Assembly: GCF_034259325.1 (NCBI RefSeq)
Contig: NZ_JAXIVS010000013.1
Span: 1 to 64,000 of the forward strand
From: Hyalangium ruber
GTDB taxonomy: Bacteria; Myxococcota; Myxococcia; Myxococcales; Myxococcaceae
Direction of reading: 5' to 3'
Length of the DNA stretch: 64,000 nucleotides
Made by a program: the position numbers and the translations under genes
Shown here: positions 1-64,000 of the stretch, piece after piece
Position numbering within the stretch: position 1 is the first letter of the stretch
Layout: every line of letters begins with the position of its first letter
The notes under the pieces: model-generated
The model's database searches: none
What the model saw: the letters and a program-made list of their open reading frames with translations, nothing else
Told to the model about the DNA's origin: nothing

Positions 1-46
1 GCTGCGCTTCCTGACGGAACTGCTCCAATTCCTTCTCCAACTCCAT
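1..46 (-). CDS. Start of an unidentified gene running off the window
   Basis: Only the first 15 codons lie inside the window, reading MELEKELEQFRQEAQ. The ATG at 46-44 is preceded by a good ribosome binding site (GGGAGGTGG on the minus strand, about 51-58). The Glu/Gln/Lys-rich start looks like a charged helix or coiled coil. No function can be assigned. It diverges from the TPR-CHAT gene with only about 40 bases between its start and the first good start signal on the other strand. Confidence 0.55.
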   Translation of the reverse strand, partial: MELEKELEQFRQEAQ

Positions 47-147
47 GGACCACCTCCCTGGCGTGTGGCCAAGGGAGGTCTCATGAGAGGCCGGAGCCCG
101 TCACGACGGGGCACGGCGAGGTCTTACACTTTGACCGGGCCGAGCCA

Positions 148-2952
148 TTGATCCAACGCGGGCTCGCCATTCGGGAGGCGGCCCTGGGCCCGAACCATCC
201 CGATGTCGCCCAGTCCCTCAACAACTTCGCTCTCCTTTACGCGTACCAGGGGATGTATGAACGGGCTGAGCCGCTCCATCTGCGCGCGCTCGCCATTCGG
301 GAGGCGGCCCTGGGCCCGAACCATCCCGACGTTGCCCAGTCCCTCAACAACCTCGCTCTTCTTTACGAGGACCAGGGATTGGACAGCCAGGTCAAGCCGC
401 TCTACGAGCGCGCGCTCGCCATTCGGGAGGCGGCCTTGGGCAAGCACCATCCCTTGGTCGCCGCCTCGCTCAACAACCTTGCCGCTCTGTACCAGAAGCA
501 GGGGTTGTACGGGCAGGCCGAGCCGCTCTACGAGCGCGCGCTCACCATCAATGAAACGGTTTTCGGCAAGGACCACCCCAGCATCGCCACCTTGGTGAAC
601 AACCTGGCCCTCATCTACGTGGAGCAGGGGATGTATGAGCGGGCCCAACCGCTCTACGAGCGCGCGCTCGCCATTCGGGAAGCAGCCCTGGGCCCGAACC
701 ATCCCGAAGTCGCCGCCTTGCTCAACAACCTCGCGATCCTCTACTGGACGCAGGGGATGTACGGCCAGGCCGAGCCGCTCTACCAGCGCGCACTCGCCAT
801 TCGGGAAGCAGCCTTGGGCAAGAACCATCCCGACGTCGCCCAATCGCTTAACAACCTCGCCATCGTCTACGCGGATCAGGGGATGTACGCGCGGGCCCAG
901 CCGCTCTACGAGCGCGCTCTCGCCATCAAGGAAACAGCCCTGGGCAAGCACCACCCCACCGTTGCTACCTCGCTCAACAGCCTCGCCCTCCTCTACGGGG
1001 TGCAGGGGATGTACGAGCGGGCCGCGCCGCTCCATCTGCGCGCGCTCGCCATTCGGGAGGCGACCCTGGGCCCGAACCATCCCGAGGTTGCCAAGGCGCT
1101 CAACAACCTCGCCATACACAAGCTGGCCCAGCATCGCCTCGGCGAGGCCATTCCGCTGTTGACGCGTGCCTTCGCCATCTCCGAGCAGCGCCTACGCCAG
1201 GAGGCGCTCGACTTCTCAGAGGAGCGCCTGGCCAGCTTTCTCCACCTTGTGCGCACCGACGAGGAGCGCCTCTATGCGCTGGTGCGGGCTCACCCCGACA
1301 ACACCCGTGTGAGGCGGCTGGCCCTGAGCGCCGCCCTGCTGCTCAAAGGCCGCTCCCTGGAGGAGACGACCGACATCTCCCGTGCTGTCTACCGGAGCCT
1401 GGGCCCTGAGGAGCGCGAGACCTTCGAGCGGTTGCGCGGGCTGCGCACCCAACGGGCCAAGCTGTCGCTTCAGGGCCCTGGTGCGCTCTCATCGGCTGCC
1501 TACCAACGGCAGCTCAAGGAACTCGCCAAGCAGGGTGACGCCCTCGAAGCGGGCCTGGCCAGACGCTCCGCACCTCTGCGCGCGCTGTCCGCGCTGCCGC
1601 CTCCAGCCGAGATTGTCGAGCGTGTCGCCAAGGCCCTGCCCAGGGATGGCGCCCTCATTGAGTTCATCGCCTATGAGGACCGCCCGCTGGAGCCCAAACC
1701 CGGCACACCCGAGTCACAGTTCGGGGGACAGCTGCGCTACCTGGCGCTGGTGCTCCTGCCTGACGCGACCATCCGTGTCCGAGATCTGGGCCCTGCCGAG
1801 CCGATGGACGTGGCCGCCACTCGGCTGCGAGACGCGCTGGCCAACCAGGACTTCGCCTTCCAACCCCACGCTCAGGCGCTTTACCAGCTGGCGTTCCAAC
1901 CCCTGCTTCCGTTGTTGGGAACGACTCGCCGCCTCTTTCTCTCGGCGGATGGGCAGCTGGCACTGGTGCCCTTCGCGGCCCTGCACGACGGCCGCCAATT
2001 CCTCGTGGAGACCTTTGACTTCAGCTACCTCACCTCCGGCAAGGACCTGCTGCCTCGCCCCCAGGAGACGGTCCCCGCGGCCTCCGTGGTCGTCCTGGCC
2101 GACCCGGACTTCAGCGGTCCGCTTCAGGCACCCGCTCCCCCCCAGCAAGAGCCCTCAACGCGTGCCGAGCGCTCCGCCTCGGTCGAGCGCTTCTTCTCCA
2201 CGCTGAGCGAGGCCCCAGCGCAGCGAGCCTGGGCCACGGCTTCATTGCCCGGCACGCGCCAGGAGGCCGAGGCCATCCAGCGCCTGCTGCCACAGGCCCA
2301 GCTCTTCCTGGGCCCAGAGGCCACCAAGGAGCGGCTGTTGAGCCTGCCATCCCCCGGCATCTTGCACCTGGCCACCCATGGCTTCTTCTTGAAGGACGCC
2401 TCGGCTGCGCCTCGCAAGCGTGGCGTCGGCCACTTCGGTGCGCTGGGAGAGGACCCTCTGGCCTCGAGCCCGCCGGACCCGCTGCTGCGCTCGGGCTTGC
2501 TCTTCGCTGGGGCAGGTGCGCGGCCGCCCGCCGCCTCCAACGCCGCCCAGCTTCCGCCGGAGAGTGCGCTGGCGACGGCGCTGGAGCTGGCGGGCCTGAA
2601 CCTGTGGGGAACCCAGCTGGTGGTCCTGTCGGCCTGTGACACCGGGCGAGGCGAGGTGAACCTGGGCCAGGGAGTGTACGGGCTGCGCCGAGCCTTCGTG
2701 GTGGCCGGAGCGGAGACGGTGGTGATGAGCCTGTGGAAGGTGGACGACAAGACGACGAGCACGTTGATGGAGGCCTACTACCGCAATCTGCTGGAGGGGC
2801 AGGGGCGAGCCAGCGCTCTGCGCGAGGCAATGCGCTGGCAGCGTGGCACCAGGCCCCATCCGCACTACTGGGCACCCTTCATCGCACTGGGCCGGGACGC
2901 TCCGCTGCGCGCGCTGGGGCCTGGCCCGACGAGCCAACGAAGAGGCAAATGA
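148..2952 (+). CDS. TPR-CHAT protein (caspase-like protease), 5' end probably truncated
   Basis: The protein has about eight tetratricopeptide repeats of exactly 42 residues (residues 1-340), a helical linker, and a C-terminal CHAT domain (about 560-920). CHAT domains are caspase-HetF-type cysteine peptidases. The expected dyad is visible as His in HLATHGFF and Cys in VVLSACDTGRGE, followed by the conserved VMSLWKVDD and the HPHYWAPFIALG end. The TTG start at 148 is unlikely to be the true N-terminus, because the same frame is open to base 1 and the TPR match continues upstream (VLHFDRAEPL from about 124). No ATG, GTG or TTG lies in that frame before 148. A well-placed ATG at 84 with AAGGGAGGT upstream is in another frame and stops at 152. 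The gene therefore looks frameshifted or 5'-truncated. TPR-CHAT proteins can act as effector proteases in defence or signalling; the partner here is unknown. Confidence 0.85.
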   Translation: MIQRGLAIREAALGPNHPDVAQSLNNFALLYAYQGMYERAEPLHLRALAIREAALGPNHPDVAQSLNNLALLYEDQGLDSQVKPLYERALAIREAALGKHHPLVAASLNNLAALYQKQGLYGQAEPLYERALTINETVFGKDHPSIATLVNNLALIYVEQGMYERAQPLYERALAIREAALGPNHPEVAALLNNLAILYWTQGMYGQAEPLYQRALAIREAALGKNHPDVAQSLNNLAIVYADQGMYARAQPLYERALAIKETALGKHHPTVATSLNSLALLYGVQGMYERAAPLHLRALAIREATLGPNHPEVAKALNNLAIHKLAQHRLGEAIPLLTRAFAISEQRLRQEALDFSEERLASFLHLVRTDEERLYALVRAHPDNTRVRRLALSAALLLKGRSLEETTDISRAVYRSLGPEERETFERLRGLRTQRAKLSLQGPGALSSAAYQRQLKELAKQGDALEAGLARRSAPLRALSALPPPAEIVERVAKALPRDGALIEFIAYEDRPLEPKPGTPESQFGGQLRYLALVLLPDATIRVRDLGPAEPMDVAATRLRDALANQDFAFQPHAQALYQLAFQPLLPLLGTTRRLFLSADGQLALVPFAALHDGRQFLVETFDFSYLTSGKDLLPRPQETVPAASVVVLADPDFSGPLQAPAPPQQEPSTRAERSASVERFFSTLSEAPAQRAWATASLPGTRQEAEAIQRLLPQAQLFLGPEATKERLLSLPSPGILHLATHGFFLKDASAAPRKRGVGHFGALGEDPLASSPPDPLLRSGLLFAGAGARPPAASNAAQLPPESALATALELAGLNLWGTQLVVLSACDTGRGEVNLGQGVYGLRRAFVVAGAETVVMSLWKVDDKTTSTLMEAYYRNLLEGQGRASALREAMRWQRGTRPHPHYWAPFIALGRDAPLRALGPGPTSQRRGK
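150..1130 (+). repeat. Tandem 126-bp TPR-coding repeats
   Basis: About eight consecutive 126-base units encode the TPR array. Some neighbours are almost identical at DNA level: the stretches starting near 168 and 294 share a run of about 60 bases with very few differences. Others, such as the unit near 546, have diverged strongly. The mixture suggests recent duplication or gene conversion within an older array. Confidence 0.85.
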
Positions 2953-3031
2953 TGCGGAAAAATTCTCTCTCGCTAAGATTGATTCTGGCTTTGGGGCACT
3001 CGTTACCCATGGCCAGAACGATTGAGGGGAT

Positions 3032-3370
3032 ATGCACCGGTTGATGAAGGCATGGATTGTCACTTCAGCTCTCGCGAGCGCTTTCATTCTGGCTGGATGT
3101 GGAGGAGGTGGAGACATGGAGAATGTCCCGGCTGCTCCTCCAGTGGAGGACACGGTGCGAGAGGCCTTCGCCAATTGCGGTACCCAGACCTGTAGCGGCA
3201 GTCAGAACCTGTGCTGCGAGAACGCGTCGGGGAATTTCCAATGTACAGGCTCGCCCTATAGCTGCACCACGACCGCGGACTGCGTTGCGCACAGCGCGAC
3301 GATGTTTTGCACCACGGCGCACTTCTGCGTCCATAGTCCCCAGTGGGTCGACTGTACTACCCCCTTGTAG
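3032..3370 (+). CDS. Small Cys-rich lipoprotein
   Basis: The 112-residue protein starts with a signal peptide ending in a clear lipobox (ILAGC) followed by a Gly run (CGGGGD), so it should be lipidated and exported. The mature part contains about ten cysteines in a short, probably disulfide-bonded domain. The ATG at 3032 has GAGGGG just upstream; a second in-frame ATG at 3044 lacks one. I do not recognise the family. It lies in the same reading frame as the next gene, separated only by the TAG at 3368 and about 20 bases. Confidence 0.7.
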   Translation: MHRLMKAWIVTSALASAFILAGCGGGGDMENVPAAPPVEDTVREAFANCGTQTCSGSQNLCCENASGNFQCTGSPYSCTTTADCVAHSATMFCTTAHFCVHSPQWVDCTTPL

Positions 3371-3391
3371 TTCCCACTGCCCGGGACGTGC

Positions 3392-4165
3392 GTGGTGAGC
3401 GAGGCCTCCAATGAATGGCCTGTCCTGGCGGAGAGGTGCTTTCACGCGCTCGATCGCAACAGAGTCAGGTTTCGCGATGTGACCGGAAGATGCGCAGTTG
3501 CCTCTGCGCCTGCGGTTGCCGCGACTCTGGGGGGCGTCGGGCTCTGCCTTTTTGCGTCGCCGGTCGTCGTCACTGGGGCAGTGATTGTGATTGGGACCGT
3601 GGTGGTGGCGGTTGTCATCAAGGAGGGCCTGGATGCCTATGAACGGAGCGCATCCCGTGAGCGTGCGAAGCCCGAGACTCAGGCGCGGCCATCCAATGCG
3701 GAGGAACCCGTGGCGAACGGCGAGCCCATGCCGAGAGGCTTGGGCCGGGATTGGGTTCCCCCAGATCCGTCAGACCTGGAGCCGCGCGAACGCCGCCCCG
3801 AATGCACGCCCAAGCGGGTTCCTCCCAAGGGTGGAAATAACACGCATAACAGGTGCGCTGACAGAATCCCCTTCAATGCCGTCCCTGGCGCTAATGCGCT
3901 TGTCAATGGTAAGGCATTCGACGGGTGGCAAGTCGTCGCGGGCGTGCTTTGGAAAGTCAAGACAGACAACTTCGACTCGTACCCACAAGAGCTTCAAGAC
4001 ATCGTGATCAGAAAGAATGTGCGTGACTTCTTGACCGAGCTAGAGCTTGCGAGGGCATGCGGATTCAACTTCCGGGTTGGCGTGCGAAGCGCCACGCATA
4101 AAGCCATGCTGGAAACCGCCGAACGGCGACTCCAGGGCCTTATCGTCCTCATGGATTGGTGCTGA
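3392..4165 (+). CDS. DUF6310-like protein (toxin-like), N-terminally truncated
   Basis: The sequence resembles the Myxococcota family DUF6310: an ERCFHALD / RFRDVTGRCAVAS start, a long hydrophobic segment (about residues 38-75), a Pro/Glu-rich linker and a C-terminal domain with CADR, a VLWKVKTDNFD motif and ACGF.FRVGVRS. Family members, as I recall them, begin with a lipoprotein leader and continue into PxxxxCVVxEAS. Here the match starts immediately after the TAG of the preceding gene (in frame, PLPGTCVVSEAS), so about 50 leader residues are missing. The recalled family motif is LWE(V/I)KT, a possible PD-(D/E)XK-type signature; this copy has Lys in place of Glu (AAA at 3953). The GTG at 3392 has no convincing ribosome binding site. 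Probably a decaying toxin. Confidence 0.6.
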   Translation: MVSEASNEWPVLAERCFHALDRNRVRFRDVTGRCAVASAPAVAATLGGVGLCLFASPVVVTGAVIVIGTVVVAVVIKEGLDAYERSASRERAKPETQARPSNAEEPVANGEPMPRGLGRDWVPPDPSDLEPRERRPECTPKRVPPKGGNNTHNRCADRIPFNAVPGANALVNGKAFDGWQVVAGVLWKVKTDNFDSYPQELQDIVIRKNVRDFLTELELARACGFNFRVGVRSATHKAMLETAERRLQGLIVLMDWC

Positions 4166-4166
4166 A

Positions 4167-4928
4167 ATGCCTGCCACGCAGAGGAACCAAATCGGTATGA
4201 TCGTCTATGCGCCCGCGCTCGTGGGGGATGATAGCCGCACCTTGGCTGTAGTTCGTGGGATGGAGCGCGCACGGCCTGGCTTGCGCATCGGGTTGATGAT
4301 TTCCGATGAGGGGCAACTTATCCGGTTGCCGGATCGCGATGCCTTCGTCGCCCGAGAGGGCCGTCGTGGGGAAATGCCGCCGCTGCGCAGTACCGATGAT
4401 AACTTCCGAGTGAGCGTAACGGGATGGGGAATTCCGGCGGGGCTTTGCCCTGGCGGCCGGGCTCAGTTTGAATTCCATGTGGCGCTGCCGCTGTCCGCTG
4501 AAGGCAGCGCTGCCGCGGAGGTTTTGCTGGAAGCCGTAGGGGAGAATGGAAGCGCGTTCTGGGGGCACGCGACGCCGGTCAGCGCGGCTGTGGACATCGC
4601 ACGCCAGACGAAGAATCTACCGGACGATTTAGAGCCGCCTCCCCGCAGGCTGCCTGTAATCAAGTCCCCGAGTGCCATGCGTTCGCCGGAGATTCCCTAT
4701 TACCTTGGGTGGCTGAACTACTGGTCTGCCGCTGCCGCACGAGCCATCGGGTTCCCGGATCCTGCTCGCGACGCTGAGCTGCTCTCGCGGGCGCGGCGCA
4801 CGGAATCGGGCGGGTGGGTGGTGCAGCTCACCGATGCGCCGCTCGACCTCGACAACCCCGCCCACCTGGACGCGCTGAAGCGGACCTACGAGCGCTTCCC
4901 GGAGATCGGCGGGCGCGCGGTACGGTAA
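4167..4928 (+). CDS. DUF5953-like protein, probable partner/immunity of the DUF6310 protein
   Basis: The 253-residue protein begins one base after the stop of the DUF6310-like gene (ATG at 4167); the longer open frame starting at 4047 overlaps that gene and is not needed. It matches the family that habitually follows DUF6310 genes in myxobacteria: an IVYAPALVGDDSR start, VVRGMERARPGLR, SDEGQLI, and a very conserved C-terminal half with LGWLNYWSAAAARAIGF and GGWVVQLTDAPLDLDNP. No signal peptide is visible, so it is probably cytoplasmic. A role as immunity protein is inferred from the fixed gene pairing. Unlike its partner it looks intact. Confidence 0.65.
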   Translation: MPATQRNQIGMIVYAPALVGDDSRTLAVVRGMERARPGLRIGLMISDEGQLIRLPDRDAFVAREGRRGEMPPLRSTDDNFRVSVTGWGIPAGLCPGGRAQFEFHVALPLSAEGSAAAEVLLEAVGENGSAFWGHATPVSAAVDIARQTKNLPDDLEPPPRRLPVIKSPSAMRSPEIPYYLGWLNYWSAAAARAIGFPDPARDAELLSRARRTESGGWVVQLTDAPLDLDNPAHLDALKRTYERFPEIGGRAVR

Positions 4929-5009
4929 CAGCTCGCCGTGCCCGCGTTCCTCAAGCCAGGGACGCGGGGCTTTTCATGGGGTGCCTGTCGAGCGCGCTGC
5001 GACGGCACG

Positions 5010-5894
5010 CTAGTACGTGCAGCGCAGGACCTGGCGGTAGGTGCCGCAGTGGCCGAAGTCCGTCGTGCCCGCGGGCTGCGAGTGGTAGCAGCTGTAGACG
5101 GTGGGGTCGCAGTCGGGGCTGGGCCAGACGTCGTAGGCGTCGCCATCGGTGACCGCGAACTCCGTCACGCGAGCGACGAGGCGCGCTGTCTTCTGCATGG
5201 CCACGCCGTCATCGGCGCCCGCGCTGAAGGTGAGCGGGACGGTGTGCGGGTCGATGGCCTGGTACAGCCCCGAGTACGACCAGTCGAGGCGGTAGCTGGG
5301 CCGGCCGTAGACCTGCGGGATGTCGTCGGGCGCCGTGACGGAGAGCCAGTCCACGTACCCGGACACCGAGGCGTGGCCGCGATAGAGCAGGTTCGTGTTG
5401 CCCTGAACGACGTAGCGGGGGTTCACCGCCTCGTCGATCCAGATGCCGCTGTCGCCGCGGAAGTCGAAGAACCGCGGGGCAATCACGATGCGCGCGGTGT
5501 ACGAGCGCGGCGTGCCCGTGAAGGTGTCGACGCGGACGAAGAGCGGCAGGCCGGAGAGCACGGTGTTGAGCTCGTGGCCCTCGTGGAGGACGATCTCGAA
5601 CCGGCGCTCGCTGATGATGTGCGCGTCCCCGAAGGCGTCGTCGGGGACGAAGCTCAAGACGCCCGAGAGGAAGCGGTTCGCGGTGGCGCGGATGATGAGG
5701 GCGCGGCCACCCTCACGTTCCTCGAAAGTACCGAGCGTCTCGAAGCTGAGCTCGTTGTCGCCCACCGAGGCGTAGAGGCGGGTGGCCGTCACCGCAGCGG
5801 TGCTGACGCCGGTCTCCTCCTCGGTTTCGGGAATCTCGTTGGTACAGGCCGAAAGCGCGGCGAGGCTCGCGAGGGCGAGGGTACGTAGTTGCAT
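5010..5894 (-). CDS. Lipoprotein of unknown function
   Basis: The 294-residue protein begins with a signal peptide and lipobox (LAALSAC). The ATG at 5894 has a purine-rich GGAG upstream; the longer open frame to 6137 runs through a tmRNA-like fragment and is not credible. The mature protein is rich in beta-type sequence (ERRFEIVLHEGHELN, SYTARIVIAPRFFDF) and ends in a Cys-containing tail (HCGTYRQVLRCTY). No enzymatic motif stands out. It converges with the DUF5953 gene across about 80 bases. Confidence 0.7.
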   Translation of the reverse strand: MQLRTLALASLAALSACTNEIPETEEETGVSTAAVTATRLYASVGDNELSFETLGTFEEREGGRALIIRATANRFLSGVLSFVPDDAFGDAHIISERRFEIVLHEGHELNTVLSGLPLFVRVDTFTGTPRSYTARIVIAPRFFDFRGDSGIWIDEAVNPRYVVQGNTNLLYRGHASVSGYVDWLSVTAPDDIPQVYGRPSYRLDWSYSGLYQAIDPHTVPLTFSAGADDGVAMQKTARLVARVTEFAVTDGDAYDVWPSPDCDPTVYSCYHSQPAGTTDFGHCGTYRQVLRCTY

Positions 5895-6056
5895 GGGGCG
5901 GTCTCCAAGTGAGGCCCCCGAGTACCACACGCCTGTGACATGCCGCGGGGGGACTGTGTGGGGACGCATAGATGGGATGAAGCGGCCGAACGCATAGGAG
6001 GGACAGGGGCACTGTGTACCGGGGCAGGCCACGCCCCACTTCGCTAGCCTCCGCCA

Positions 6057-6084
6057 GCGGCGGGTTCGATTCCCGCCGCCTCCA
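6057..6084 (+). repeat. tmRNA (ssrA) 3'-end-like fragment, copy 1
   Basis: The sequence can form a T-arm (CGGG TTCGATT CCCG) followed directly by CGCCTCCA, which looks like the 3' acceptor strand and discriminator base of a tmRNA or tRNA. No matching D-arm, anticodon arm or 5' acceptor strand is present upstream. Similarity to the copy near 49.4 kb may extend weakly to about 6035. It is read as a leftover att-type fragment rather than a working RNA gene. Confidence 0.6.
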
Positions 6085-6093
6085 TGCAGCACG

Positions 6094-6135
6094 AAACCCC
6101 GTGGCGCCAGCAAGGTGCCACGGGGTTTTCTTTTC
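6094..6135 (+). terminator. Rho-independent terminator
   Basis: An 11-base perfect stem (AACCCCGTGGC at 6095-6105 pairing with GCCACGGGGTT at 6117-6127) is followed by a T-rich TTCTTTT run. It lies ten bases after the tmRNA-like fragment on the same strand, where a terminator of an RNA gene would be expected. Confidence 0.75.
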
Positions 6136-6140
6136 ATCCG

Positions 6141-6201
6141 AGACCGCCTCTCGCCGCGTGTCGGGGCTGAGGTGGGCGTAGCGCTCGGTGGCGTGCCCCA
6201 G
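6141..6201 (-). pseudogene. Remnant of a tyrosine recombinase (integrase) C-terminus
   Basis: On the minus strand one frame reads LGHATERYAHLSPDTRREAV. This matches the end of XerC/D-type phage integrases, where LGHA...RYAHLSP contains the last conserved residues including the tyrosine. About five residues that normally separate LGHAT from RYAHLSP are missing, and everything upstream is replaced by unrelated sequence. It sits next to the tmRNA-like fragment, where integrase genes of ssrA-targeting elements usually end. Confidence 0.6.
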
Positions 6202-6241
6202 CGCTCACCGCTTGAGCCAGTAGGAAGGACGACGGGTGAGC

Positions 6242-6420
6242 AAGGCCGCCATTGCAGTGCAGATAGAAAGCCCGCAGATCGGGATCCAGTCGCCAGCCCA
6301 CGCGTTGCTCGAACTCAGCGATCTCGGCAGCCGTTGCGGGCGGATACGGGAAGTGCTCGCGTGAAACTTCCTCAAGCAGTTGGGACTCCGGGGCAGAGCT
6401 TTCCCAAGGAGAAGGCAGAC
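6242..6420 (-). pseudogene. Remnant of a SUKH/SMI1-KNR4 family protein
   Basis: The minus strand encodes a segment with AEIAEFEQRVGWRLDPDLRA and FYLHCNGGL, the characteristic first half of SMI1/KNR4 (SUKH) domains. SUKH proteins are common immunity proteins of polymorphic toxin systems. The match stops at about 6242, where sequence leading into the integrase remnant begins, so the C-terminal half is missing. Upstream of about 6420 no start and no homology is evident. Judged to be non-functional. Confidence 0.55.
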
Positions 6421-6536
6421 GTTTATGACACAGTAGTAGTAGTAGAAGCTTGTCGGAGAATCGGCCAGGAGTATCTTCCTTGTACAGGTAGCCCGAGTCC
6501 GCGCTCAGCTGCTCGGGCAATACTGTACACAAGAGA

Positions 6537-7106
6537 CTACCGACTGATGGTAGCGCCCACCGTGCCTCCACACTCCGCAGAGGTGTAGCAGCCAGCATGC
6601 AGTTTGTACGTCCCGGCCGCGGGGGCCCTGTAGGCAATCTTCGAGCCATAGCCGCCGCAGGCGTCATCGCTGTATGCCACCCGCAGGCCACTTGGGCCAT
6701 AGAGTCGCAAGAAAGTGTCATCATAAGGGGATCTCCTGGTTGAGGCCCCCGACACGCCGCAAGTGCCCACCGTAAGAAGCTGACCGGCTTGGAGGGAGAA
6801 GGACCAATTCTTCGTGTTCTGCAACGCATTGTTGGTGTTAGTGGTAGTGTAGCTGTACACGGCGGAGAGGGGCCTGACGTCACTGGCATGGAGCATATCC
6901 CCCAGGTCGATCACCTCCTCGTCCGGAGTGGGCGACACGGACTCAATCGGCAGAGCCTCTCCCGTATCCTGCGGCTTGGCCTCCCTCGCGTCTGGATCGG
7001 TGGTCTCAGGCGCCTCGGGCTTCATGTCTTCTGGGGCAGGGCCGCACCCAGCGACAAGGATGACTCCGAGGACGAACAAGCACGCGCGGTTGAGTCCAGT
7101 TTTCAT
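6537..7106 (-). CDS. Lipoprotein with a PPC-like beta domain
   Basis: The 189-residue protein starts with a signal peptide and lipobox (ILVAGC) and has AGGAAAC seven bases before its ATG. An acidic, Pro-rich linker (residues 22-75) leads to a C-terminal domain with WSFSLQAGQLLTVGTCG, YDDTFLRLYGPSG and YKLHAGCYTSAECGG. This pattern is typical of pre-peptidase C-terminal (PPC) domains found in secreted myxobacterial proteins. Four or more cysteines could form disulfides. No catalytic domain is present. Confidence 0.65.
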   Translation of the reverse strand: MKTGLNRACLFVLGVILVAGCGPAPEDMKPEAPETTDPDAREAKPQDTGEALPIESVSPTPDEEVIDLGDMLHASDVRPLSAVYSYTTTNTNNALQNTKNWSFSLQAGQLLTVGTCGVSGASTRRSPYDDTFLRLYGPSGLRVAYSDDACGGYGSKIAYRAPAAGTYKLHAGCYTSAECGGTVGATISR

Positions 7107-7246
7107 GAATGTTTCCTTTGAGAGAGGGGCGTGAACTGGTGTTGGGGTTGTTGTCCAGTTCGTAGCGGAATCTCGTACCCGGTCCGCACACCAGCCAGCC
7201 GCCCAGAAAGGCAGTCTTTTGTGTTATACTGGGCTTTCCTGAATGC

Positions 7247-7402
7247 TTGATCGATGATGGCATCGTTCTCGACATGCGCCCCATGAAGGGCGCCCGGGTC
7301 GATCCCGTCTGCCGCGTGGTGCGCGCCCAGGCCGGTCTCACCTGGGGTGAGTTGGCGGAGAGGGTGGAGAAGCCATTGACCGGACTTCCGAGGCGTATAG
7401 AC
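7247..7402 (+). pseudogene. Remnant of a FAD-binding (PCMH-type) oxidoreductase
   Basis: One frame reads DDGIVLDMRPMKGARVDP followed by RVVRAQAGLTWGEL. This is the highly conserved FAD-binding block of BBE/FAD_binding_4 oxidases, usually in the middle of a protein of about 450 residues. Similarity ends abruptly near 7350 and a stop occurs at about 7402. Nothing upstream or downstream continues the protein, so it is a gene fragment. Confidence 0.6.
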
Positions 7403-7770
7403 AGGATAGGAGTATAGGCAGGATAGAGGCGATGTGGAGGGTGAGGGCAGGAGCGGAGGTGACGTGAAGGGCCGCTGACTGGGGTCGCCCGAGCAGTGAG
7501 CCAAGCGGGTTGACAGGCCGCGCAGCCCCTTGGAGTACACGCCGGCCCTGGCTGCCCTCCTATGAGGTGCGCGGCAGGGGCTTGGCTCTCCTGGCCCTGG
7601 CAGCTTGAGCCTCAACAGCACGCGGCCTGAGGGGGCCCGCGCGCCGGGGCTCGCCTCGCACCTGCCGTGGGCAAGCCCAAGTGCTCCAGTATCGCTCGCA
7701 CTCCCCTGCCTGCCTTCACGTACGCCAAGACCCGCCGCCTGCCTCCACACCTCACGCAGGCGAACACGTC

Positions 7771-8022
7771 GGCGGAATTGGCAGCGCGGCGCCATCGTTG
7801 CGGCTCCAGCTCAGCCCCGGGGGCACACCAGGACAGCAGCCATCGCCGCGCTCAGCTCGGGCAGCGCTTTTCAGAACGGCGCTTTCAGAACGGCGGCGGA
7901 ATTGGCAGCGCGGCGCCTTTCAGAACGGCGCCGCGAATGGCGGCGCGGCGCCATGGTTGGCGCTCCGGCCCGGCCCGGTGGCGCTCCGGGGCAGCGGCCA
8001 TCGCTGCGCCCAGCTCGCGGGA
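7771..8022 (+). repeat. Imperfect direct repeat of about 95-130 bp
   Basis: Two copies begin with GGCGGAATTGGCAGCGCGGC (7771 and 7893). Both continue with related stretches ending in CAGC(A/G)GCCATCGC(C/T)GCGC and (C/T)CAGCTCG. The second copy carries an extra block of about 35 bases rich in TTTCAGAACGGCG motifs, also present just before it. Long open frames cross the region in several phases, but none looks like a protein. The origin is unknown. Confidence 0.5.
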
Positions 8023-8043
8023 AGGCCGGAAGGCCGTACGCCG

Positions 8044-8247
8044 ATGATGAACGGGCAGAGGAGGTCGGACAGGCTCGTAGTACCGACGAAGCTGCCGAAC
8101 AAGGCCAGCGGTACGGCTGCGGAGGTGGTGGAGGGAAGGAGCCTGGCCAAAGAGAAGGTGGGAGAGCAAAACACGCCCCGGACCCAGCACCGGACACAGC
8201 GTGCCCAGTGCGCTCGCCTGCCTACGCGACGCAGCAGTGCGCTTTGA
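8044..8247 (+). pseudogene. Group II intron reverse transcriptase (LtrA-like), N-terminal remnant
   Basis: From the ATG pair at 8044/8047 the frame reads RRSDRLVVPTKLPNKA, then EVVEGRSLAKEK, then QNTPRTQ. This is the recognisable beginning of group II intron-encoded reverse transcriptase/maturases (R-S-D-x-x-VVP-x-K-x-PNK, VEGR-x-x-K, T-x-RTQ). After about 8205 the match jumps frame (SVPSALACLR) and then stops. The reverse transcriptase, maturase and endonuclease domains are absent, and the intron 3' domains follow almost directly. Confidence 0.65.
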
Positions 8248-8350
8248 CGTCAGCATCCGAGGCAAGAGCCCAGTGCGGTAACTCTGCTCGCTGGGATCTG
8301 TGCGGGGGGCGGCCCGAGCCTGTACGGCGAAGGGCCGTCCCTACCGCGAC
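8236..8350 (+). ncRNA. Group II intron 3' end (domains V and VI), remnant
   Basis: The stretch AGAGCCCAGTGCGGTAAC...CTGGGATCT (8265-8298) folds as a domain V-like hairpin. It is followed by TGTGCGGGGGGC and a second hairpin (GGCGGCCC / GGGCCGTCC) ending in CTACCGCGAC, as expected for domain VI and the 3' splice junction near 8350. I recall very similar 3' ends in many bacterial group II introns. Because most of the intron ORF is deleted, it could move only if helped by another intron's protein. Confidence 0.55.
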
Positions 8351-8363
8351 CGAGGAAACAGGG

Positions 8364-8780
8364 ATGAACACGCCCGCGCACCAAGACGCCCCCACGATGT
8401 TCTACCCGCTGAACCCCTGCGGCCATCTTCGCGGCCCCGAGGGCGGCTGCATCGGCTTTCCAGAGTGCAAGCGCGAGCCTGTGAGCGCCGACAAGATGGG
8501 GCCGCTCGTGCAGCGAGCTGGCGAACTCCGCGCGCGGCTCTTGGACCATCCTTCCCTGGCGTTCACGCGAGAGGGCCGCGCCGCCGTTGCGGACAAGCTG
8601 GGAGCGGCGGTGACTGTGGCCGAGTGCCTTAACGTGGTGCTGATCAGCCAGCTCGACGACAGGGCCGCCATGACGACGGAGGAACAAGCGACGCTGGCCA
8701 CCATCGGCGCGAACGTGGAGATGCGGGTGCGGGATCTCCGCGAACTCTTCACGGCATGGACTGCAGCGGGCCAATCCTGA
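8364..8780 (+). CDS. Small hypothetical protein with N-terminal cysteines
   Basis: The 138-residue protein starts at the ATG at 8364; the open frame continues upstream to 7605 but only through repeat and intron sequence, so the longer version is rejected. The N-terminus has CGHLRGPEGGCIGFPEC, a spacing that could bind zinc or form disulfides. The rest is a predicted helical domain (LRARLLDHPSLAFTREGR, EMRVRDLRELFTAW). No signal peptide and no recognised family. It follows the intron remnant by about 14 bases and is followed by a tmRNA-like fragment on the same strand. Confidence 0.5.
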   Translation: MNTPAHQDAPTMFYPLNPCGHLRGPEGGCIGFPECKREPVSADKMGPLVQRAGELRARLLDHPSLAFTREGRAAVADKLGAAVTVAECLNVVLISQLDDRAAMTTEEQATLATIGANVEMRVRDLRELFTAWTAAGQS

Positions 8781-8914
8781 AGCCCGGGGGAGCACCCGCT
8801 GTGCGGTCGGGTCCTCCGTCATGTTGCACGTATGTCGCAGGAACGTGCGGAATGGGCTGGAACAGGACGGGACGAGACGGGACGCGGCGGGATATCGACT
8901 CCCAAGCATGCTGG

Positions 8915-8990
8915 GCGGTTACGAGGTAAGGACGCGATTCTGCTAGGAGTTTCGCACCGCCCGGCGCGGGTTCGATTCCCGCCGCCTCCA
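8915..8990 (+). repeat. tmRNA (ssrA) 3'-end-like fragment, copy 2
   Basis: The last 25 bases are identical to copy 1 over the T-arm and acceptor strand (GGGTTCGATTCCCGCC then GCCTCCA). Upstream, the segment GAGGTAAGGACGCGATTCTG...GCTAGGAGTTTCGC aligns with copy 4 near 49.4 kb for roughly another 50 bases, so the shared block is about 75 bases. The 5' part of a tmRNA is absent. Sequence after the discriminator A differs between all copies. Confidence 0.6.
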
Positions 8991-9095
8991 CAGAGCAGCG
9001 AGAGTTGTAGCAATGCTCTGGCCGCCATCAGGCGAGCCGGGGTTTTCTTTTTCCCCTGAAGCCGCCAGAGGCAGCCAGGCGGATGAGACCGGGAC

Positions 9096-10550
9096 TCAGC
9101 GGAAGTCCGGCGGGCTCGATGTGGGCGGAGGCTTGCTGGGCGGAGTGAGGGCAGGGGCGTAGCACCGGCCTTGGCTGTACACCCAGCCGTTCTCCGCGCA
9201 CTCCTCGGCAGTCATCGGGAGGGTCTCCCCCCAGCAGGCTCCGTTGATGGCCACCTGCTTGCGGCCTGGGCAGTGGCCCTTCTCGTCGGGTCGGGTCTGC
9301 CCGGGAAGAGGCTTGGGAGGCATGTCCCGGGCCATGGCCTCCGTCTTGGAGGGGAGATGGATGGAGGCCAGGGGAGCGGTTGGCGCGGAGTCCCCCACGG
9401 CGGCAGTGCCCGCATCGGGCACCTCGGAAGCAGAGGACTGCTGCCCGCGCACGGCCAGCCGCTCGAGTCGTGCATGCACTGCCTGCAAGGCCCCCACGAG
9501 GATCCCGAGCATCCCCAGCGTGGCCAGGGCCAGCCAGGGTCTCCACGCCAGGACTCGCGTCGGGGTTGGTGCGGGGGCAAGGGGTTGCTCACGGGGCAAG
9601 GGCGAAGGCTGCGGTGCCTGCTCGGTGCGCAGAGGGAGATCGGCCTCCGGGCCCGCTTGCTCCACGGCGGCTTCCAGAGCGTCGGCGAACTCCGCCGCCG
9701 TGCCACGGGCCTCGGGAGACTCCGAGAGGAGGCGGAGGATCCCCTCCCGCAGCCGTGGGTGTACTTGGGGAGTGCGCTCCAGGAAGGGCCGCGGATCCGG
9801 GCACAGCAGGTGCCAGGACTCCGCCTCATCCTGATAGGGCGCCATGTCCGGGAGGTACTCGCCCGTGACGAGGCGGAAGGCCGTGACGCCCAGGGAGAAC
9901 AAGTCATCGGCCGGAGTGGCCGGGTAGTAGGAATCGCGGGCACGAACGGAGGCCAGCAGGAACAGGCTGGCCTGGGGAGAGCGGTAGGCGACAGTGCCCG
10001 GAGGCAGGGATTGCCACGTGAGGCGGTGGGCTTCCTGGAAGTGGCCCGCGCCGAAGTCGATGAGCACTGCCCGGCCGTCCGAGCGACGCACCAAGACGTT
10101 GGCGCCCTTGACGTCGCGGTGGACGGCATTGGCGGCATGGGTGGCGGCAAGCGCGCGAGCCACCTGGGCCAGCAGTCGGAGCACCTGCCTGCAGGAGGCG
10201 GAATGCTGCTCGGCCCAGGTGTAGAGCGGAGTGCCCTCCACCCACTCCATGACGAAGAAAGGGTGCTCCGCTCCGGAGGCGTGGCGCCAGAGCCCTTGGC
10301 CCAGCAAGCGCGGGACGCTCGGGTGGCGGGTACGAGCGAGCAGTCCCACCTCCCGCGCGAAGCGAGGATCCCCCGGGTACACAGCCAGCTTGAGGGCCAC
10401 AGGGCCTGAGTCTTCCAGGCCCACCCGGACGGCGCGGTAGACGACGCCGTAAGAGCCCTGGCCCTGTCGAGCCTCCACGCGCCAGTCGCCCACTTGAGTT
10501 CCCGGGAGGAGGAGAAGGGAAGGGTCCTCGGAGACGGACTTGGGGCGCAT
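9096..10550 (-). CDS. Membrane-anchored Ser/Thr protein kinase
   Basis: An N-terminal kinase domain (about residues 15-290) carries GQGSYG (P-loop), VALKLA (catalytic Lys), HRDVKGANVLV (catalytic loop) and DFGAG (Mg-binding); the APE motif is replaced by YRSPQ. A Pro-rich linker precedes one membrane segment (LALATLGMLGILVGAL). The exterior domain ends with a Cys motif (HCPGRKQVAINGACWGE...CAENGWVYSQGRCY) seen in several myxobacterial kinases. The ATG at 10550 has AGAGG upstream. A GTG at 10580 (ten residues longer) also has a purine-rich site and is possible. All residues needed for catalysis seem present. Confidence 0.85.
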   Translation of the reverse strand: MRPKSVSEDPSLLLLPGTQVGDWRVEARQGQGSYGVVYRAVRVGLEDSGPVALKLAVYPGDPRFAREVGLLARTRHPSVPRLLGQGLWRHASGAEHPFFVMEWVEGTPLYTWAEQHSASCRQVLRLLAQVARALAATHAANAVHRDVKGANVLVRRSDGRAVLIDFGAGHFQEAHRLTWQSLPPGTVAYRSPQASLFLLASVRARDSYYPATPADDLFSLGVTAFRLVTGEYLPDMAPYQDEAESWHLLCPDPRPFLERTPQVHPRLREGILRLLSESPEARGTAAEFADALEAAVEQAGPEADLPLRTEQAPQPSPLPREQPLAPAPTPTRVLAWRPWLALATLGMLGILVGALQAVHARLERLAVRGQQSSASEVPDAGTAAVGDSAPTAPLASIHLPSKTEAMARDMPPKPLPGQTRPDEKGHCPGRKQVAINGACWGETLPMTAEECAENGWVYSQGRCYAPALTPPSKPPPTSSPPDFR

Positions 10551-10653
10551 GAAGGGACCTCTCGATGGAGGAGGAAACACCGCTCTCCTCTCCGAGGATC
10601 CTATGTTGTACGTAGGCAGCCGTCAGCAGACTTTAGCAGTCGTGCTCTGGCGT

Positions 10654-11043
10654 TCACACGTCCTTGGGCGCGGTGGCCTTCATGGCCTCCTTCACCTTCT
10701 GACGCAGGGCCTGCTTGCGCTGCTTGAACTGCTGCCGCTGCTCCTCGGACAGCTGGCCGCCGCTGGCCTGGCGCTGGGCCTGGACCTCCTGACGCAGCTG
10801 CTGGGCCTCGGCCTTGAACTGATCCGCCTGGGCCTGGGTGAGGCGGCCATTCTCCACCGCGCGCGAGAGCTTGTGCTCCATGCGGCCCATGCCGCCGTGG
10901 CGCCTCCCGCCTTTCTTGCCCTCATGGCACTCGCCCTGAGTCTGGGGCTGGCCCTCCGTGGGGGCGACGGGCGCGGCGAACGCAACGGTGGACAGCAGCA
11001 GCGAGGAGAGGGCAGCGGACAGCACGGCGATCTTGAGGCGCAT
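10654..11043 (-). CDS. Spy/CpxP-like small periplasmic protein
   Basis: The 129-residue protein has a cleavable signal peptide (about 23 residues, ending AFA-AP). The mature part is helical and strongly charged: a Gly/His/Arg-rich segment (GGRRHGGMGRMEHK), then LTQAQADQFKAEAQQLRQEV and QQFKQRKQALRQKVKEAM. This resembles the LTxxQ-type helices of Spy/CpxP-family periplasmic chaperones, which act in envelope stress. It lies about 70-100 bases downstream of no gene and upstream of the kinase, on the same strand, but a common operon is not evident. Confidence 0.6.
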   Translation of the reverse strand: MRLKIAVLSAALSSLLLSTVAFAAPVAPTEGQPQTQGECHEGKKGGRRHGGMGRMEHKLSRAVENGRLTQAQADQFKAEAQQLRQEVQAQRQASGGQLSEEQRQQFKQRKQALRQKVKEAMKATAPKDV

Positions 11044-11206
11044 GGGGAGGGCTCCTGGGGTCGATCCGACAAGAGCCCCGGCGGCTCCAGCGGTGTCTGG
11101 TCAGAGAACCCCCCAGCCCCGCCGAGGTTAATTCGCCCTCCGCGCGGTGGCCTCCAACGTGCCGGGGCGAGGGCGATTCACCCGACTTGCTGGGTACTCA
11201 AACGAT

Positions 11207-11272
11207 GATGGCTAAATTAGAAAAGTCAATATTGAATGTAAAATCGCCTATTCTTAATATTCGCGAATCCCC
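11207..11272 (+). promoter_or_regulatory. AT-rich promoter region of the subtilisin-like gene
   Basis: This stretch of about 65 bases is conspicuously AT-rich in an otherwise very GC-rich window, with TAAATTAGAAAAGTCAATAT and a later TTCTTAATATTC. TTAATAT or TATTCT could serve as a -10 element. It ends about 25 bases before the start codon of the protease gene. The exact promoter class cannot be fixed by eye. Confidence 0.45.
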
Positions 11273-11296
11273 CGTAGTCCATCGAGGTGGTACTCA

Positions 11297-12439
11297 ATGA
11301 AGAAGCTGATCGTGAACCTGGCGGCCCTCAACCTGATCGCGTGCGGCGGTGCGCAGTTCGAGGGTGAGGAGGAGCAGGTTCAGGAGTTCGACGTCACCCA
11401 GCTGGCGCTGAAGGCGGACGCGAACGGCAAGATCCCGGGCTACTACGTGGTCCGGATGAAGGAGGGCGTGGACGCGGCGACGGTCGCCAAGGGCCACGGC
11501 GTATCGACCAACTTCATCTACAAGTCCGCGCTCAAGGGCTTCGCGGGTCCGCTGACCGAGGCCCAGGTGCGCAAGCTGCAGCAGGACGAGATGGTGGCCT
11601 CCGTGGAGCTGGACGGCCTGGTCGAGGTCAACGCGCAGACCATCCCGTACGGCATCAGCAACATCGGCGCGACCACCAACTCCACGTTGGCGGGTAACGG
11701 CTCGGGCGCCGTCACCGGCGCGACGGTGTTCGTCATCGACACCGGTATCGCCAGCCACGCGGACCTGAACCTGGTCGGCCACGTGAACTACGCGGGCGGC
11801 AAGAACACCGACTGCCACGGCCACGGCACGCACGTCGCGGGCACCGTGGGCGCCAAGGACGACGCCAACTACGTGGTCGGCGTAGCCCCCGGCATCCCCG
11901 TGTTCGGCGTGAAGGTGCTCAACTGCCAGGGCTCCGGCACCAACTCGGGCGTGATCGCCGGCATGGACTACGTGGCCGCCAGCACCGTGGCCCGCAAGGT
12001 CGCCAACATGTCGCTGGGTGGCGGCTTCGCCCAGGACGTGAACAACGCCGCGGCGAACATGGTGAACAACAACGTGGCGGTGGCCGTGGCCGCCGGCAAC
12101 GACGGCGCGAACGCCTCCACCAAGTCGCCCGCCAGCGAGCCCTCGGTGCTCACCGTGGCGGCGCACGACTCCAACAACGTCAACGCCTCGTGGAGCAACT
12201 TCGGCACCGTGGTCGACCTGTCGGCCCCGGGCGTGAGCGTGCTGTCGCTGTCGCGCACCGGCGGTACCGCCACCATGAGCGGCACCTCGATGGCCTCGCC
12301 GCACGTGGCGGGCGCGCTGGCGCTCTACCGCGCGCAGAACCAGTCGGCCACGGGTGCTCAGGCCATGAGCGCGGTGAAGGCCAACACCTCGGGCACCAGC
12401 TCGGGCGGCTTCGGCCGCCTGTACGTCGGCAACTGGTAG
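11297..12439 (+). CDS. Subtilisin-like (S8) serine protease with lipobox
   Basis: The 380-residue protein has an N-terminal export signal with a possible lipobox (LNLIAC-GG), an inhibitor-I9-type propeptide (YYVVRMKEGVDAATVAKGHG to about residue 110) and a peptidase S8 domain. The catalytic triad is visible: Asp in VFVIDTGI, His in HGHGTHVAGTVG and Ser in GTSMASPHVAGALAL, with the oxyanion Asn in AVAAGNDG. The domain order matches secreted proteinase K-like enzymes. GAGGTGG lies six bases before the ATG. A lipobox suggests it may stay anchored to a membrane, which is uncommon for this class. Confidence 0.9.
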   Translation: MKKLIVNLAALNLIACGGAQFEGEEEQVQEFDVTQLALKADANGKIPGYYVVRMKEGVDAATVAKGHGVSTNFIYKSALKGFAGPLTEAQVRKLQQDEMVASVELDGLVEVNAQTIPYGISNIGATTNSTLAGNGSGAVTGATVFVIDTGIASHADLNLVGHVNYAGGKNTDCHGHGTHVAGTVGAKDDANYVVGVAPGIPVFGVKVLNCQGSGTNSGVIAGMDYVAASTVARKVANMSLGGGFAQDVNNAAANMVNNNVAVAVAAGNDGANASTKSPASEPSVLTVAAHDSNNVNASWSNFGTVVDLSAPGVSVLSLSRTGGTATMSGTSMASPHVAGALALYRAQNQSATGAQAMSAVKANTSGTSSGGFGRLYVGNW

Positions 12440-12490
12440 TCGCCCCCCCGGCCTTGCCGGGCTGACAGTCCCCGCGACACCTCGGCGCCT

Positions 12491-12512
12491 CCTCTCACCC
12501 TCGGGTGGGAGG
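12491..12512 (+). terminator. Possible terminator after the protease gene
   Basis: CCTCTCACCC and GGGTGGGAGG can pair around a very short loop, about 50 bases after the protease stop. No T-run follows, so the assignment is weak. Confidence 0.3.
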
Positions 12513-12645
12513 GGGCGTCGTGCTTGGCGCGCCTACCCGACGCAGGGCGTCGGGGCGCGCCTCACGAACCTGGGAGCTGCCTTGAACTGAACGATTCGGT
12601 GTGGCAGCGTGCAACCCCATTTCTCGTGCTCAAACAGGGGTTTGC

Positions 12646-13215
12646 ATGCTGGCCTGGGGGTGGCAGCAGGTGTCGGACAGCCAGGGTGAGCGCGGACGCC
12701 GGTTGGCGATCGCGCTGGGTCTCATGGTGCTGATGGGAGCGTGTGCGCACTCGGCGCCGCCCCCGGAGCCCTGCAAGGAGCCTCCTCCGTTCTCCGTGCT
12801 CCTCGAGGCCAGCGAGCGCCTCAACCCGGACGACAAGGGCAACTCCCTGGCGACGATCGTCCAGGTGCTCCAGCTCAAGGACATCCGCCGTCTGGAGGCC
12901 TCCGAGTTCCAAGACGTGTGGCAGAAGCCCAAGGAGGTGCTCGAGGAGGATCTGCTCGCCACGGATGAGCTGACCCTGGAGCCGGGCCAGGAGCTGACGC
13001 GGCAGCTGTCGCGCGATCCGAAGGCGAACTTCATCGTGGTGTTCGGCGTGTTCCGTCGGCCGGCGGGGCAGGTGTGGCGCTCCATCCAGCGGCTGCCCGA
13101 GGTGACGCCCGAGCTGTGCGCGGCGGCGAAGAAGCCGGGGCAGCCGGTGGCGCCGATGCACTTCTACATCGAGGACTACCGAGTCGAGGCCCGGGGCAGG
13201 GCGGGGGGGCGATGA
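12646..13215 (+). CDS. tssJ: Type VI secretion lipoprotein TssJ
   Basis: TssJ is the outer-membrane lipoprotein of the T6SS membrane complex and contacts TssM in the periplasm. The protein has a hydrophobic leader ending in a lipobox (MGACAHS) and the TssJ fold signature: LNPDDKGNSLATIVQVLQLK, a DVWQ segment and late beta strands (FIVVFGVFRRP, MHFYIEDYRVEARG). The start at 12646 is preceded by CAGGGG; an in-frame GTG at 12601 would add 15 residues without support. It is the first gene of the T6SS run and overlaps tssK by four bases (ATGA). Confidence 0.88.
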   Translation: MLAWGWQQVSDSQGERGRRLAIALGLMVLMGACAHSAPPPEPCKEPPPFSVLLEASERLNPDDKGNSLATIVQVLQLKDIRRLEASEFQDVWQKPKEVLEEDLLATDELTLEPGQELTRQLSRDPKANFIVVFGVFRRPAGQVWRSIQRLPEVTPELCAAAKKPGQPVAPMHFYIEDYRVEARGRAGGR

Positions 13216-14594
13216 TGAAGATTCCGCAGCGTGTCGTGTGGTCCGAGGGGATGTTCATGAATCCCCAGCACCTGCAGCAGGCGGACGTGTACCACGAGTC
13301 CCTGCTGGCGGCCCGGTTGGGGGCGATGACGCCCTACGACTGGGGCGTGGTGGAGATGGAGGTGGATGAGAAGGCGCTGTCGGCGGGCCAGTTCCAGTTG
13401 CTGCGCTTCTTCGGAATCCTCCCGGACGGGCTGCCGGTGCGCTTCGAGCGCGGCCAGCAGGAGGAGCCGCAGGCCCGGCCCATCGAGGAGCACTTCGGCG
13501 CGGCGAAGAAGTCGCTGGACGTGTTTCTGGGCGTGGCGCGCGAGCGTGACGGCGTGGCCAGCTACGGCAACCCGGACGAGTCCGCCACCTCGCCGCGCTT
13601 CAGCGTGGTGAGCCGCTCGGTGCCGGACCTCATCACCACCGAGTCGGTGGTGCCGGTGGCCTTCGCCCAGCGCAACATCCGCTTCCTGTTCGGCACCGAG
13701 CCGCGCGAGGACTACGAGGTCATCAAGATCGCCGAGCTGATGCGGGACAAGACGGGCGCGGTGGCGCTGTCGCCCACGTACATCCCGCCGAGTACGCGCA
13801 TCTCCGCCTCGCCGTACGTGCTGGCGAGCCTGCGGCAGCTGCTCAAGTCCATGTACGGCAAGCAGCGCGAGCTGTCGGACACGCGGCGCCACCGGGACGA
13901 GGCCTCGCTGGAGTTCACCGCCGCGGACGTGACGAAGTTCCTGCAGCTCAGCGCGCTCAACGGGCTCATCCCCCAGGTGGCCCACGGGGTGGAGGCCGCG
14001 GACATGTCGCCGCAGCTGCTCTACCTGCTCTTGTGCCAGGCGGCGGGGCAGCTCTCCACGTTCTCGGCGGACGGGGACCCGTCCAACCTGCCGAAGTTCC
14101 AGTACACCAACCTGCGCGTCACCTTCGAGGGCCTGTTCCAGCGGCTGGAGACGCTGCTGCGCTCGGTGGCGACGGAGCAGGGCGTGGCGATCGCATTGGA
14201 GTCGCGCAAGGACGGCATGCACCTGGGCCGCCTGGAGGACGAGCGGCTGCAGCGCTGCACGCAGTTCATCCTCGCGGTGCGCAGCGAGCTGCCGGAGAAG
14301 CAGGTGGCCGACGAGCTGCCGAACCTCTCGAAGATCGCCAGCTGGGATGAGATCCACAACATCATCCAGGCGGCCACGCCGGGCGTGCCGCTGAACGTGA
14401 CGTTCCGGCCTCCGCCCGAGGTGCCGGTCAAGCCGAAGGTCGTCTACTTCTCGCTCGATATCACCGATCGTTACTGGAAGGACGCGGTCAAGGATCAGAC
14501 GCTGGCCATCTACCTGCCGCCTCCCTTCGAGCCCGCGCGCACCAAGCTGGAGCTGACAGGTGTGCCGGGTAAGAAAGACACGAAGGGGCGCTGA
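13212..14594 (+). CDS. tssK: Type VI secretion baseplate protein TssK
   Basis: TssK links the T6SS baseplate to the membrane complex and is a trimer with a phage-receptor-like fold. The start is the diagnostic IPQRVVWSEGMFMNPQHLQQ, followed by WGVVEMEVDEKAL and a long helical body; the C-terminus carries VVYFSLDITDRYWKDA. Its 460 residues match the usual 440-460. The ATG at 13212 overlaps the tssJ stop; a second ATG follows at 13215. The longer open frame from 13074 lies inside tssJ and is rejected. Confidence 0.95.
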   Translation: MMKIPQRVVWSEGMFMNPQHLQQADVYHESLLAARLGAMTPYDWGVVEMEVDEKALSAGQFQLLRFFGILPDGLPVRFERGQQEEPQARPIEEHFGAAKKSLDVFLGVARERDGVASYGNPDESATSPRFSVVSRSVPDLITTESVVPVAFAQRNIRFLFGTEPREDYEVIKIAELMRDKTGAVALSPTYIPPSTRISASPYVLASLRQLLKSMYGKQRELSDTRRHRDEASLEFTAADVTKFLQLSALNGLIPQVAHGVEAADMSPQLLYLLLCQAAGQLSTFSADGDPSNLPKFQYTNLRVTFEGLFQRLETLLRSVATEQGVAIALESRKDGMHLGRLEDERLQRCTQFILAVRSELPEKQVADELPNLSKIASWDEIHNIIQAATPGVPLNVTFRPPPEVPVKPKVVYFSLDITDRYWKDAVKDQTLAIYLPPPFEPARTKLELTGVPGKKDTKGR

Positions 14595-14615
14595 CGCCTC
14601 GACTTTGGGGGACGG

Positions 14616-15314
14616 ATGGATCGGCTGAACATCATCACCAAGGACTGCTTCGGCGCGCTGCTGCAGATCCGCCAGGCAGAGCCCAACAGCCTGCCCGCGC
14701 CCGAGCAGGTGCAGCAGCGCCTGCGCAAGTTCATCAACGACATGATGCGCAAGGGCTCGAACGAGGGCCTGAGCCGGCAGGACGTGGATGACATCGCCTA
14801 CGCGCTGGTGGCGCTGGCCGATGAGCTGGCCGTGAACAAGTCCGACGAGTTCCGGGAGTACTGGCTCGCCAACCTGCTGCAGTTCCAGTTCTTCAAGGAG
14901 AACCGCGCGGGCGAGGGCTTCTTCAACAAGCTCCAGGAGGTGCGCAAGGATCCGCAGCGCCTGGAGACGCTGCGCGCCTACTACCTGTGCCTCATCTTCG
15001 GCTTCCAGGGGCGCTACCGGGTGCGTGGCGGCGAGCTGGAGCTGATGAAGCTGATCGAGGAGCTGCAGCGAGAGCTCGCCCACTCCTACAAGTTCGACAC
15101 GGAGACGCTGTCGCCCAGCGGCGAGCGGCCCGCGAGCAACCTCAAGGCGACCAAGCGCACGCTGCCGCTGGTGGCCATCTCCGCGGGCGTCGTCGTCTTC
15201 TCGCTGCTCGTCTACGGCGGCCTGCGTCTCGGCCTGAGCAGCAGCGTCTCCTCGCTCGTCGAGGAGATCGAGGCGTCCTCGGCCACTTCTCCCACCCCCG
15301 CCGCGAAGCCCTGA
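14616..15314 (+). CDS. tssL: Type VI secretion inner-membrane protein TssL (DotU/IcmH family)
   Basis: TssL is an inner-membrane, tail-anchored partner of TssM. The 232-residue protein has the DotU cytoplasmic helical domain (LNIITKDCFGALLQIRQ, IAYALVALADEL, YYLCLIFGFQGRYR) and one membrane segment near residues 187-207 (LPLVAISAGVVVFSLLVYGG). A short Ser/Thr-rich periplasmic tail follows. There is no peptidoglycan-binding extension, so it is the short form. It begins 22 bases after tssK. Confidence 0.93.
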   Translation: MDRLNIITKDCFGALLQIRQAEPNSLPAPEQVQQRLRKFINDMMRKGSNEGLSRQDVDDIAYALVALADELAVNKSDEFREYWLANLLQFQFFKENRAGEGFFNKLQEVRKDPQRLETLRAYYLCLIFGFQGRYRVRGGELELMKLIEELQRELAHSYKFDTETLSPSGERPASNLKATKRTLPLVAISAGVVVFSLLVYGGLRLGLSSSVSSLVEEIEASSATSPTPAAKP

Positions 15315-15327
15315 CGGAGCCCCGCGC

Positions 15328-18300
15328 ATGATCAAGTACATCCTCGGCGCGCTGGTGGCAGCGGTCCTCTGGGCGGTCGTCATCGTGTTCCAGTTGCCGA
15401 TCTGGATCGGCATCGCCGCCACCACGCTCATCATCCTGGTGTTGATCGCGATCGTCGCGGTCCGCCACCTCAAGGCCGCCAAGGCCGCTGGCGACATCGA
15501 GAAGGCGCTGGCGGCTCAGGCCAGCGCGGAGGCCCAAGGCGCCCGGCCCGACCTGCAGGAAGAAGTGCAGGCGATGCAGGCCGAGTTCACCAAGGCCATC
15601 GCCGCGCTGAAGACCTCGAAGCTGGCGCGGGGCCGGGGCGGCAAGGAGGCTCTCTCGGTCCTGCCCTGGTACATGATCATCGGCCCGCCGGGCTCCGGGA
15701 AGAGCACGGCGCTGCGCAACTCGGGCATCAAGTTCCCGTACCTCTCCTCGCGCGGCGGCGGCGTGAAGGGCGTGGGCGGTACGCGCAACTGCGAGTGGTG
15801 GCTCACCAACGAGGCCGTCATCCTCGACACCGCCGGTCGCTACACCACCGAGGATGAGGACCGGGACGAGTGGTTCAGCTTCCTGGACATGCTCAAGCGC
15901 AACCGCGCGAAGAAGCCGGTCAACGGCCTCATCGTCGCGGTGAGCGTGGGCGACATCATCGGCATCGACGAGGAGGAGACGGTCCAACTGGCGCAGCGGC
16001 TGCGCGAGCGCGTGGACGAGGTGATGGAGCGATTGAAGATGATCGTTCCGGTCTACCTCATGTTCACCAAGTGCGACCTGCTGGCCGGCTTCGTGGACAT
16101 CTTCGGAGACCTCGCCAAGAGCGAGCGCGGGCAGATCTGGGGCTTCACCGTTCCGGTGATGGAGAAGGGTGAGGACCTGGGCGAGGTGTTCCGGGAGAAG
16201 TTCGACGAGATGGCGGAGGTGGTGGAGCAGCGCTCCATCCAGCGCGTGGGCGACGAGCGTCACCCGGAGACGCGCGAGCGCATCTACCGCTTCCCGCAGC
16301 AGTTCGAGGGGCTCAAGGACAACATCGCGGCGATGGTGCAGGCGCTGTTCGCCGAGAACGTGTACCAGGACACCCCGGTGATGCGCGGGGTGTACTTCAC
16401 CAGCGGCACGCAGGAGGGCAGCCCGATCGATCGCGTGATGAACGCGATGGCGGACGCCTTCGGCATCCGGCGCTCGCTGCCGTCCAACTCCAAGCCCGCG
16501 GTGGAGGCGCGCAGCTACTTCCTGCGCGACGTGTTCGGCAACGTCATCTTCCCGGATCAGGATCTCGCCGTGGTGAGCACGGCCGAGAACCAGCGCCTGA
16601 AGCAGATGCAGTACGCGTACGCGGGCGGAGCCCTGCTGGTGGCGGTGCTCATCCTGCTGTTCCCGACGATCGCCTTCTTCAAGAACCGGGCGCTCATCCA
16701 GGACACGCGCGACATCTTCCAGGCACAGCTGAACAGCGCGGAGAACACCTCCACGGCCTCTATCGCGGTGGAGGACCTCCGGGTCCTGCGCTCGCGCATC
16801 GACGAGCTGCGCAAGAACGAGGAGGACGGGCCTCCCACGGGCATGCGCTTCGGCATGTACCGGGGTGGGGTGCTCTTCGAGCCGCTGAGCAAGTTCTACG
16901 GCGCCGCCGTCCGGCGCACCTTCGTCGAGCCGGTGCTGCAGCAGGACTTCAAGGACCTGTCGGCCTTTGGCAGGAAGTACGAGGGCGATGAATCCGAGAA
17001 GCCCGACGAGCGCGAGTACGCGCGCTACTTCAGCCTGCTCAAGCTGAACCTGTTCCTGACGGGACCGCGCACGGAGGCAGAGCCGGCGATTGGCGAGGCG
17101 GAGCGTGCCTGGATCGTCGCCAACGTCGTGTCCCGCTGGGCCAACCGCTCTGGGTTCGCCGAGAGCGCCGAGCGCCAGCGTCTGCTCGGCGAGCACCTGG
17201 ATCTGTACGTGAACCTGCTGGCGCAGAACCCCTCGCTGGCCTTCACGCGCAACGACAAGGTCATCAGCGATGCGCGGGTCGCGCTGTCGCGGCTGCCGTT
17301 CGACCAGCTGCTGCTCAACCAGATCATCGCGGACGTGGGCGGCGACTTCAATTTGAAGCTCTCCAGCATGCTGGGAGGCACCACCTCCAACATCAAGTCG
17401 AAGGGACTGATCCGGGGCGCCTTCACCCGCAAGGGCTGGGACGCGCTGGTTCGCGATCGGCTGGAGTCTCCGCTGCAGAACGCGGACCTGTGGGTGCTCG
17501 GCAAGGACACCAAGAACTCGACCGACGCGGAGATCGACAAGCTGCTCAATTCGCTCGAGTCGCGCTACTTCGAGCAGTACATCACCGAGTGGCAGACCTT
17601 CCTGGACTCGATCGACGTGGCGCGGCCGGGCTCGAGCGCCGAGGTGCTCGCGGCGCTGGAGGAGCTCACGCGCGGCAAGCCGCCTCCGCTGGCGCGCCTG
17701 TTCCAGGCGGTCGGCTACAACAGCAAGTTGCCGACGAAGAAGTCCACGGATGACGTAGGCGAGGACCTGATCAAGACGCTCAAGGACAAGATCCAGAAGA
17801 GCTCCAACCGGAACCGCCAGATCGTGGATGTCGGCAGCAAGTTCCTGCCCGCGCCCGAGGAGAGTGGGGAGATCCAGTACACGGCGCTGCACGTGCAGGC
17901 CGCGTTCGACACGCTGGTGAAGTTCGGCGTGCCTCCGCCGCCTCCCTCGCCCGAGTCGCCGCCCGAGTCCGTGCAGCTCGACCTGTACCAGGAGCAACTG
18001 GTGTTCGTGCGCGACGCGCTCCGCCAGTTCCTGGAGAACCCCTCGGAGGGCAAGGCGTTGAACTCCCGGCTGGCCACGGCTCGCGTCCAGGTCCAGGCGC
18101 TCGTCAACGGTCAGGAGGACCCCAACATCCGGCCCGTGCTCGGCAAGCTGCTGATGCCGCCGCTGGAGGCCTCCTCCTCGCTCGCCAACCGCGAGGCGGG
18201 AACGGCGATCAACCAGAGCTGGTGCAGCGAGATCGTCGACGCGTTCAAGCGCAACCTGGCCAACCGCTACCCGTTCAACCGCAACGGGCATGACGCGTCG

Positions 18301-18963
18301 CTGGCCGACGTGGGTGAGTTCTACCGCCCCACCAGCGGCACGGTCTGGGGCTTCTTCGATACCTCGCTCAAGGAGGATGTGCGGCGGGCGGGCGACAAGT
18401 TCCAGTTCATCAAGAAGCTGGGCAGCACTCCGCTCCAGCCGAGCCTGCTCACTTTCCTGAAGCGCTCGTACGACATCTCCACCTCCATGTTCGTGCCCAA
18501 TGGCTCCGAACCGGTGATGAAGTTCTCGATCAGCATCCGGCCCTCGCCGGCGCTGTCCTCCATCACCTTCTCGGTGGATGGCCAGGAGGTCGTCTACAAG
18601 AACGAGCCCGAGCGCTGGACGAAGTTCTCCTGGCCGGGCGACGGCAAGAAGTCCGGCGCCCAGATCAAGGTGCGCAACCCGCGCGGCCAGCTCGAGGAGC
18701 TCGAGCGCGATGGCGAGTGGGGCCTCTTCCGGCTCATGGAGGAGGGCGCGGCGCAGATGGACAAGGGCGCGCGGGTGTTCTCCATGAAGTGGAAGATGCC
18801 CAGCACCAACGCCGAGGTGGTGATCGACTTCAAGCCCGAGCGCACCGCCACTCCGTTCTTCGGCACCTCTCCGTCGCCGGGCACGGGGATGCTGCAGCCG
18901 TTCCGCGTGGCGGGCGTGGCGCCTCCGAAGACCATTGGAAAGGGTTCAGGATGCTCGGAGTGA
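15328..18963 (+). CDS. tssM: Type VI secretion membrane protein TssM (IcmF family)
   Basis: TssM spans the envelope and connects TssL to TssJ. The 1211-residue protein has two N-terminal membrane segments (about residues 4-25 and 27-46), a cytoplasmic NTPase domain with Walker A GPPGSGKST (near residue 120) and a VILDTAGRYTTED switch, and a third membrane segment near 435-455 (YAGGALLVAVLILLF). A large periplasmic region follows, with the IcmF/DUF1215-like and C-terminal domains. The Walker A motif is intact, unlike in some TssM proteins. It starts 14 bases after tssL, and its last 13 bases overlap tagF. Confidence 0.95.
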   Translation: MIKYILGALVAAVLWAVVIVFQLPIWIGIAATTLIILVLIAIVAVRHLKAAKAAGDIEKALAAQASAEAQGARPDLQEEVQAMQAEFTKAIAALKTSKLARGRGGKEALSVLPWYMIIGPPGSGKSTALRNSGIKFPYLSSRGGGVKGVGGTRNCEWWLTNEAVILDTAGRYTTEDEDRDEWFSFLDMLKRNRAKKPVNGLIVAVSVGDIIGIDEEETVQLAQRLRERVDEVMERLKMIVPVYLMFTKCDLLAGFVDIFGDLAKSERGQIWGFTVPVMEKGEDLGEVFREKFDEMAEVVEQRSIQRVGDERHPETRERIYRFPQQFEGLKDNIAAMVQALFAENVYQDTPVMRGVYFTSGTQEGSPIDRVMNAMADAFGIRRSLPSNSKPAVEARSYFLRDVFGNVIFPDQDLAVVSTAENQRLKQMQYAYAGGALLVAVLILLFPTIAFFKNRALIQDTRDIFQAQLNSAENTSTASIAVEDLRVLRSRIDELRKNEEDGPPTGMRFGMYRGGVLFEPLSKFYGAAVRRTFVEPVLQQDFKDLSAFGRKYEGDESEKPDEREYARYFSLLKLNLFLTGPRTEAEPAIGEAERAWIVANVVSRWANRSGFAESAERQRLLGEHLDLYVNLLAQNPSLAFTRNDKVISDARVALSRLPFDQLLLNQIIADVGGDFNLKLSSMLGGTTSNIKSKGLIRGAFTRKGWDALVRDRLESPLQNADLWVLGKDTKNSTDAEIDKLLNSLESRYFEQYITEWQTFLDSIDVARPGSSAEVLAALEELTRGKPPPLARLFQAVGYNSKLPTKKSTDDVGEDLIKTLKDKIQKSSNRNRQIVDVGSKFLPAPEESGEIQYTALHVQAAFDTLVKFGVPPPPPSPESPPESVQLDLYQEQLVFVRDALRQFLENPSEGKALNSRLATARVQVQALVNGQEDPNIRPVLGKLLMPPLEASSSLANREAGTAINQSWCSEIVDAFKRNLANRYPFNRNGHDASLADVGEFYRPTSGTVWGFFDTSLKEDVRRAGDKFQFIKKLGSTPLQPSLLTFLKRSYDISTSMFVPNGSEPVMKFSISIRPSPALSSITFSVDGQEVVYKNEPERWTKFSWPGDGKKSGAQIKVRNPRGQLEELERDGEWGLFRLMEEGAAQMDKGARVFSMKWKMPSTNAEVVIDFKPERTATPFFGTSPSPGTGMLQPFRVAGVAPPKTIGKGSGCSE

Positions 18964-19892
18964 ACCGAGGCAACCCGGTGGCCTTGTTGGGCAAGGCTCC
19001 CTGCCAGGGAGACTTCATCCGCTGGAACGCGAGCGATCCTGTCTCGCAGCAGTTCCACCGGTGGCTGGAGGAGGGGCACGAGGCCGTCCGCCGAGGCAAC
19101 GTCCTGCTGCCCGCCGAGCCCATCCACTTCCTCTTCACCATGGCGGGTGGCCGCCAGGGGCTCATGGGGATGATGGCGCCCAGCAGCGACAAGGTGGGCC
19201 GCATCTTCCCGCTCGCCGTCTATGTGCCGGCGGACCTCGCCTCGCTGGCGGGCCACACGGCTCCGCTGCTGCCCGGCTCGCACCAGGCCTTCTTCGCGGC
19301 GGCCCGGCAGCTGCTCGCTGACGCGGCTACGCTGTCGGCGGACGAGCTGAACAAGCGGGTGGAGGCGCTTGGGGCCCATGCGGAAGGGGACTCGGGTGAC
19401 GCGGAAGACTACCGGCGCAAGGCGCAGCTGGCGCCCGCCTCCAGCCTGGTGAAGCAGTTCACCTCGGATGGGGCAGCGCCGGGCGCGCAGTACTACGCCT
19501 TCCGCACCTTCATGACGGCGTGCTCGGCCGAGAAGGGCAAGGAGCCCTCCAAGCCGGGTGTGACGCTGGACTGTCCCTTCTCGGAGGAGACGGGGCCCTA
19601 CCCGTGGGTGGAGCTGGCGCGCCGGCTGCTGCAGTGGCGCTCCACGCCGCCGAGCCTCTTCTGGCACTACGGGCCGAGCCCGAGGCTGTTGCTGTCGCTG
19701 GGGCCGCCGGCCTCCTCGGCGCTGATGCACCTGGCCAAGCTCGATCACTCCAGCAGGAACCTGTGGCCGCTGCGCACGAAGCAACCCAACGCCATCGAGT
19801 CCGCGAAACAGGCGCTGTCCGCTTCACAGCGGCGCGCAATCGAGGATGATGGTGTCACGACGGAGGCCCTGCTCAGCGCATTCGGCGGCTGA
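18951..19892 (+). CDS. tagF: Type VI secretion-associated protein TagF
   Basis: TagF is a post-translational repressor of T6SS assembly known from Pseudomonas and Agrobacterium. The N-terminal 150 residues fit the TagF domain: ALLGKAPCQGDFIRWNASDP, FHRWLEEG, FLFTMAGGRQGLMGMMAPS and KVGRIFPLAVY. The C-terminal half has WVELARRLLQW and SLFWHYGPSPRLLLSLG and ends in a helix. There is no fused phosphatase. The ATG at 18951 follows AAAGGGTTCAGG and overlaps the end of tssM by 13 bases; the open frame from 18717 lies inside tssM. Confidence 0.9.
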   Translation: MLGVNRGNPVALLGKAPCQGDFIRWNASDPVSQQFHRWLEEGHEAVRRGNVLLPAEPIHFLFTMAGGRQGLMGMMAPSSDKVGRIFPLAVYVPADLASLAGHTAPLLPGSHQAFFAAARQLLADAATLSADELNKRVEALGAHAEGDSGDAEDYRRKAQLAPASSLVKQFTSDGAAPGAQYYAFRTFMTACSAEKGKEPSKPGVTLDCPFSEETGPYPWVELARRLLQWRSTPPSLFWHYGPSPRLLLSLGPPASSALMHLAKLDHSSRNLWPLRTKQPNAIESAKQALSASQRRAIEDDGVTTEALLSAFGG

Positions 19893-19910
19893 GCGGGCTG
19901 GGGGGAGCAC

Positions 19911-21530
19911 ATGGCAGTCTCGATCGAACAACTCCGGGAGAAGGCGAAGAACTGGATCGAGCCCGTCTCGGCGGCGGCTCCGGCCGGTGCCGCGGCGAAG
20001 ACGAACCCTCAGTACGAGGCCGTCATCGCGGAGATGGCCAAGCTGGAATCGGTGACCGGCGGCGCGGTGGACTGGAACCTGGTGCTCGACTCGGGCGGCA
20101 AGGTGCTCCAGTCCGTCTCCAAGGATCTGCGCATCGCCACGTACCTGGCCTTTGGCCTGTACCAGACGCAGGGCCTCGATGGGCTCGCCACCGGGCTGGT
20201 GGTCATCTCCGAGATCATGGACCGGTTCTGGCCCGGTCTCTTCCCGGAGCTGGCGCGCCTGCGTGGCCGCGCCAACGCGCTCGGCTGGCTCATCGAGCGG
20301 GCCTCCAGCACGCTGCCCGACATGCAGGTGGACGCCAACGCACGCGACCGGGTCGAGGCCCTGGACGTGGCCGCCGCGCGGCTGGCCGAGGTGGCGCGCC
20401 AGAAGTTCGAGGCCAACGGGCCCGCCGTCCGGCCGCTGCTGGAGAGCGTGCAGCGCCTCAAGGCCTCGCTGCCCGCCGATGCTCCGCCGCCCCCGCCTCC
20501 GCCTCCGCCCGAGGTGAAGCCCGTCACGCCTCCGCCTCCGGCGATCGCCCCGGTGGCCGCGCCCCCGCCCGTCGCCAGCGCCATGCCCGCGGTGGGCGGG
20601 ATGGCCAGCGTCGAGGCCGCCACGGACTTCCTGCGCCAGACGGGCTCGGCGCTGATCAACGCGGCGGGCACGCTGCGCCGAGCCTCCGCCCTGGATCCCC
20701 AGCCGTACCGGCTGCTGCGCGTGGGCCTGTACCTGCACCTGGTCACCCCGCCGCCCTCGGATGCTAGCGGCAAGACGAGCATCCCCGCGCCGCCGCCCGC
20801 GCTGCGCCAGCAGTTGGAGCGCATGGCCGCCAACGGCAAGTGGGCCGAGGTGCTGGAGGAGGCCGAGTCCGCCCTCACGCAGCACCGCTTCTGGGTGGAT
20901 CTGCACTTCCTCAGCGCCCGCGCGCTGGGAGAGCTGGGGCCCACCTACCAGCCCGCCCGGCAGTCACTGCTCACGGAGCTGGCCGCGTGGCTCAAGCGCA
21001 TGCCCGCGGTGCCCAAGTTCCTGTTCGGCGATGGCTCGCCGGCGGCCAGCGGAGAGACGCGCGCGTGGCTGGAGTCGGAGCTGGCGCCGCCCGCGGCCTC
21101 CGGTGGAAGCCCCGCCGCGGGCAAGGCGGACGGGGAGGGCGGCGATGACGAGGCCGAGGTGCTCACCGAGGCGCGCAAGCTGCTCGGTGGCGGCAAGGCG
21201 CCCGAGGCGATCGCCATGCTCCACAAGCGCGTGGAGGAGGCGACTTCCAGCCGCAAGCGCTTCCGTGCCCGTCTGGCGCTCGCGAAAATTTGCGCTGCCA
21301 GCAGCCAGCCCAACATGGCGCGAGCCCTCTATGAGGCGCTCGACAAGGAGTCGGTCGAGCGGGGGCTGGATGTGTGGGAACCCGCGCTCGCGGGCGAGTG
21401 CCTGGAGGGCCTGCTCGCCGTGTCCCGCCCGCCGCCCAAAGCTCCAGAGGGTCTGGTGTCGGAATTCAACGCCCGATATCATCGCCTCTGCCTGATCGAT
21501 CCCAGCGCTGCCCTGAGGGTGTCTCTGTGA
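19911..21530 (+). CDS. tssA: Type VI secretion protein TssA
   Basis: TssA organises sheath and tube assembly at the baseplate or sheath end. The N-terminal ImpA_N domain (residues about 1-185) is clear: NPQYEAVIAEMAKLESVTGG, VDWNLVLDSGGKVLQSVSKD and FWPGLFPELARLRGRANALGWL. A long proline-rich linker (about 193-225) leads to a VasJ-type C-terminal region with TPR-like helices (YRLLRVGLYLHLV, LRQQLERMAANGKWAEVLEE, FWVDLHFLSARALGELG). Its 539 residues fit the long TssA class. It starts 18 bases after tagF. Confidence 0.9.
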   Translation: MAVSIEQLREKAKNWIEPVSAAAPAGAAAKTNPQYEAVIAEMAKLESVTGGAVDWNLVLDSGGKVLQSVSKDLRIATYLAFGLYQTQGLDGLATGLVVISEIMDRFWPGLFPELARLRGRANALGWLIERASSTLPDMQVDANARDRVEALDVAAARLAEVARQKFEANGPAVRPLLESVQRLKASLPADAPPPPPPPPPEVKPVTPPPPAIAPVAAPPPVASAMPAVGGMASVEAATDFLRQTGSALINAAGTLRRASALDPQPYRLLRVGLYLHLVTPPPSDASGKTSIPAPPPALRQQLERMAANGKWAEVLEEAESALTQHRFWVDLHFLSARALGELGPTYQPARQSLLTELAAWLKRMPAVPKFLFGDGSPAASGETRAWLESELAPPAASGGSPAAGKADGEGGDDEAEVLTEARKLLGGGKAPEAIAMLHKRVEEATSSRKRFRARLALAKICAASSQPNMARALYEALDKESVERGLDVWEPALAGECLEGLLAVSRPPPKAPEGLVSEFNARYHRLCLIDPSAALRVSL

Positions 21531-21592
21531 GAGGGGGGCCTCTTACGGTGAGTCCGCGCGGGATAACGTCGTCCCCAACCAGGAGGTCATAG

Positions 21593-22096
21593 GTGAGCAA
21601 GGAAGGATCTGTCGCGCCGAAAGAGCGCGTCAACATCGTCTACAAGTCCGAGACCGGAGGCGCGCAGGCCGAAGTCGAGCTGCCGCTGAAGATCCTCATG
21701 GTGGGCGACTACACCGGCCGCAAGGACGACCGTCCCGTCGAGGAGCGCGCGCCGATCAACATCGACAAGAGCAACTTCAACGAGGTGATGTCCAAGCAGA
21801 ACCTCGGCCTGGACATCAACGTCGCCGACAAGCTCTCCAACGAGAAGGGCGCGGAGATGTCGGTGGGCCTGAAGTTCTCGACGCTGGCCGACTTCACCCC
21901 CGAGGGCATCGTCAACCAGGTGCCCCAGCTCAAGCAGCTGCTCGAGCTGCGCGCGGCGCTCAACGCCCTCAAGGGGCCTCTGGGCAACGTGCCGGCCTTC
22001 CGCAAGAAGATCCAGGCGCTGCTCGGGGACACCGAGGGTCGCCAGAAGCTGATGTCCGAACTGGGCCTGGGCGCGGACGGCAAGAAGTCCGAGTAG
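21593..22096 (+). CDS. tssB: Type VI secretion sheath small subunit TssB
   Basis: TssB (VipA/IglA) forms the contractile sheath with TssC. The 167-residue protein has the conserved start SVAPKERVNIVYKSE, LPLKILMVGDYTGR and FNEVMSKQNLGLDI, then LKFSTLADFTPEGIVNQVPQ and a C-terminal helix. It starts with GTG at 21593; AGGAGG lies six bases upstream, which decides the start. Confidence 0.95.
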   Translation: MSKEGSVAPKERVNIVYKSETGGAQAEVELPLKILMVGDYTGRKDDRPVEERAPINIDKSNFNEVMSKQNLGLDINVADKLSNEKGAEMSVGLKFSTLADFTPEGIVNQVPQLKQLLELRAALNALKGPLGNVPAFRKKIQALLGDTEGRQKLMSELGLGADGKKSE

Positions 22097-22134
22097 CCCC
22101 CAGCCGCGCAATCCCAAGAGAGGCGTGACGACAG

Positions 22135-23616
22135 ATGAGCACTGAAAAGGCGGCAAGCGCCGCAGCGACAACGGTCGAGGGGCAGGCCTCCCTGCTCGAT
22201 GAGATCCTCGCCGAGACGAAGATGAAGCCCAGCGACGACGGCTATGACGTCGCGCGCAAGGGCGTGCAGGCCTTCATCGCCGAGATGCTGGCCCCGGGCC
22301 GCTCCGCCGAGCGCATCGACAAGGCGCTGGTGGACGCGATGATCGCCGAGGTGGATCAGCGCCTCAGCGCCCAGGTCAACGAGATCCTCCACCACCCCAA
22401 GCTCCAGGCGCTCGAGTCGGCCTGGCGCGGGCTGAAGTTCCTGATCGATCGCACGGACTTCCGCGAGAACATCAAGGTGGAGATGATGAATGCCACCAAG
22501 GAGGACCTGCTCACCGACTTCGAGGACGCTCCCGAGACGGTGAAGTCGGGCCTCTACCGCCTGGTGTACTCCAACGAGTACGGCGTGTTCGGTGGCAAGC
22601 CCTACGGCATGATCTGCGCGAACTATGACTTCGGGCCTGGTCCCGAGGACATCGCGCTGCTGCAGAAGTGCGCCTCCGTGGCGGCCATGGCGCATACGCC
22701 GTTCATGGCCAACGCCTCGCCCGAGTTCTTCGGGGAGAGCTCCTTCCTGAAGCTGCCGGCGCTCAAGGACCTCAAGTCCCTGTTCGAGGGCCCGCAGTAC
22801 GCCCGGTGGCACTCGTTCCGCGAGAGCGAGGACGCGCGCTACGTGGGCCTGTGCATGCCGCGCTTCCTGCTGCGGCTGCCCTACGGCGAGAAGACGATCT
22901 CGGTGAAGAGCTTCAACTTCAACGAGGACGTCGTCGGCCACCACGAGCGCTACCTGTGGGGCCATGCCTCCGTGGCGATGGCCAGCCGCGTGGCCGACTC
23001 GTTCGCCAAGTACCGCTGGTGCCCGAACATCATCGGCCCGCAGTCGGGTGGCGCGGTGGAGAGCCTGCCGCTGCACCAGTACGAGGCGATGGGCGAGGTG
23101 CAGACGAAGATCCCCACCGAGGTGCTGCTCACCGAGCGCCGCGAGTACGAGCTGTCCGAGGAGGGCTTCATCGGCATGGTGTTCCGCAAGGACGCCGACA
23201 ACGCCGCCTTCTTCTCGGCCAACTCCGTGCAGAAGCCGAAGTTCTTCGGCAACAGCCCCGAGGGCAAGGCGGCCGAGACGAACTACCGCCTCAGCACGCA
23301 GCTGCCGTACATGTTCATCATGTCGCGCCTCTCGCACTACCTGAAGGTGCTGCAGCGCGAGCAGATCGGCAGCTGGAAGGAGCGCGCGGATCTCGAGCGT
23401 GAGCTCAACCAGTGGATCGGCCAGTACGTGGCCGACATGGATGATCCGGCCCCGTCGGTGCGCTCCAAGCGCCCGCTGCGCTCGGCCCGCATCAAGGTCG
23501 AGGACGTGGAGGGCCAGCCGGGCTGGTACCGCTGCAACCTGCAGGTGCGCCCGCACTTCAAGTACATGGGCGCCTCGTTCACGCTCTCCCTGGTCGGCAA
23601 GCTCGACAAGGAGTGA
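22135..23616 (+). CDS. tssC: Type VI secretion sheath large subunit TssC
   Basis: TssC (VipB/IglB) is the large sheath subunit and carries the ClpV-binding and handshake elements. The 493 residues match the family length. Diagnostic stretches include VNEILHHPKLQALESAWRGL, FGGKPYGMICANYDF, HTPFMANASPEFF, DARYVGLCMPRFLLRLPYG and YLWGHASVAMASRV, with ARIKVEDVEGQPGWYRC near the C-terminus. It starts 38 bases after tssB and is followed by a hairpin and a 160-base gap before hcp. Confidence 0.97.
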   Translation: MSTEKAASAAATTVEGQASLLDEILAETKMKPSDDGYDVARKGVQAFIAEMLAPGRSAERIDKALVDAMIAEVDQRLSAQVNEILHHPKLQALESAWRGLKFLIDRTDFRENIKVEMMNATKEDLLTDFEDAPETVKSGLYRLVYSNEYGVFGGKPYGMICANYDFGPGPEDIALLQKCASVAAMAHTPFMANASPEFFGESSFLKLPALKDLKSLFEGPQYARWHSFRESEDARYVGLCMPRFLLRLPYGEKTISVKSFNFNEDVVGHHERYLWGHASVAMASRVADSFAKYRWCPNIIGPQSGGAVESLPLHQYEAMGEVQTKIPTEVLLTERREYELSEEGFIGMVFRKDADNAAFFSANSVQKPKFFGNSPEGKAAETNYRLSTQLPYMFIMSRLSHYLKVLQREQIGSWKERADLERELNQWIGQYVADMDDPAPSVRSKRPLRSARIKVEDVEGQPGWYRCNLQVRPHFKYMGASFTLSLVGKLDKE

Positions 23617-23624
23617 TGAAGGAT

Positions 23625-23640
23625 TGGGGGTTTACCCCCA
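23625..23640 (+). terminator. Short hairpin between tssC and hcp
   Basis: TGGGGGTTTACCCCCA is a perfect 6-base stem with a four-base loop, nine bases after the tssC stop. A second inverted pair (GCAGCCA at about 23652 and TGGCTGC about 20 bases later) follows. Without a T-run it may attenuate transcription or stabilise the upstream mRNA rather than terminate. The gap to 23779 may hold a separate hcp promoter. Confidence 0.4.
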
Positions 23641-23779
23641 GTGCGTCCGTGGCAGCCACCGGTGTCGGGGTTGGCTGCTACACTCGCGGTCTCCGGGCTC
23701 TCCAGGGAGGGGGGCCTGAAGTAGCTTCAAAGCAGCTCGCAGTCAGCCACGCAGGAAAAGCCGGAGAAGGAGAAGCGCC

Positions 23780-24271
23780 ATGGCCGAGACAGTACACCTG
23801 TACCTCAAGGCGAACGGGAACGAGATCAAGGGAGAGAGCACCCAGGTGAGCCTGGGGCGTGAGGGCTCCATCGAGTGTACCTACTACTCGCAGGAGGTCA
23901 TCACCGCGCGTGAGGCGGGCTCTGGCATGGCCACGGGCCGTCGCCAGTACCAGCCGCTGCAGATCCGCAAGCGCATCGACAAGTCCTCGCCGCTGCTGAT
24001 GAAGGCGCTGTGCGAGAACCAGGTCATCGAGGCCACCTTCAAGTTCTTCCGCCCGAACCCCACCGGCGACGGCACCACCGAGCAGTTCTACTCGGTGAGC
24101 TTCAAGCAGGGCCGCATCGCCAGCATGCGCCAGTTCCTGCCGGACACCTTCATCCCGGCCACCTCCACCGAGCCGCCGATGGAGGAGCTCACCTTCGTGT
24201 TCCACACCATCGGGTGGACGTTCACCCAGGGTGGCGTGACGCACGAGGACTCCTGGAGCCAGCAGCGCTAG
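23780..24271 (+). CDS. hcp: Type VI secretion tube protein Hcp (TssD)
   Basis: Hcp hexamers stack into the inner tube that is ejected with the spike. The 163-residue protein has the Hcp beta-barrel pattern: VHLYLKANGNEIKGES at the start, SLGREGSIECTYYSQEV, the RRQYQPLQIRKRIDKSSPLL motif and a C-terminus with ELTFVFHTIGWTF..GGVTHEDSW. GGAGAAGGAGAA lies shortly before the ATG. It is the only gene in the cluster with a long upstream gap (about 160 bases), consistent with the high expression usually needed for Hcp. Confidence 0.95.
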   Translation: MAETVHLYLKANGNEIKGESTQVSLGREGSIECTYYSQEVITAREAGSGMATGRRQYQPLQIRKRIDKSSPLLMKALCENQVIEATFKFFRPNPTGDGTTEQFYSVSFKQGRIASMRQFLPDTFIPATSTEPPMEELTFVFHTIGWTFTQGGVTHEDSWSQQR

Positions 24272-24340
24272 TCGTCTTCCGCGCGCCGTGCGCCTGCCTG
24301 AAGCGGGCGCACGGCCGTGGAGCCGGCGGAGGAAACGACG

Positions 24341-24733
24341 GTGGCGGGCCGCGGCCTTCTGTCACGCATCGAGTCGGAGCAGGGCACCTCCTCGCGAGAC
24401 GCGGATGTGGCCAGCTCCATCGTCGAGCACTTGCGGGTGTTGCTCAACACGCGCCGGGGTGACTCGGTGACGGTGCCGGGCTTCGGAGTGGTGGACTTCA
24501 CGGACCTCGTCCACTCCTTTCCGTCCTCCATCCAAACGCTGCAGGCGGCCATCCGCGCGACGATCCTCGAGTTCGAGCCGCGGGTGCGCAATGTCAGCGT
24601 GCGCCACGTGCCGGACGAGGATCCATTGATGTTGAAGTTCGAGATCACCGCGCAGCCGGCGGATCGCGGCGCCCGGGGTGTGCTGCGTTTCCGGACGCAG
24701 ATGACACCGGGAGGGAAGATCGAGGTCTGGTGA
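24341..24733 (+). CDS. tssE: Type VI secretion baseplate protein TssE (gp25-like)
   Basis: TssE is the phage T4 gp25-like baseplate wedge protein. The 130-residue product has GRGLLSRIESEQG at the start, then IVEHLRVLLNTRRGDS, PGFGVVDFTDLVHSFPSS (the gp25 signature) and IEPRVRNV-like strands (EFEPRVRNVSVRHVPD). The GTG at 24341 is preserved by GGAGG eight bases upstream; an in-frame GTG at 24317 would add eight residues with less support. It follows hcp by about 70 bases. Confidence 0.92.
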   Translation: MAGRGLLSRIESEQGTSSRDADVASSIVEHLRVLLNTRRGDSVTVPGFGVVDFTDLVHSFPSSIQTLQAAIRATILEFEPRVRNVSVRHVPDEDPLMLKFEITAQPADRGARGVLRFRTQMTPGGKIEVW

Positions 24734-24762
24734 GCGTGCCGGTGTGACAGGCGGGAGCCACG

Positions 24763-26505
24763 GTGTTCAGCAAGTACTACCAGAGCGAGCTCACATACCT
24801 GAGGGAGATGGGCAAGGCGTTCGGCAGCGCCAACCCCGCGCTGGCCGGCATGCTGGTGGAGCGCGGCGGAGACCCCGACGTCGAGCGTCTGCTGGAGGGC
24901 TTCGCGTTCCTCACGGCGCGCATCCGCGAGCGCATCGACGACGCGGTGCCCGAGGTGGTCCACGGCCTGGTGGATCTGCTCCTGCCGCACTACCTGCGCG
25001 TGCTGCCCTCGTGCTCGGTGGTGGAGTTCACCCCGCATGCGCGCCTGCTGCGCGGCCGCTCGCGGATCCCCGCGGGGGCGGAGGTGGGCTCCAAGCCGGT
25101 GGATGGCACCACGTGCGTGTTCCGCACGACGCGGCCGGTGGATCTGCTGCCGCTCACGTTGCTGGAGACGACGCTGGATCAGTCGTCGCAGAACAACCCC
25201 TCGCTGCGGGTGCAGTTCCAGGTGGCCGAGCAGGGGCGCAGTGAGATCTTCCAGGAGGAGGGGCTGAGCCTCTTCCTCAACGGCGAGCTGGCCATCAGCG
25301 GCACGTTGCTGGTGTGGCTGCTGCGGCACTGCAAGGGCATCCAGGTGCGCGGCGGGCCGGGCACCGAGCCGGTGCGGCTGCCGGTGAAGAACCTGAGCGC
25401 CACGGGCTTCTCGCCCGAGGATCAGCTGCTGCCGTGGCCGGCGCGCGCCCCCGAGGGCTTCCGCATGCTGCAGGAGTACTTCACCCTGCCGCAGAAGTTC
25501 CTCTTCCTCGAGATTCGGGGGCTGCAGGCGGCCGCGGCGCTCACGGGGCAGAAGCTGGAGCTGGTGTTCGAGTTCGAGCGCCCGCCGCCGCTGCCCGGGC
25601 GCGTGCCCAAGGACATCTTCAAGCTGCACTGCGCGCCGGTGGTGAACCTGTTCACCACGTCCGCGGATCCGGTGCGGGTGGGCACGCTGGGCCACGAGCA
25701 CCTGCTGCGCGCCTCCGGCCTGGATCCGGAGCACATGGAGGTCTACTCGGTGGACACCGTGACGGGCCTGCAGGCCGGTCGCAACGAGCGGTTGGACTAC
25801 CGGCCCTTCTTCGACTTCGCGCACACCACCAACGCCGAGTCGCGCTTCTACCGCCTGCGCCGGGGGCATTCGCCCATCAACGACGGCATGGACACGTTCC
25901 TGGCGCTGGGCAGCCCGCGGGACGTGGCGCCGTCGACGGTGGAGGAGACGCTCTCCATCGATCTCACGTGTACCAACCGCTCGCTGCCGGCCCGGCTGCA
26001 GGTGGGGGACTTGAGCGTGCCGACGCCCGCCTCGCCCACCACGGCGAAGTTCCGCAACATCATCGCGGTGACCAAGCCGGTGCGGCCGCCGCTGGGCTCG
26101 GAGCTGCACTGGCGCCTGCTGTCGCACCTGGCGCTCAATCAGCGATCGTTGATGGACCCGGGGGCGATGAAGTCGGTGCTCGAGCTCTACAACTTCCAGA
26201 CGACGGCGGACCAGCCGGCGGCGCGGGCCAACCAGCTTCGCGTCGAGTCGCTGCGGGGCGTGACGGGCAAGCCGGTGACGCGCTTCCTGCAAGGCGCGCC
26301 GGTGCGGGGCGCCCAGGTGATCATCGATGTGGAGGAGTCGGGCTTCAACGGGCTGGGAGATGCCTTCCTCTTTGGCAGCGTGCTGGATGAGCTGCTGGCC
26401 TCGTACGTGAGCCTCAACGCTTTCAGCGAGATGGTGCTGCGCGTTCAACCCTCTCAGGTGGAGTACCGGTGGTCCCCTCGCAACGGTCGTCAGCCGATCG
26501 CTTGA
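24763..26505 (+). CDS. tssF: Type VI secretion baseplate protein TssF
   Basis: TssF is the gp6-like baseplate wedge protein and works with TssG. The 580-residue protein starts with the highly conserved YYQSELTYLREMGKAF, followed by DPDVERLLEGFAFLTARIRE, YLRVLPSCSVVEF and, near the end, LHWRLLSHLALNQRSL and GFNGLGDAFLFGSVLDELLA. The GTG start at 24763 has GGGAG five bases upstream. Its last 37 bases overlap tssG. Confidence 0.95.
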   Translation: MFSKYYQSELTYLREMGKAFGSANPALAGMLVERGGDPDVERLLEGFAFLTARIRERIDDAVPEVVHGLVDLLLPHYLRVLPSCSVVEFTPHARLLRGRSRIPAGAEVGSKPVDGTTCVFRTTRPVDLLPLTLLETTLDQSSQNNPSLRVQFQVAEQGRSEIFQEEGLSLFLNGELAISGTLLVWLLRHCKGIQVRGGPGTEPVRLPVKNLSATGFSPEDQLLPWPARAPEGFRMLQEYFTLPQKFLFLEIRGLQAAAALTGQKLELVFEFERPPPLPGRVPKDIFKLHCAPVVNLFTTSADPVRVGTLGHEHLLRASGLDPEHMEVYSVDTVTGLQAGRNERLDYRPFFDFAHTTNAESRFYRLRRGHSPINDGMDTFLALGSPRDVAPSTVEETLSIDLTCTNRSLPARLQVGDLSVPTPASPTTAKFRNIIAVTKPVRPPLGSELHWRLLSHLALNQRSLMDPGAMKSVLELYNFQTTADQPAARANQLRVESLRGVTGKPVTRFLQGAPVRGAQVIIDVEESGFNGLGDAFLFGSVLDELLASYVSLNAFSEMVLRVQPSQVEYRWSPRNGRQPIA

Positions 26506-27704
26506 GCACCGTGGAGGAGCCAGGCGAGGAGGGCGGCGAGCTGGAGACCCTGTCCCTGGCCTCGCGGCTGGAGCGGCTCACCTCGGGCGCCATGCAGGTG
26601 CAGGCCCAGGGCGGGGCAGGGGACGCGACCATGCGCTTCCGGCTGGACGCGGCGCTCCAGTTCATCGCCGGGGACGTGCGCTTCGTACCACTGGTGGGCC
26701 TGCTGGAGCGGCTCACCGCGGGCTCGGTGCGCGTGGGCGGCGATGGGCCTCCCACCGAGGAGGCCATCCGCTTCCGGCATGATCCGGCGCTCATCTTCAG
26801 CGCCGGAGACGTGAGCCAGGTCAAGCTGGTGCCGCGCGTGACGGAGTGGGGCGAGCAGCAGCACGGCCCTCGGCATGTCTTCGAGGTGGTCACCACCTTC
26901 CTGGGGCTCACCGGCGCGTCCTCGCCGCTGCCCGGCTATCTCGTGGAGGAGATCGCCCAGGAGGATCCGGATCGACCGCTCAAGCGCGAGTTCCTGGACC
27001 TGTTCCACCACCGGCTCGTGTCGCTGCTGTACCGGGCGCTGTCGCGCTACCTGCTCGAGGGCGAGGCGACGCGCGCTGGCGATGACGTGTGGAGCCGGCG
27101 CGTGCTGGCGCTGGCGGGCCTGGACACGTACGAGCGTGGCCCGCAGGTGGGCCTGTCGGTGGCCCAGCTGCTGCGGCTGGCGCCGCTGCTGGCGACGCGG
27201 GCGCGGACAGGCCGGACGCTGGAGCTGGCGCTCACGGACGTGCTGCGCAACGAGCTGGGTGAGGCCCGCGTCACCGTGCGCCAGTTCGCCGGCAGCTGGG
27301 TGGACGTGGAGCCCGAGCAGCGGATGATGCTGGGCAAGCTCAACTCGCACCTGGGACGTTCATCGATGCTGGGCGGTCGGCTGTTCGATCGGGCCGGCAA
27401 GTTCATCATCGGCATCTCGCCGCTGGATGGGCCCACCTACCACCGCTTGCTGCCCGAGGGGGACTTGAGTCCCCTGGTGCGCGAGGTGGTGACGCTGGTG
27501 GTGCGCGATCCGCTCGAGTGCGCGATGGAGCTGGGCGTGCGCGAGGACGTGCTCGGCGCCTTTCAGATCACCCAGAAGAATACCGCCCGCCTTGGGCGCA
27601 ACACCTACCTGGGGGGCCGACGTGGGGCCGTTCCCCGATTGAGGACACGGGTCGTGACCCTTCCTCAGCCGGCGGGGAATGGGTCCACCTCCGCCAGCCC
27701 CTGA
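26469..27704 (+). CDS. tssG: Type VI secretion baseplate protein TssG
   Basis: TssG is the gp7-like partner of TssF. The 411-residue protein carries the family core: FEVVTTFLGLTGASSPLPGY, EFLDLFHHRLVSLLYRA, a central RTGRTLELALTDVL block and the C-terminal GRNTYLG. The first 20 residues are variable. The start at GTG 26469 is chosen because GGAG lies five bases upstream; this gives translational coupling with tssF by overlap. Other starts shortly downstream cannot be excluded. Confidence 0.9.
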   Translation: MVPSQRSSADRLSTVEEPGEEGGELETLSLASRLERLTSGAMQVQAQGGAGDATMRFRLDAALQFIAGDVRFVPLVGLLERLTAGSVRVGGDGPPTEEAIRFRHDPALIFSAGDVSQVKLVPRVTEWGEQQHGPRHVFEVVTTFLGLTGASSPLPGYLVEEIAQEDPDRPLKREFLDLFHHRLVSLLYRALSRYLLEGEATRAGDDVWSRRVLALAGLDTYERGPQVGLSVAQLLRLAPLLATRARTGRTLELALTDVLRNELGEARVTVRQFAGSWVDVEPEQRMMLGKLNSHLGRSSMLGGRLFDRAGKFIIGISPLDGPTYHRLLPEGDLSPLVREVVTLVVRDPLECAMELGVREDVLGAFQITQKNTARLGRNTYLGGRRGAVPRLRTRVVTLPQPAGNGSTSASP

Positions 27705-27747
27705 ACCGCGGCACCCTGTGTCATTCACTTTTTAGAGGAGTCATTCG

Positions 27748-30375
27748 ATGCGCGTTGAACCGAAAACCCTCGTCCGGCGTTTGACCTCCACTGCCACGCG
27801 CAGCCTGGAGGCCGCTGTCGCCCGTGCGAGCAGCGCCCGTAGCTATGAAATCACCCCGGAGCACATGCTCCGCCAGCTCCTGGAGGACGAGGAGGGCGAG
27901 GCTTCGCTGCTGCTGCGCCACTTCCAGGTAGATCGCACCAAGGTGCTCGCCCGCGTCGAGGAGACGCTGCGGGGCCTGCGCAACGGCAACGCCGGGCGGC
28001 CGGTGTTCTCCGAGAGCCTGTTCCAGTGGTTCGAGGATGCGTGGGTGCTCACCTCGCTGGAGCACGGCGCGCAGCGGCTGCGCTCCGGCGCGTTGATGGC
28101 GCAGTGGATCGTCCGCTCCAGTCGCTACTCGGCCGAGTCGTACCCGGAACTGGATGCCGTCTCCTCCGAGGCTCTCAAGAAGGGCTTCGAGGAGGCTGTC
28201 AGCTCCTCCAAGGAGGCGGCGGAGATCGCCGCGGCGGGCACGGCGGCGGCACCGGCGGGCGGGGCTCCCGCGCCTCGGGGCGAGGAGGCGCTCTCGCGCT
28301 TCACCACCTCGTTCACGGGCAAGGCCCGCGAGGGGAAGATCGATCCGATCTTCGGCCGTGATCGCGAGATCCGTCAGATGATCGACGTGCTCTCTCGGCG
28401 CCGGAAGAACAACCCCATCATCGTGGGCGAGCCCGGAGTGGGTAAGACGGCGCTCGTAGAGGGCCTGGCGCGCGCCATCGTCACCGGCGATGTGCCCGAC
28501 TCCCTGAAGAACTTCGAGCTGCTGGGGCTGGACCTGGGCCTGCTGCAGGCGGGCGCCGGTGTGAAGGGCGAGTTCGAGAACCGGCTCAAGGCGGTCATCT
28601 CCGAGGTGAAGGCCTCGCCCAAGCCGATCATCCTCTTCATCGACGAGGCGCACACGATCATCGGCGCCGGTGGTCCGCAGGGCGGCGGCGACGCGGCCAA
28701 CCTGCTCAAGCCGGAGCTGGCGCGCGGCGAGCTGCGCACCGTTGCCGCCACCACCTGGTCCGAGTACAAGAAGTACTTCGAGAAGGACCCGGCGCTCGAG
28801 CGGCGCTTCCAGCCGGTGAAGGTGGACGAGCCCTCGGAGGCGGACGCGGTGCTGATGATCCGCGGCCTGCGGCCCACGTACGAGAAGGCCCACAACGTCA
28901 CCATCCGCGAGGAGGCGGTGACGGCGGCGGTGGCGCTCTCGCACCGCTACATCTCCGGCCGGCAGCTGCCGGACAAGGCGGTGGACCTGCTGGACACGGC
29001 GGCGGCCCGCGTGAAGCTCGAGCAGAGCGCCCGGCCGGACGAGCTGGTGGAGCTGGAGGCGAAGCTGGCCGCGCTGGAGAGCGAGAAGGCGGCGCGCGAG
29101 CGCGAGCTGGCCACGGGCCAGACGCCGCCGCACGAGGATGGCACTCCGGTGGAGGAGCGGCTGGCGGCTGTGAAGGATCAGGTCGCCACCCTGCGCGCCC
29201 GCTGGGAGGAGCAGCGGGCCGCCGTGGACGGGCTGAAGAAGGCCCAGGCGGAGCTGGACGCGGCCAAGGAGGCCTCCGAGAAGGAGAAGCTCAAGGCCAA
29301 GGTGACCGAGCTGCGCGACGCCCTCAAGAAGATGCAGGGCGAGTCGCCCATGGTCCACGTGGACGTGGACGCGGACGTGGTGGCCCGGGTGGTGGCCGGG
29401 TGGACCGGCGTGCCGGTGGGCAAGATGCGCAGCAGCACGCTGACCGCGGTGCTCCAGTTGGAGGACACGCTGCGGGCGCGCGTGCGCGGCCAGGACATGG
29501 CGCTGCGCACGGTGGCGGAGACGATCCGCGCCTCCACCGCCGGCATCCGCAACCCGACGACGCCGATCGGCGTGCTGCTCTTCGTGGGCACCAGCGGCGT
29601 GGGCAAGACGGAGACGGCGCTGGCGCTGGCCGACTCGCTCTACGGCGGTGAGCGCTTCCTGACGACGATCAACATGTCGGAGTTCCAGGAGAAGCACACC
29701 GTGTCGCGCCTGATCGGCTCGCCCCCGGGCTACGTGGGCTACGGCGAGGGCGGCATGCTCACCGAGGCGGTGCGCCAGCGCCCGTACTCGGTGGTGCTGC
29801 TGGACGAGTGCGAGAAGGCCGACCCCGAGGTGCTCAACCTCTTCTACCAAGTCTTCGACAAGGGCGTGCTCAACGACGGCGAGGGCCGCACGGTGGACTT
29901 CAAGAACACCGTCGTCATCCTCACCAGCAACCTGGGCACCGATGTCATCATGCAGCTGTTCCAGCAGCCGGAGCCGCCGAGCATCGATGCGGTGCGCGAG
30001 GCCCTCAAGCCGGTGCTCACCAAGCACTTCAAGCCGGCGCTGCTGGCCCGCATGTCCATCGTCCCCTACGTCCCCATCCAGAAGGACATCCTCAAGGACA
30101 TCGCGGCGATGAAGCTCAACTCCCTGGCCGGGCGGCTGCACACCTCGCACCGGATCAAGACGGAGTTCGCCCCCGAGGTCTTCGAGGAGTTCGCCCGGCG
30201 GTGTACGGACATGGACGCGGGCGCTCGTAACGTGGACCACGTGCTGCGCGCCTCGCTCATGCCCCAGCTGTCGCGGGAGCTGCTGGAGCACATGGCCAGC
30301 GGGGCCACGCCCACCCACTTGCGGGTGGGTCTCACTCTCGGTGGAGAGTGGGATCTGGCGTTCTCCCAGGCGTAA
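27748..30375 (+). CDS. tssH: Type VI secretion AAA+ ATPase TssH (ClpV)
   Basis: ClpV disassembles the contracted TssB/TssC sheath for reuse. The 875-residue protein has an N-terminal Clp-N domain (ITPEHMLRQLLEDEEGEAS), a first AAA module (Walker A GEPGVGKT near residue 228, Walker B ILFIDEAHT), a middle coiled-coil insertion (about 430-530) and a second AAA module (Walker A GTSGVGKT near 617, Walker B VVLLDECEKAD). GSPPGYVGYGEGG is the pore-loop region. The stretch MIGKA-like Ala/Gly-rich linker after residue 150 separates Clp-N from AAA1. AGAGGAG lies seven bases before the ATG. Confidence 0.96.
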   Translation: MRVEPKTLVRRLTSTATRSLEAAVARASSARSYEITPEHMLRQLLEDEEGEASLLLRHFQVDRTKVLARVEETLRGLRNGNAGRPVFSESLFQWFEDAWVLTSLEHGAQRLRSGALMAQWIVRSSRYSAESYPELDAVSSEALKKGFEEAVSSSKEAAEIAAAGTAAAPAGGAPAPRGEEALSRFTTSFTGKAREGKIDPIFGRDREIRQMIDVLSRRRKNNPIIVGEPGVGKTALVEGLARAIVTGDVPDSLKNFELLGLDLGLLQAGAGVKGEFENRLKAVISEVKASPKPIILFIDEAHTIIGAGGPQGGGDAANLLKPELARGELRTVAATTWSEYKKYFEKDPALERRFQPVKVDEPSEADAVLMIRGLRPTYEKAHNVTIREEAVTAAVALSHRYISGRQLPDKAVDLLDTAAARVKLEQSARPDELVELEAKLAALESEKAARERELATGQTPPHEDGTPVEERLAAVKDQVATLRARWEEQRAAVDGLKKAQAELDAAKEASEKEKLKAKVTELRDALKKMQGESPMVHVDVDADVVARVVAGWTGVPVGKMRSSTLTAVLQLEDTLRARVRGQDMALRTVAETIRASTAGIRNPTTPIGVLLFVGTSGVGKTETALALADSLYGGERFLTTINMSEFQEKHTVSRLIGSPPGYVGYGEGGMLTEAVRQRPYSVVLLDECEKADPEVLNLFYQVFDKGVLNDGEGRTVDFKNTVVILTSNLGTDVIMQLFQQPEPPSIDAVREALKPVLTKHFKPALLARMSIVPYVPIQKDILKDIAAMKLNSLAGRLHTSHRIKTEFAPEVFEEFARRCTDMDAGARNVDHVLRASLMPQLSRELLEHMASGATPTHLRVGLTLGGEWDLAFSQA

Positions 30376-30408
30376 AGGGGGGGACAGCGCCTTGCGCGCC
30401 GCGTAAAA

Positions 30409-30438
30409 GGGGGGCTCCGGGGCAGCCGGGAGCCCCCC
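30409..30438 (+). terminator. GC-rich hairpin between tssH and the FHA gene
   Basis: GGGGGGCTCC pairs perfectly with GGAGCCCCCC around a ten-base loop. It lies about 35 bases after the tssH stop and 70 bases before the FHA gene start. No T-run follows, so it may be a partial terminator or a processing/stability element inside the operon. Confidence 0.4.
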
Positions 30439-30509
30439 CTGGCGTCCCGGTGTCATCGTTCTGAGGCACCCTCTTGGCTGCCTCGGCTGTTCGGCATAGG
30501 AGAAGGCCA

Positions 30510-32105
30510 ATGCTTCCCCTCGTGATCCGCATCAAGGACGCCGACTCCCAGCCGCCGATGGAGAAGCAGTACGTCTTCAAGCAGTCTCCGGTTCGCATCG
30601 GACGCAACCAGCTCAACGACATCCCCATCAACCGGCCCTTCGTGTCGTTGTTCCACGCCCTGGTGCGCTTCGATCAGGCCTCCATCTACATGGTGGATCT
30701 CGGGTCCACCAACGGCGTCAATGTCGGTGGCCAGCGGATCGAAAAGAACGTCCCGGTGCGCATCAAGCCCGGCATGGACGTGACGATCGGCTCGGTGCAG
30801 TTCCACTTCTCGCGCGACTCCAAGGCGGTGCGCGACACCTCGTCCCGGCTGACGCAGTTCCGGGCGCTGTCGGAGATCCAGAGCGAGGCGCTGAGCTTCA
30901 AGCCGACGCCCGTCCAGGATCGCAAGGCGGAGGTGCGCACCTCGCTTCTGCCGAGCCTCGACTCGCTGCTGGCGCAGGAGCAGGACGAGGTCACCGGCAA
31001 GAGCCCCCGGACCCTCATCGCCCCGGCGCTGCAGGTGACGGACTCGAGCGAGGAGTCCACCTCGCTGGAGATCCGCACGGTGGTCGGACCGCCTCCCGAG
31101 CTGGAGGCGCCGCAGCCGAAGCGGCAGCCTCCCGTGCTTACGCCTACGCCTCCGGGCGGGAAGAAGAAGACGGGCAACAGCCAGGTCGGGGTGATTCCGC
31201 GAGCGCCGGGCGGGGCCGCGGCGCTGCAGGACACCATCCAACAGCTGGTGCCGCTCTACAACGCCTACCGCACCGCCTGGAAGATGCTGCACCAGGGGTT
31301 GTCCCGAGGGGTGGATTCGCTGCCCGAGCAGGACCGGGAGCAGCTCATCACCCAGCTCTTGCGGCGCATGCCCGATATGGCGCAGGAGCCCGCGTTCCAG
31401 GAGATCGCCAAGAACGTGGGGCGCCCGGTCGACGTGGAGCCCGCCACCGTCCCCATGCCGGCGGTACACTCGGGCGCGGCCAACCGCATGGAGGTGGTGT
31501 CGCGGGAGTTGCTCAACCAGTTCGTCCGCTCGTACCTGCCCGACACCAAGGGGCTGCAATCCGAGCAGGACATCCAAGGCTTCCTGGAGCACCTGGCGGA
31601 GCTGCTGGAGACGTTCGGGCGCGCCTTCGTGGAGCTGCGCCAAGGCAACGATCAGTTCGGCCAGCAGATGGCGGTGCCCGTCACCAACGAGGACAACCCG
31701 CTCAGCCGCATGAAGAGCCCGCGCGAGGTGCTGCGCTACCTGCTGGACTTCAAGGTGTCGGAAGCCAGCCACCGGGTGCAGGAGCTCATGGGCGGCTTCG
31801 GCGACATGATGATCCACCAGATCGCGGTGCTCAGCGGCCTGCGCGAGGGCGTGAAGGACGTGCTCGATCGGCTGAGCCCGGAGCGGCTGGAGGTGGAGGT
31901 GAGCGGCGTGTGGCCGTTCGGCCTCTCCAAGCGGTGGGCGAAGTACTCGGAGCGGCACCGGGCCTTCGTGGAGGAGGAGCGGGAGCTGACGGCGGTGCTC
32001 TTCGGGCCGGAGTTCGCCAAGGCGTACCTGGCCATCGTCGGTGAGTCGGCGAACAAGGGCGGCGTGGGAGACGAGGACGCGGATCGGGAGATGGAGGAGT
32101 CATGA
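30510..32105 (+). CDS. tagH: Type VI secretion-associated FHA-domain protein (TagH/Fha-like)
   Basis: An N-terminal FHA domain (about residues 1-105) contains the phosphothreonine-binding landmarks VRIGRNQLNDI, SLFHALV and DLGSTNGVNV. A Pro-rich disordered middle (about 150-235) precedes a helical C-terminal domain resembling that of T6SS TagH proteins (SRELLNQFVRSYLPDTKG, FLEHLAELLETFGRAFVEL, YSERHRAFVEEERELTAVLF). FHA proteins of this kind promote T6SS assembly when a partner is phosphorylated. The ATG at 30510 has AGGAGA six bases upstream; the frame from 30474 lacks a site. It overlaps the next gene by four bases. Confidence 0.88.
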   Translation: MLPLVIRIKDADSQPPMEKQYVFKQSPVRIGRNQLNDIPINRPFVSLFHALVRFDQASIYMVDLGSTNGVNVGGQRIEKNVPVRIKPGMDVTIGSVQFHFSRDSKAVRDTSSRLTQFRALSEIQSEALSFKPTPVQDRKAEVRTSLLPSLDSLLAQEQDEVTGKSPRTLIAPALQVTDSSEESTSLEIRTVVGPPPELEAPQPKRQPPVLTPTPPGGKKKTGNSQVGVIPRAPGGAAALQDTIQQLVPLYNAYRTAWKMLHQGLSRGVDSLPEQDREQLITQLLRRMPDMAQEPAFQEIAKNVGRPVDVEPATVPMPAVHSGAANRMEVVSRELLNQFVRSYLPDTKGLQSEQDIQGFLEHLAELLETFGRAFVELRQGNDQFGQQMAVPVTNEDNPLSRMKSPREVLRYLLDFKVSEASHRVQELMGGFGDMMIHQIAVLSGLREGVKDVLDRLSPERLEVEVSGVWPFGLSKRWAKYSERHRAFVEEERELTAVLFGPEFAKAYLAIVGESANKGGVGDEDADREMEES

Positions 32106-33079
32106 TGTGGAAGGGGATTCGTGGGGGTGGGGCGCTGCGGTGGTGGGTGGTAGCGCTGGTGGTGGCGGGCGCGGGGTGCGCGAAGAAGCAGGTACAGGTG
32201 CGCGAGTCGGCGGTGCGGGCGCTGTGCTTCTCGGAGCTGCCCTCGGACATGCGAGTGGTGTCGCCGGCGGTCTGGCGCCCCGAGGCGCTCTTCCAGTTGC
32301 TCATCAACGGCTATGACAAGTCGACGGGGCGGGTGCCGCTGCCGCCCACCGACTGCATGGGCACGCCCATCCTCTGGCAGGACCCGGCGCCGGGCGAGTG
32401 TGGGGAGACGGCCCCGGACGCCACGCCGCTGCCCATTCAGCCGCTCACGGTGGAAGAGATGATCGTGACGGAGATGCGGCTGGACCTGAAGCTGGTGTGG
32501 GCCGTCGTGCGTCGGTACTCGAACGGGGAGGCGATCGGGCCGGTGGCGCTGGTGGAGGCCACGCCGCGCGGGTTGGCGGTGCGGGCGCTGGGGACGCTGA
32601 AGGCGATGCCCAAGAGCGCGCGGCTGCGCCTGGAGCGGATTGGCGGCATCGAAGTGCTGCTGGTGGATGGGGAGCGCTGCTGGGGGCCGGAGGAGGGCAA
32701 GACGTGCCAGCGGATGGTGCGCATCATGCCGCTGCGCGGAAACCGCTTCGTGGCCGAGCCGCTGGTGGGTCAGGACGGCAAGTGCATGCAGCCGGCGAAC
32801 ATCGCCCTGAGCCGCGCGGGCAGCCAGATGCTGCCCAGCAAGTGGCTGCGCAAGTACGAGTACACGGCGGCGCTGAGCGTGGCGCCGGACGGCATCCGTG
32901 TGGCGGAGCAGGTGACGGCCAAGGACAGCGATCCGAAGCAGCCCTCCTCGCCGCCGCGCCTGTTCCGCAAGGCGCAGGGCGATCGGCTCATCCAGGTGAA
33001 CCAGAGCCGGATGGCGGTGGACCGCACCTCGGTGTGGAACCAGCTGCTGGAGCCGGGCGCGACCGAGGCGCTGCCGTAG
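32102..33079 (+). CDS. T6SS-linked lipoprotein of unknown function
   Basis: The 325-residue protein has a membrane leader and lipobox (VVAGAGC), so it should be lipidated. The mature protein contains six or so cysteines (ALCFSELPSD, PTDCMG, GECGE, RCWGPEEGKTCQ, GKCMQP) and no TssJ-like signature. It overlaps tagH by four bases (ATGA), so it is part of the T6SS transcription unit. I recall similar lipoproteins at the ends of other myxobacterial T6SS clusters but know no function. A role at the outer membrane beside TssJ is an inference. Confidence 0.7.
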   Translation: MMWKGIRGGGALRWWVVALVVAGAGCAKKQVQVRESAVRALCFSELPSDMRVVSPAVWRPEALFQLLINGYDKSTGRVPLPPTDCMGTPILWQDPAPGECGETAPDATPLPIQPLTVEEMIVTEMRLDLKLVWAVVRRYSNGEAIGPVALVEATPRGLAVRALGTLKAMPKSARLRLERIGGIEVLLVDGERCWGPEEGKTCQRMVRIMPLRGNRFVAEPLVGQDGKCMQPANIALSRAGSQMLPSKWLRKYEYTAALSVAPDGIRVAEQVTAKDSDPKQPSSPPRLFRKAQGDRLIQVNQSRMAVDRTSVWNQLLEPGATEALP

Positions 33080-33083
33080 TCGC

Positions 33084-34586
33084 TCAGTCGGAGGTGCTGG
33101 TGACAGTGCCTCCCGAGACGAGCCACCGCTCCGTGGTGCACCTGCGCGCGAAGTGCGTGTCGTGGGTCACCAAGAGCAGGGCGCCTGGGTACTCGCGCAG
33201 GGCTGCCTCCAGTCGCTCGATGGAGGGGAGGTCCAGGTGGTTGGTGGGCTCGTCCAGCACCAGCGCCCAGGCGTGCTGTCCCAGTCCCTGGGCGATCAGC
33301 AGCTTGCGCACCTCTCCGGGCGAGGGCTGCTCCGAGGCCAGCAGGCGCTCGGGGTCGACTCCCAGCGCCGCCACCAGTGACAGCACCCGGCCCTTCTGCT
33401 CGGGAGGCAACTCCTGCACCGCCTCCAGGGCCGCCGTGGCCTCTTCGGTGCTCAGGTCCTGGGGCAGGTAGAGCACCCGGTCCAGGGGGATCCGGGAGTG
33501 CTCCAGGAGCGCTCGGAGCAGCGTCGTCTTCCCGGCGCCATTGGGGCCTTCGATGCGGATGCGGCTCTCTCGGCCGACGGCGAGCGTCACCGGCCCGAGC
33601 AGTTCCACGTCCCCGGCACGCAGGGAGTGGTTCTCGAGGGTGAAGAGCCACGGGTTGGGAGAGCGCACGTAGTCCACGAAGACCGAGCGCCCCACCGTCT
33701 TGTCCGCCTGGAACTCGCCGATGGCCTCGGCGGCCCGCTCCGTCTCGCGTCGGAGCACGCCGACCTGTCGGCCGATGCGAGCCTCTGCCCAGCCAGCGAC
33801 GACCTTGGCGCCCATGGAGCGCGCGTCATTGTCGTACTTGTCCTTGATGCGCCGGCCCGCATTGCGCGCGAGGGAGGCGGACTGTTGCTCACGACGGGCT
33901 TGATCGAGCTGTCGCGCCACGCGCCGATGGACCTCCTGGGCCTGTTGTCGGGCGGCGATCTGTCCCTCGCGTTCGGCCTCCCAGTACTGCTGGGCGTCGG
34001 AGTAGGCGCCGGGCCACAGTCGTGCCTCGCCCGCGTGGACACGCAGGGTGGAGGTGGTCAGCTCCTCGAGCACCGTCCGATCGTGGGAGACGACGACCCC
34101 GACGCCACGGAAGCGGCGCAGCGCGGAGAGGAGCCACGTACGTGCCTCGGCGTCGAGGTGGTTGGTGGGCTCATCGAGCAGCAGCACGTCTGGCTCCGCC
34201 GCCAGTGCCGCGCCAATCTGCCAGCGCTTGCGCTCCCCGGGGGACAGGGTGGGCCAGCGCTCCAGCGCGCCGGGCTCCAGGCCTAATTGTCCGAGGACCC
34301 GCCGCGCCACCGAGTCCCAGGACTCGGCGAAGGCGGAGATCTCCGGCGTGAGGGCCTCGACGCTCTGGGGACAGAGGCGGATGAGGGGGGAGGGGGGCTC
34401 GTACTGGAGATGGCCCTCGGTGGGTTCCAGCTCTCCGGCGATCAGCCGCAGGAGGGTGGACTTGCCAGCGCCGTTGGCACCAACGAGGCCCGTCCAGCCA
34501 GGCGGGAGGTGGAACTCAACGTCGCTGAGGAGGGGAACAGCATCCAAAAAGGCGAAGGACACGCCATGCGCGCGAAGGGACGACAT
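33084..34586 (-). CDS. ABC-F family ATPase
   Basis: The 500-residue protein has two ABC ATPase modules and no membrane segments, the layout of ABC-F proteins that act on ribosomes (translation factors or antibiotic-resistance proteins). Visible motifs are Walker A GANGAGKST and GPNGAGKTT, ABC signatures LSPGERKR and a weak SPGEVRKL, Walker B LLLDEPTNHLD and LVLDEPTNHLD, and a charged linker helix (EVHRRVARQLDQARREQQ). It lacks the longer arm and C-terminal extensions of EttA or Uup. It converges with the T6SS cluster, leaving only four bases between the genes. Confidence 0.85.
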   Translation of the reverse strand: MSSLRAHGVSFAFLDAVPLLSDVEFHLPPGWTGLVGANGAGKSTLLRLIAGELEPTEGHLQYEPPSPLIRLCPQSVEALTPEISAFAESWDSVARRVLGQLGLEPGALERWPTLSPGERKRWQIGAALAAEPDVLLLDEPTNHLDAEARTWLLSALRRFRGVGVVVSHDRTVLEELTTSTLRVHAGEARLWPGAYSDAQQYWEAEREGQIAARQQAQEVHRRVARQLDQARREQQSASLARNAGRRIKDKYDNDARSMGAKVVAGWAEARIGRQVGVLRRETERAAEAIGEFQADKTVGRSVFVDYVRSPNPWLFTLENHSLRAGDVELLGPVTLAVGRESRIRIEGPNGAGKTTLLRALLEHSRIPLDRVLYLPQDLSTEEATAALEAVQELPPEQKGRVLSLVAALGVDPERLLASEQPSPGEVRKLLIAQGLGQHAWALVLDEPTNHLDLPSIERLEAALREYPGALLLVTHDTHFARRCTTERWLVSGGTVTSTSD

Positions 34587-34754
34587 AAAGGAACTCCTGA
34601 ATCCGGTCGAGCAGGGCTCGACGTGTGGGAAGGCACTAGGCCGCGGATTTCAGGCGTTCAGCTTCAATGGCGTTTCCGACCTCGCGTGAGGGTGCAGGTG
34701 GCAAAGGTATAGGCGCGTCCCGATTTTCGCGCAACCCCCGCGTGGTCTTTGGAG

Positions 34755-35933
34755 TCAGGGCGCCGGTTCTGGGGCCTCATCGTCAAGGCCGCGCGCCTCG
34801 ATGAGCCGACGCTCGCGCTCCAACTCACGCTGCAGCTCTTCCTCGGTCGGCAGGTAGGTCAGGTAGCGGGCGGCGAAGAGCTGGCGACTCTCGTGGAGGA
34901 CCGAGTACCTGGCGACCGCTTCGTTCTTCTTGGAGCACAGGATCAGACCGATGGTTGGGTTGTCGCCGGGCAGCTTCTCATGCGCCTCGAACATGCGGAC
35001 GTAGCTGTCCATCTGACCGATGTCCTGGTGGGTCAGCTTGCCGACCTTCAGATCGATGAGGACGAAGCATTTCAGCAGGTAGTTGTAGAAGACGAGGTCC
35101 ACATAGAAGTCTTCGTCTTCGAGGCGCATCCGCTTCTGGCGAGCGACGAAGGAGAAGCCCTTGCCGAGCTCCAAGAGAAAGCTCTGCAGGTTGGCGATGA
35201 TGGTGGCCTCGAGCTTCGATTCATGCAGCGCGGGCGCGTCCGGCAGGTCGAGGAACTCCAAGACGTACGGGTCCTTCAGCGCATCCATCGGATGTAGGCC
35301 GCCCTGGGGCTGACGCTCTTGTTTGAGCATCTTCTTCTTGTCTCGGCTCATCAGCAGTCGCTCGTAGTGGAGCGTCTCGATCTGGCGCTCCAGCTGGGCT
35401 TTGCTCCAGCCACAGGCCACTGCCTCTTGCTCGTAGAAGCCCCGTGCCTCGGGCTTCTCGACCCGCATCAGTGCCCGATAGTGAGACCAACTCAACGCAG
35501 CGTGGAAGCCATCCGTCGTGGCCTCCAATTGGCTACCCGGCGGGTAGCTTTTTTCGGTCCCCGGCGATTCGCTCCCCGACGGGTAGCCAATCAGTGGTCG
35601 GCGAGCCGAGTAGGCGAGGTAGAACTGCCGGAAGTTCTTCAGGTTCGGCAGAGAAAAGCCCTTGCCGTAGCGCTCCGTGAGCTGTCGGGAGAGCCCTTCG
35701 AGCACGCGTGCTCCGTACTCCGCGCGTCGATCTCCGCCCTGCAGCGCCTCGACGATCTCTTTGCCAATGAGCCAATACGCCGTCACGGTCTGCGTATTGA
35801 CCGCGCGAACCACCTGGCCTCGTGCTTCCTCCAGGATGGAGACGATTCGGTCGAAGAGCCCTTTGGGCCCCGCCAGCTTTCTGGGCAGCCGCTTCTTCGA
35901 TGAGCCGCGTGGGCGTTTGCTCGGCGGCGTCAC
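34755..35933 (-). CDS. DUF1016/YhcG-like PD-(D/E)XK nuclease
   Basis: The 392-residue protein has the DUF1016 N-terminal helical domain (VVRAVNTQTVTAYWLIGKEI, LSRQLTERYGKGFSLPNLKN, LSWSHYRALMRV) and a C-terminal restriction-like nuclease domain. The nuclease core is EDFYVDLVFYN...CFVLIDLKVG, matching D...(D/E)xK, followed by HQDIGQMDSYV. YhcG-like proteins are found alone or beside type I restriction genes and their role is unsettled. The GTG at 35933 has GGGGAG seven bases upstream; the open frame to 36017 lacks a site. It stands alone here. Confidence 0.85.
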   Translation of the reverse strand: MTPPSKRPRGSSKKRLPRKLAGPKGLFDRIVSILEEARGQVVRAVNTQTVTAYWLIGKEIVEALQGGDRRAEYGARVLEGLSRQLTERYGKGFSLPNLKNFRQFYLAYSARRPLIGYPSGSESPGTEKSYPPGSQLEATTDGFHAALSWSHYRALMRVEKPEARGFYEQEAVACGWSKAQLERQIETLHYERLLMSRDKKKMLKQERQPQGGLHPMDALKDPYVLEFLDLPDAPALHESKLEATIIANLQSFLLELGKGFSFVARQKRMRLEDEDFYVDLVFYNYLLKCFVLIDLKVGKLTHQDIGQMDSYVRMFEAHEKLPGDNPTIGLILCSKKNEAVARYSVLHESRQLFAARYLTYLPTEEELQRELERERRLIEARGLDDEAPEPAP

Positions 35934-36047
35934 CGCACGGGCTCCCCATGTTTCCCGAGCATCCGATTCATGGAATGGATGGGCAGGATGCCGGAACCCA
36001 ATGCGGCCAACAAGCACCAGCGCGGGGCGAACAGAGGCAGGGTGCGC

Positions 36048-36143
36048 CTACCGGGCGGGAGCCGGCTCGATCTGGCGGGCCAGCCGCCACGCGCCCACCG
36101 AGGCGAAGAGGGCGGCGAGCATTCTCAGGAGCAGCGACAGCAC
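36048..36143 (-). CDS. Possible 31-residue hydrophobic peptide
   Basis: A short open frame (GTG start at 36143) encodes MLSLLLRMLAALFASVGAWR followed by a basic, Pro-containing tail. It could form one membrane helix. There is no strong ribosome binding site and no known family, so coding status is doubtful. It lies in the 280-base gap between the SPFH gene and the DUF1016 gene, on the same strand as both; the gap holds nothing else apart from the hairpin at 36171. Confidence 0.25.
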   Translation of the reverse strand: MLSLLLRMLAALFASVGAWRLARQIEPAPAR

Positions 36144-36170
36144 GATGAGGTGTTCGGTCGCTCAGACACC

Positions 36171-36197
36171 GGCCGCCGGGTGGGGTTCCCGGCGGCC
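36171..36197 (-). terminator. Hairpin downstream of the SPFH gene
   Basis: GGCCGCCGGG pairs perfectly with CCCGGCGGCC over ten bases around TGGGGTT. It lies 20 bases beyond the SPFH stop. The T-rich side is on the plus strand (TTCATTTC), so as a terminator for the minus-strand genes it is imperfect. Confidence 0.5.
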
Positions 36198-36216
36198 TTC
36201 ATTTCTCCGGGTCTCG

Positions 36217-37302
36217 CTACTCGTCCTGCTGCGGCAGCGCCGGAGGGCCGCGACGCACCGGCACCGGCTGCGGCTGTGCCACGTTGCGCGCCAGCGCCTG
36301 TGCGCTCAGGGCCGCGGCGGACGGCGCCAGCCGGCTGCCGGCCGTGGGCGTCGCGTCGCCTTCTTTGTTGAACAGCTCCTTCAGCATGCCCAGGCTGCCC
36401 AGCGCCGCGCTGGCCTCGTACGGCACGAACACCTTGTTGCCGCCCTTGCCCAGCTCCTGCAGCGTCTCCAGGTAGCGCAGCGCCAGCACCTCCGGCGTCG
36501 CTCCGCCCGCGTGTACCGCCTCGAACACCAGCCGCGTGGCCTCCGCCTTCGCCTCCGCCTCCAGCACCACCGCGCGCTTGTGGCCCTCGGCCCGAGCTAC
36601 CTCCGCGTCGCGCTCGGCCTCGGCGCGCAGAATGCGCGAGATCTTCTCGCCCTCCGCCTGGAGGATCGCCGCCGCCTTGTCGCCCTCCGCCTTCGTCACC
36701 TCCGCGCGCCGCTCACGCTCGGCCGTCATCTGCTTGGCCATCGCCTCCTTGATGGCTCCCGGCGGCTCGATCTCGCGCAGTTCCACGCGCGTCACCTTCA
36801 CGCCCCACTTCTCCGTGGCCTCGTCCAGCACCATGCGCAGCTTGGTGTTCACCGTCTCGCGGCTGGTGAGCGTCTGATCCAGCGTCAGCCCGCCCATGAT
36901 GTTGCGCAGGTTCGTCATCGTCAGCTGCTCGATGGCCAGCGCCAGGTTCTCCACCGCGTAGAGCGCCTTGGCCGGATCGATCACCTGGTAGTAGATGACC
37001 GAGCCCACCTCCATGTTCACGTTGTCATGGGTGATGACCTGCACGGTCTCGAAGCCCATGACCTGCTCGCGCAAGTCCACCATGGTGCTGCGCAGGAAGC
37101 GGTTGCCCGTGCGCATCTCGAACGCACGCGGGGTGTCCATGACAGGGATCAAGATGTTGAGGCCGCTGTGTGCCACGTGGTGGAACTTCCCCAGCCGCTC
37201 CACCACCATCACCTTGGCCTGCGGGACGATGCGGATGCCGGTAATGAGCCCGAAGCCCACCACCAGCATCGCGATGATGATCACCACCGTCATGAAGGTC
37301 AT
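36217..37302 (-). CDS. SPFH/stomatin-like membrane protein (QmcA-type)
   Basis: The 361-residue protein has one N-terminal membrane segment (VVIIIAMLVVGFGLITGI) and a prohibitin-homology domain (IVPQAKVMVVERLGKF, TVQVITHDNVNMEVGSVIYY, LRNIMGGLTLDQTLTSRE). A long Ala/Glu coiled coil follows (ERERRAEVTKAEGDKAAAIL). Such proteins form membrane rings and microdomains together with NfeD partners. The ATG at 37302 overlaps the stop of the NfeD gene by one base, confirming an operon. An in-frame GTG lies just before it. Confidence 0.92.
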   Translation of the reverse strand: MTFMTVVIIIAMLVVGFGLITGIRIVPQAKVMVVERLGKFHHVAHSGLNILIPVMDTPRAFEMRTGNRFLRSTMVDLREQVMGFETVQVITHDNVNMEVGSVIYYQVIDPAKALYAVENLALAIEQLTMTNLRNIMGGLTLDQTLTSRETVNTKLRMVLDEATEKWGVKVTRVELREIEPPGAIKEAMAKQMTAERERRAEVTKAEGDKAAAILQAEGEKISRILRAEAERDAEVARAEGHKRAVVLEAEAKAEATRLVFEAVHAGGATPEVLALRYLETLQELGKGGNKVFVPYEASAALGSLGMLKELFNKEGDATPTAGSRLAPSAAALSAQALARNVAQPQPVPVRRGPPALPQQDE

Positions 37303-37784
37303 CACGCTCTCTCTTTCTTCTGCATAGGAACTTCGAGCGACGCGGAGGGGCGTCGCACCCAAAGCTTCAAGCCATCCACCTGCTCGACGGTCACGCGTTC
37401 GCCCTCGGCCACCGGGCCCGACAGGGAACGCGCCATCCACAGCTCGCCGTTGATACGCACGGTACCGCCATGCGGTTCCGCCAGGGACTCGGTCACCACG
37501 GCCTCCTGGCCGACCATGGCCTCCACCCCTGTCTTCATGGGGCTGGCCGAGCGCATGAACGCTCGCTTGAAGATCGTCCGAGAAGCGGCGAACAGGGCGG
37601 CGGAGACCAGGGTAAACAGCAAGAGCTGCCCGTCGATCCCCACGCCCACCGCCGCCGCGAGCGCGGAGGCCAGCGCACCCACCGCGAACCACAGCGTGAC
37701 GAACCCCGAGAGCTTGATCTCCAAGGCGCCGAGGACGAGTGCCGCGACGATCCACAGCTGCCAGGCGGTAGGAGTCAGGTCCAT
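37302..37784 (-). CDS. NfeD-like membrane protein
   Basis: The 160-residue protein has membrane segments in its first half (WQLWIVAALVLGALEIKLSG, LWFAVGALASALAAAVGVG, LLLFTLVSAALFAA) and a C-terminal OB-fold domain (MVGQEAVVTESLAEPHGGTV, GELWMARSL). This is the short NfeD1b type, which normally pairs with an SPFH protein, as it does here. The start at ATG 37784 is the first in frame. Confidence 0.88.
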   Translation of the reverse strand: MDLTPTAWQLWIVAALVLGALEIKLSGFVTLWFAVGALASALAAAVGVGIDGQLLLFTLVSAALFAASRTIFKRAFMRSASPMKTGVEAMVGQEAVVTESLAEPHGGTVRINGELWMARSLSGPVAEGERVTVEQVDGLKLWVRRPSASLEVPMQKKERA

Positions 37785-37916
37785 GGCCTACCTGTTTGGC
37801 AGCGGGCTCGGCATCCTGTCAAACAGCACCGGGTTGCATCCAAGGCCCTGAATCTCCAAGGGATCCGATACTTCCGATCATTCTCGCTTTCGTCTGAACA
37901 CCCGTCCAGTATCTTC

Positions 37917-40900
37917 ATGTCCGTGTACGCCGAGCTGGTCTGCCGCTCCAACTTCTCGTTCCTTCGGGGCGCCTCGCACCCCGAGGAGCTGATCGCCACG
38001 GCCGCGCGGCTCGGACTGCCCGCGCTGGCCCTGACGGATGGGGATGGGCTGTACGGGCTGGTGAAGGCGCACCTGGCCGCCAAGGAGCACCGGCTCAAGC
38101 TGCTGATCGCCACCGAGCTGAAGCTGACCGATGGCCCGCCGGTGATCGTCTACGCCATGGACGCGGGTGGCTACGCGAACGTGTGCCGGCTGGTGTCGGC
38201 CAGCCGCATGTCGCACCCCAAGGGAGAGTCGGGGTTGCCCTGGCGCGAGGTGGCCGAGCGCTCCGAGGGGTTGATCGCGCTGCTGCCGAACCCCGCTCCC
38301 GCCGAGCAGGTGGCGCCCCTGGCCGAGGCCTTCCCCGGGCGCTTCTACGTGGGCCTGTGCCGCAGCCTGTCCGCCGGAGACGCGGCGCGGGAGGCGCGGG
38401 CCGATGCCCTGGCCCGCTCGCTCGGGGTACCTCTGTGCGCGCACAACGACGTGCATACCCATCACCGGCGCCGCCAGCCGCTCCAGGACGTGCTGACGGC
38501 CATCCGCCACAAGACGACGGTGGACAAGTCGGGCGTCCGGTTGCAGCCCAACGCCGAGCGCACCCTGAAGTCCCCAGCGGAGATGGCGCGGCTGTTCAAG
38601 GACCGGCCCGAGGTGCTGGAGCGCACGCTGGAGATCGCCGGCCGCTGCAACGCCACGCTGGACGATCTGCGCTACCACTTCTCCGAGGAGGACCTGCCGC
38701 CAGGGCGCACGGCCATGGATCACCTGCGGGTGCTCACCGAGGAAGGGTTGGCGGTGCGCTACCCGACCGGAGTTCCGCCCGCGGTGCGCAAGCAGATCGA
38801 TCACGAGATGCACCTCATCGAGGCGCTGGACTTCCCCGGCTACTTCCTGGCGCTGTGGGACATCGTCCACTTCGCGCGCTCGCGGGGCATCCTCTGTCAG
38901 GGGCGCGGCAGCGCGGCGAACTCGGCGGTCTGCTACGCGCTGCAGATCACCGCCATCGACCCGGTGCGCATGGGGCTGCTCTTCGAGCGCTTCCTGAGCA
39001 TGGAGCGCCGCGAGCCGCCCGACATCGACGTGGACTTCGAGCACGAGCGGCGCGAGGAGGTGCTTCAGTACGTCTACGAGAAGCACGGCCGGCACCGGGC
39101 CGGCATGGTCTGCGAGTTCATCTGCTACCGGGGTCGCCTCGCCCTGCGCGAGGTGGGCAAGGCGCTCGGGCTCTCACTGGACCAGGTGGACCGGCTCTCC
39201 AAGGTAGCGGCCGCGTACGGCTTCGACGTCACCCCGGAGGTGCTGGCCGAGGCGGGGCTGTCCGCCTTCGACAGCCGCGTGCGGCAGACGCTCACGCTGG
39301 CGCAGGAGATCGAAGGCTTCCCGCGCCACGTCTCCATCCACGTGGGGGGCTTCGTCATCACCCGCGAGCCGCTGGTGGACATCATCCCGGTGGAGAACGC
39401 GGCTATGAAGGGCCGCACCGTCATCCAGTGGGAGAAGGACGACACCAACGCGCTGGGCGTGCTCAAGGTGGACCTGCTGGCCCTGGGCATGCTCACGGCG
39501 GTGGCCAAGTGTCTGGCGCTCATCCGCCAGCACTTCGGGCGCGAGCTGTCGCTGGCGACGATTCCTCCGGAGGACCCCAAGGTCTACGACATGCTGTGCG
39601 AGGCGGACACGGTGGGCGTGTTCCAGATCGAGAGCCGCGCGCAGATGAGCATGCTGCCGCGCCTCAAGCCTCGCACCTTCTATGACCTGGTGATCGAGAT
39701 CGCCCTCATCCGCCCGGGGCCCATCGTCGGCAACATGGTGCATCCGTACCTGCGCCGGCGCGATGGCAAGGAGATCCCTCAGTACCCCACGCCCGATGTG
39801 CGAGCGATCCTCGAGAAGACGCTGGGGGTGCCGCTCTTCCAGGAGCAGGCGATGAAGCTGGCCATGGTGGCGGCGGGCTTCACCGCGGGCGAGGCGGACG
39901 GGCTGCGCCGGGCCCTGGGGCACAAGCGGGCCGAGCAGCTCCTGGAGCCCTACCGCATGCGCTTCGTGGAGGGCGGTACGAAGCGGGGCTACACGCGCGA
40001 GTACATGGAGGAGCTCTTCGAGCAGTTCCGCGGCTTCGCGCACTACGGGTTCCCCGAGTCGCACTCGGCCTCGTTCGCGCTCATCGCCTACGCCTCCTCG
40101 TGGCTCAAGTTCCACTACCCGCAGGCCTTCACCGCGGCGCTGCTCAACTCGCAGCCCATGGGCTTCTACGCGCCTCACACGCTGGTGGCGGATGCCAAGC
40201 GCCACGGGGTGGTGGTGCGGCCGGTGGACGTATGTCGCTCGGACTGGGACTGCACGCTGGAGGAGGGTGGGGTGCTGCGGCTGGGGCTGCGCATGGTGCG
40301 CGGCCTGAACGAGGCGGCGGGGCGGCGCGTGGCCTCGGCGCGACGCGAGGGCTACGCGAGCGTGGGCGAGCTGGCGCGGCGGGCCCGAATCCCCCGCCAC
40401 GAGCTGACGCGGCTGGCGCTGGCCGGGGCGCTCGCCTCGCTGAGCGGCGCGCGGCGCCAGGCCCTGTGGGAGATCCAGGCCCTGGGGCCGCTGGACTCCG
40501 ATGACTTGTTCTTCGGTATGCCCATGGATGGCACGCAGGTGGAGTTGCCCCCCATGAGCGTGGCCGAGCGAGTGTCGGCCGACTACGAGACGGTGGGCGT
40601 GTCGCTGGAGAAGCACCCGCTGGAGCTCTTGCGCCCGGCGCTGCGAAAGATGGGCGCGGTGACCGCCGAGGGGCTCAAGAAGGTGTCCTCCGGGCGGCGC
40701 GTGGCCGTGGGCGGCATGTTGATCACCCGCCAGCGGCCTCCCACCGCCAAGGGCATGTGCTTCATCTCCCTCGAGGACGAGACGGGCATCGCCAACCTCG
40801 TGGTGCCGCCGGATGTGTATGAACGTTGTCGACGTGACATTCACGCCGCCCTCTTCATCGTGGGAGAGGGCGTGCTGGAGCGCTCGGGCAACGTGCTCAA

Positions 40901-40946
40901 CGTGAAGACCCAGCGCGTGGTGGCGCTCGAAGGACTGTTGGGCTGA
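37917..40946 (+). CDS. dnaE2: Error-prone DNA polymerase DnaE2 (ImuC)
   Basis: DnaE2 is the alpha-subunit-like polymerase for damage-induced mutagenesis. The 1009-residue protein has the N-terminal PHP domain (YAELVCRSNFSFLRGASHPE, ALALTDGDGLYG), the palm with GRGSAANSAVCYAL and PPDIDVDFEHERREEV, the fingers and helix-hairpin region (FPESHSASFALIAYASSWLK) and an OB fold near the end. The start YAELVCRSNFSFL and the length separate it from the replicative DnaE1 (about 1160-1180). The open frame begins at 37470, but homology starts at ATG 37917. No imuA or imuB gene lies next to it. Confidence 0.95.
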   Translation: MSVYAELVCRSNFSFLRGASHPEELIATAARLGLPALALTDGDGLYGLVKAHLAAKEHRLKLLIATELKLTDGPPVIVYAMDAGGYANVCRLVSASRMSHPKGESGLPWREVAERSEGLIALLPNPAPAEQVAPLAEAFPGRFYVGLCRSLSAGDAAREARADALARSLGVPLCAHNDVHTHHRRRQPLQDVLTAIRHKTTVDKSGVRLQPNAERTLKSPAEMARLFKDRPEVLERTLEIAGRCNATLDDLRYHFSEEDLPPGRTAMDHLRVLTEEGLAVRYPTGVPPAVRKQIDHEMHLIEALDFPGYFLALWDIVHFARSRGILCQGRGSAANSAVCYALQITAIDPVRMGLLFERFLSMERREPPDIDVDFEHERREEVLQYVYEKHGRHRAGMVCEFICYRGRLALREVGKALGLSLDQVDRLSKVAAAYGFDVTPEVLAEAGLSAFDSRVRQTLTLAQEIEGFPRHVSIHVGGFVITREPLVDIIPVENAAMKGRTVIQWEKDDTNALGVLKVDLLALGMLTAVAKCLALIRQHFGRELSLATIPPEDPKVYDMLCEADTVGVFQIESRAQMSMLPRLKPRTFYDLVIEIALIRPGPIVGNMVHPYLRRRDGKEIPQYPTPDVRAILEKTLGVPLFQEQAMKLAMVAAGFTAGEADGLRRALGHKRAEQLLEPYRMRFVEGGTKRGYTREYMEELFEQFRGFAHYGFPESHSASFALIAYASSWLKFHYPQAFTAALLNSQPMGFYAPHTLVADAKRHGVVVRPVDVCRSDWDCTLEEGGVLRLGLRMVRGLNEAAGRRVASARREGYASVGELARRARIPRHELTRLALAGALASLSGARRQALWEIQALGPLDSDDLFFGMPMDGTQVELPPMSVAERVSADYETVGVSLEKHPLELLRPALRKMGAVTAEGLKKVSSGRRVAVGGMLITRQRPPTAKGMCFISLEDETGIANLVVPPDVYERCRRDIHAALFIVGEGVLERSGNVLNVKTQRVVALEGLLG

Positions 40947-40953
40947 CGCGCTC

Positions 40954-40993
40954 TCACGCAATGCGTTATCAAAGCTTTCACGCAATGCGTTAT
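40954..40993 (+). promoter_or_regulatory. Two direct copies of a palindromic operator-like site
   Basis: TCACGCAATGCGTTAT occurs twice (40954-40969 and 40978-40993), 24 bases apart. The core ACGCAATGCGT is an inverted repeat with one central base. The pair lies about 100 bases before the SGNH hydrolase start and just after dnaE2. Spacing close to two helical turns would suit cooperative binding of a dimeric regulator. Confidence 0.5.
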
Positions 40994-41093
40994 TGAGAGA
41001 TTGGTGAGAGTAGTATGTTTTTCCTGGAATGGCAGTGAAGTTCACCATTACCCTGCGCGCCTCCCAATCCCCCGGGAGCCTAGGAGGCAGTCC

Positions 41094-42167
41094 ATGTCCC
41101 TTCGTTTCAATCTGCGCGGCGCGTCCGCCGCCTGCGCGCTGGCGGCCACTGTGGTGAGCGGCTCGGCCGCTGCCAGCACCATCAACCAGAACACTTCCTG
41201 GACCATCACCCGCACCGGTGCCACGAGCACCTACCGCGTGGTGGCCTACGGCGACTCGATCTTCGCCGGCTACAACGGCAGCCTCTTCAGCGTGGCGCGT
41301 CGCGCGGCCCCCTACGCCAGCGGCGAGTACCTGGGCAACCAGTGGAACGCCAACATCGAGGTGGTGCGCCGCACCAAGTCGGGCGCCAAGGCGGACGACA
41401 TCTACAACAACAAGATCGTCGCCGAGCGCTCGTACATGCAGGACGCGAAGACGCGCGTCGTGGTGTTCGAGATGTGCGGCAACGACTACCTGCAGGCGCG
41501 CACCGCGTTCAAGGACCAGACGGGCACCTGTAACTACGCCCCCCTGGACACGGCGTTGGCCAACTGCACCACGTATATGGAGCGTGGCATGCAGACCATC
41601 AACCAGTACGCGACCTCGGCCAAGGCCAAGGTCATCATGAACATCTACTACCCCGGCTACAACGCGGACAACGTACAGACCGCGTGTACGGACTCGTCCA
41701 CGGGCACCAAGGTGAACCGCCGCGACAAGTTCCTGCCGTACCTGGCCAAGAGCAACTGGCGCGCCTGCAACCTGGCGGCGACGTACGGCTTCAAGTGCGC
41801 CGACGCGTTCGCCGAGAGCATGGCGAGCGACTACGACTCCAACGGCGACGGGCAGAACGACGTGGACGCCATCCGCTTCCGCGCGGGTGAGTCCGAGGCG
41901 GCCTATGTCGCTCGCATCGTCTCGCTGAAGGCGACCCTGCGCGACTCCAACACCAAGTACGTCAACGCCAGCACCAGCTTCGACTACCTCCAGTCGGACG
42001 ACACCCACCAGACCTACTACAAGTCCACCATCGGCACGGGCTCGGGCTCGGCGGCGCCGGACTTCACCGCCGCGCAGATCGTCGGCGGCAAGAACCCCGA
42101 GTGGAACAAGTGGGGCCACGAGCGCACGGGCTGGTCCATCTCCACGTACAACCCGGCCGCTCCGTAG
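41094..42167 (+). CDS. Secreted SGNH/GDSL-type hydrolase
   Basis: The 357-residue protein has a cleavable signal peptide (ending SGSAAAS). The SGNH blocks are visible: AYGDSIFAGY (catalytic Ser), EMCGNDYL (Asn) and SDDTHQTYY (Asp-x-x-His). A VVRRTKSGAKADDIYNNKI stretch could supply the oxyanion Gly. Enzymes of this fold hydrolyse esters of lipids, carbohydrates or cell-wall components; the substrate cannot be told. AGGAGG lies six bases before the ATG at 41094. It is a single-gene unit with two palindromic sites upstream and a strong terminator downstream. Confidence 0.85.
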   Translation: MSLRFNLRGASAACALAATVVSGSAAASTINQNTSWTITRTGATSTYRVVAYGDSIFAGYNGSLFSVARRAAPYASGEYLGNQWNANIEVVRRTKSGAKADDIYNNKIVAERSYMQDAKTRVVVFEMCGNDYLQARTAFKDQTGTCNYAPLDTALANCTTYMERGMQTINQYATSAKAKVIMNIYYPGYNADNVQTACTDSSTGTKVNRRDKFLPYLAKSNWRACNLAATYGFKCADAFAESMASDYDSNGDGQNDVDAIRFRAGESEAAYVARIVSLKATLRDSNTKYVNASTSFDYLQSDDTHQTYYKSTIGTGSGSAAPDFTAAQIVGGKNPEWNKWGHERTGWSISTYNPAAP

Positions 42168-42193
42168 TTTCGTAGCCCGGGATTGAAGTCATG

Positions 42194-42230
42194 CTCGGCC
42201 GTGCCTTTCAGGGCGCGGCCGAGTTTTTTT
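42194..42230 (+). terminator. Rho-independent terminator after the SGNH hydrolase
   Basis: CTCGGCCG..GCC pairs with GGGC.GCGGCCGAG around TTTCA and is followed by seven T residues, about 27 bases after the stop codon. Confidence 0.85.
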
Positions 42231-42310
42231 GGCGCGGGGAGGAAACTTTTCGGCGCTGGGTTCGATAATGCGGGCGGCCGGTCCGACCCTTTTAGAAGAG
42301 CCAGCGCCCT

Positions 42311-43486
42311 ATGAGTGTTCGTCTCCCCCCCGCGAAAGAGTCGTCGAGGAGCGCCGCCGTTGGGACTTCCCAGCCTTCCTCCGGGACGGGGTGGCAGGCG
42401 ATCCCCCACATCAACCAGCTCCGCCCCAAGGGCGCCAACAAGGACTATGCCAACGGCGCCTACAACTGTGCGCCCGCCGTGGTGGCCATGGTGGCGCGGG
42501 GCTGGGGGCGGATGGGCCACCTGAATGACGCCGAGCTCATCCAGAAGCTCGGCAAGGGAATCGTCACCGACAAGGGGACGGATGCCGACGGGTTGACGCG
42601 GATGCTGGCGCGCGTGGACGTGCCTCCCGCGGGCGAGGCGCTGGGCGCCAACTACTCGGACAAGGCGCTGCGCGAGCACCTCAGCCAGGGCCACAAGCTC
42701 ATCGCTCAGGTGCAATCGTTCGATCCGAAGACACGGCAGGGCAGCGCCCACTATGTCCTCGTGCAGCGGGTGAACTCCCAGGGCAACTACGTCATCTCGG
42801 ATCCGCTGAGCAACAAGACCTCCGTGGTCACCCCCCGTCAGCTCCAGGAGGCGGTTCGCAAGGCCCCTCCGGATGGCGGCATGCTGATCCCCATCGCCAG
42901 TCCGAACGAGGGCAAGCAGGCGGCCGCCGCGCCCGCCAAGGCTCAGCCCGTGGCAGCGCCTGCTCCGCGCACTCCTCCCGCTGTCCCCGCCGCGCCGGCC
43001 CCGAAGTCGCCTCCGGCGACCCCGGACGCTTTCGAGCCCGCCAAGCCCTCCCTGGCCACGCTGGCGAAGGCCCTGAGTGGCCTGACGGCCGCCCCGCTGG
43101 CGCCCGATCCGAACGCCTTCACGGCGACCGATGAGGTCTTCGATGGCGTCGATACCTCCTACCGCGAGCAGGCCCCCGAGGTGGACGACCCGCTCATGCG
43201 CACCAACGAGGAGCACAACCAGTTCAAGCTGGATGTCTCCTATCGCGGCGCGGATGGGGCGGAGGCGACGCAGGACCAGCCCGTCACCCCGGAGTCGCTG
43301 AGCGCCGAGGAGTTCGCCCAGCAGCTCTTGAGCCTCAAGGAGAGCGGCGACGAGCAGGCGTACCAGACGCTCGCTCAGCTGGAGAAGAGCTCCTTCGACA
43401 AGGATGCCGCGGTGCTGGAGCACGTGAAGCGGACCGACAAGAAGCAGCCAGGCATCGGCAAGAAGACGACGGGAGTCGCCTTCTAG
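42311..43486 (+). CDS. C39-like papain-fold cysteine peptidase with disordered tail
   Basis: The N-terminal domain (about residues 28-195) fits the peptidase C39-like family: IPHINQL start, YNCAPAVVAM (catalytic Cys), GSAHYVLVQRV (His) and YVISDPLSNKTS (Asp). The second half is low-complexity Ala/Pro-rich (about 200-260) and then acidic. There is no signal peptide, so export, if any, would need another route. No ABC transporter lies nearby, so a bacteriocin-leader peptidase role is unlikely. Its target is unknown. Confidence 0.7.
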   Translation: MSVRLPPAKESSRSAAVGTSQPSSGTGWQAIPHINQLRPKGANKDYANGAYNCAPAVVAMVARGWGRMGHLNDAELIQKLGKGIVTDKGTDADGLTRMLARVDVPPAGEALGANYSDKALREHLSQGHKLIAQVQSFDPKTRQGSAHYVLVQRVNSQGNYVISDPLSNKTSVVTPRQLQEAVRKAPPDGGMLIPIASPNEGKQAAAAPAKAQPVAAPAPRTPPAVPAAPAPKSPPATPDAFEPAKPSLATLAKALSGLTAAPLAPDPNAFTATDEVFDGVDTSYREQAPEVDDPLMRTNEEHNQFKLDVSYRGADGAEATQDQPVTPESLSAEEFAQQLLSLKESGDEQAYQTLAQLEKSSFDKDAAVLEHVKRTDKKQPGIGKKTTGVAF

Positions 43487-43518
43487 GCTGCTCCGGCGTG
43501 CCCTAGGATGCGGGGGCC

Positions 43519-46323
43519 ATGGAGGAGTCCAAGACCCGAACCCTCGACGCGCCTGGGGAGTCCGACCGCGACGCGGTCACGCGCCCGGAGCGCGCCGGCG
43601 CCACCCGCCCGCACACGGGCTCGGACGCGCCCCTCCAGTCCCAGCTCTCCAGTGAGGGAGACGAGGGGGGCCACGAGCTGGAGCAGGGCACGCGCGTGCA
43701 GCGCTACATCCTGCTCAAGCCCCTGGGCAAGGGCGGCATGGGCGTGGTGTACGTCGCCTATGATCCGGATCTGGACCGCAAGGTGGCCCTCAAGCTGCTG
43801 CGCCCGGACCGCGAGGCGCCCGAGGGCCACACGGGGCGCGCCTGGATGCTCCGGGAGGCGCAGGCCATGGCCCGCGTCTCTCACCCGAATGTGATCTCCG
43901 TCTACGACGTGGGCACCTTCGGCGAGCAGGTCTTCCTGGCCATGGAGCTGCTGCCCGGTCGCAACCTCAGCGATCGGATCCGCCAGGAGAAATACACGTG
44001 GCGGGAGATCCTCCGCATCTTCCTGGAGGCGGGGCAGGGGCTCAGGGCCGCGCACCGGGCGGGGCTGGTACACCGGGACTTCAAGCCCGCCAATGTGCTC
44101 GTGGGTGAGGACGGGCGGGTGTGCGTGCTGGACTTTGGCCTGGCGCGACTGGCCGAGGTGTCCGAGGCGGAGGAGGAGGCCCGCGCAGGCGAGGCGGGGC
44201 GGCGAGAGCCGCGCACGGGCGATCCGCTCGCGCTGGCGCTGCCGGAGAGCAACCTCATGCTGGGCACGCCCCAGTACATGCCTCCGGAGCAGTACCTGGG
44301 GACCGGGGTGGACGCGCGCGCCGATCAGTTCAGCTTCTGCGCCTCGCTGTACTGGGCGCTCTACCGCCAGCGTCCCTTCGAGCCTCGCAAGGTGGCGCAG
44401 ACGGCGGCGGAGAGCTCCCGGGGCGCGCCGAACACCGGAGACTCCTGGCGACGGTTGCCCCATGTCACCGCGGCCCAGGAGCCACCCGCTGACTCGCCCG
44501 TGCCGAGCTGGGTTCGCCGCGCGGTGATGCGGGGACTGTCGCTGCACCCGGAGGCCCGCTTCCCCTCCATGGATGCGCTGCTGGAGGCGCTCTCGCAGGA
44601 GCAGCGCCGCGTGCAGCGACGTGGAGCTTGGGCGGCGATGGGCACGCTGGCGCTGGCTGCCGCGGGAGGGGGCATGTACCTCTTCCACCAGAGCCGGCTG
44701 TGCGCGGGGGCCGAGCCCCTGGTGGCCTCTGTGTGGGGACCGGAGACTCGGCGCCAGGTGGAGGCTGCCTTCACGGCCACGGGCCAGCCCTTCGCGGCGG
44801 AGACAGCCCTCAAGGTAGGCCGCATCCTGGATGGGTACGCGGGCGACTGGGCGCGTGTACACACCGAGGCATGCGAGGCCACACGCGTGCGCGGCGAGCA
44901 GACGGAGGAGCTGCTGTCGATGCGCATGGTGTGCCTGGAGCGGCGCCGCAAGGATCTGGGGGCGCTCACGGGTGTGCTGTCCGAGGCGGATGCCCAGGTG
45001 GTGGAGCGGGCGGTGGAAGCCGTCTCGGCCCTGCCGTCGCTGCAGCCTTGCCAGGACATCGCTTCCTTGGCGGAGCAGCCTCCGCTGCCCGCGGATCCGG
45101 CGGTGCGTGCCAGCATCGAGAAGCTCGGGGAGCGCATCGCCCAGGTGAAGGCGCTCCAGGACGCGGGCCGGTACAAGGCGGGGGTGGAGTTGGCGCGGCA
45201 GTTGGAGCCCGAGGTGGTCGCCACCGCCTATCTGCCGCTCCAGGCCGAGCTGCGCTTCCACCTGGGCTGGCTGCTGCAGCAGGAGGGCGAGGTGGAGGAG
45301 GGCATCCGCCAGCTCGAGCGGGCCTTCGACACGGCGGAGTCGGGCCGCTCGGATCGCACGCGGCTGGAGGTGCTCACCAAGCTCATCTACACGTTCGCCA
45401 GCAACGGCCACCCGGAGGAGGCGGAGCGGTGGGGCAGGGTGGCGGTGGCGATCCTGAACCGGATGGGCGGAGAGCCGCCGCTGGCGCTCGATCTGAATGG
45501 GAACCTGGGCTACGTGGCGCTGCTGCGAGGGCACTACCAGGACGCGTGGGACTCCTTCGAGAGGGCGCGAGCGCTGGCGGAGACGACGCTGGGGCCCGAG
45601 GACCCGAAGCGGGCGAAGGTGAGCCACGGCCTGGGGCTGGCGGCGCTGCGCCTGGGGCAGTACCCGAAGGCCATCGAGTTGCTCGGCGCGTCGTTGCGGC
45701 AGACCGAGGCGGCCAAGGGCCCACAGCATCCGGAGGTTGCCACGCGGCACACCATGCTCGCCACGGCCTATCGGGAGAGCGGGGATCTGGAGAATGCGCT
45801 GACGCATGTGCGGCAGGCGCTCGAGGTGCGCAAAGCCACGCAGGGGCCGGAGCACCTGGACGTGGCGGACACGATGGATGAGCTGGGCATGAGCCTCATC
45901 GCGCTGAAGCGCCATGACGAGGCAGTGCAGACGTTCCGTGAGGCATTGGCGATCAAGCGCAAGGTGCTAGGCGATCAGCACCCGGACCTGTCCTATTCGT
46001 ATGACGGCATCGGTCAGGCGCTCCTGGCGCAGGGCCGGCCGGTGGAGGCCATCGAGCCGCTGCGGCAAGCGCTCTCCTACGAGGAGACGGAGCCCGAGGG
46101 GCTGGCGCAGACGGGCTTCGCCCTGGCCAAGGCGCTCTGGGAGGTAGGCCCGGAGAGGGAGCAGGCGCGCGGGGAAGCGGGGCGGGCCCGTGAGCGGTAC
46201 GCGAAGCTGGAGAAGCCCGAGCAGGTGGCGGAGATCGACACCTGGCTGGCCTCGCACCCGGAAGAGGCACCTCGCGCCGAGCCCCCGCAGAAGGTGCGCG
46301 CCCCGAAGAGACGCACACGTTAG
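43519..46323 (+). CDS. Ser/Thr protein kinase with C-terminal TPR domain
   Basis: The kinase domain (about residues 60-360) has GKGGMGVVYVAYD (P-loop), VALKLL (Lys), HRDFKPANVLV (catalytic loop), DFGLARL and GTPQYMPPEQY (APE region). One membrane segment follows (about 373-392, WAAMGTLALAAAGGGMYLF). The C-terminal part contains TPR repeats, the last ones of the 42-residue type (LAIKRKVLGDQHPDLSYSYD). This is the common myxobacterial kinase-TPR layout for protein-protein signalling. It starts about 30 bases after the C39-like gene, so the two may be co-transcribed. Confidence 0.92.
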   Translation: MEESKTRTLDAPGESDRDAVTRPERAGATRPHTGSDAPLQSQLSSEGDEGGHELEQGTRVQRYILLKPLGKGGMGVVYVAYDPDLDRKVALKLLRPDREAPEGHTGRAWMLREAQAMARVSHPNVISVYDVGTFGEQVFLAMELLPGRNLSDRIRQEKYTWREILRIFLEAGQGLRAAHRAGLVHRDFKPANVLVGEDGRVCVLDFGLARLAEVSEAEEEARAGEAGRREPRTGDPLALALPESNLMLGTPQYMPPEQYLGTGVDARADQFSFCASLYWALYRQRPFEPRKVAQTAAESSRGAPNTGDSWRRLPHVTAAQEPPADSPVPSWVRRAVMRGLSLHPEARFPSMDALLEALSQEQRRVQRRGAWAAMGTLALAAAGGGMYLFHQSRLCAGAEPLVASVWGPETRRQVEAAFTATGQPFAAETALKVGRILDGYAGDWARVHTEACEATRVRGEQTEELLSMRMVCLERRRKDLGALTGVLSEADAQVVERAVEAVSALPSLQPCQDIASLAEQPPLPADPAVRASIEKLGERIAQVKALQDAGRYKAGVELARQLEPEVVATAYLPLQAELRFHLGWLLQQEGEVEEGIRQLERAFDTAESGRSDRTRLEVLTKLIYTFASNGHPEEAERWGRVAVAILNRMGGEPPLALDLNGNLGYVALLRGHYQDAWDSFERARALAETTLGPEDPKRAKVSHGLGLAALRLGQYPKAIELLGASLRQTEAAKGPQHPEVATRHTMLATAYRESGDLENALTHVRQALEVRKATQGPEHLDVADTMDELGMSLIALKRHDEAVQTFREALAIKRKVLGDQHPDLSYSYDGIGQALLAQGRPVEAIEPLRQALSYEETEPEGLAQTGFALAKALWEVGPEREQARGEAGRARERYAKLEKPEQVAEIDTWLASHPEEAPRAEPPQKVRAPKRRTR

Positions 46324-46331
46324 GAAGGAAC

Positions 46332-46378
46332 ACACCCGGGGTGCCCCATGGAGTCTGGGATGCCCCTCTACCGGGTGT
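46332..46378 (+). terminator. Terminator between convergent genes
   Basis: ACACCCGG and CCGGGTGT pair at the base of a long hairpin, with further complementarity inside (GGTGCCCC / GGGATGCC). It lies between the kinase stop and the convergent LysR gene and could serve both. Confidence 0.5.
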
Positions 46379-46390
46379 TCTGTATCCCGC

Positions 46391-47275
46391 TCAGGCAGAA
46401 GGCAGCGCCAGCAGCCAGTCCACGAACACTCGCGCCGAGGCCCGCAGGCGTCGATGCGAGGGATACACCACGTAGTAGCTGAAGCGCGCCTTCAGCGACG
46501 GCCCCGGCAGCTGCACCAGCCTCCCCTCGGACAGATACGGCGCCGCGATGTGCTCGCGGGCCAGCGCCGCTCCCATTCCAAAGGCGGCCGCGTTCAATGC
46601 ATCCGTCGTGTCGCTGAAGGTGTAGCGCTCGTCGAGCCTGGCGCCGTGAACGCCGGCCGCGCGGAACCAGTCGTGCCAGCCCTGCCGCGAGAGATCGGAG
46701 ATCAACGGCAGCCGCGCGACCTGGGCGGGCTCCGTGAGGGTGGCCAGTCCCGGCAGCTTCGGCGACGCGACAGGGAACAAGGCCTCGTCCATGAGGTGCT
46801 GCGCCGTCAGCCCCGGCCAATGCCCGGGGCCATAGCGGATGCCCAGATCCGGTCCGCTCTCGTCGAAGCGCGTCAGCGCCGCCTCTGTGTCCACGGTGAG
46901 CCGGATCTGCGGATGCGCGGCCGTGAACGCCGGCAACCGCGGTAGCAGCCAGGTGTAGGTCAGCGAGTGCAGCGTGGTGATGCGCACACGCTCCTGCTCC
47001 TCGCGCGCCGAGCGAAGGCCGCGCAGCACGCTGTCCACGTCGGCCAGGGCGGTGCTGGCGGCGTCGGCCAATTGGCGACCCTCGGCGGTCAAGGACACGC
47101 CACGCGCATGGCGCTGGAACAGCGCCACGTCCAGATCTGCCTCCAGCTTGCGCACGTGGTGGCTGACCGCGCTCGCGGTGAGGTGCAGCTCGTCGGCGGC
47201 ATGGGTGAAGTTCTGGTGGCGAGCAGCGGCCTCGAACGCCGCCAGCGCCGACAGCCAGTCGGGACGCAGGGCCAT
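46391..47275 (-). CDS. LysR-family transcriptional regulator
   Basis: The 294-residue protein has the N-terminal LysR helix-turn-helix (LSALAAFEAAARHQNFTHAA, ELHLTASAVSHHVRKLEADL, LFQRHARGVSLTAEGRQL) and a substrate-binding domain (LHSLTYTWLLPRLPAFTAAH). The GcvA/AmpR-like DWLSALxAFEAAAR start is typical. The ATG at 47275 has GAGG upstream; the frame open to 47365 adds only unlikely residues. It is divergent from an EamA transporter across 140 bases and probably regulates that gene. Confidence 0.92.
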   Translation of the reverse strand: MALRPDWLSALAAFEAAARHQNFTHAADELHLTASAVSHHVRKLEADLDVALFQRHARGVSLTAEGRQLADAASTALADVDSVLRGLRSAREEQERVRITTLHSLTYTWLLPRLPAFTAAHPQIRLTVDTEAALTRFDESGPDLGIRYGPGHWPGLTAQHLMDEALFPVASPKLPGLATLTEPAQVARLPLISDLSRQGWHDWFRAAGVHGARLDERYTFSDTTDALNAAAFGMGAALAREHIAAPYLSEGRLVQLPGPSLKARFSYYVVYPSHRRLRASARVFVDWLLALPSA

Positions 47276-47414
47276 GGTGAGCCTCAAATCTGGTTTGTGT
47301 CTGACCTCAATACGATGCGCTTGTGCCAGGGGACCCCGGTAGCTAAGCAAAGGCAGTCTAGCCACAAAGCGGATGGTTGCCGCAGCCTTCCCTCAGCCCA
47401 CGAGAGTCCTTTCC

Positions 47415-48314
47415 ATGCGCTCGATCGATGCTGTCCCGGTCCCCCTGGACGCCCCCAACACCCAGGCCTGGCGGACGCCGCTGGAGCTGGCCCTGCTCGG
47501 CGCCATCTGGGGCGCTTCCTTCATGTTCATGCGCGTGGCCGCCAAGGACTTCGGTGCCGTGCCGCTGGTCGAAATCCGGCTGGGGCTGGGCGCGCTGGTG
47601 CTGCTGCCGTTCCTGTGGCGCGCGCGTGCGTCGTTCCCTCTGAAGCGGTGGCCCATGCTCGTGCTGGTGGGCGTGATCAACTCGGCCATCCCCTTCCTGC
47701 TGTTCGCCTGGGCCGCTCAGCGCGCGCCGGCCGGCATCGGCGCGATCGCCAACTCGATGGCGGTGCTGTTCACCGCGCTGGTGGGCGCCCTCTTCTTCGG
47801 AGAGAAGATCGGCGCGCGCCGCGCAATCGCGCTGGTGGTCGGCTTCGTCGGCGTGGTGGTGCTCGCCAGCGGCAAGACGGCGGGCGCGAGCATCGGCTGG
47901 GCGGTGGCCGCGGGCTCGACCGCAGCCTTCTTGTACGGCATCGGCGGGAACCTGGTGCGCAGGCACCTGACCGGTCTTCCGCCCGCCGCGGTTGCCGCCG
48001 CCACGCTCGGCACCGCGGCCCTGATGGCGCTGCCATTCGCGATCGCGCAATGGCCGCAGCAGGAGATCCCGGCCCGGTCGTGGTTCTCCGTGGCGATGAT
48101 CGGCGTGCTCTGCACGGGCATCGCCTACACCATCTTCTACCGCCTGATTCAGCGCATTGGCGCCGGCCGAGCGGCGACCGTGACCTACCTCGTCCCGCTG
48201 TTCGGCGTGACGTGGGCGTGGCTGCTGCTCGACGAGGCACTGACGTTGACCATGGGCATCGCCGGCATGCTCATCCTCGGCAGCGTGGCACTGAGCCAGC
48301 GCGCCTCGCGCTGA
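47415..48314 (+). CDS. EamA/DMT-family membrane transporter
   Basis: The 299-residue protein has about ten predicted membrane segments and two EamA repeats (LALLGAIWGASFMFMRVAA..., and VAAGSTAAFLYGIGGNLVRR...), ending in WAWLLLDEALTLTMGIAGML. DMT exporters move amino acids, drugs or other metabolites; the substrate is unknown. The ATG at 47415 is chosen; an in-frame ATG at 47373 would add 14 residues. Divergence from the LysR gene suggests inducible export. Confidence 0.9.
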   Translation: MRSIDAVPVPLDAPNTQAWRTPLELALLGAIWGASFMFMRVAAKDFGAVPLVEIRLGLGALVLLPFLWRARASFPLKRWPMLVLVGVINSAIPFLLFAWAAQRAPAGIGAIANSMAVLFTALVGALFFGEKIGARRAIALVVGFVGVVVLASGKTAGASIGWAVAAGSTAAFLYGIGGNLVRRHLTGLPPAAVAAATLGTAALMALPFAIAQWPQQEIPARSWFSVAMIGVLCTGIAYTIFYRLIQRIGAGRAATVTYLVPLFGVTWAWLLLDEALTLTMGIAGMLILGSVALSQRASR

Positions 48315-48405
48315 CCCGCCCGATCACCAGCGCCTTGGTCGCGGCCACCCAGGCCGGTCCACAAGCCCCACCGCACCCTTCGCCGCTGCCAGTACCCTTT
48401 TGGAG

Positions 48406-48460
48406 TGGAGGCGGCGGGAATCGGACCCGCGGCGAGGGGCGAGGCGGCAACCTGCTCGCG
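48406..48460 (-). repeat. tmRNA (ssrA) 3'-end-like fragment, copy 3
   Basis: On the minus strand the end reads CGCGGGTCCGATTCCCGC then CGCCTCCA, the T-arm and acceptor block of the other copies with one loop change (TTCG to TCCG). It lies directly after the stop of the alpha/beta hydrolase on the same strand. Weaker similarity (TTGCCGCCTCGCCCCTCGCC) precedes it. No 5' half of an RNA gene is present. Confidence 0.5.
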
Positions 48461-49393
48461 TCAGGTGCTCGCGAGCGCCCCCTCGATTGCCTCGAAGACG
48501 AGTGTCGGCGCATCGATCCAGGGCGCGTGCCCGGCATCTGGAATCCGTACCATGCGCACCCGGGGGTTACTGGCCGCGACCGCCTCGCCCTCTTCGGGCG
48601 CTCCCCACGCGTCCTTCTCGCCCCACACGAAGGTCGTCGGCACCGACAGGTCCTTCCAGCGCGCAGAGAGCAGCAACTCCTTCTTCATCCCGAACACGTC
48701 GAAGGCCCGGTCGATCAGCGTGAACCAGCTCGCGGCATTGCGGAGCTGGCTCGCGGTCAGGGCATCGAGGAACTCGTCCTCCAGCCGTTCCGGATGCGCC
48801 ACGAGGAGTTGCTTCCAGAAGGCACGGCTGCTGTCGCGCGTGGGCCGCCGCATCATCGAGCGCACGAGCGCCTTGAGCCCCGGCAGCGTGCCCAGCCGCA
48901 TCTGCAAGGGTAGGGCGCGCGTGATCCCTGCTGGAGCCGCGACGAGCACCAGCCGAATCATCCGTTCCGGATGAGTCAGCGCGAAGTCGACAGCCCAGAG
49001 ACCTCCCATGGAGCACGCCACGATCGGCACGCTCGGGAGGCCCTCGGCGTCGAGGATGTCGCCGAGGAAGCGCCGCGAGTGCGCCAGCAGATCCACGCCG
49101 CGATAGTCGAATGGATCCGCCAGGCCGTGTCCGGGCCTGTCCACCGCCATCACGCGGTACTTCCGCGCGAGCGATGGCAGGAGGGGGCCCCACTGGAGCG
49201 CCTCACCCAGGCCGCCGTGGAGCAGTAGCAGCGGGGGGCCATCACCCAGCTCGATCGCCTGCGTCGAGCCTCCTGACCAGCGCACCCGGCGCGTGCGGTG
49301 TCCCGGGGCGCAGCGGTTGAGATAGGCAGCCTGGGCGGACTCGAGAGCACGGTCGAGTCCGCCAGCAGAATCGAGGAGGGGCGTGTTCTCCAT
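48461..49393 (-). CDS. Alpha/beta hydrolase
   Basis: The 310-residue protein has the alpha/beta hydrolase landmarks: LLLLHGGLGEALQWGPLL (oxyanion HG), VDRPGHG, VACSMGGLWAV (nucleophile Ser in S-M-G-G), FVWGEKDAWGAP (acid Asp) and DAGHAPWIDAP (catalytic His). There is no signal peptide. The substrate is not predictable. The ATG at 49393 is about 23 bases after a tmRNA-like fragment and the stop is directly before another, so the gene is framed by the two repeats. Confidence 0.88.
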   Translation of the reverse strand: MENTPLLDSAGGLDRALESAQAAYLNRCAPGHRTRRVRWSGGSTQAIELGDGPPLLLLHGGLGEALQWGPLLPSLARKYRVMAVDRPGHGLADPFDYRGVDLLAHSRRFLGDILDAEGLPSVPIVACSMGGLWAVDFALTHPERMIRLVLVAAPAGITRALPLQMRLGTLPGLKALVRSMMRRPTRDSSRAFWKQLLVAHPERLEDEFLDALTASQLRNAASWFTLIDRAFDVFGMKKELLLSARWKDLSVPTTFVWGEKDAWGAPEEGEAVAASNPRVRMVRIPDAGHAPWIDAPTLVFEAIEGALAST

Positions 49394-49415
49394 CCTGGGA
49401 GCTTACCGTCTTGAA

Positions 49416-49495
49416 TGGAGGCAGCGGGAATCGAAGCCGCAGCTCGGCGAGAGCAAAACCCCAAGCAGGTCGCGCTGTTACCGGCTAACGCGACG
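49416..49495 (-). repeat. tmRNA (ssrA) 3'-end-like fragment, copy 4
   Basis: On the minus strand this reads CCGGTAACAGCGCGACCTGC, then TTGGGGTTTTGCTC and CGGCTTCGATTCCCGCTG-CCTCCA. It aligns with copy 2 (8.9 kb) for about 75 bases with roughly 70 per cent identity by eye. The T-stem keeps pairing except for two changes. It directly follows the cupin gene stop on the same strand. Confidence 0.55.
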
Positions 49496-49503
49496 AATTG
49501 GGG

Positions 49504-49854
49504 CTAGCGCACATCACCTGGGGGATGCTCCTTGAACCACTGGGCAATGCCCTCCATCTCGGGCTCGAAGACGCCCGGGGTGAAGTTGAGCATCCCTGCG
49601 CGCTGCTGGCTCCGGTTCTGGAAATCGTGGGTCACCCCTCCTGGCACGAGCACGAATGAGCCGGGGGACGCATCGATCCACTTCTTTCCGACCAGGATGC
49701 TCATCGTGCCTGCGATGATGAAGAACACATCATCCTCCGGGTGCGAGTGCGCACCAGGGCCCCTGGTGTTCGGCTCAAGCCACCATTCGGAGATGGAGTA
49801 GGCCCGCGCCGTCTCGTCGCAGTCAGCCTTGAACACGGCGTTGATCCTTCCCAT
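49504..49854 (-). CDS. Small cupin-domain protein
   Basis: The protein has a single cupin barrel: GAHSHPEDDVFFIIAGTMSI (motif 1 with His, His, Glu-type ligands), KKWIDASPGSFVLVPGGVTH (motif 2) and DFQNRS. Homologues I recall begin about 17 residues earlier with MRRxEPVL. Here the same residues are encoded (RRIEPVLTPGGG), but the codon at the expected start (49905) is GTC, not GTG or ATG, although TGGAG lies five bases upstream. The ATG at 49854 is therefore given as the conservative start. An in-frame ATG at 49998 inside the upstream gene is the alternative. Confidence 0.65.
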   Translation of the reverse strand: MGRINAVFKADCDETARAYSISEWWLEPNTRGPGAHSHPEDDVFFIIAGTMSILVGKKWIDASPGSFVLVPGGVTHDFQNRSQQRAGMLNFTPGVFEPEMEGIAQWFKEHPPGDVR

Positions 49855-49936
49855 CGGATACTGACGCCCCCCACCAGGGGTGAGAACGGGCTCAATCCTT
49901 CTGACGCCGGCTCCACACCCTCCTGTGAGAGTTGAA

Positions 49937-51499
49937 CTACGCGGCGGCGTCCAGTTCCTCGAAGACGGAGAGGATCTCACGAGAGATGCCCCCGTCATCC
50001 ATCTGCTGCTCCGCGTCTAGCCCATAGCGCCGCGCGAGGTACTCCGTATAAGCGCAGGCGAAGAACTCATCCTCGTTCTGCTTCTGGTACTCGGAGCCGA
50101 TATAGCCGGCGAGTGACGCACGTCGGAGCAGCGTCTGGATGCGGGCTCGGAGTGGGGCGGGCCCGGAGAAGTACACCAGATGGGCAAATTCGTGGGCGAG
50201 CACCCACCCGTGCGCCCCTGGCGCGAGGCTCAGCAGTCCCTCGATCTTCGCGATGGCCATGCTTCCCACGGCCACACCGTGAAGGGCCTCGAAGGCTCGG
50301 TGATCGTCTTCCGCGCGCTCGTCTCGCCACTCCGCGAGCTCGGGCAGGTCCGAGGCGCGTACATCCAGTGGGAGGATCCGGACGTGATAGCCCGCTTGGG
50401 CCAGATGCGGGAGGAACTGGCGCAGCGGGAACGCCGATGCATGCACAACGCGGCGCTCGCGATCCGTCAGTGCCGACCAGTCCGGGAATACGCGTTCGAG
50501 CCCCTCCAGAGGACTCACTTCCGGTAAGCGCTTCAATGCCCCGAGGACATCCTGCTGCTCGAGCTCTAGCGCCGCCCCTTTTCCCAGCAGTGGCGCGAAG
50601 TCCTCCGGAGATAGCTCGTTTGCACGTTCGAAGTGCTTCAAGGCATTCCGAAATCGGCCCTCGCGCAGGGCGATCACGCCTTGCTGGACGTGGCCGATGC
50701 TGTCCGAGGTGTCGCTCCGCAGTCGCTCATCCGCGAGCTTCCGCAGTGCCTGCAGGGGGCGCAGCGCGAGGCTTGGAGCACGACACGGTGCCCCCAGCAT
50801 CTGGTGTGCCGCGAGCAGCGTGAAGTTCACGCCTGCGCGTGTGTCCAGCTTCCGCCGTCGGGCCGCATCTACCACCACCGCTTCATGGCCATGCATGGTG
50901 GCAAGGACTTCCGTATGGAGCGCCTCGAGTTCCGCGTACTCATCGCCCGACGGGCCGGAGGCGAAGGGGTCGCTGCGTGAGAGCTGTTCGTAGAGAGCCA
51001 TGGCGCGTTCCAGTGGCGACAGCGCCTCCTGCATACGTCCCTGGGCGAAGCGGGCTTTTCCGAGTAGACACAGGAGACGCGGCTCTGCTGACTGCTCCGC
51101 GGGAGCGAGGAGCGTCTCCGCCTCTGCGGCAGAGTCGACCTCGATGAGCTGATCGGCCAGGGCCGCGATCACATCAATGCGGCGTGGGTAGCGAGCGTAC
51201 AGCGCTCGCAACCGCTCAATCGAGGAGTGCGGTCGGCCAGCGCGGGTGTCCAGCCAAGCCAGCATCCATGTCGCGTCGTCATGCTGGGGTGAGCGCGCCA
51301 GGGCCTGCTCGAGCAGCTCGCGTGCGATGGCTGGCTGGTCCTCGGCACAGGACTGAGCGAGGTCGACCAGGGCGTTGACCCGGAGTTGCTCGCCCGAGTT
51401 GGCGACCAGCGCGAGCACCTCGTTCAGCTTCCCTGCGCTCAGCAGCCGCCGCACCTTGCGCGCGAGGCGCCAGGAGTGCAGCGAATCACCCAATCCCAT
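49937..51499 (-). CDS. TPR protein with C-terminal HExxH metallopeptidase-like domain
   Basis: The 520-residue protein has helical TPR-like repeats in the first 330 residues (ARELLEQALARSPQHDDATW, LLGKARFAQGRMQEALSPLE, GRFRNALKHFERANELSPED). The C-terminal domain contains GWVLAHEFAHLVYF, a zincin HExxH motif, and a downstream NEDEFFACAYTEYL whose Glu could be the third zinc ligand. There is no signal peptide or membrane segment. The layout resembles putative zinc metallopeptidases of unknown role in myxobacteria. Its start has GGGGAGG-like sequence upstream. Confidence 0.7.
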   Translation of the reverse strand: MGLGDSLHSWRLARKVRRLLSAGKLNEVLALVANSGEQLRVNALVDLAQSCAEDQPAIARELLEQALARSPQHDDATWMLAWLDTRAGRPHSSIERLRALYARYPRRIDVIAALADQLIEVDSAAEAETLLAPAEQSAEPRLLCLLGKARFAQGRMQEALSPLERAMALYEQLSRSDPFASGPSGDEYAELEALHTEVLATMHGHEAVVVDAARRRKLDTRAGVNFTLLAAHQMLGAPCRAPSLALRPLQALRKLADERLRSDTSDSIGHVQQGVIALREGRFRNALKHFERANELSPEDFAPLLGKGAALELEQQDVLGALKRLPEVSPLEGLERVFPDWSALTDRERRVVHASAFPLRQFLPHLAQAGYHVRILPLDVRASDLPELAEWRDERAEDDHRAFEALHGVAVGSMAIAKIEGLLSLAPGAHGWVLAHEFAHLVYFSGPAPLRARIQTLLRRASLAGYIGSEYQKQNEDEFFACAYTEYLARRYGLDAEQQMDDGGISREILSVFEELDAAA

Positions 51500-51931
51500 G
51501 GGGAGGTATTTCTCATTGAAGGATACGCTCTTTCAAGGAGGGTTCTGATCGACACTTCTCTGAAGGCTCGGGCGGGCGAGAGGGGAACTCGATGCACAGC
51601 CGCGCGCCCCCTTCGGGCCGGTTTCCTGCGGTGATCTTCCCGCCGAATGACCCAGGGGAACGCCCGTGGCACCTGCGTCCCTGGCCCCTCTTCGGTCGAG
51701 GGCAGCTTCTGCAGGGCGAGAGAAAGCGAAGGAAGAGCCATCTTTCAATCCAGGCGGCCACGAGGCGCACGCTCTTCGAAGCTACCACAAGCGTCGGTAT
51801 ACCCATACCTCAAGTTGAATCGAGAGCGCACCGCGTGAGGAGAGCTGGCACCCGCGAAGCGCTTGGATAGCTCCGCATGACTTTCCTGGTGGGCTAAGTT
51901 AGTTTTGGGTAGCACTGTCCAGGAGGAACCT
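51500..51931 (+). other. Intergenic region without recognisable genes
   Basis: About 430 bases between the divergent TPR-metallopeptidase gene and the lipoprotein gene. Short open frames exist, but none has a convincing start signal or family match. The promoters of both flanking genes should lie here. The last 60 bases are somewhat richer in A and T (TAAGTTAGTTTTGGGTAGCA). Confidence 0.4.
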
Positions 51932-52414
51932 ATGCAGCGAACGGGTTCAGCACAGCCACCGTCTGTCCTGAGTGCTCTTTTGTTCGCTACGGGTTTGCTG
52001 GGACTTAGTGGTTGCAGCTCGGTACAGGTTGTCCATGGCACAGGTGGTTCGGGAAACTGGACCACTATCGCGCAAGGAGTTCCAGGAGGGGACTGCAACC
52101 AGACAGACAGCACCGTCTCGTGCTGTCTCAAGAAGAACCCTGGCCAGTATGAGCGCTGCGGGGTCACGCCTCCCAAGGAAGCGCCTAAGACATCTCCTCG
52201 CTTGCCGCCTACAGCGCTCACCAACAAGCAGCGCATACAGAGAAAGGAGTACTGTCAGGAATTCTATGAGCGGTGCATCGCCGCCGGAGGGGAGGACCTG
52301 GAGGGGTTCACCTACGGGAAGACTCACTGCAAATCCTGCTATGATGAATGTTTCAAGACAGGAGAATGGCCCGCAGAGTTCGACGGTGAAGTTTGCCCCG
52401 GAGGAGCACGGTGA
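51932..52414 (+). CDS. Cys-rich lipoprotein, possibly SitA-like toxin
   Basis: The 160-residue protein has a signal peptide with lipobox (GLLGLSGCSSVQVVHGTG). The mature part carries two conserved-looking blocks: DSTVSCCLKKNPGQYERCG and, at the end, YCQEFYERCIAAGGEDLEG and THCKSCYDECF. I recall the leader and the SCCLKKxPGQYERCG block from variable myxobacterial lipoproteins with toxin-like ends, reminiscent of SitA proteins delivered by outer membrane exchange. AGGAGG lies five bases before the ATG. It overlaps the next gene by four bases (GTGA). Confidence 0.6.
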   Translation: MQRTGSAQPPSVLSALLFATGLLGLSGCSSVQVVHGTGGSGNWTTIAQGVPGGDCNQTDSTVSCCLKKNPGQYERCGVTPPKEAPKTSPRLPPTALTNKQRIQRKEYCQEFYERCIAAGGEDLEGFTYGKTHCKSCYDECFKTGEWPAEFDGEVCPGGAR

Positions 52415-52947
52415 ATCGCCCTCGAAGGGAGTGGTGGCGTACCGTGGCTCAGGAGAAGGATTATCTCATTCTGCTGCTGGGCTATTCCAAGGCACCTTTC
52501 GAGGTGATTGTGCTCGCGCTCAAGGATTTCGAGCGCCGGTTCTTGCGCGAGGCGCGCACGCCCGCCGAGCGGTTGCACCTTCAGCAACTGACGGCCAGTG
52601 ACATGCTTGTTGAAGCCTATGGGGAGGCTCGGCCGTGGAAAGACTTTGGTCCACCGCTGCGACGCATCAAACAGCTTGGCTTTCCTGACCTCCGCACTCA
52701 CATCTTGATCGCCTGTCTCTATGTTCAGTCGCTGTCCTTGTTTCCGGAAAGGGCACGTGATGCCTTCGCGATGCTGGACGAAGCGGAACGGCGTGTGAGG
52801 CGGATGCGAGGGAATCCCGATGTCCGGCAGAAACGCCTCGAAGGGATTGAGCAGGCACGGCGCACGGCGGAAGCGCAGGGCATTTCGCCTCCGGCTGTTG
52901 CTCAGCCCAGGAAGCGCCAGGCCATGAGGGCAGGGAAGCCGACGTAG
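52411..52947 (+). CDS. Small cytoplasmic protein, possible immunity partner
   Basis: The 178-residue protein has no signal peptide and is predicted to be helical (EVIVLALKDFERRFLREART, LQQLTASDMLVEAYGEARPW, ARDAFAMLDEAERRVRRMRG). The GTG at 52411 has GGAGG six bases upstream and overlaps the stop of the lipoprotein gene, so the two are translationally coupled. I do not recognise the family. An immunity role is inferred only from the gene pairing. Its last 46 bases overlap the convergent membrane protein gene. Confidence 0.5.
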   Translation: MNRPRREWWRTVAQEKDYLILLLGYSKAPFEVIVLALKDFERRFLREARTPAERLHLQQLTASDMLVEAYGEARPWKDFGPPLRRIKQLGFPDLRTHILIACLYVQSLSLFPERARDAFAMLDEAERRVRRMRGNPDVRQKRLEGIEQARRTAEAQGISPPAVAQPRKRQAMRAGKPT

Positions 52948-53804
52948 TACACGAGCCGGCACAGCCACTCCGCGGCGCGTCGCACACCCCGCGCATAGGA
53001 GGGCAGCAGCCAGGTCATGGGGAACGCCAGCACCTCGGCGAGGATCCGCCAGAAGCCAGCGAACAGCAGCAGGCCCAGGGTGAAGGAGAGCCAGTAGCCG
53101 GCGAATGTCTTCAGGTACGCCGCGAGCCCGAACGCGTCGTACTCGCCGAAGGGCCCGCCGAAGGTGATGTACTGGTGCGCCCGGAACATGATTCCCGCGG
53201 GCAGCAGCGGGAACAGGCCGAACTTGAAGGCCGGCGCGTCCAAGAACCAACGCCGCCGGTCATGCCGGGCCTGCCCGAAGCGGGCGCTGGGGTGCTGGGC
53301 CGCCGCGGCGGCCGTGGGCAGCGTGTCGCCCAGCGCGGTCAGCAGCGGAGCGAGGGTGGAAGCCTGGAGGTGGTAGTCGAAGCGCCTCCCCGACTTCATC
53401 CGCAGCGCCAGACCGGTCCCCGGGAGCGGGAGTCTCCAGGGCTCGACGCGGGTGATGGACTCCCGAGGGATCTCGAACCGCACGCCGCGAAGCTGCAACA
53501 CGAGGCGCGTCGGCTCCGCGTGGAGGCTTGCCGCTGTGAAGCGCCTCAGGAGCCACACCAACACCAGCGGCAGGAGGGAGAAGCCCAGCAGCCGGAGCGC
53601 CGTCCCCAGTGGGGAGATATCGTCATAGCCCTCGAGGACTCCGAGCAGGGAGAGCGCCACGAGGTAGAGCAGGTTCGCCGCGCTCAGCACCTGGGCCGCG
53701 GCGGCAAGCACCCGGAGGGCGGGCGACCAGGCATGGACGGAGAGGCGAGCCGCGGTGTCATCGCCTGCGCTGGGGGGCGGGACGGGCTCGGCGTCGGCGT
53801 GCAT
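52902..53804 (-). CDS. Membrane protein of unknown function with PH-like middle domain
   Basis: The 300-residue protein has two N-terminal membrane segments (about 30-60 and 65-87, LGFSLLPLVLVWLLRRF). A soluble beta-rich middle follows (RLVLQLRGVRFEIPRESITR, LALRMKSGRRFDYHL), resembling a bacterial PH domain. Then come several membrane segments (FGLFPLLPAGIMF, YWLSFTLGLLLFAGFWRILA, LVYYVGFPALMAW). No enzymatic motif. It converges with and overlaps the preceding gene by 46 bases. Confidence 0.65.
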   Translation of the reverse strand: MHADAEPVPPPSAGDDTAARLSVHAWSPALRVLAAAAQVLSAANLLYLVALSLLGVLEGYDDISPLGTALRLLGFSLLPLVLVWLLRRFTAASLHAEPTRLVLQLRGVRFEIPRESITRVEPWRLPLPGTGLALRMKSGRRFDYHLQASTLAPLLTALGDTLPTAAAAAQHPSARFGQARHDRRRWFLDAPAFKFGLFPLLPAGIMFRAHQYITFGGPFGEYDAFGLAAYLKTFAGYWLSFTLGLLLFAGFWRILAEVLAFPMTWLLPSYARGVRRAAEWLCRLVYYVGFPALMAWRFLG

Positions 53805-53896
53805 GGGGGGCGGTAAGGGTAAGGGCCCAGTGTGGGCTTGGTTGGCCTGGGCGGAAGGGGCCGGTACTATACGCAGCCCGGAGGTCCTGAGCGAGC

Positions 53897-54562
53897 ATGC
53901 CGGAGTCCCCGCCGGCCCAAGAGCGGCGCGTCGACAGCGATGGTGTCGTGAGGGTCGAGCAACGGCGCGCGAGCGGTATCGCGTGGGTGCTCGGCCTGGG
54001 CATCGCCATTACCTGCGTGTGCCTGGCCCTGAGCGCGTGGATGTTCTTCGATACGCCCGAGGTAGAACTGCCGGTGTTCGCCGAGAGCGAGCCACCGCCC
54101 GTGGCGACGCCTCCTCCCGCGACGGCCCCGGTGGTGCGTCCAGCGCCCGCGCGTCCGGTCACGAAGCCGGCCTTGCCCCAGCACCTGCAGAAGCAGGTGG
54201 CCGCCGTGCCCGAAGAGGTGCTGGAGCAACTGCCCGAGGGACTCTACGAGATGCCCAAGCCTGGGGATGAACCTTCGGGGATGATGTTGTTCCCGGCGCC
54301 GGGGACCGATCCCATCAAGAAGGGAATCCTGGTGCCCGAGGACTTCGAGCTGCCGCCGGGCTACGTGCGCCACTACCAGGCCACGGATGACGGTGAGCGT
54401 CTGCCCGCCATCCTGATGTTCAACCCGGAGAAGCCTCCGCTGGACGCGAACGGCCAGCCGATGAAGGTGCCCGAGAATGGCATCGTCCCACCGGAGCTGG
54501 CGCCGCCGGGGCTGCCCATCCAGATGCTGAAGGATCCGAACGAGGGCGGGGCAGGGCCATGA
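53897..54562 (+). CDS. Single-pass membrane protein with proline-rich exterior
   Basis: The 221-residue protein has a basic N-terminus, one membrane segment (about residues 27-50, IAWVLGLGIAITCVCLALSA), a Pro/Ala-rich linker (about 60-95) and an exterior domain (LPQHLQKQVAAVPEEVLEQL, LVPEDFELPPGYVRHYQATD). No family is recognised. It overlaps lnt by four bases, so it is the first gene of that operon. Confidence 0.65.
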   Translation: MPESPPAQERRVDSDGVVRVEQRRASGIAWVLGLGIAITCVCLALSAWMFFDTPEVELPVFAESEPPPVATPPPATAPVVRPAPARPVTKPALPQHLQKQVAAVPEEVLEQLPEGLYEMPKPGDEPSGMMLFPAPGTDPIKKGILVPEDFELPPGYVRHYQATDDGERLPAILMFNPEKPPLDANGQPMKVPENGIVPPELAPPGLPIQMLKDPNEGGAGP

Positions 54563-56217
54563 GCGCGGAGCTGTCCACGGGGCGGCGGTACGGGGAGTTC
54601 CTCCTCGGTGCCGTGGCGACCACCTTTCTGGTGTCGCTGTTCGGGAGCATCGAGGCCACCTGGTGCTGGGTGGTCTGGGTGGCGATGGTGCCGTGGCTGG
54701 CCGTGCTCGACCGGGTCCGAACGGCGCGACAGGCGCTGATGGCCGGGTTGGTGCAGAGCCTCGTCTTCACCGTCGGCATCTTCGGGTGGTTCGCGGAGGC
54801 GTTGCGGGAGTACGCACAGTCCTCGGCCTCGTGGGCCTTCTGGCTCGTGCTGCTGGTGTTCGCGCCGCTGCTCCAGCCTCAGTTCATCACCGCTTCGCTG
54901 GCGCGGCACCTGGCCCGGCGGGTGGCTCCGGAGGGCGCGTTCCTGCGCGCGGGGCTGGTGGGAGCGCTGGTGTACGCAGGCACGGAGTGGGCGGTGCCCA
55001 AGCTCTTCGCGGACACGGTCGGCCATGGCTTCTACAGCTCCGTCTGGTGGAGACAGGGCGCGGACCTCGCCGGGGCGCATGGGCTCACGGTGGTGATGCT
55101 GCTCGTCAATGAATGCGTGCTCGCGGCGGTGCGGGCGTTCGCGGCGCGCGGCTGGAAGTGGCCGGGAGCCAGGGCGTTGCGCATACCCGCGGTGGGAGCG
55201 GTGGCACTGGTGGGGGCGCTCACGGTGTATGGGGCTCTGCGGCACCGGCAGGTGAGCGAGCGCACCGCATCGGGACCCGGGCTCACGGTGGGGGTGGTGC
55301 AGGCGAACATCACCAACTATGGCCAGCTCCTGCAGCAGATGGGCGCGTACGACGCGCTTCGGATGATCCTGGACACGCACTACCGCCTGTCCGACGAGCT
55401 GATGAAGGACACGAAGCCGGATCTGATCGTGTGGCCAGAGACGGTGTACCCCACGACGTTCGGCTCACCGAAGAGCGAGGAAGGAGCGGAGTTCGATCAG
55501 GAGCTCAGCGCCTTCGTGGGCGAGCGTCAGATGCCGCTCATCTTCGGCGCGTATGACTTGGAGCAGGATCGCGAGTTCAACGCGGCGATGTTCCTGGGGC
55601 CCGTGGGCCAGCCGGAAGAGCGGCGGCTGGAACTGGGGGTCTACCGCAAGACGATGTTGTTCCCGCTGACGGAGTGGGTGCCCGAAGTGATGGACACGCC
55701 CTGGGTGCGTGGGGTGCTGCCGTGGCTGGGGACGTGGAAGCGGGGGCCGGGGCCGCAACTGCTGGACTTCCCGCTGCGCGGGGGGCGGGTGCTGAAGGTG
55801 GCGCCGCTCATCTGTTACGAGGCCATCTTCCCGGGCTACGTGGCGGAGGCGGTGGGCAAGGGCGCCGAGCTCATCGTGACGATTTCCAACGACTCATGGT
55901 TCGGCACGTCGGCGGGGCCGAAGCTGCACCTGACGCTGGCGGCGTTCCGGAGCATCGAGACGCGGCTGCCACAGGTGCGAGCGACGAACTCGGGCATCTC
56001 GGCCCTCATCACGCCGACAGGGGAGCTCGTCCGCGAGGTGCAGACCGGTCAGCGCGCGGGCGTGCTGATGACGGTGCCGCCGGCGGTACACATGGGCACG
56101 CTGATGGTGGCTTGGGGAGACTGGTTCGGACCCACGGCGCTGGTGACGGGGTTGGTGTTGCTCCTGGCACAAGCGCTGCTGGCGCGGCGGCGGAAGCTGG
56201 CGCGGGAGCAGGCGTGA
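54559..56217 (+). CDS. lnt: Apolipoprotein N-acyltransferase Lnt
   Basis: Lnt adds the third acyl chain to lipoproteins in the inner membrane. The 552-residue protein has six to eight membrane segments around a nitrilase-like periplasmic domain. The catalytic triad is recognisable: Glu in IVWPETVYPT, Lys in VYRKTMLFPLTEWVP and Cys in APLICYEAIFPG, with the conserved NDSWFG motif. A C-terminal membrane segment follows (ALVTGLVLLLAQALLA). The abundance of lipoproteins in this genome fits the need for it. It overlaps both neighbours by four bases. Confidence 0.9.
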   Translation: MSAELSTGRRYGEFLLGAVATTFLVSLFGSIEATWCWVVWVAMVPWLAVLDRVRTARQALMAGLVQSLVFTVGIFGWFAEALREYAQSSASWAFWLVLLVFAPLLQPQFITASLARHLARRVAPEGAFLRAGLVGALVYAGTEWAVPKLFADTVGHGFYSSVWWRQGADLAGAHGLTVVMLLVNECVLAAVRAFAARGWKWPGARALRIPAVGAVALVGALTVYGALRHRQVSERTASGPGLTVGVVQANITNYGQLLQQMGAYDALRMILDTHYRLSDELMKDTKPDLIVWPETVYPTTFGSPKSEEGAEFDQELSAFVGERQMPLIFGAYDLEQDREFNAAMFLGPVGQPEERRLELGVYRKTMLFPLTEWVPEVMDTPWVRGVLPWLGTWKRGPGPQLLDFPLRGGRVLKVAPLICYEAIFPGYVAEAVGKGAELIVTISNDSWFGTSAGPKLHLTLAAFRSIETRLPQVRATNSGISALITPTGELVREVQTGQRAGVLMTVPPAVHMGTLMVAWGDWFGPTALVTGLVLLLAQALLARRRKLAREQA

Positions 56218-56645
56218 GGAGGTGCCTCCTCTTGGCATGGCTTGCCAGCTTCACCTGTGTCTTCATGGTGATGTGGCTCAGCAGCTACCACTTCTATACC
56301 TCCGTGGGGATCGACACGGAGGAGGCGCGAGGCGCCCAGATTCGCTGCAAGTACTATCGATTCCGGTGGCCAGGGGATGGCTCGTTCAGGATCGGCACCG
56401 TTGTGTTGCTCGAATCGAATTCCGGCCGCCCCCTGGATACGTTCGATCTAGGGGGACGCTTCTTCCAGCCCGGTCGCCCGTCGGTCCCTCAGTCCCTCTG
56501 GAACCGCCTGGGTTTCTGGTGGATTGACGCACAATCCACCGAGGAGTCCTGGGTGGGGATGCCGAGCTGGCTCCCCCCATTACTCAGCGGCACGACCGCT
56601 GTCTGGATCGTCAGGACGAACAGGCGCTCACGCCAGCAGCCGTGA
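56214..56645 (+). CDS. Small membrane-anchored protein downstream of lnt
   Basis: The 143-residue protein begins with a signal-anchor (CLLLAWLASFTCVFMVMWL) and ends with a second hydrophobic stretch (LPPLLSGTTAVWIV) before a basic tail. The GTG at 56214 overlaps the lnt stop (GTGA) and has GGGAGC upstream, so the pair is coupled. No family is recognised. Its end overlaps the convergent acyl-CoA dehydrogenase gene by 18 bases. Confidence 0.55.
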   Translation: MRRCLLLAWLASFTCVFMVMWLSSYHFYTSVGIDTEEARGAQIRCKYYRFRWPGDGSFRIGTVVLLESNSGRPLDTFDLGGRFFQPGRPSVPQSLWNRLGFWWIDAQSTEESWVGMPSWLPPLLSGTTAVWIVRTNRRSRQQP

Positions 56646-58286
56646 GTCATCCAGATCCATATCGGTAATCAGGTTCACGCCGTGACGCGTGAACCGCCGG
56701 GCCGCCGCCATCACCTTCGGCCCGTGCCCGTGGTCCAGGCACCACTGCGCGTGCTCCACCAGCAACGCCAACTCCATCGTTCGGCCCAGCGTCAGCGCGA
56801 AGCGTCTCGCCCCTGCCTCCAGCCCCACCGGGTTCGCCAGTGTCCCTGTCACCCAGCCCCGCGCCTGCTCCACCGCTTCCTGCGCCGCTTTCACGCACGG
56901 TTTCAGCCCCGAGTCCTTCGCCGCCTCCAGCCGCTTCTCCACGTCCGCGTGGAACACGTCCAGCGTCCCTTCCTTCGCCAGCGCCCGCAGCGCGTCCAGC
57001 GAGAGCACGTTCGTCGTGCCCTCCCAGATGCTCAGCACCTGCGAGTCCGCCAGCAGCCTCGGCAGCCCCGTGTCCTCCACGTAGCCCGCACCCCCGAAGC
57101 CCTCCACCGCCTCCGAGCTCACCGCCACCACCTGCCGCCCCGTCGTCAGCTTCGCCAGCGGCGTCACCAGCCGCTGCAGCAACAGCTCCTCCTCGGTCGC
57201 CACCTTCGCCTCCATCCGCCCCAGCAGCTCCGCCGCCCGGAACGCCATCAGGAAGCCCGCCTCCACCTCCGCCTCCATCCCCGCCAGCGTGTCCACGTGC
57301 AGCGGCTTCTCCGCCAGCTTCGCCCCGAACTGCACCCGCCGCGCCGCGTAGTCCCTCGCCAGCGCCATCGCCCGCCGCAGCCCCCACGCCGCTCCCATCG
57401 CGTTCCACGTCCGCGTCACGTTCAGCATCCACGACATGTTCCGGATGCCGTCCGTCAGCCCCACCACCGGCACCGCCAACGCCCCATCCAGCGTCAGCTC
57501 CGCCGTCGGCACCTTGCGCGTCCCCAGCTTGTCCTTCAGCCGGTTGATCTGGATGCCGTTCAGGAACCCGTCCGTCCCTCGCGTCTCCACGTAGAACAAC
57601 GCCAGCCCCTTACCGCCCGGGCCGTTGCCCTCCGGCCGCGCCAGCGTCAGCGCCATTTGCGACGTCGTCGCCGAGGTGAACCACTTCGTCCCGTACAGCC
57701 GCCAGCCCTCCGGCGTCTTCCGCGCCACCGTCTGCGTCAGCCCTACGTCCGAGCCGCCCGTGCGCTCCGTCATCCACTGGCCCGATGTCCAGAACGTCGC
57801 CGGATCCCTCGAAGTCAGGTGGGGCAGGGCGCGCGAGATCAGCTCCTGATTCCCCAGCGACACGAGCGTCCGCGCCGCGCCGTCCGTCATCGCCAGCGGG
57901 CACGAGTACACGTCCAGCGAAGGCTGCACCACGTAGTTCAGCGCGAACTGGTGCAGCCGGCTGTACTCGCCGCTCTTCTGCTCGTACGCCACCGCCACCA
58001 GGCCCCGCTTCGCCGCCAGCACCTCCGCCTCGCGCCACAGCGGTGACACCTCGATGCGGTCCACCCGCCGGCCCCACGCATCCCACTGCGTCAGCTCCGG
58101 CTCGTTCAGCCGATCCCTCAGCTGGAACTCATAGAAGTACTTGCCCCCCAGCTCGCCCAGCTCCCGGAGCTCCTCCGTGATGGAGCGCCGCAGCTCCTCC
58201 GGGAGCCGGCGGGCGAGGTAGGACTGCAAGAGCGCGTCGTCGTCGTACTGGTTTCCGAGGCGAGGGGGATCCTGGAAGAAGCTCAT
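56628..58286 (-). CDS. Acyl-CoA dehydrogenase, AidB-like
   Basis: The 552-residue flavoprotein has the acyl-CoA dehydrogenase core (FWTSGQWMTERTGGSDVGLT, GTKWFTSATTSQMALTLARP, RNMSWMLNVTRTWNAMGAAW, YAARRVQFGAKLAEKPLH, VLSIWEGTTNVLSLDALRAL). The MTERTGGSD signature, the N-terminal extension and the length of about 550 are typical of the AidB group (AidB is linked to the adaptive response to alkylation) rather than short fatty-acid enzymes of about 380 residues. No neighbouring genes belong to the same pathway. Confidence 0.88.
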   Translation of the reverse strand: MSFFQDPPRLGNQYDDDALLQSYLARRLPEELRRSITEELRELGELGGKYFYEFQLRDRLNEPELTQWDAWGRRVDRIEVSPLWREAEVLAAKRGLVAVAYEQKSGEYSRLHQFALNYVVQPSLDVYSCPLAMTDGAARTLVSLGNQELISRALPHLTSRDPATFWTSGQWMTERTGGSDVGLTQTVARKTPEGWRLYGTKWFTSATTSQMALTLARPEGNGPGGKGLALFYVETRGTDGFLNGIQINRLKDKLGTRKVPTAELTLDGALAVPVVGLTDGIRNMSWMLNVTRTWNAMGAAWGLRRAMALARDYAARRVQFGAKLAEKPLHVDTLAGMEAEVEAGFLMAFRAAELLGRMEAKVATEEELLLQRLVTPLAKLTTGRQVVAVSSEAVEGFGGAGYVEDTGLPRLLADSQVLSIWEGTTNVLSLDALRALAKEGTLDVFHADVEKRLEAAKDSGLKPCVKAAQEAVEQARGWVTGTLANPVGLEAGARRFALTLGRTMELALLVEHAQWCLDHGHGPKVMAAARRFTRHGVNLITDMDLDDSRLLA

Positions 58287-58503
58287 GCCTTCAGGCTAGC
58301 ACCCGCCTCCAGAGCGCGCCGCTGCTGTAAGCACTGGCAAACCCAGGCCCCAGGCCCTCCACCCACCGCCTCAAGGCCCTCGATTCTTGGTTTCTTGAAA
58401 ACAGGAAAACAAGGATAGTGCGATCTAGCCCTTGAAGATCAGGCTGCTTGCCCGGTACAGTAAAAACCACTTTTAACGCTGTCGCTGTATCGGGGAGCCC
58501 ACG

Positions 58504-59796
58504 ATGATGAACAAGTTCTTCGGCGCAGTCGGAGCCCTCGCGGTGCTGAGCGCACTGCCTGCCGCGGCCCAGAGCCGCACGCCGTGGCAGATGCACAACG
58601 GCAACGAGGTGACCGCCTCCAACCCTCGCGGCCTGGTGCAGTTCAACTGTGCCCCGTCGCGCCACGGCGACATCTGTGAGTACAACGTCTCCAGCATCCC
58701 GGCCGCCTCGGATCCGGACTGGGCCGCGGCTCCCAACGGCGAGACCATCGCCTTCGACATCCCCTCGCGGGTATGTCAGGCGCCGGTCAGCTGTATGGCC
58801 TACGGCGACTTCACCTACTTCCAGAGCTTCGTGAGCGTTCCGTCGAACGTGCAGGTGACCACCTTCACCATCGCCTTCAACGGCATGGACGATGGTTCGC
58901 GCGTGACGATCTTCAACTCGCACCACCCCGGCGGGCTCGTCATCCCCGGCAGCTACGTGTACCTGGGCGGCTCCGGCACCGCCAACCTCGCCTCGTACGT
59001 GGTCCCCGGTGAGATCAACCGCGTGGTCATCACCCAGGTGGATGACTGCTGCTCCGAGAACCGCCTGCACAGCGCCGCGGTGGTGCTCAACGGCGAGGTG
59101 GTGGACTCCGCCTGCCAGACCCCGGCCGACTGCGACGACGGCAACTCCTGCACCACGGATGTCTGCAACACGGACGGCACCTGCACCAGCGCCTTGCTCG
59201 CCTGCGTGGGCGGCGAGGAGTGCAACGGCAACCCGAACGTCACCAGCGGCAGCAACGACATGAGCACCAGCGCCTGCACCCCGGGTTCGGGCGGGCCCAC
59301 GCTGGTGGTCAACGGCGACCTGAACATGACGCTGGAGTGCGGTGAGACGACGTGGACGGATCCGGACGCCCAGGCGTACGACGCCGACTGCTCGTCCATC
59401 CCGGTCCACCACTACAACTCGGGCCACGACGCGTACGGCCCCGGGCCGGCCACCTGCGCCGAGGGCCTGTACCACGTGCAGTACATCGCCTGGAACGCGA
59501 TGGGCCAGACGGTGAGCGCCGTCCGCGCGGTGACGGTGAACGACACCAAGCCCCCGCGCTTCGCGCTCAAGGGCCCCACGCACATGGTTCACCAGTGCGG
59601 CAGCCAGTGGGCGGAGCCGGGTTGGACGGCCTTCGACACCTGCTACGGCGACATCACCCCCGAGGTGCAGTGGACGGGCTTCCCGAACGGCTGGGTCGAG
59701 GGCGTCTACACGGTGAACTACACGCTCACCGACAGTGGGGGTAACAGCGCCCCGTCGCTGACCCGCACGGTGGAAGTCGTCAACTGCCCCTGGTAG
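58504..59796 (+). CDS. Secreted protein with CUB-like and Ig-like (DUF5011) domains
   Basis: The 430-residue protein has a cleavable signal peptide (ending PAAAQS). The first half (to about residue 195) is beta-rich with RVTIFNSHHPGGLVIPGSYV. A Cys-rich myxobacterial linker follows (ADCDDGNSCTTDVCNTDGTC). Then come two Ig-like repeats of the DUF5011 type (ECGETTWTDPDAQAYDADCS... and QCGSQWAEPGWTAFDTCYGD...), the last ending YTVNYTLTDSGGNSAP. It has no sorting signal or enzymatic domain, so it is probably an extracellular or surface binding protein. A strong terminator follows. Confidence 0.75.
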   Translation: MMNKFFGAVGALAVLSALPAAAQSRTPWQMHNGNEVTASNPRGLVQFNCAPSRHGDICEYNVSSIPAASDPDWAAAPNGETIAFDIPSRVCQAPVSCMAYGDFTYFQSFVSVPSNVQVTTFTIAFNGMDDGSRVTIFNSHHPGGLVIPGSYVYLGGSGTANLASYVVPGEINRVVITQVDDCCSENRLHSAAVVLNGEVVDSACQTPADCDDGNSCTTDVCNTDGTCTSALLACVGGEECNGNPNVTSGSNDMSTSACTPGSGGPTLVVNGDLNMTLECGETTWTDPDAQAYDADCSSIPVHHYNSGHDAYGPGPATCAEGLYHVQYIAWNAMGQTVSAVRAVTVNDTKPPRFALKGPTHMVHQCGSQWAEPGWTAFDTCYGDITPEVQWTGFPNGWVEGVYTVNYTLTDSGGNSAPSLTRTVEVVNCPW

Positions 59797-59825
59797 CCAC
59801 TGGCTCCCAGCAGGACTGAAATGAG

Positions 59826-59862
59826 GAGCCGGGGAGCCGCCAGTGCTCTCCGGCTCTATTTC
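59826..59862 (+). terminator. Rho-independent terminator
   Basis: GAGCCGGGGAGC pairs with GCTCTCCGGCTC (one G-T pair) around a seven-base loop, followed by TATTTC, about 30 bases after the stop of the Ig-like protein gene. Confidence 0.8.
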
Positions 59863-59984
59863 GTTGTCGTGGCCCCAACCGGGTGGCCGACGTACCCCAG
59901 GCTCCAGTGGCGCGAGGCGCTTGCTTCGCGTATCCAGGGCCGCGTGGCCAGGGGGGAGTCGGTCCGGCCCGGAGGGAGTCGTTC

Positions 59985-62669
59985 GTGTTTTCTGGCGCAC
60001 TCGGCGGTATGGCCTCTGGCCTCCTGGTCCTGACGCTCGCCGCTTCGAAGCCACCGCAGCCCCCGGTGCCTCCTGCCCCCCCGGGGCCTCCGCGTCCGGC
60101 CAGCGAGCGGGTCGTCATCGCCCCCGCGCCCGCGCGTACACCGGGCCGCTACTTCCAGCACCAGCCCGGCGCCAACGCGTTCTTCTCGGACACGGGCCTG
60201 ACGGTGCGGCTGTCGCCCGCCGAACGCCCCGCGCGGGAACTGCGCTGGGGCCTGGTGGGTGCCCAAGCCGTGGTGCCTCAGCCGCTCCAGCCGCGCGGGG
60301 CCCAGTTGAACCAGCTCGTAGGGCCCCCCGAGGACTGGAGGCAGGGGCTGCCCACCTGGGGCGCCTTGTACTACCCGGCGGCGGCCCAGGGTGTGGACCT
60401 GTGGCTCGAGTCTCGCGAGGGAGGCGTCGGCTACAGCCTGCGCGCCGCCCGGGGCGAGCACTTGCGCCAGGTGCGGCTCGAGTGGCGGGGTGCCCAGGCG
60501 CTGCGGGTGGCCGACGGCGGTCGCGCGCTGGAGGTGGACCTGGCCGATGGGCACCTCCGAGAGGAAGGGCTGCTGTGCGGGCAGGAGCGCGCGGATGGCA
60601 CCTCCTATGAGGTGCCCTGCCGCTACCGCGAGGTGCGCGCCACGGAGCGGGGGAGCTGGGAGTACGTCATCGAGGTGGACGTGAAGGAGCCCGGTCGCCC
60701 GGCGTGGGTGGACCCGGTCATCCAGTGGAGCTCCTTCATCGGCTCGCTGTCCGATGACGTGCTCCATGGCGTGGCCGTCATTCCCAGTGGCGTCACGGCC
60801 GGGGAGTTCTTCGTCGTCGGCTCGAGTGGCGACCTGGACTACGATCCTCTCGATCCCGTCCCATCGGATCAGTTCTTCGGCGAAGGAGGGCTCTCGGAGA
60901 TCGTCGTCAGTCGCTTCACCTTCAAGGGGAACCTGATCTGGACGACGGTGATTGGCGGCACCGGGGCGGATGTCGGCAGATCCGTCGTCATCGGCGCGGG
61001 CGGGTTCATCTACGTCGCGGGCACCACGGGCTCTCCGGAGTTCCGGGTGGGGACGGGGTCGACGCACCAGGGAACCACGGATGGCTTCGTTGCCCGCCTC
61101 AAGGCCGATGATGGCAGGGTGCTGTCCTGGTTCCAGCACGTGGGAGGCACGGGTGCCGAGGACATCCACGGCCTGACGCTCGGAGCGGATGGGAAGCTGT
61201 ATGCGGTGGGCTCGACGTCCTCGGCCGACATGCCTGGCTCGGGGGGCGTGGGCGCCGATGGGGGCATGGACCTCTTCGTCAGTCGGCTCGATGGCACGAC
61301 AGGCGCCATCGAGCGGACACTGCTGCGTGGCGGCATCGTCGAAGATGTCGGTCGGGCCATCACTTCAGGAACGTTGGCCGACGGTGGCACGGGCATCTAC
61401 GCCACGGGCTATACCGACTCGCCCAACTTCCCGGGCACGGGGCAGGGGCCCTCGGCGGCGGGGCGGCAGGCCGTTGTCCTCGCGCTCACCCCCGGGCTCA
61501 ACTCGCCGTCGTGGATAACCTTCCTGGGTGGGACCGCGGCAGAGGAGGGCTATGGCGTGCTGCTCACGCCGGGCACGCCCCCGGGCCGCCTCCTGGTCGT
61601 GGGCACGACCACGTCCACCAACTTTCCGCTCTCCCCGGCGGGGATGATTCCAGGCGGCAGCAACGCGTTCCTGACCAGCTTGGATCTCGGCACTGGCCAG
61701 CCAGGGTTCTCCGCCGTCATTGGAGGCTCTGGGGATGACGACGGGTGGGCCATCGCTCCGGGGCCGCGAGGGAACGTCTTCATTGGTGGCAAGACCACCT
61801 CGCCGACGCTCCCCATTGGGGGCGGTTTCGACATGACGCCCGAGGGTGCTTCCGAGGGGTACGTCATCCAGCTGGTGCCCAATGGCCCGAACTACGTCCC
61901 GGACTGGGGCACCTTCGTGGGCGGCCGGCTGGAGGATGAAGTGCGAGCGCTGGGCTTCGGCCCGCAAGCCAATGACCTGATCATCGGCGGCTCGACGACC
62001 TCCTCGGACATCCTGAAGGGGGACGCGGGATACGACCCCACCTTCTCGAACCGCAAGGACATGTTCCTCTTCTCGCTCGGGGCCATGGATCTCACCCCTC
62101 CCGTGGTCGCCCGGGTCCTGGATGGCGTGGGCGCGGATCGGGACACCCAGACGAGCACCGAGGAGCTGCTGGGGAGCTGGGACTTCACGGATCCCGATAC
62201 CTCCATCACGGGGTATGAAGTCGGAGCGGGGACCGCGCCCGGCTGCACGAACATCGCGCCTTTCGCCACCAACGACACCCGGACGTCGGTCACGCTGTCG
62301 ACCTCGGGCGGGCGCATGCAACGCCTCACTCCCGGCACCTGGTACTACGTCACGGTTCGAGCCAAGAACCAGGTGGGGCTGCAGACGACGGCCTCTTCCG
62401 ATGGTGTCTTCGTCCTGCTCCCGGATGGCGGGCCCGATCCGATTCCCCCTCCAGGCGGCTCCTGTCCCGTCGTGGAACCGCCCGACGCGGGCATGCCGGA
62501 TGCCGGAACGCCCGACGCGGGCGGGCCTTCGCCAGGGCCGGGCGACGGCGGGACAGTGGAGCGCAGGTCCGCCGTGGGCTGGTCCTGCGGTACGCCGGGC
62601 GGGCCCGCGGGCCTCGTGCTGCTGATGTTGCTGGCGCTCGGACTTCGGGGCGCCCGTCGCCGGAGCTAG
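59985..62669 (+). CDS. Surface beta-propeller protein with fibronectin-like domain and MYXO-CTERM tail
   Basis: The protein of about 894 residues has an N-terminal leader (GLLVLTLAASKPPQPP), a domain of the DUF7948 kind (about 50-240, FSDTGLTVRLSP, GVDLWLESREGGVGYSLRA) and a series of SBBP-type propeller repeats (VGGTGAEDIHGLTLGADGKL, YAVGSTSSADMPG, FLGGTAAEEGYGVLL). A fibronectin type III-like domain follows (ITGYEVGAGTAPGC). The end has a Pro/Asp linker and a MYXO-CTERM sorting signal: WSCGTPGGPAGL, a membrane segment and RGARRRS. Such tails are processed by myxosortase for display on the outer surface. The GTG at 59985 has GGAGGG eight bases upstream; the open frame to 59883 is less likely. 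Confidence 0.82.
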   Translation: MFSGALGGMASGLLVLTLAASKPPQPPVPPAPPGPPRPASERVVIAPAPARTPGRYFQHQPGANAFFSDTGLTVRLSPAERPARELRWGLVGAQAVVPQPLQPRGAQLNQLVGPPEDWRQGLPTWGALYYPAAAQGVDLWLESREGGVGYSLRAARGEHLRQVRLEWRGAQALRVADGGRALEVDLADGHLREEGLLCGQERADGTSYEVPCRYREVRATERGSWEYVIEVDVKEPGRPAWVDPVIQWSSFIGSLSDDVLHGVAVIPSGVTAGEFFVVGSSGDLDYDPLDPVPSDQFFGEGGLSEIVVSRFTFKGNLIWTTVIGGTGADVGRSVVIGAGGFIYVAGTTGSPEFRVGTGSTHQGTTDGFVARLKADDGRVLSWFQHVGGTGAEDIHGLTLGADGKLYAVGSTSSADMPGSGGVGADGGMDLFVSRLDGTTGAIERTLLRGGIVEDVGRAITSGTLADGGTGIYATGYTDSPNFPGTGQGPSAAGRQAVVLALTPGLNSPSWITFLGGTAAEEGYGVLLTPGTPPGRLLVVGTTTSTNFPLSPAGMIPGGSNAFLTSLDLGTGQPGFSAVIGGSGDDDGWAIAPGPRGNVFIGGKTTSPTLPIGGGFDMTPEGASEGYVIQLVPNGPNYVPDWGTFVGGRLEDEVRALGFGPQANDLIIGGSTTSSDILKGDAGYDPTFSNRKDMFLFSLGAMDLTPPVVARVLDGVGADRDTQTSTEELLGSWDFTDPDTSITGYEVGAGTAPGCTNIAPFATNDTRTSVTLSTSGGRMQRLTPGTWYYVTVRAKNQVGLQTTASSDGVFVLLPDGGPDPIPPPGGSCPVVEPPDAGMPDAGTPDAGGPSPGPGDGGTVERRSAVGWSCGTPGGPAGLVLLMLLALGLRGARRRS

Positions 62670-62794
62670 CCGCCGCGTTCGCGGGGTTGCCCGCCGAGCC
62701 AGGGGGCAGGGGAGTTCAGCGCCAGGGCGTGCCGATGGCCGCGCTACCCGACGGGTAGCAGAGAAATCCGGGGGAGTGGGGTAGGCTTGCGCCC

Positions 62795-64000
62795 ATGCCT
62801 GAGATCAAGAGGCCCGGGTCCCCCCCGGGTTTCGACCGCCCCGATGTCAGCACCGATGTGAATCGCCATGTGACGCCGCTCGAATCCGAGATGGCGGCCC
62901 CCGTGGAGCAGCCTCCCCCGGGCCCCGTGCTGGCCACGCCGCCCCGGCCGAAGATGGCAACGGGCGCCTCTCAGTCCCTGCCTCCGGCCCATGCGCCGCG
63001 CATGGGCACCGGCCATTCCCAGTCCCTGCCTCCGGCCTCGCCTCCTCCGGGGGAAGCGCCTCCGGATCGCCGCTCCATGACCCAAGCGGGCATCCCCGGC
63101 CAGGATCGCCGCGCCGGCGGTGGCGCCGCGCAGTACGCCGGCCCCGAGCGGAGGACCGTCGCCGTGTCCCCGGGCCAGGATCGCCGCCCGCAGGCCACCA
63201 TGCAGCGCCGCGCCCTGGGAGAGGGCGCTCCGCCGCCCACCAACCGCTTCTGGCCCGCGCCTCCGCGCACCATCGAGGAGGCGGGCCTCACCGTCTCCAT
63301 GGTGGAGGAGCTCATCCTCAAGGCGATCTTCTTCGCTGGAGAGATGCGCGGCATCGACATCGCCAGCCGACTCAAGCTGCCCTCCGCCATCATCGATGAG
63401 GTGATCGAGGGACTGCGCCGCCAGAAGTACATCGACATCCGCGGCGGTGGCGGCTCGGGCGTGGGCAAGTCGACGATGATCTACCAGCTGACCTCCTTCG
63501 CCACGGAGATCATGCGGCAGATCCTCGATCGCAACCGCTACAACGGCCCGGCGCCCGTCACCATCCAGGAGTGGACCCAGGCGGTGAAGAAGCAGACGGT
63601 GCGCGGCAACCGCATCACCCGCGCGAAGATGGAGGACAAGTTCGGCGACCTCATCATCCGCGACTACATCTTCGACGGCATCGGTCCGGCGATGAACTCC
63701 GGGCGCGCCATCTTCTTCTACGGCCCGCCCGGCAACGGCAAGACGGCCATCTGCCAGTGCATGGTCAACTGCTTCGAGGGGGACATCTTCATCCCCTACG
63801 CCATCATGATCGACGACTTCATCGTCCGGATCTTCGATGGCATTCTCCACAAGCCCGTCGAGGACGAGCCCGGAAGCCCCTCGTATGATCGTCGCTGGGT
63901 GCGCTGCCGGCGGCCCATGGTGGTGGTGGGCGGCGAGCTGACGCTGGAGATGCTCGATCTCGTCTACTCGCCCGAGGTGAAGTACTACGAGGCGCCCTTC
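62795..64000 (+). CDS. AAA ATPase with N-terminal winged-helix-like domain (partial)
   Basis: The frame is open from ATG 62795 to the window end (402 codons, no stop). The N-terminal 160 residues are disordered, Pro-rich and contain short repeats (SQSLPPA twice; QDRR three times). A helical/winged-helix-like domain follows (MVEELILKAIFFAGEM, IIDEVIEGLRRQKYIDIRG). The AAA module begins near residue 295 with Walker A FYGPPGNGKTAICQ, then AIMIDDFIVRIFD. Similar proteins are known in Myxococcota without assigned function. A second P-loop-like stretch, GGGSGVGKST, lies before the AAA domain. Confidence 0.75.
   Translation, partial: MPEIKRPGSPPGFDRPDVSTDVNRHVTPLESEMAAPVEQPPPGPVLATPPRPKMATGASQSLPPAHAPRMGTGHSQSLPPASPPPGEAPPDRRSMTQAGIPGQDRRAGGGAAQYAGPERRTVAVSPGQDRRPQATMQRRALGEGAPPPTNRFWPAPPRTIEEAGLTVSMVEELILKAIFFAGEMRGIDIASRLKLPSAIIDEVIEGLRRQKYIDIRGGGGSGVGKSTMIYQLTSFATEIMRQILDRNRYNGPAPVTIQEWTQAVKKQTVRGNRITRAKMEDKFGDLIIRDYIFDGIGPAMNSGRAIFFYGPPGNGKTAICQCMVNCFEGDIFIPYAIMIDDFIVRIFDGILHKPVEDEPGSPSYDRRWVRCRRPMVVVGGELTLEMLDLVYSPEVKYYEAPF

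What the first reader, a model, noticed from the sequence alone, without database searches (positions are those of the whole stretch)
6057..8990. 2.9-kb segment bounded by direct tmRNA-3'-like repeats and filled with gene fragments
Copies at 6057-6084 and 8915-8990 have the same orientation and an identical final 25 bases. Between them lie fragments of an integrase, a SUKH protein, a FAD oxidase and a group II intron, plus a lipoprotein and one small intact ORF. This is the expected look of a decayed integrative element at an ssrA-type site. The integrase fragment next to the repeat supports it.
Basis: partly seen in the sequence, partly recalled or inferred. Interest (0 to 1): 0.58.

Follow-up and report, generated by a model that had tools for sequence, protein, structure and literature searches.

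The report
Mobile gene cassettes at tmRNA-end sites
The segment is one decayed member of a large family of mobile DNA cassettes in social soil bacteria that insert at copies of the end of one RNA gene, and some of these cassettes carry toxin and immunity genes of the kind such bacteria use to tell kin from non-kin.

Summary
The repeats are real: 25 identical bases at 6060-6084 and 8966-8990, equal to the 3' end of this genome's tmRNA gene (ssrA, on another contig). They are not a private pair: the genome holds 52 copies at up to 3 mismatches (reversed-pattern control 0). Across 183 copies in seven genomes, 477 pairs share at least 100 bp on the left and 182 on the right, but only two share both, and both are ssrA itself: DNA changes exactly at the core. 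A sister locus on contig C16 equals the window around 8966 except for one extra 1,519-bp core-to-core cassette with a DUF6310 lipoprotein and DUF5953. Three integrase types sit beside cores, each with its own motif at fixed distances on both sides (one: 126 bp left, 46 bp right). The window's right end carries that motif (8822-8839). Small integrase-less cassettes carry polymorphic toxin/immunity genes, among them a SitA5/Imm52 pair with both arms. Best reading: an ssrA-derived attachment-site network in which tyrosine integrases move large elements and small non-autonomous cassettes; the segment is a decayed one. Mobility is inferred from sequence, not shown. Kind: accretion/CIME-like, in a dispersed variant not found in the searches made.

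The parts
6060..6084 (+). left att core, identical to the tmRNA 3' end
6085..6145 (+). terminator-like flank resembling the DNA after this genome's ssrA (79% over 61 bp)
6136..6201 (-). integrase C-terminal remnant facing the core
   Evidence: E 1.6e-7
6236..6340 (-). SUKH (SMI1_KNR4) immunity-type fragment
6537..7106 (-). ORF of 189 aa with PPC domain, lipoprotein-like start (my reading)
7253..7369 (+). FAD-binding oxidase fragment
8018..8352 (+). stretch with 87-93% relatives in G006 and G036; group II intron identity not confirmed
8364..8780 (+). intact 138-aa ORF, no Pfam hit; also in the C16 sister locus
8813..8965 (+). left arm of IntB type (family L0), conserved as a unit with the core in other genera
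8822..8839 (+). IntB arm-type motif, exact, 126 bp before the core; the only hit in the window
8966..8990 (+). right att core; empty state of the site that holds a 1,519-bp cassette on C16
8991..9470 (+). right flank shared with C16:195796-195305 (88%) and C5:24424
3392..4165 (+). DUF6310 gene (neighbour; relative of the C16 cassette cargo)
4131..4928 (+). DUF5953 gene (neighbour)
48406..49440 (-). two further cores (1 and 2 mismatches) 1,010 bp apart around an alpha/beta hydrolase gene

Best explanation
The segment is a decayed mobile cassette in a chromosome-wide network of att sites derived from the 3' end of ssrA. The shared core is the T-stem-loop plus acceptor end of tmRNA: a 7-bp TTCGATT centre between inverted repeats. 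At least three integrase types (called IntA, IntB, IntD here) use it, each with its own arm sites on both sides. An autonomous element reads core, right arm, integrase, cargo, left arm, core. Small elements keep one or both arms but lack the integrase and are inferred to be moved in trans or in cis. Exchange at cores builds arrays, swaps cassettes and leaves empty sites. Shown from sequence: the sites, exact breakpoints, arm geometry, pairing of arms, filled/empty pairs, cargo. Inferred: strand exchange by these integrases, trans mobilisation, present activity, and first arrival at places other than ssrA by insertion at poor matches. Part of the cargo is polymorphic toxin/immunity genes, so exchange would change a strain's kin-discrimination set (inferred).
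For: 52 sites in the genome, control 0. 477 left-sharing and 182 right-sharing pairs, 2 sharing both, both ssrA. Two filled/empty triads inside single genomes, 1,519 and 1,497 bp. Arm motifs at fixed distances: IntB 126 bp left in 16 of 18 hits and 46 bp right in 11 of 11; IntA 123-125 and 69-70; IntD 102 and 63-64 mostly. Arms pair by type: right family R2 with L1 in 4 of 6 segments and R3 with L0 in 4 of 5, the rest with no family arm, none crossed. Integrase within 120 bp of an exact core, facing it, in 14 of 21 hits of seven genomes; core beside the integrase in 12 of 22 named-genome loci, next to a true tmRNA gene in two of them. Fewer mismatches in the 7-bp centre, 6 of 364 positions against 62 of 936, P 1e-4. 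Tyrosine integrase domains for IntA and IntB.
Against: No excision, circle or strain-level gain/loss seen. Many integrases are fragments: 6 of 11 IntB hits at R3 sites. 107 of 183 sites have a right flank without family relatives and 96 of 183 a left flank without, so many sites carry no recognised arm. 7 of 21 integrase-family hits lie away from exact cores. IntD is only weakly integrase-like. The window's left site has no arm motif.
Confidence: 0.82

Rival explanations
1. A single decayed genomic island that once sat at ssrA and was carried here by rearrangement; other copies are ordinary tandem islands scattered by inversions.
For: The native right flank of ssrA lies 3.5 Mb from ssrA in G006; R1-type flanks such as the window's resemble the DNA after ssrA; tandem elements stand at ssrA in G007.
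Against: Cores at an SDR locus have host DNA, not ssrA, on the left in four genomes, and 15 of 20 loci read there lack any core. Three integrase types with different arms are spread over many contigs.
Confidence: 0.12
2. The network is a fossil: site-specific insertions happened long ago and today's shuffling is by homologous recombination or decay.
For: Many broken integrases and broken cargo in the window.
Against: Full-length integrases at two places 97% alike over 999 bp, exact cores, and different DNA behind the same core in related species. A 25-bp match is short for homologous recombination (recalled).
Confidence: 0.2
3. The cores are a transposable repeat (for example carried by an IS91-like element) unrelated to integrase action.
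For: A 360-bp repeat found in almost all relatives lies in the segment (7412-7771).
Against: Breakpoints fall at the core on both sides, integrases and arm motifs stand at fixed distances, and the repeat is absent from most core flanks by the family clustering.
Confidence: 0.04

Closest known systems
CIMEs and tandem accretion of ICEs/IMEs (PMC5704250, passages read)
   Same: Elements without integrase that keep att sites, and arrays formed when elements with the same specificity integrate at a resident att site.
   Different: Known cases are tandems at one target gene; here dozens of sites stand away from the target gene, elements are 1-3 kb, and three integrase types share one core.
Genomic islands at tmRNA genes (PMC4383910, search listing and start of abstract only)
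   Same: Tyrosine integrase next to a copy of the tmRNA 3' end; true tmRNA beside the integrase in L085 and L093.
   Different: Those sit at the tmRNA gene; here most sites do not.
Tycheposons (PMC10872708, passages read; original paper recalled)
   Same: Cargo moved by a tyrosine recombinase between pieces of a tRNA-like gene end.
   Different: Described there as 4-200 kbp with a tRNA at the border; here a tmRNA end, mostly 1-18 kb segments, many sites, arm sites of several integrases.
Integrons (recalled)
   Same: Arrays of small cassettes, same orientation, one recombination site each, supply of genes by a tyrosine recombinase.
   Different: Integrase is not an integron integrase by score (58-61 bits, cut-off 265); sites are attP-like with arm motifs, not attC-like.
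SitAI toxin/immunity loci of myxobacteria (PMC5562445 and PMC8546572, passages read)
   Same: One cassette holds a SitA5-escort protein with Imm52; the paper says sitAI genes are often on prophage-like or other mobile elements.
   Different: The passages name Mx-alpha prophages; the words tmRNA, integrase and att site occur 0 times in PMC5562445. Here the carrier is a small att-bounded cassette.

Membership tests
ssrA-targeting integrative element | Tyrosine integrase adjacent to the tmRNA 3' end at an intact tmRNA gene | tested here: met
   For the element family: L085 and L093. Not for the window's copy, which is away from ssrA.
ssrA-targeting integrative element | Element bounded by direct repeats of the gene end | tested here: met
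   Window 6060 and 8966; 17 of 17 neighbouring pairs under 7 kb in the own genome same orientation
CIME / accretion | Keeps attL and attR, lacks integrase | tested here: met
   SitA5/Imm52 cassette C3:577136-580009 has both IntB arms and no integrase; window segment has only an integrase remnant
CIME / accretion | Mobilised by an element with the same specificity | not testable with these tools
   needs an experiment; intact IntB genes are present on C6 and C16
Integron | Integron integrase (TIGR02249) | tested here: not met
   58.1 and 61.1 bits, cut-off 265
Integron | attC sites with single-strand structure | not tested
   arm motifs at fixed distances speak for attP-type sites
Tycheposon | tRNA at the border, tyrosine recombinase, 4-200 kbp | tested here: not met
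   tmRNA end instead of tRNA, mostly small segments
SitA toxins | Member of a SitA family by NCBIfam model | tested here: met
   only for the C3 cassette: SitA5_escort 338 bits, cut-off 160; DUF6310 proteins have no SitA match and the C22 protein is below cut-off for SitA6, 21.5 against 85.75
SitA toxins | TraA-dependent delivery and killing | not testable with these tools
   needs an experiment

The most novel reading that the evidence does not exclude
The cores form a working, integron-like exchange platform: several integrases share one ssrA-derived core and shuffle small toxin/immunity cassettes among dozens of chromosomal docking sites, and this is a main way these myxobacteria renew their kin-discrimination repertoire.
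Probability: 0.3. Interest if true: 0.82.

Novelty: new variant of a known kind. Interest (0 to 1): 0.62.

Why it matters
Papers read here say that sitAI loci lie on prophage-like or other mobile elements; the passages seen give no recombination site for loci outside Mx-alpha. Here is a concrete, testable candidate: a defined 25-bp core, three integrase types and arm sites at fixed distances. It also shows one tmRNA end turned into dozens of docking sites per chromosome, while a tRNA-type core beside relatives of the same integrases stays at 0-7 copies per genome.

Tried and rejected
Single island at ssrA: disfavoured, 52 copies and ssrA itself apparently empty here. Empty site for the window from relatives: the gene at 5010-5894 is conserved but lies in a different context in each relative read, so it could not serve as a flank. 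Founder event: the SDR locus shows a full core in 4, half a core in 1 and none in 15 of 20 loci read, but the search for the native right flank met only dispersed repeats and distant pieces, and one search was asked on the wrong side (my error). A test for host-derived halves of cores gave no clear asymmetry; for genomes other than G000 the 21-mer used to find sites fixes the central bases, so conservation of the centre was counted on the 52 own sites only. SitA5 cassette in plasmids and viral contigs: nothing. Anti-phage defence as the main cargo: of 7 proteins given, one YhcG/DUF1016 protein matches PADLOC strongly, two weakly, four not at all. My simple gene caller misses lower-GC genes, so cargo lists are incomplete. 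The DUF5953 lists merge split hits and come from a table that was cut at its end.

Full report
What is there. The window lies on contig C13 of a 10.77-Mb genome in 43 contigs of a family whose named relatives are myxobacteria. Two exact copies of the tmRNA 3' end stand at 6060-6084 and 8966-8990; the true tmRNA gene is on C6 at 560311-560672. Between them lie remnants: an integrase tail, a SUKH piece, an FAD-binding piece, a PPC lipoprotein and an intact 138-aa ORF. The group II intron piece was not confirmed.

A family of sites. The 25-mer occurs 52 times at up to 3 mismatches in this genome, 18 of them exact, against 0 for the reversed pattern. Of 96 genomes of the family, 61 have at least one copy at up to 1 mismatch; genera g3, g7 and g8 carry 4 to 33 each, the own genome 26, the others 0 to 13. 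A tRNA-type core found beside relatives of the same integrases has 0 to 7 copies per genome in the same 96, so the many copies are a property of the ssrA core and not of the method.

Exchange at the core. I collected 183 sites at up to 4 mismatches from 126 loci of seven genomes. Loci of relatives were taken around listed cores; not all cores of all genomes were fetched. 477 pairs share at least 100 bp on the left and 182 on the right; only 2 share both, both at ssrA. The median homology on the other side is 0 bp. At one locus, downstream of an SDR gene (my reading), G002 and G003 share 3,541 bp at 89% up to base 26 from the start of the core and nothing after it. In G002 and G003 ssrA is followed by a shared 294-bp flank; in G007 that flank lies behind further cores about 20 kb away.

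Filled and empty. Window 8352-8989 equals C16:197928-197292 at 92.9%, and window 8966-9470 equals C16:195796-195305 at 87.7%; C16 has in between one 1,519-bp core-to-core cassette. It encodes a 214-aa DUF6310 protein with a lipoprotein-like start (my reading) and a DUF5953 protein. A second such triad lies in G007 with 1,497 bp. The window's own DUF6310/DUF5953 pair at 3392-4928 is a relative.

Integrases and arms. IntA and IntB are 72% identical, face the core, and pass the Phage_integrase cut-off. IntD is a 398-aa protein read away from the core with integrase matches below the cut-off, so its naming is less certain. An 18-bp motif is found 126 bp left of the core in 16 of 18 left hits and 46 bp right in 11 of 11 right hits; all 18 left hits are in family L0 (19 sites) and all 11 right hits in family R3 (12 sites); reversed and complemented controls give 0. 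IntA and IntD have other motifs at other fixed distances, with a few stray hits. Families pair accordingly: R2 with L1 in 4 of 6 segments, R3 with L0 in 4 of 5, the rest with no family arm, none crossed. This is the layout of a lambda-type attP (recalled). The window's right end carries the IntB motif at 8822-8839. In the 52 own sites the 7-bp centre has 6 mismatches in 364 positions, the rest 62 in 936.

Orientation. Neighbouring cores under 7 kb apart point the same way in all 15 pairs of the own genome within one locus, in two more across locus borders, and in 12 of 13 pairs of seven other genomes by exact 21-mer.

Cargo. Of 17 such segments in the own genome, six hold polymorphic-toxin-type genes: C16, C20 and C6 with DUF6310 and/or DUF5953, C3 with SitA5/Tox-REase-5 and Imm52, C18 with Tox-REase-5, C22 with DUF2380 and a sub-threshold SitA6 match. 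DUF6310 and DUF5953 have no assigned function in Pfam; toxin and immunity are my inference from the lipoprotein start and gene order. Others hold a sulfatase, an alpha/beta hydrolase, YhcG/DUF1016, a DUF4265 protein or unknown genes; not every gene was scanned. Relatives' cassettes hold an AHH nuclease, a Pre-toxin TG protein, Imm11, a NACHT protein, and LysR with an SDR or a hydrolase. DUF5953 genes lie near cores more often than expected: 7 of 15 within 2.5 kb in the own genome, expected 0.38, P 3e-8, and 19 of 120 within 5 kb in seven others, expected about 1.9. Most DUF5953 genes there are elsewhere, and G036 had 0 of 20, so cores are not their only home.

Seeding. At the SDR locus four genomes of genus g3 have a core with different DNA behind it; G007 has only the left part of the core, and 15 others of the 20 read have none. 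The DNA left of the core there is not ssrA. This fits arrival by insertion at a poor match followed by reuse, but the right junction was not found.

Literature. Searches in open PMC papers found no account of this (listings, with passages of PMC5562445, PMC8546572, PMC10047993, PMC10872708 and PMC5704250). Two papers on sitAI (PNAS 2019, ISME J 2020) are not held and could mention it.

Verdict. The segment alone is an ordinary decayed cassette; what it belongs to is a dispersed, multi-integrase variant of accretion with kin-discrimination cargo. Movement is inferred from sequence.

Noticed in passing
window 5010-5894: A conserved secreted-type gene (93-94% in six relatives) sits in a different gene context in each relative read, as if it moves on its own.
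   Followed up: partly
window 7412-7771: A 360-bp repeat found in most of the larger relatives' genomes at 73-94% identity; its frame resembles the end of an IS91-like transposase (my reading, untested).
   Followed up: no
L178, G006:C1:3187970: The flank that follows ssrA in two other species lies 3.5 Mb from ssrA in G006, next to a core; cores may act as points of large rearrangement.
   Followed up: no
L202:3200-3540 and L211:5059-5480: Right after the core at and near ssrA lies the C-terminal end of what looks like a fourth integrase type (my reading).
   Followed up: no
window 9015-10679: A protein kinase gene with 87-91% copies at C5:8703-10427 and C3:793662-795320; C5:24424 has another right behind a core.
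   Followed up: no
G003:C1:2106360-2106761: A second copy of the last 400 bp before the core of the SDR locus stands 14 kb further on, as if an element carried the target's end.
   Followed up: no
L075-L078, L083, L096: Relatives of these integrases stand beside tRNA-type cores (tRNA-Asp in L076, tRNA-Leu in L083 and L096); arm A-like DNA lies next to such a core in L077 (my reading).
   Followed up: partly

What the first reader, a model, noticed from the sequence alone, without database searches (positions are those of the whole stretch)
48406..49998. Two consecutive genes each followed by a tmRNA-3'-end-like element (cassette-like layout)
On the minus strand the cupin gene ends at 49504 and is followed within about ten bases by a tmRNA-3'-like block (49495-49416). 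The hydrolase gene starts 23 bases later, ends at 48461 and is again followed at once by the same kind of block (48460-48406). Gene plus recombination-site-like element in one orientation is how integron cassettes look, but these elements resemble the T-arm and acceptor end of tmRNA. Known biology: ssrA is a frequent target of tyrosine integrases. Inference: small single-gene units may have accumulated by serial site-specific integration.
Basis: partly seen in the sequence, partly recalled or inferred. Interest (0 to 1): 0.62.

Follow-up and report, generated by a model that had tools for sequence, protein, structure and literature searches.

The report
Scattered tmRNA-tail attachment sites in myxobacteria
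The two repeats are copies of the 3' end of the tmRNA gene that serve as landing sites for a family of integrase-driven mobile elements and their integrase-less passengers; in this myxobacterial family the sites have escaped the tmRNA gene and lie in dozens of places, often as head-to-tail arrays of small gene units, of which the reported pair is a worn example.

Summary
Both blocks match the genome's own ssrA 3' end (21/24 and 23/24 to the family core; best of 40 shuffles 20, typical 17). They belong to a genome-wide family: about 48 non-ssrA copies here, 19-40 in most Archangium, Hyalangium and allied genomes, about 1-19 in Myxococcus/Corallococcus and mostly one elsewhere. Neighbouring copies cluster head to tail (15 pairs within 5 kb, all same orientation; about 1 expected), bounding units of 1-18 kb. 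Copies sit between recurrent left arms (about 110-170 nt, with GGGACGAGAC repeats) and right arms; several right arms lead into a convergent tyrosine integrase. In some Myxococcus, Corallococcus and Hyalangium the same integrase family sits directly after an intact ssrA, and across genera ssrA is conserved up to the core, then switches to unrelated sequence. So these are att sites of ssrA-targeting integrative elements plus integrase-less satellites (some with SitA toxins), dispersed away from ssrA. The focal unit is weak: one 53-nt left-arm stub, no right arms or integrase, and relatives carry hydrolase or cupin alone without cores. Serial integration is supported for the system, not shown for the hydrolase. 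Closest known: Dehalococcoides ssrA islands (serine recombinase, confined near ssrA).

The parts
49415..49438 (-). att core 1: copy of the ssrA 3' end (T-arm plus acceptor 3' strand), 21/24 to the family core
49439..49491 (-). truncated left arm of type A (53 nt of a ~150-nt arm; 89-97% to other copies in this genome)
48461..49393 (-). alpha/beta-hydrolase gene (Abhydrolase_1), 310 aa, between the two cores; patchy accessory gene (own genome and 2 of 91 relatives at E<=1e-60)
48405..48428 (-). att core 2: ssrA 3' end copy, 23/24; no recognisable left or right arm
49504..49998 (-). cupin gene upstream of core 1 (homology to Hyalangium starts at 49888, so the true start is probably downstream of 49998)
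6062..6085 (+). third att core of the window, 23/24, followed by an ssrA-terminator-like right arm
6086..8991 (+). 2.9-kb unit between cores (second core included), no integrase gene recognised
8818..8967 (+). full left arm of type B (about 150 nt), 92.6% to the type-B reference
8968..8991 (+). fourth att core of the window, 24/24, followed by right arm R4
4224..4919 (+). DUF5953 gene 1.1 kb before core 6062; DUF5953 genes are enriched near cores (6 of 15 within 3 kb)

Best explanation
The two blocks are att cores: 24-bp copies of the ssrA 3' end at which a tyrosine integrase (395-407 aa) exchanges strands, probably inside the T-loop TTCGATT (inferred). Autonomous elements carry the integrase at one end (core - right arm - integrase, convergent) and a long left arm at the other. 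Integrase-less units share the same arms and are presumably moved in trans. Repeated integration into resident cores builds head-to-tail arrays. In Archangiaceae the elements also entered many non-ssrA sites, whose chromosomal half-site resembles the inverted core half (GGCGGC before GGG). The focal hydrolase lies between two worn cores of such a site. Shown: cores, arms, arrays, integrase linkage, ssrA targeting in relatives. Inferred: crossover point, mobilisation in trans, secondary-site entry, and that the focal unit ever moved.
For: Core family and counts (backwards-read control 0 in 145 genomes). Clustering and orientation: 15 of 15 neighbour pairs within 5 kb point the same way, 1.06 pairs expected. 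Recurrent left arms A, B, C, D and right arms R1-R4; the type-B arm plus core recurs as a sharply bounded ~172-nt block in five Archangium genomes. Integrase genes 0.1-0.2 kb from cores at C1, C3, C6, C15, C16. Same integrase family directly after an intact tmRNA gene in Myxococcus (L113, L120, L125), and in Hyalangium G079 and Myxococcus G118; a three-core array at the real ssrA of Corallococcus interemptor L117. ssrA upstream 150 nt 94-98% identical within genera, downstream 120 nt 55-66% (shuffled 51-55%), the switch falling at the core end. Ectopic integrases fall into two lineages, both with ssrA- or tRNA-linked members. Half-site GGC before GGG at 60% of sites without a classified arm versus 0-10% at arms A, B and D.
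Against: No clean filled-versus-empty pair was found at an ectopic site: array flanks are conserved on one side only or lie at synteny breaks. The focal unit has no right arm, one 53-nt left-arm stub, no nearby integrase, and core-free homologues of its genes. The ~48 count comes from a 43-contig draft. 'Integrase-less' rests on Pfam misses; the 424-aa protein at C22 could be an unrecognised recombinase.
Confidence: 0.82

Rival explanations
1. The focal hydrolase is a bystander: the chromosome carried cupin and hydrolase as ordinary accessory genes, and cores 1 and 2 are leftovers of separate integrations and excisions on either side, so no hydrolase cassette ever existed. (This concerns the focal unit only and is compatible with the best explanation of the cores.)
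For: Hydrolase and cupin homologues lie in core-free and mutually different contexts in Archangium and Hyalangium; core 2 lacks both arms, and only about 21 nt and 32 nt separate the gene from the cores.
Against: Two same-strand cores 1 kb apart, snug around one gene, match the array spacing seen elsewhere in the genome.
Confidence: 0.5
2. An integron-like cassette system: single genes with a site are captured at ssrA-like sites by a dedicated integron integrase.
For: Same-orientation arrays of 1-3 kb units, many without integrase; layout resemblance.
Against: The integrase scores 58-61 bits against the NCBIfam integron-integrase model, cut-off 265, and is flanked by a convergent att arm as in genomic islands; relatives integrate at ssrA and tRNA genes; ORFs point both ways; no single attI platform, as integrases lie at several arrays.
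Confidence: 0.08
3. A non-autonomous repeat that spreads by transposition and happens to carry a tmRNA end.
For: Dozens of dispersed copies; left arms about 150 nt with sharp outer edges.
Against: Arms on the two sides vary independently around an invariant core, as in site-specific recombination, and integrases are linked; no terminal inverted repeat or target duplication was noted, though not tested systematically.
Confidence: 0.06

Closest known systems
Dehalococcoides ssrA genomic islands (McMurdie et al. 2011, PMC3146451)
   Same: Tandem islands bounded by direct repeats of the ssrA 3' end; many (15 there) without an integration module, read as cis-mobilizable elements.
   Different: There a serine recombinase (DsiB) and all repeats within 100 kb downstream of ssrA; here a tyrosine integrase and about 48 copies scattered over the genome, with the own ssrA unoccupied.
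tRNA/tmRNA-gene genomic islands with tyrosine integrases (Islander type, PMC4383910)
   Same: Core equal to the 3' end of the target gene, integrase at one end, intact target restored in some relatives.
   Different: Most sites in this clade are not at the target gene.
CIME/IME accretion arrays (review PMC5704250)
   Same: Integrase-less units that keep att sites, in tandem with integrase-bearing ones.
   Different: Usually few units at one gene; here many loci and 1-3 kb units.
SGI1 secondary attachment site (PMC2297512)
   Same: An island with a primary site, a secondary site and tandem copies.
   Different: Per its title and the review, one secondary site is described, not tens; the full paper was not read.
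SitA toxin loci of myxobacteria (PMC5562445)
   Same: SitA5-family genes occur in two core-bounded units here; that paper already notes sitA next to mobile elements.
   Different: That paper's main text does not mention tmRNA, att sites or integrases; most SitA5 genes here are not near cores (3 of 42 within 3 kb).

Membership tests
tDNA (ssrA)-targeting integrative elements | att core identical or nearly so to the 3' end of the target gene | tested here: met
   21-24 of 24 to the host ssrA-derived core at the window's four sites
tDNA (ssrA)-targeting integrative elements | tyrosine integrase gene at one end of the element | tested here: met
   met at C1, C3, C6, C15 and C16 arrays; not at the focal pair
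tDNA (ssrA)-targeting integrative elements | intact target gene beside one att site | tested here: inconclusive
   met in Myxococcus, Corallococcus and Hyalangium relatives; not met at the ectopic sites, the focal one included
tDNA (ssrA)-targeting integrative elements | filled and empty sites differing exactly at the core | tested here: inconclusive
   sequence after ssrA switches at the core end within four genera; no exact pair at ectopic sites
cis-mobilizable elements (CIME) in tandem | att sites kept, no integrase, next to other units | tested here: met
   many core-bounded units without a recognised integrase; movement itself not tested
Integron gene cassettes | IntI-type integrase | tested here: not met
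   58-61 bits against TIGR02249, cut-off 265
Integron gene cassettes | attC sites recombined as folded single strands | not testable with these tools
   arms A and B hold an inverted repeat, but RNAalifold did not choose it
Dehalococcoides-type ssrA islands | serine recombinase and location within 100 kb of ssrA | tested here: not met
   tyrosine integrase; copies on many contigs

The most novel reading that the evidence does not exclude
Archangiaceae run a genome-wide cassette network: resident ssrA-type integrases move integrase-less 1-3 kb gene units in trans among tens of ectopic ssrA-tail sites, reshuffling accessory genes, including toxin and immunity genes, much as integrons do but with unrelated parts.
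Probability: 0.3. Interest if true: 0.75.

Novelty: new variant of a known kind. Interest (0 to 1): 0.55.

Why it matters
Islands at ssrA normally stay at ssrA. A clade in which a tDNA-specific integrase system has spread to 20-48 sites and carries many integrase-less units gives a natural test of how site specificity relaxes and how small accessory genes come and go in large social-bacterial genomes. The swap of the sequence right after ssrA between congeneric species also shows a widely conserved RNA gene whose 3' flank, in several cases a likely terminator, is replaced together with the element.

Tried and rejected
Full tmRNA or tRNA gene at the blocks: none. Empty-site search with flanks of own arrays in six Hyalangium genomes and of one Archangium array in five others: one-sided or broken synteny, no clean pair. 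The composite query held only part of the flanks; segments were traced back. RNA structure of the left arms: an inverted repeat (CAAGGCG/CGCCTTG in A, CCGGGCGGT/ACCGCCCGG in B) is visible by eye, but RNAalifold chose another fold and I did not test it formally. Type-C left arm as an independent repeat: its outer part also occurs without a core in places, yet it ends a unit at the real ssrA of Hyalangium G083, so I read it as an element arm. SitA5 enrichment near cores: weak (3 of 42, P about 0.06). No paper found that describes the dispersal; subscription papers are mostly absent from that library. Structure prediction was not used.

Full report
Check of the observation. The finding's coordinates are correct. 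On the minus strand the cupin ORF stops at 49504, the core GGCTTCGATTCCCGCTGCCTCCAT occupies 49438-49415, the hydrolase ORF runs 49393-48461, and the core GGGTCCGATTCCCGCCGCCTCCAC occupies 48428-48405. The ssrA gene of the same genome lies on another contig (G000:C6:560311-560672) and ends in GGGTTCGATTCCCGCCGCCTCCAA. In 40 Markov shuffles of the window the best match to the core was 20 of 24 and the mean best 17; the window has hits of 21, 23, 23 and 24. The blocks are T-arm and acceptor strand only, not tmRNA genes.

A genome-wide family. BLASTN with the first block and a tmRNA covariance search find about 48 non-ssrA copies in this 10.8-Mb, 43-contig genome. A core pattern with one mismatch counts 45 here, 28-40 in Archangium (g3), 28-31 in three of four g7 genomes, 19-38 in Hyalangium (g8), 1-10 in g6 (Corallococcus), roughly 1-19 in g19 (Myxococcus), and mostly 0 or 1 in other genera of the order; the same pattern read backwards gives 0 in all 145 genomes. 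Genus names rest on named records with matching contigs and on general knowledge. Copies cluster: 15 neighbour pairs within 5 kb against 1.06 expected from random placement (maximum 5 in 2000 draws), all 15 in the same orientation.

Anatomy. Upstream of the core stand recurrent left arms: A and B (about 150-170 nt, with GGGACGAGAC-like direct repeats, 65-72% alike), C (about 45-60 nt) and D (about 127 nt). Downstream stand recurrent right arms R1-R4. R1 reads as a terminator hairpin and, with R2, is followed by a convergent tyrosine integrase gene of 395-407 aa (PF00589 plus an N-terminal SAM-like domain) at C1, C3, C6 and C16, and by a fragment at C15. The type-B arm plus core recurs as a sharply bounded block in Archangium (query 7055-7227). 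Units between cores are 1-18 kb. The large integrase units carry DUF2381 and protein-kinase genes. Small units carry, among others, SitA5-family toxin lipoproteins (C3:577162-580034 and C18:10735-13049), DUF5953-DUF6310 pairs, an Imm11 protein and a DUF4265 protein. Six of 15 DUF5953 genes lie within 3 kb of a core, 0.31 expected (P about 4e-7); SitA5 genes are not clearly enriched.

Targeting of ssrA in relatives. Of 53 related integrase loci, several Myxococcus loci (L113, L120, L125) have an intact tmRNA gene ending directly in the core and right arm next to the integrase; Corallococcus interemptor L117 has three cores in tandem starting at the real ssrA, all with the CCCTCC variant of that genus's ssrA; other members lie beside tRNA genes. 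Among 28 further ssrA loci, Hyalangium G079 and Myxococcus G118 have a full integrase right after ssrA, and G083 has a 1.4-kb core-to-core unit ending in a type-C arm at ssrA. Within four genera the 150 nt before the core are 94-98% identical on average and the core invariant, while the 120 nt after it are 55-66% identical (shuffled 51-55%). The types after ssrA include the right-arm types seen at ectopic cores. This is the comparative signature of repeated site-specific exchange at the ssrA end, though it is not a filled-versus-empty pair for one defined element.

Dispersal. In Archangium, Hyalangium and this genome most cores next to integrases are not preceded by ssrA, and the own ssrA has only one core in 20 kb and an ssrA-type terminator like that of some Myxococcus. 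A quick tree puts ectopic integrases in two lineages, each with ssrA- or tRNA-linked relatives, so dispersal follows the host family more than one integrase lineage (SH-aLRT support only). At sites without a classified arm the nine bases before GGG match the inverted right half (GGAGGCGGC) at 5.4 positions on average against 2.9 expected, with GGC before GGG at 60% versus 0-10% for arms A, B and D; ssrA itself has GGACGC (that class also holds some ssrA and distal sites). I take this as a sign of secondary-site integration, an inference.

The focal unit. Core 1 keeps 53 nt of a type-A left arm; core 2 has no recognisable arm; neither has a known right arm. No integrase was found in the window (one search lists the nearest on this contig at 211697). 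The upstream TPR gene is in a conserved neighbourhood in Archangium (about 10 kb or more shared between species), while the cupin occurs in five Hyalangium genomes and the hydrolase in two Archangium genomes, each with homology confined to about the gene, in contexts that differ even between congeners. No core-like site lies within 1 kb of the gene in those genomes; the nearest is about 1.1 kb from the cupin in G081. Only this genome and two of 91 sampled relatives carry a close hydrolase. The genes are thus accessory and itinerant, but nothing shows that these cores moved them. The idea therefore survives without being proved here.

Known systems. Dehalococcoides ssrA islands are the closest: tandem, ssrA-repeat-bounded, many without integration genes, but with a serine recombinase and within 100 kb of ssrA. 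CIME accretion is the general model. Integron membership fails on the integrase. I found no description of ectopic dispersal of ssrA att sites in myxobacteria in the searched library. Overall: a new variant of a known kind, with the focal pair a weak representative.

Noticed in passing
window 6062-8991: A second, better preserved core-bounded unit in the same window: cores 23/24 and 24/24, full type-B left arm, ssrA-terminator-like right arm at the first core.
   Followed up: yes
window 4224-4919: DUF5953 gene close to a core; this family is enriched near cores genome-wide (6 of 15 within 3 kb).
   Followed up: yes
L105:11188-11508: A related integrase in Corallococcus lies next to what looks like a tRNA 3' end joined to a type-A-like left arm, suggesting that left arms are shared between ssrA- and tRNA-targeting elements.
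   Followed up: no
L133 and L135 (MAGs, one labelled Patescibacteria), near 11190 and 11149: Distant relatives of the integrase next to an ssrA-like core without a tmRNA gene found; the taxonomic label may reflect binning error.
   Followed up: no
left arms A and B, e.g. window 8902-8967: Inverted repeat next to the core whose sequence differs between arm types while staying complementary; role unknown and not formally tested.
   Followed up: partly
L042:11203-12474: 424-aa protein at the right end of the 17.6-kb C22 unit, no Pfam or NCBIfam match; possible unrecognised recombinase.
   Followed up: partly
cupin loci L159-L163: The cupin gene is 82-92% identical to the window's copy in five Hyalangium genomes, yet in the pairs compared only about 400-560 bp are shared and the neighbourhood differs.
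   Followed up: partly
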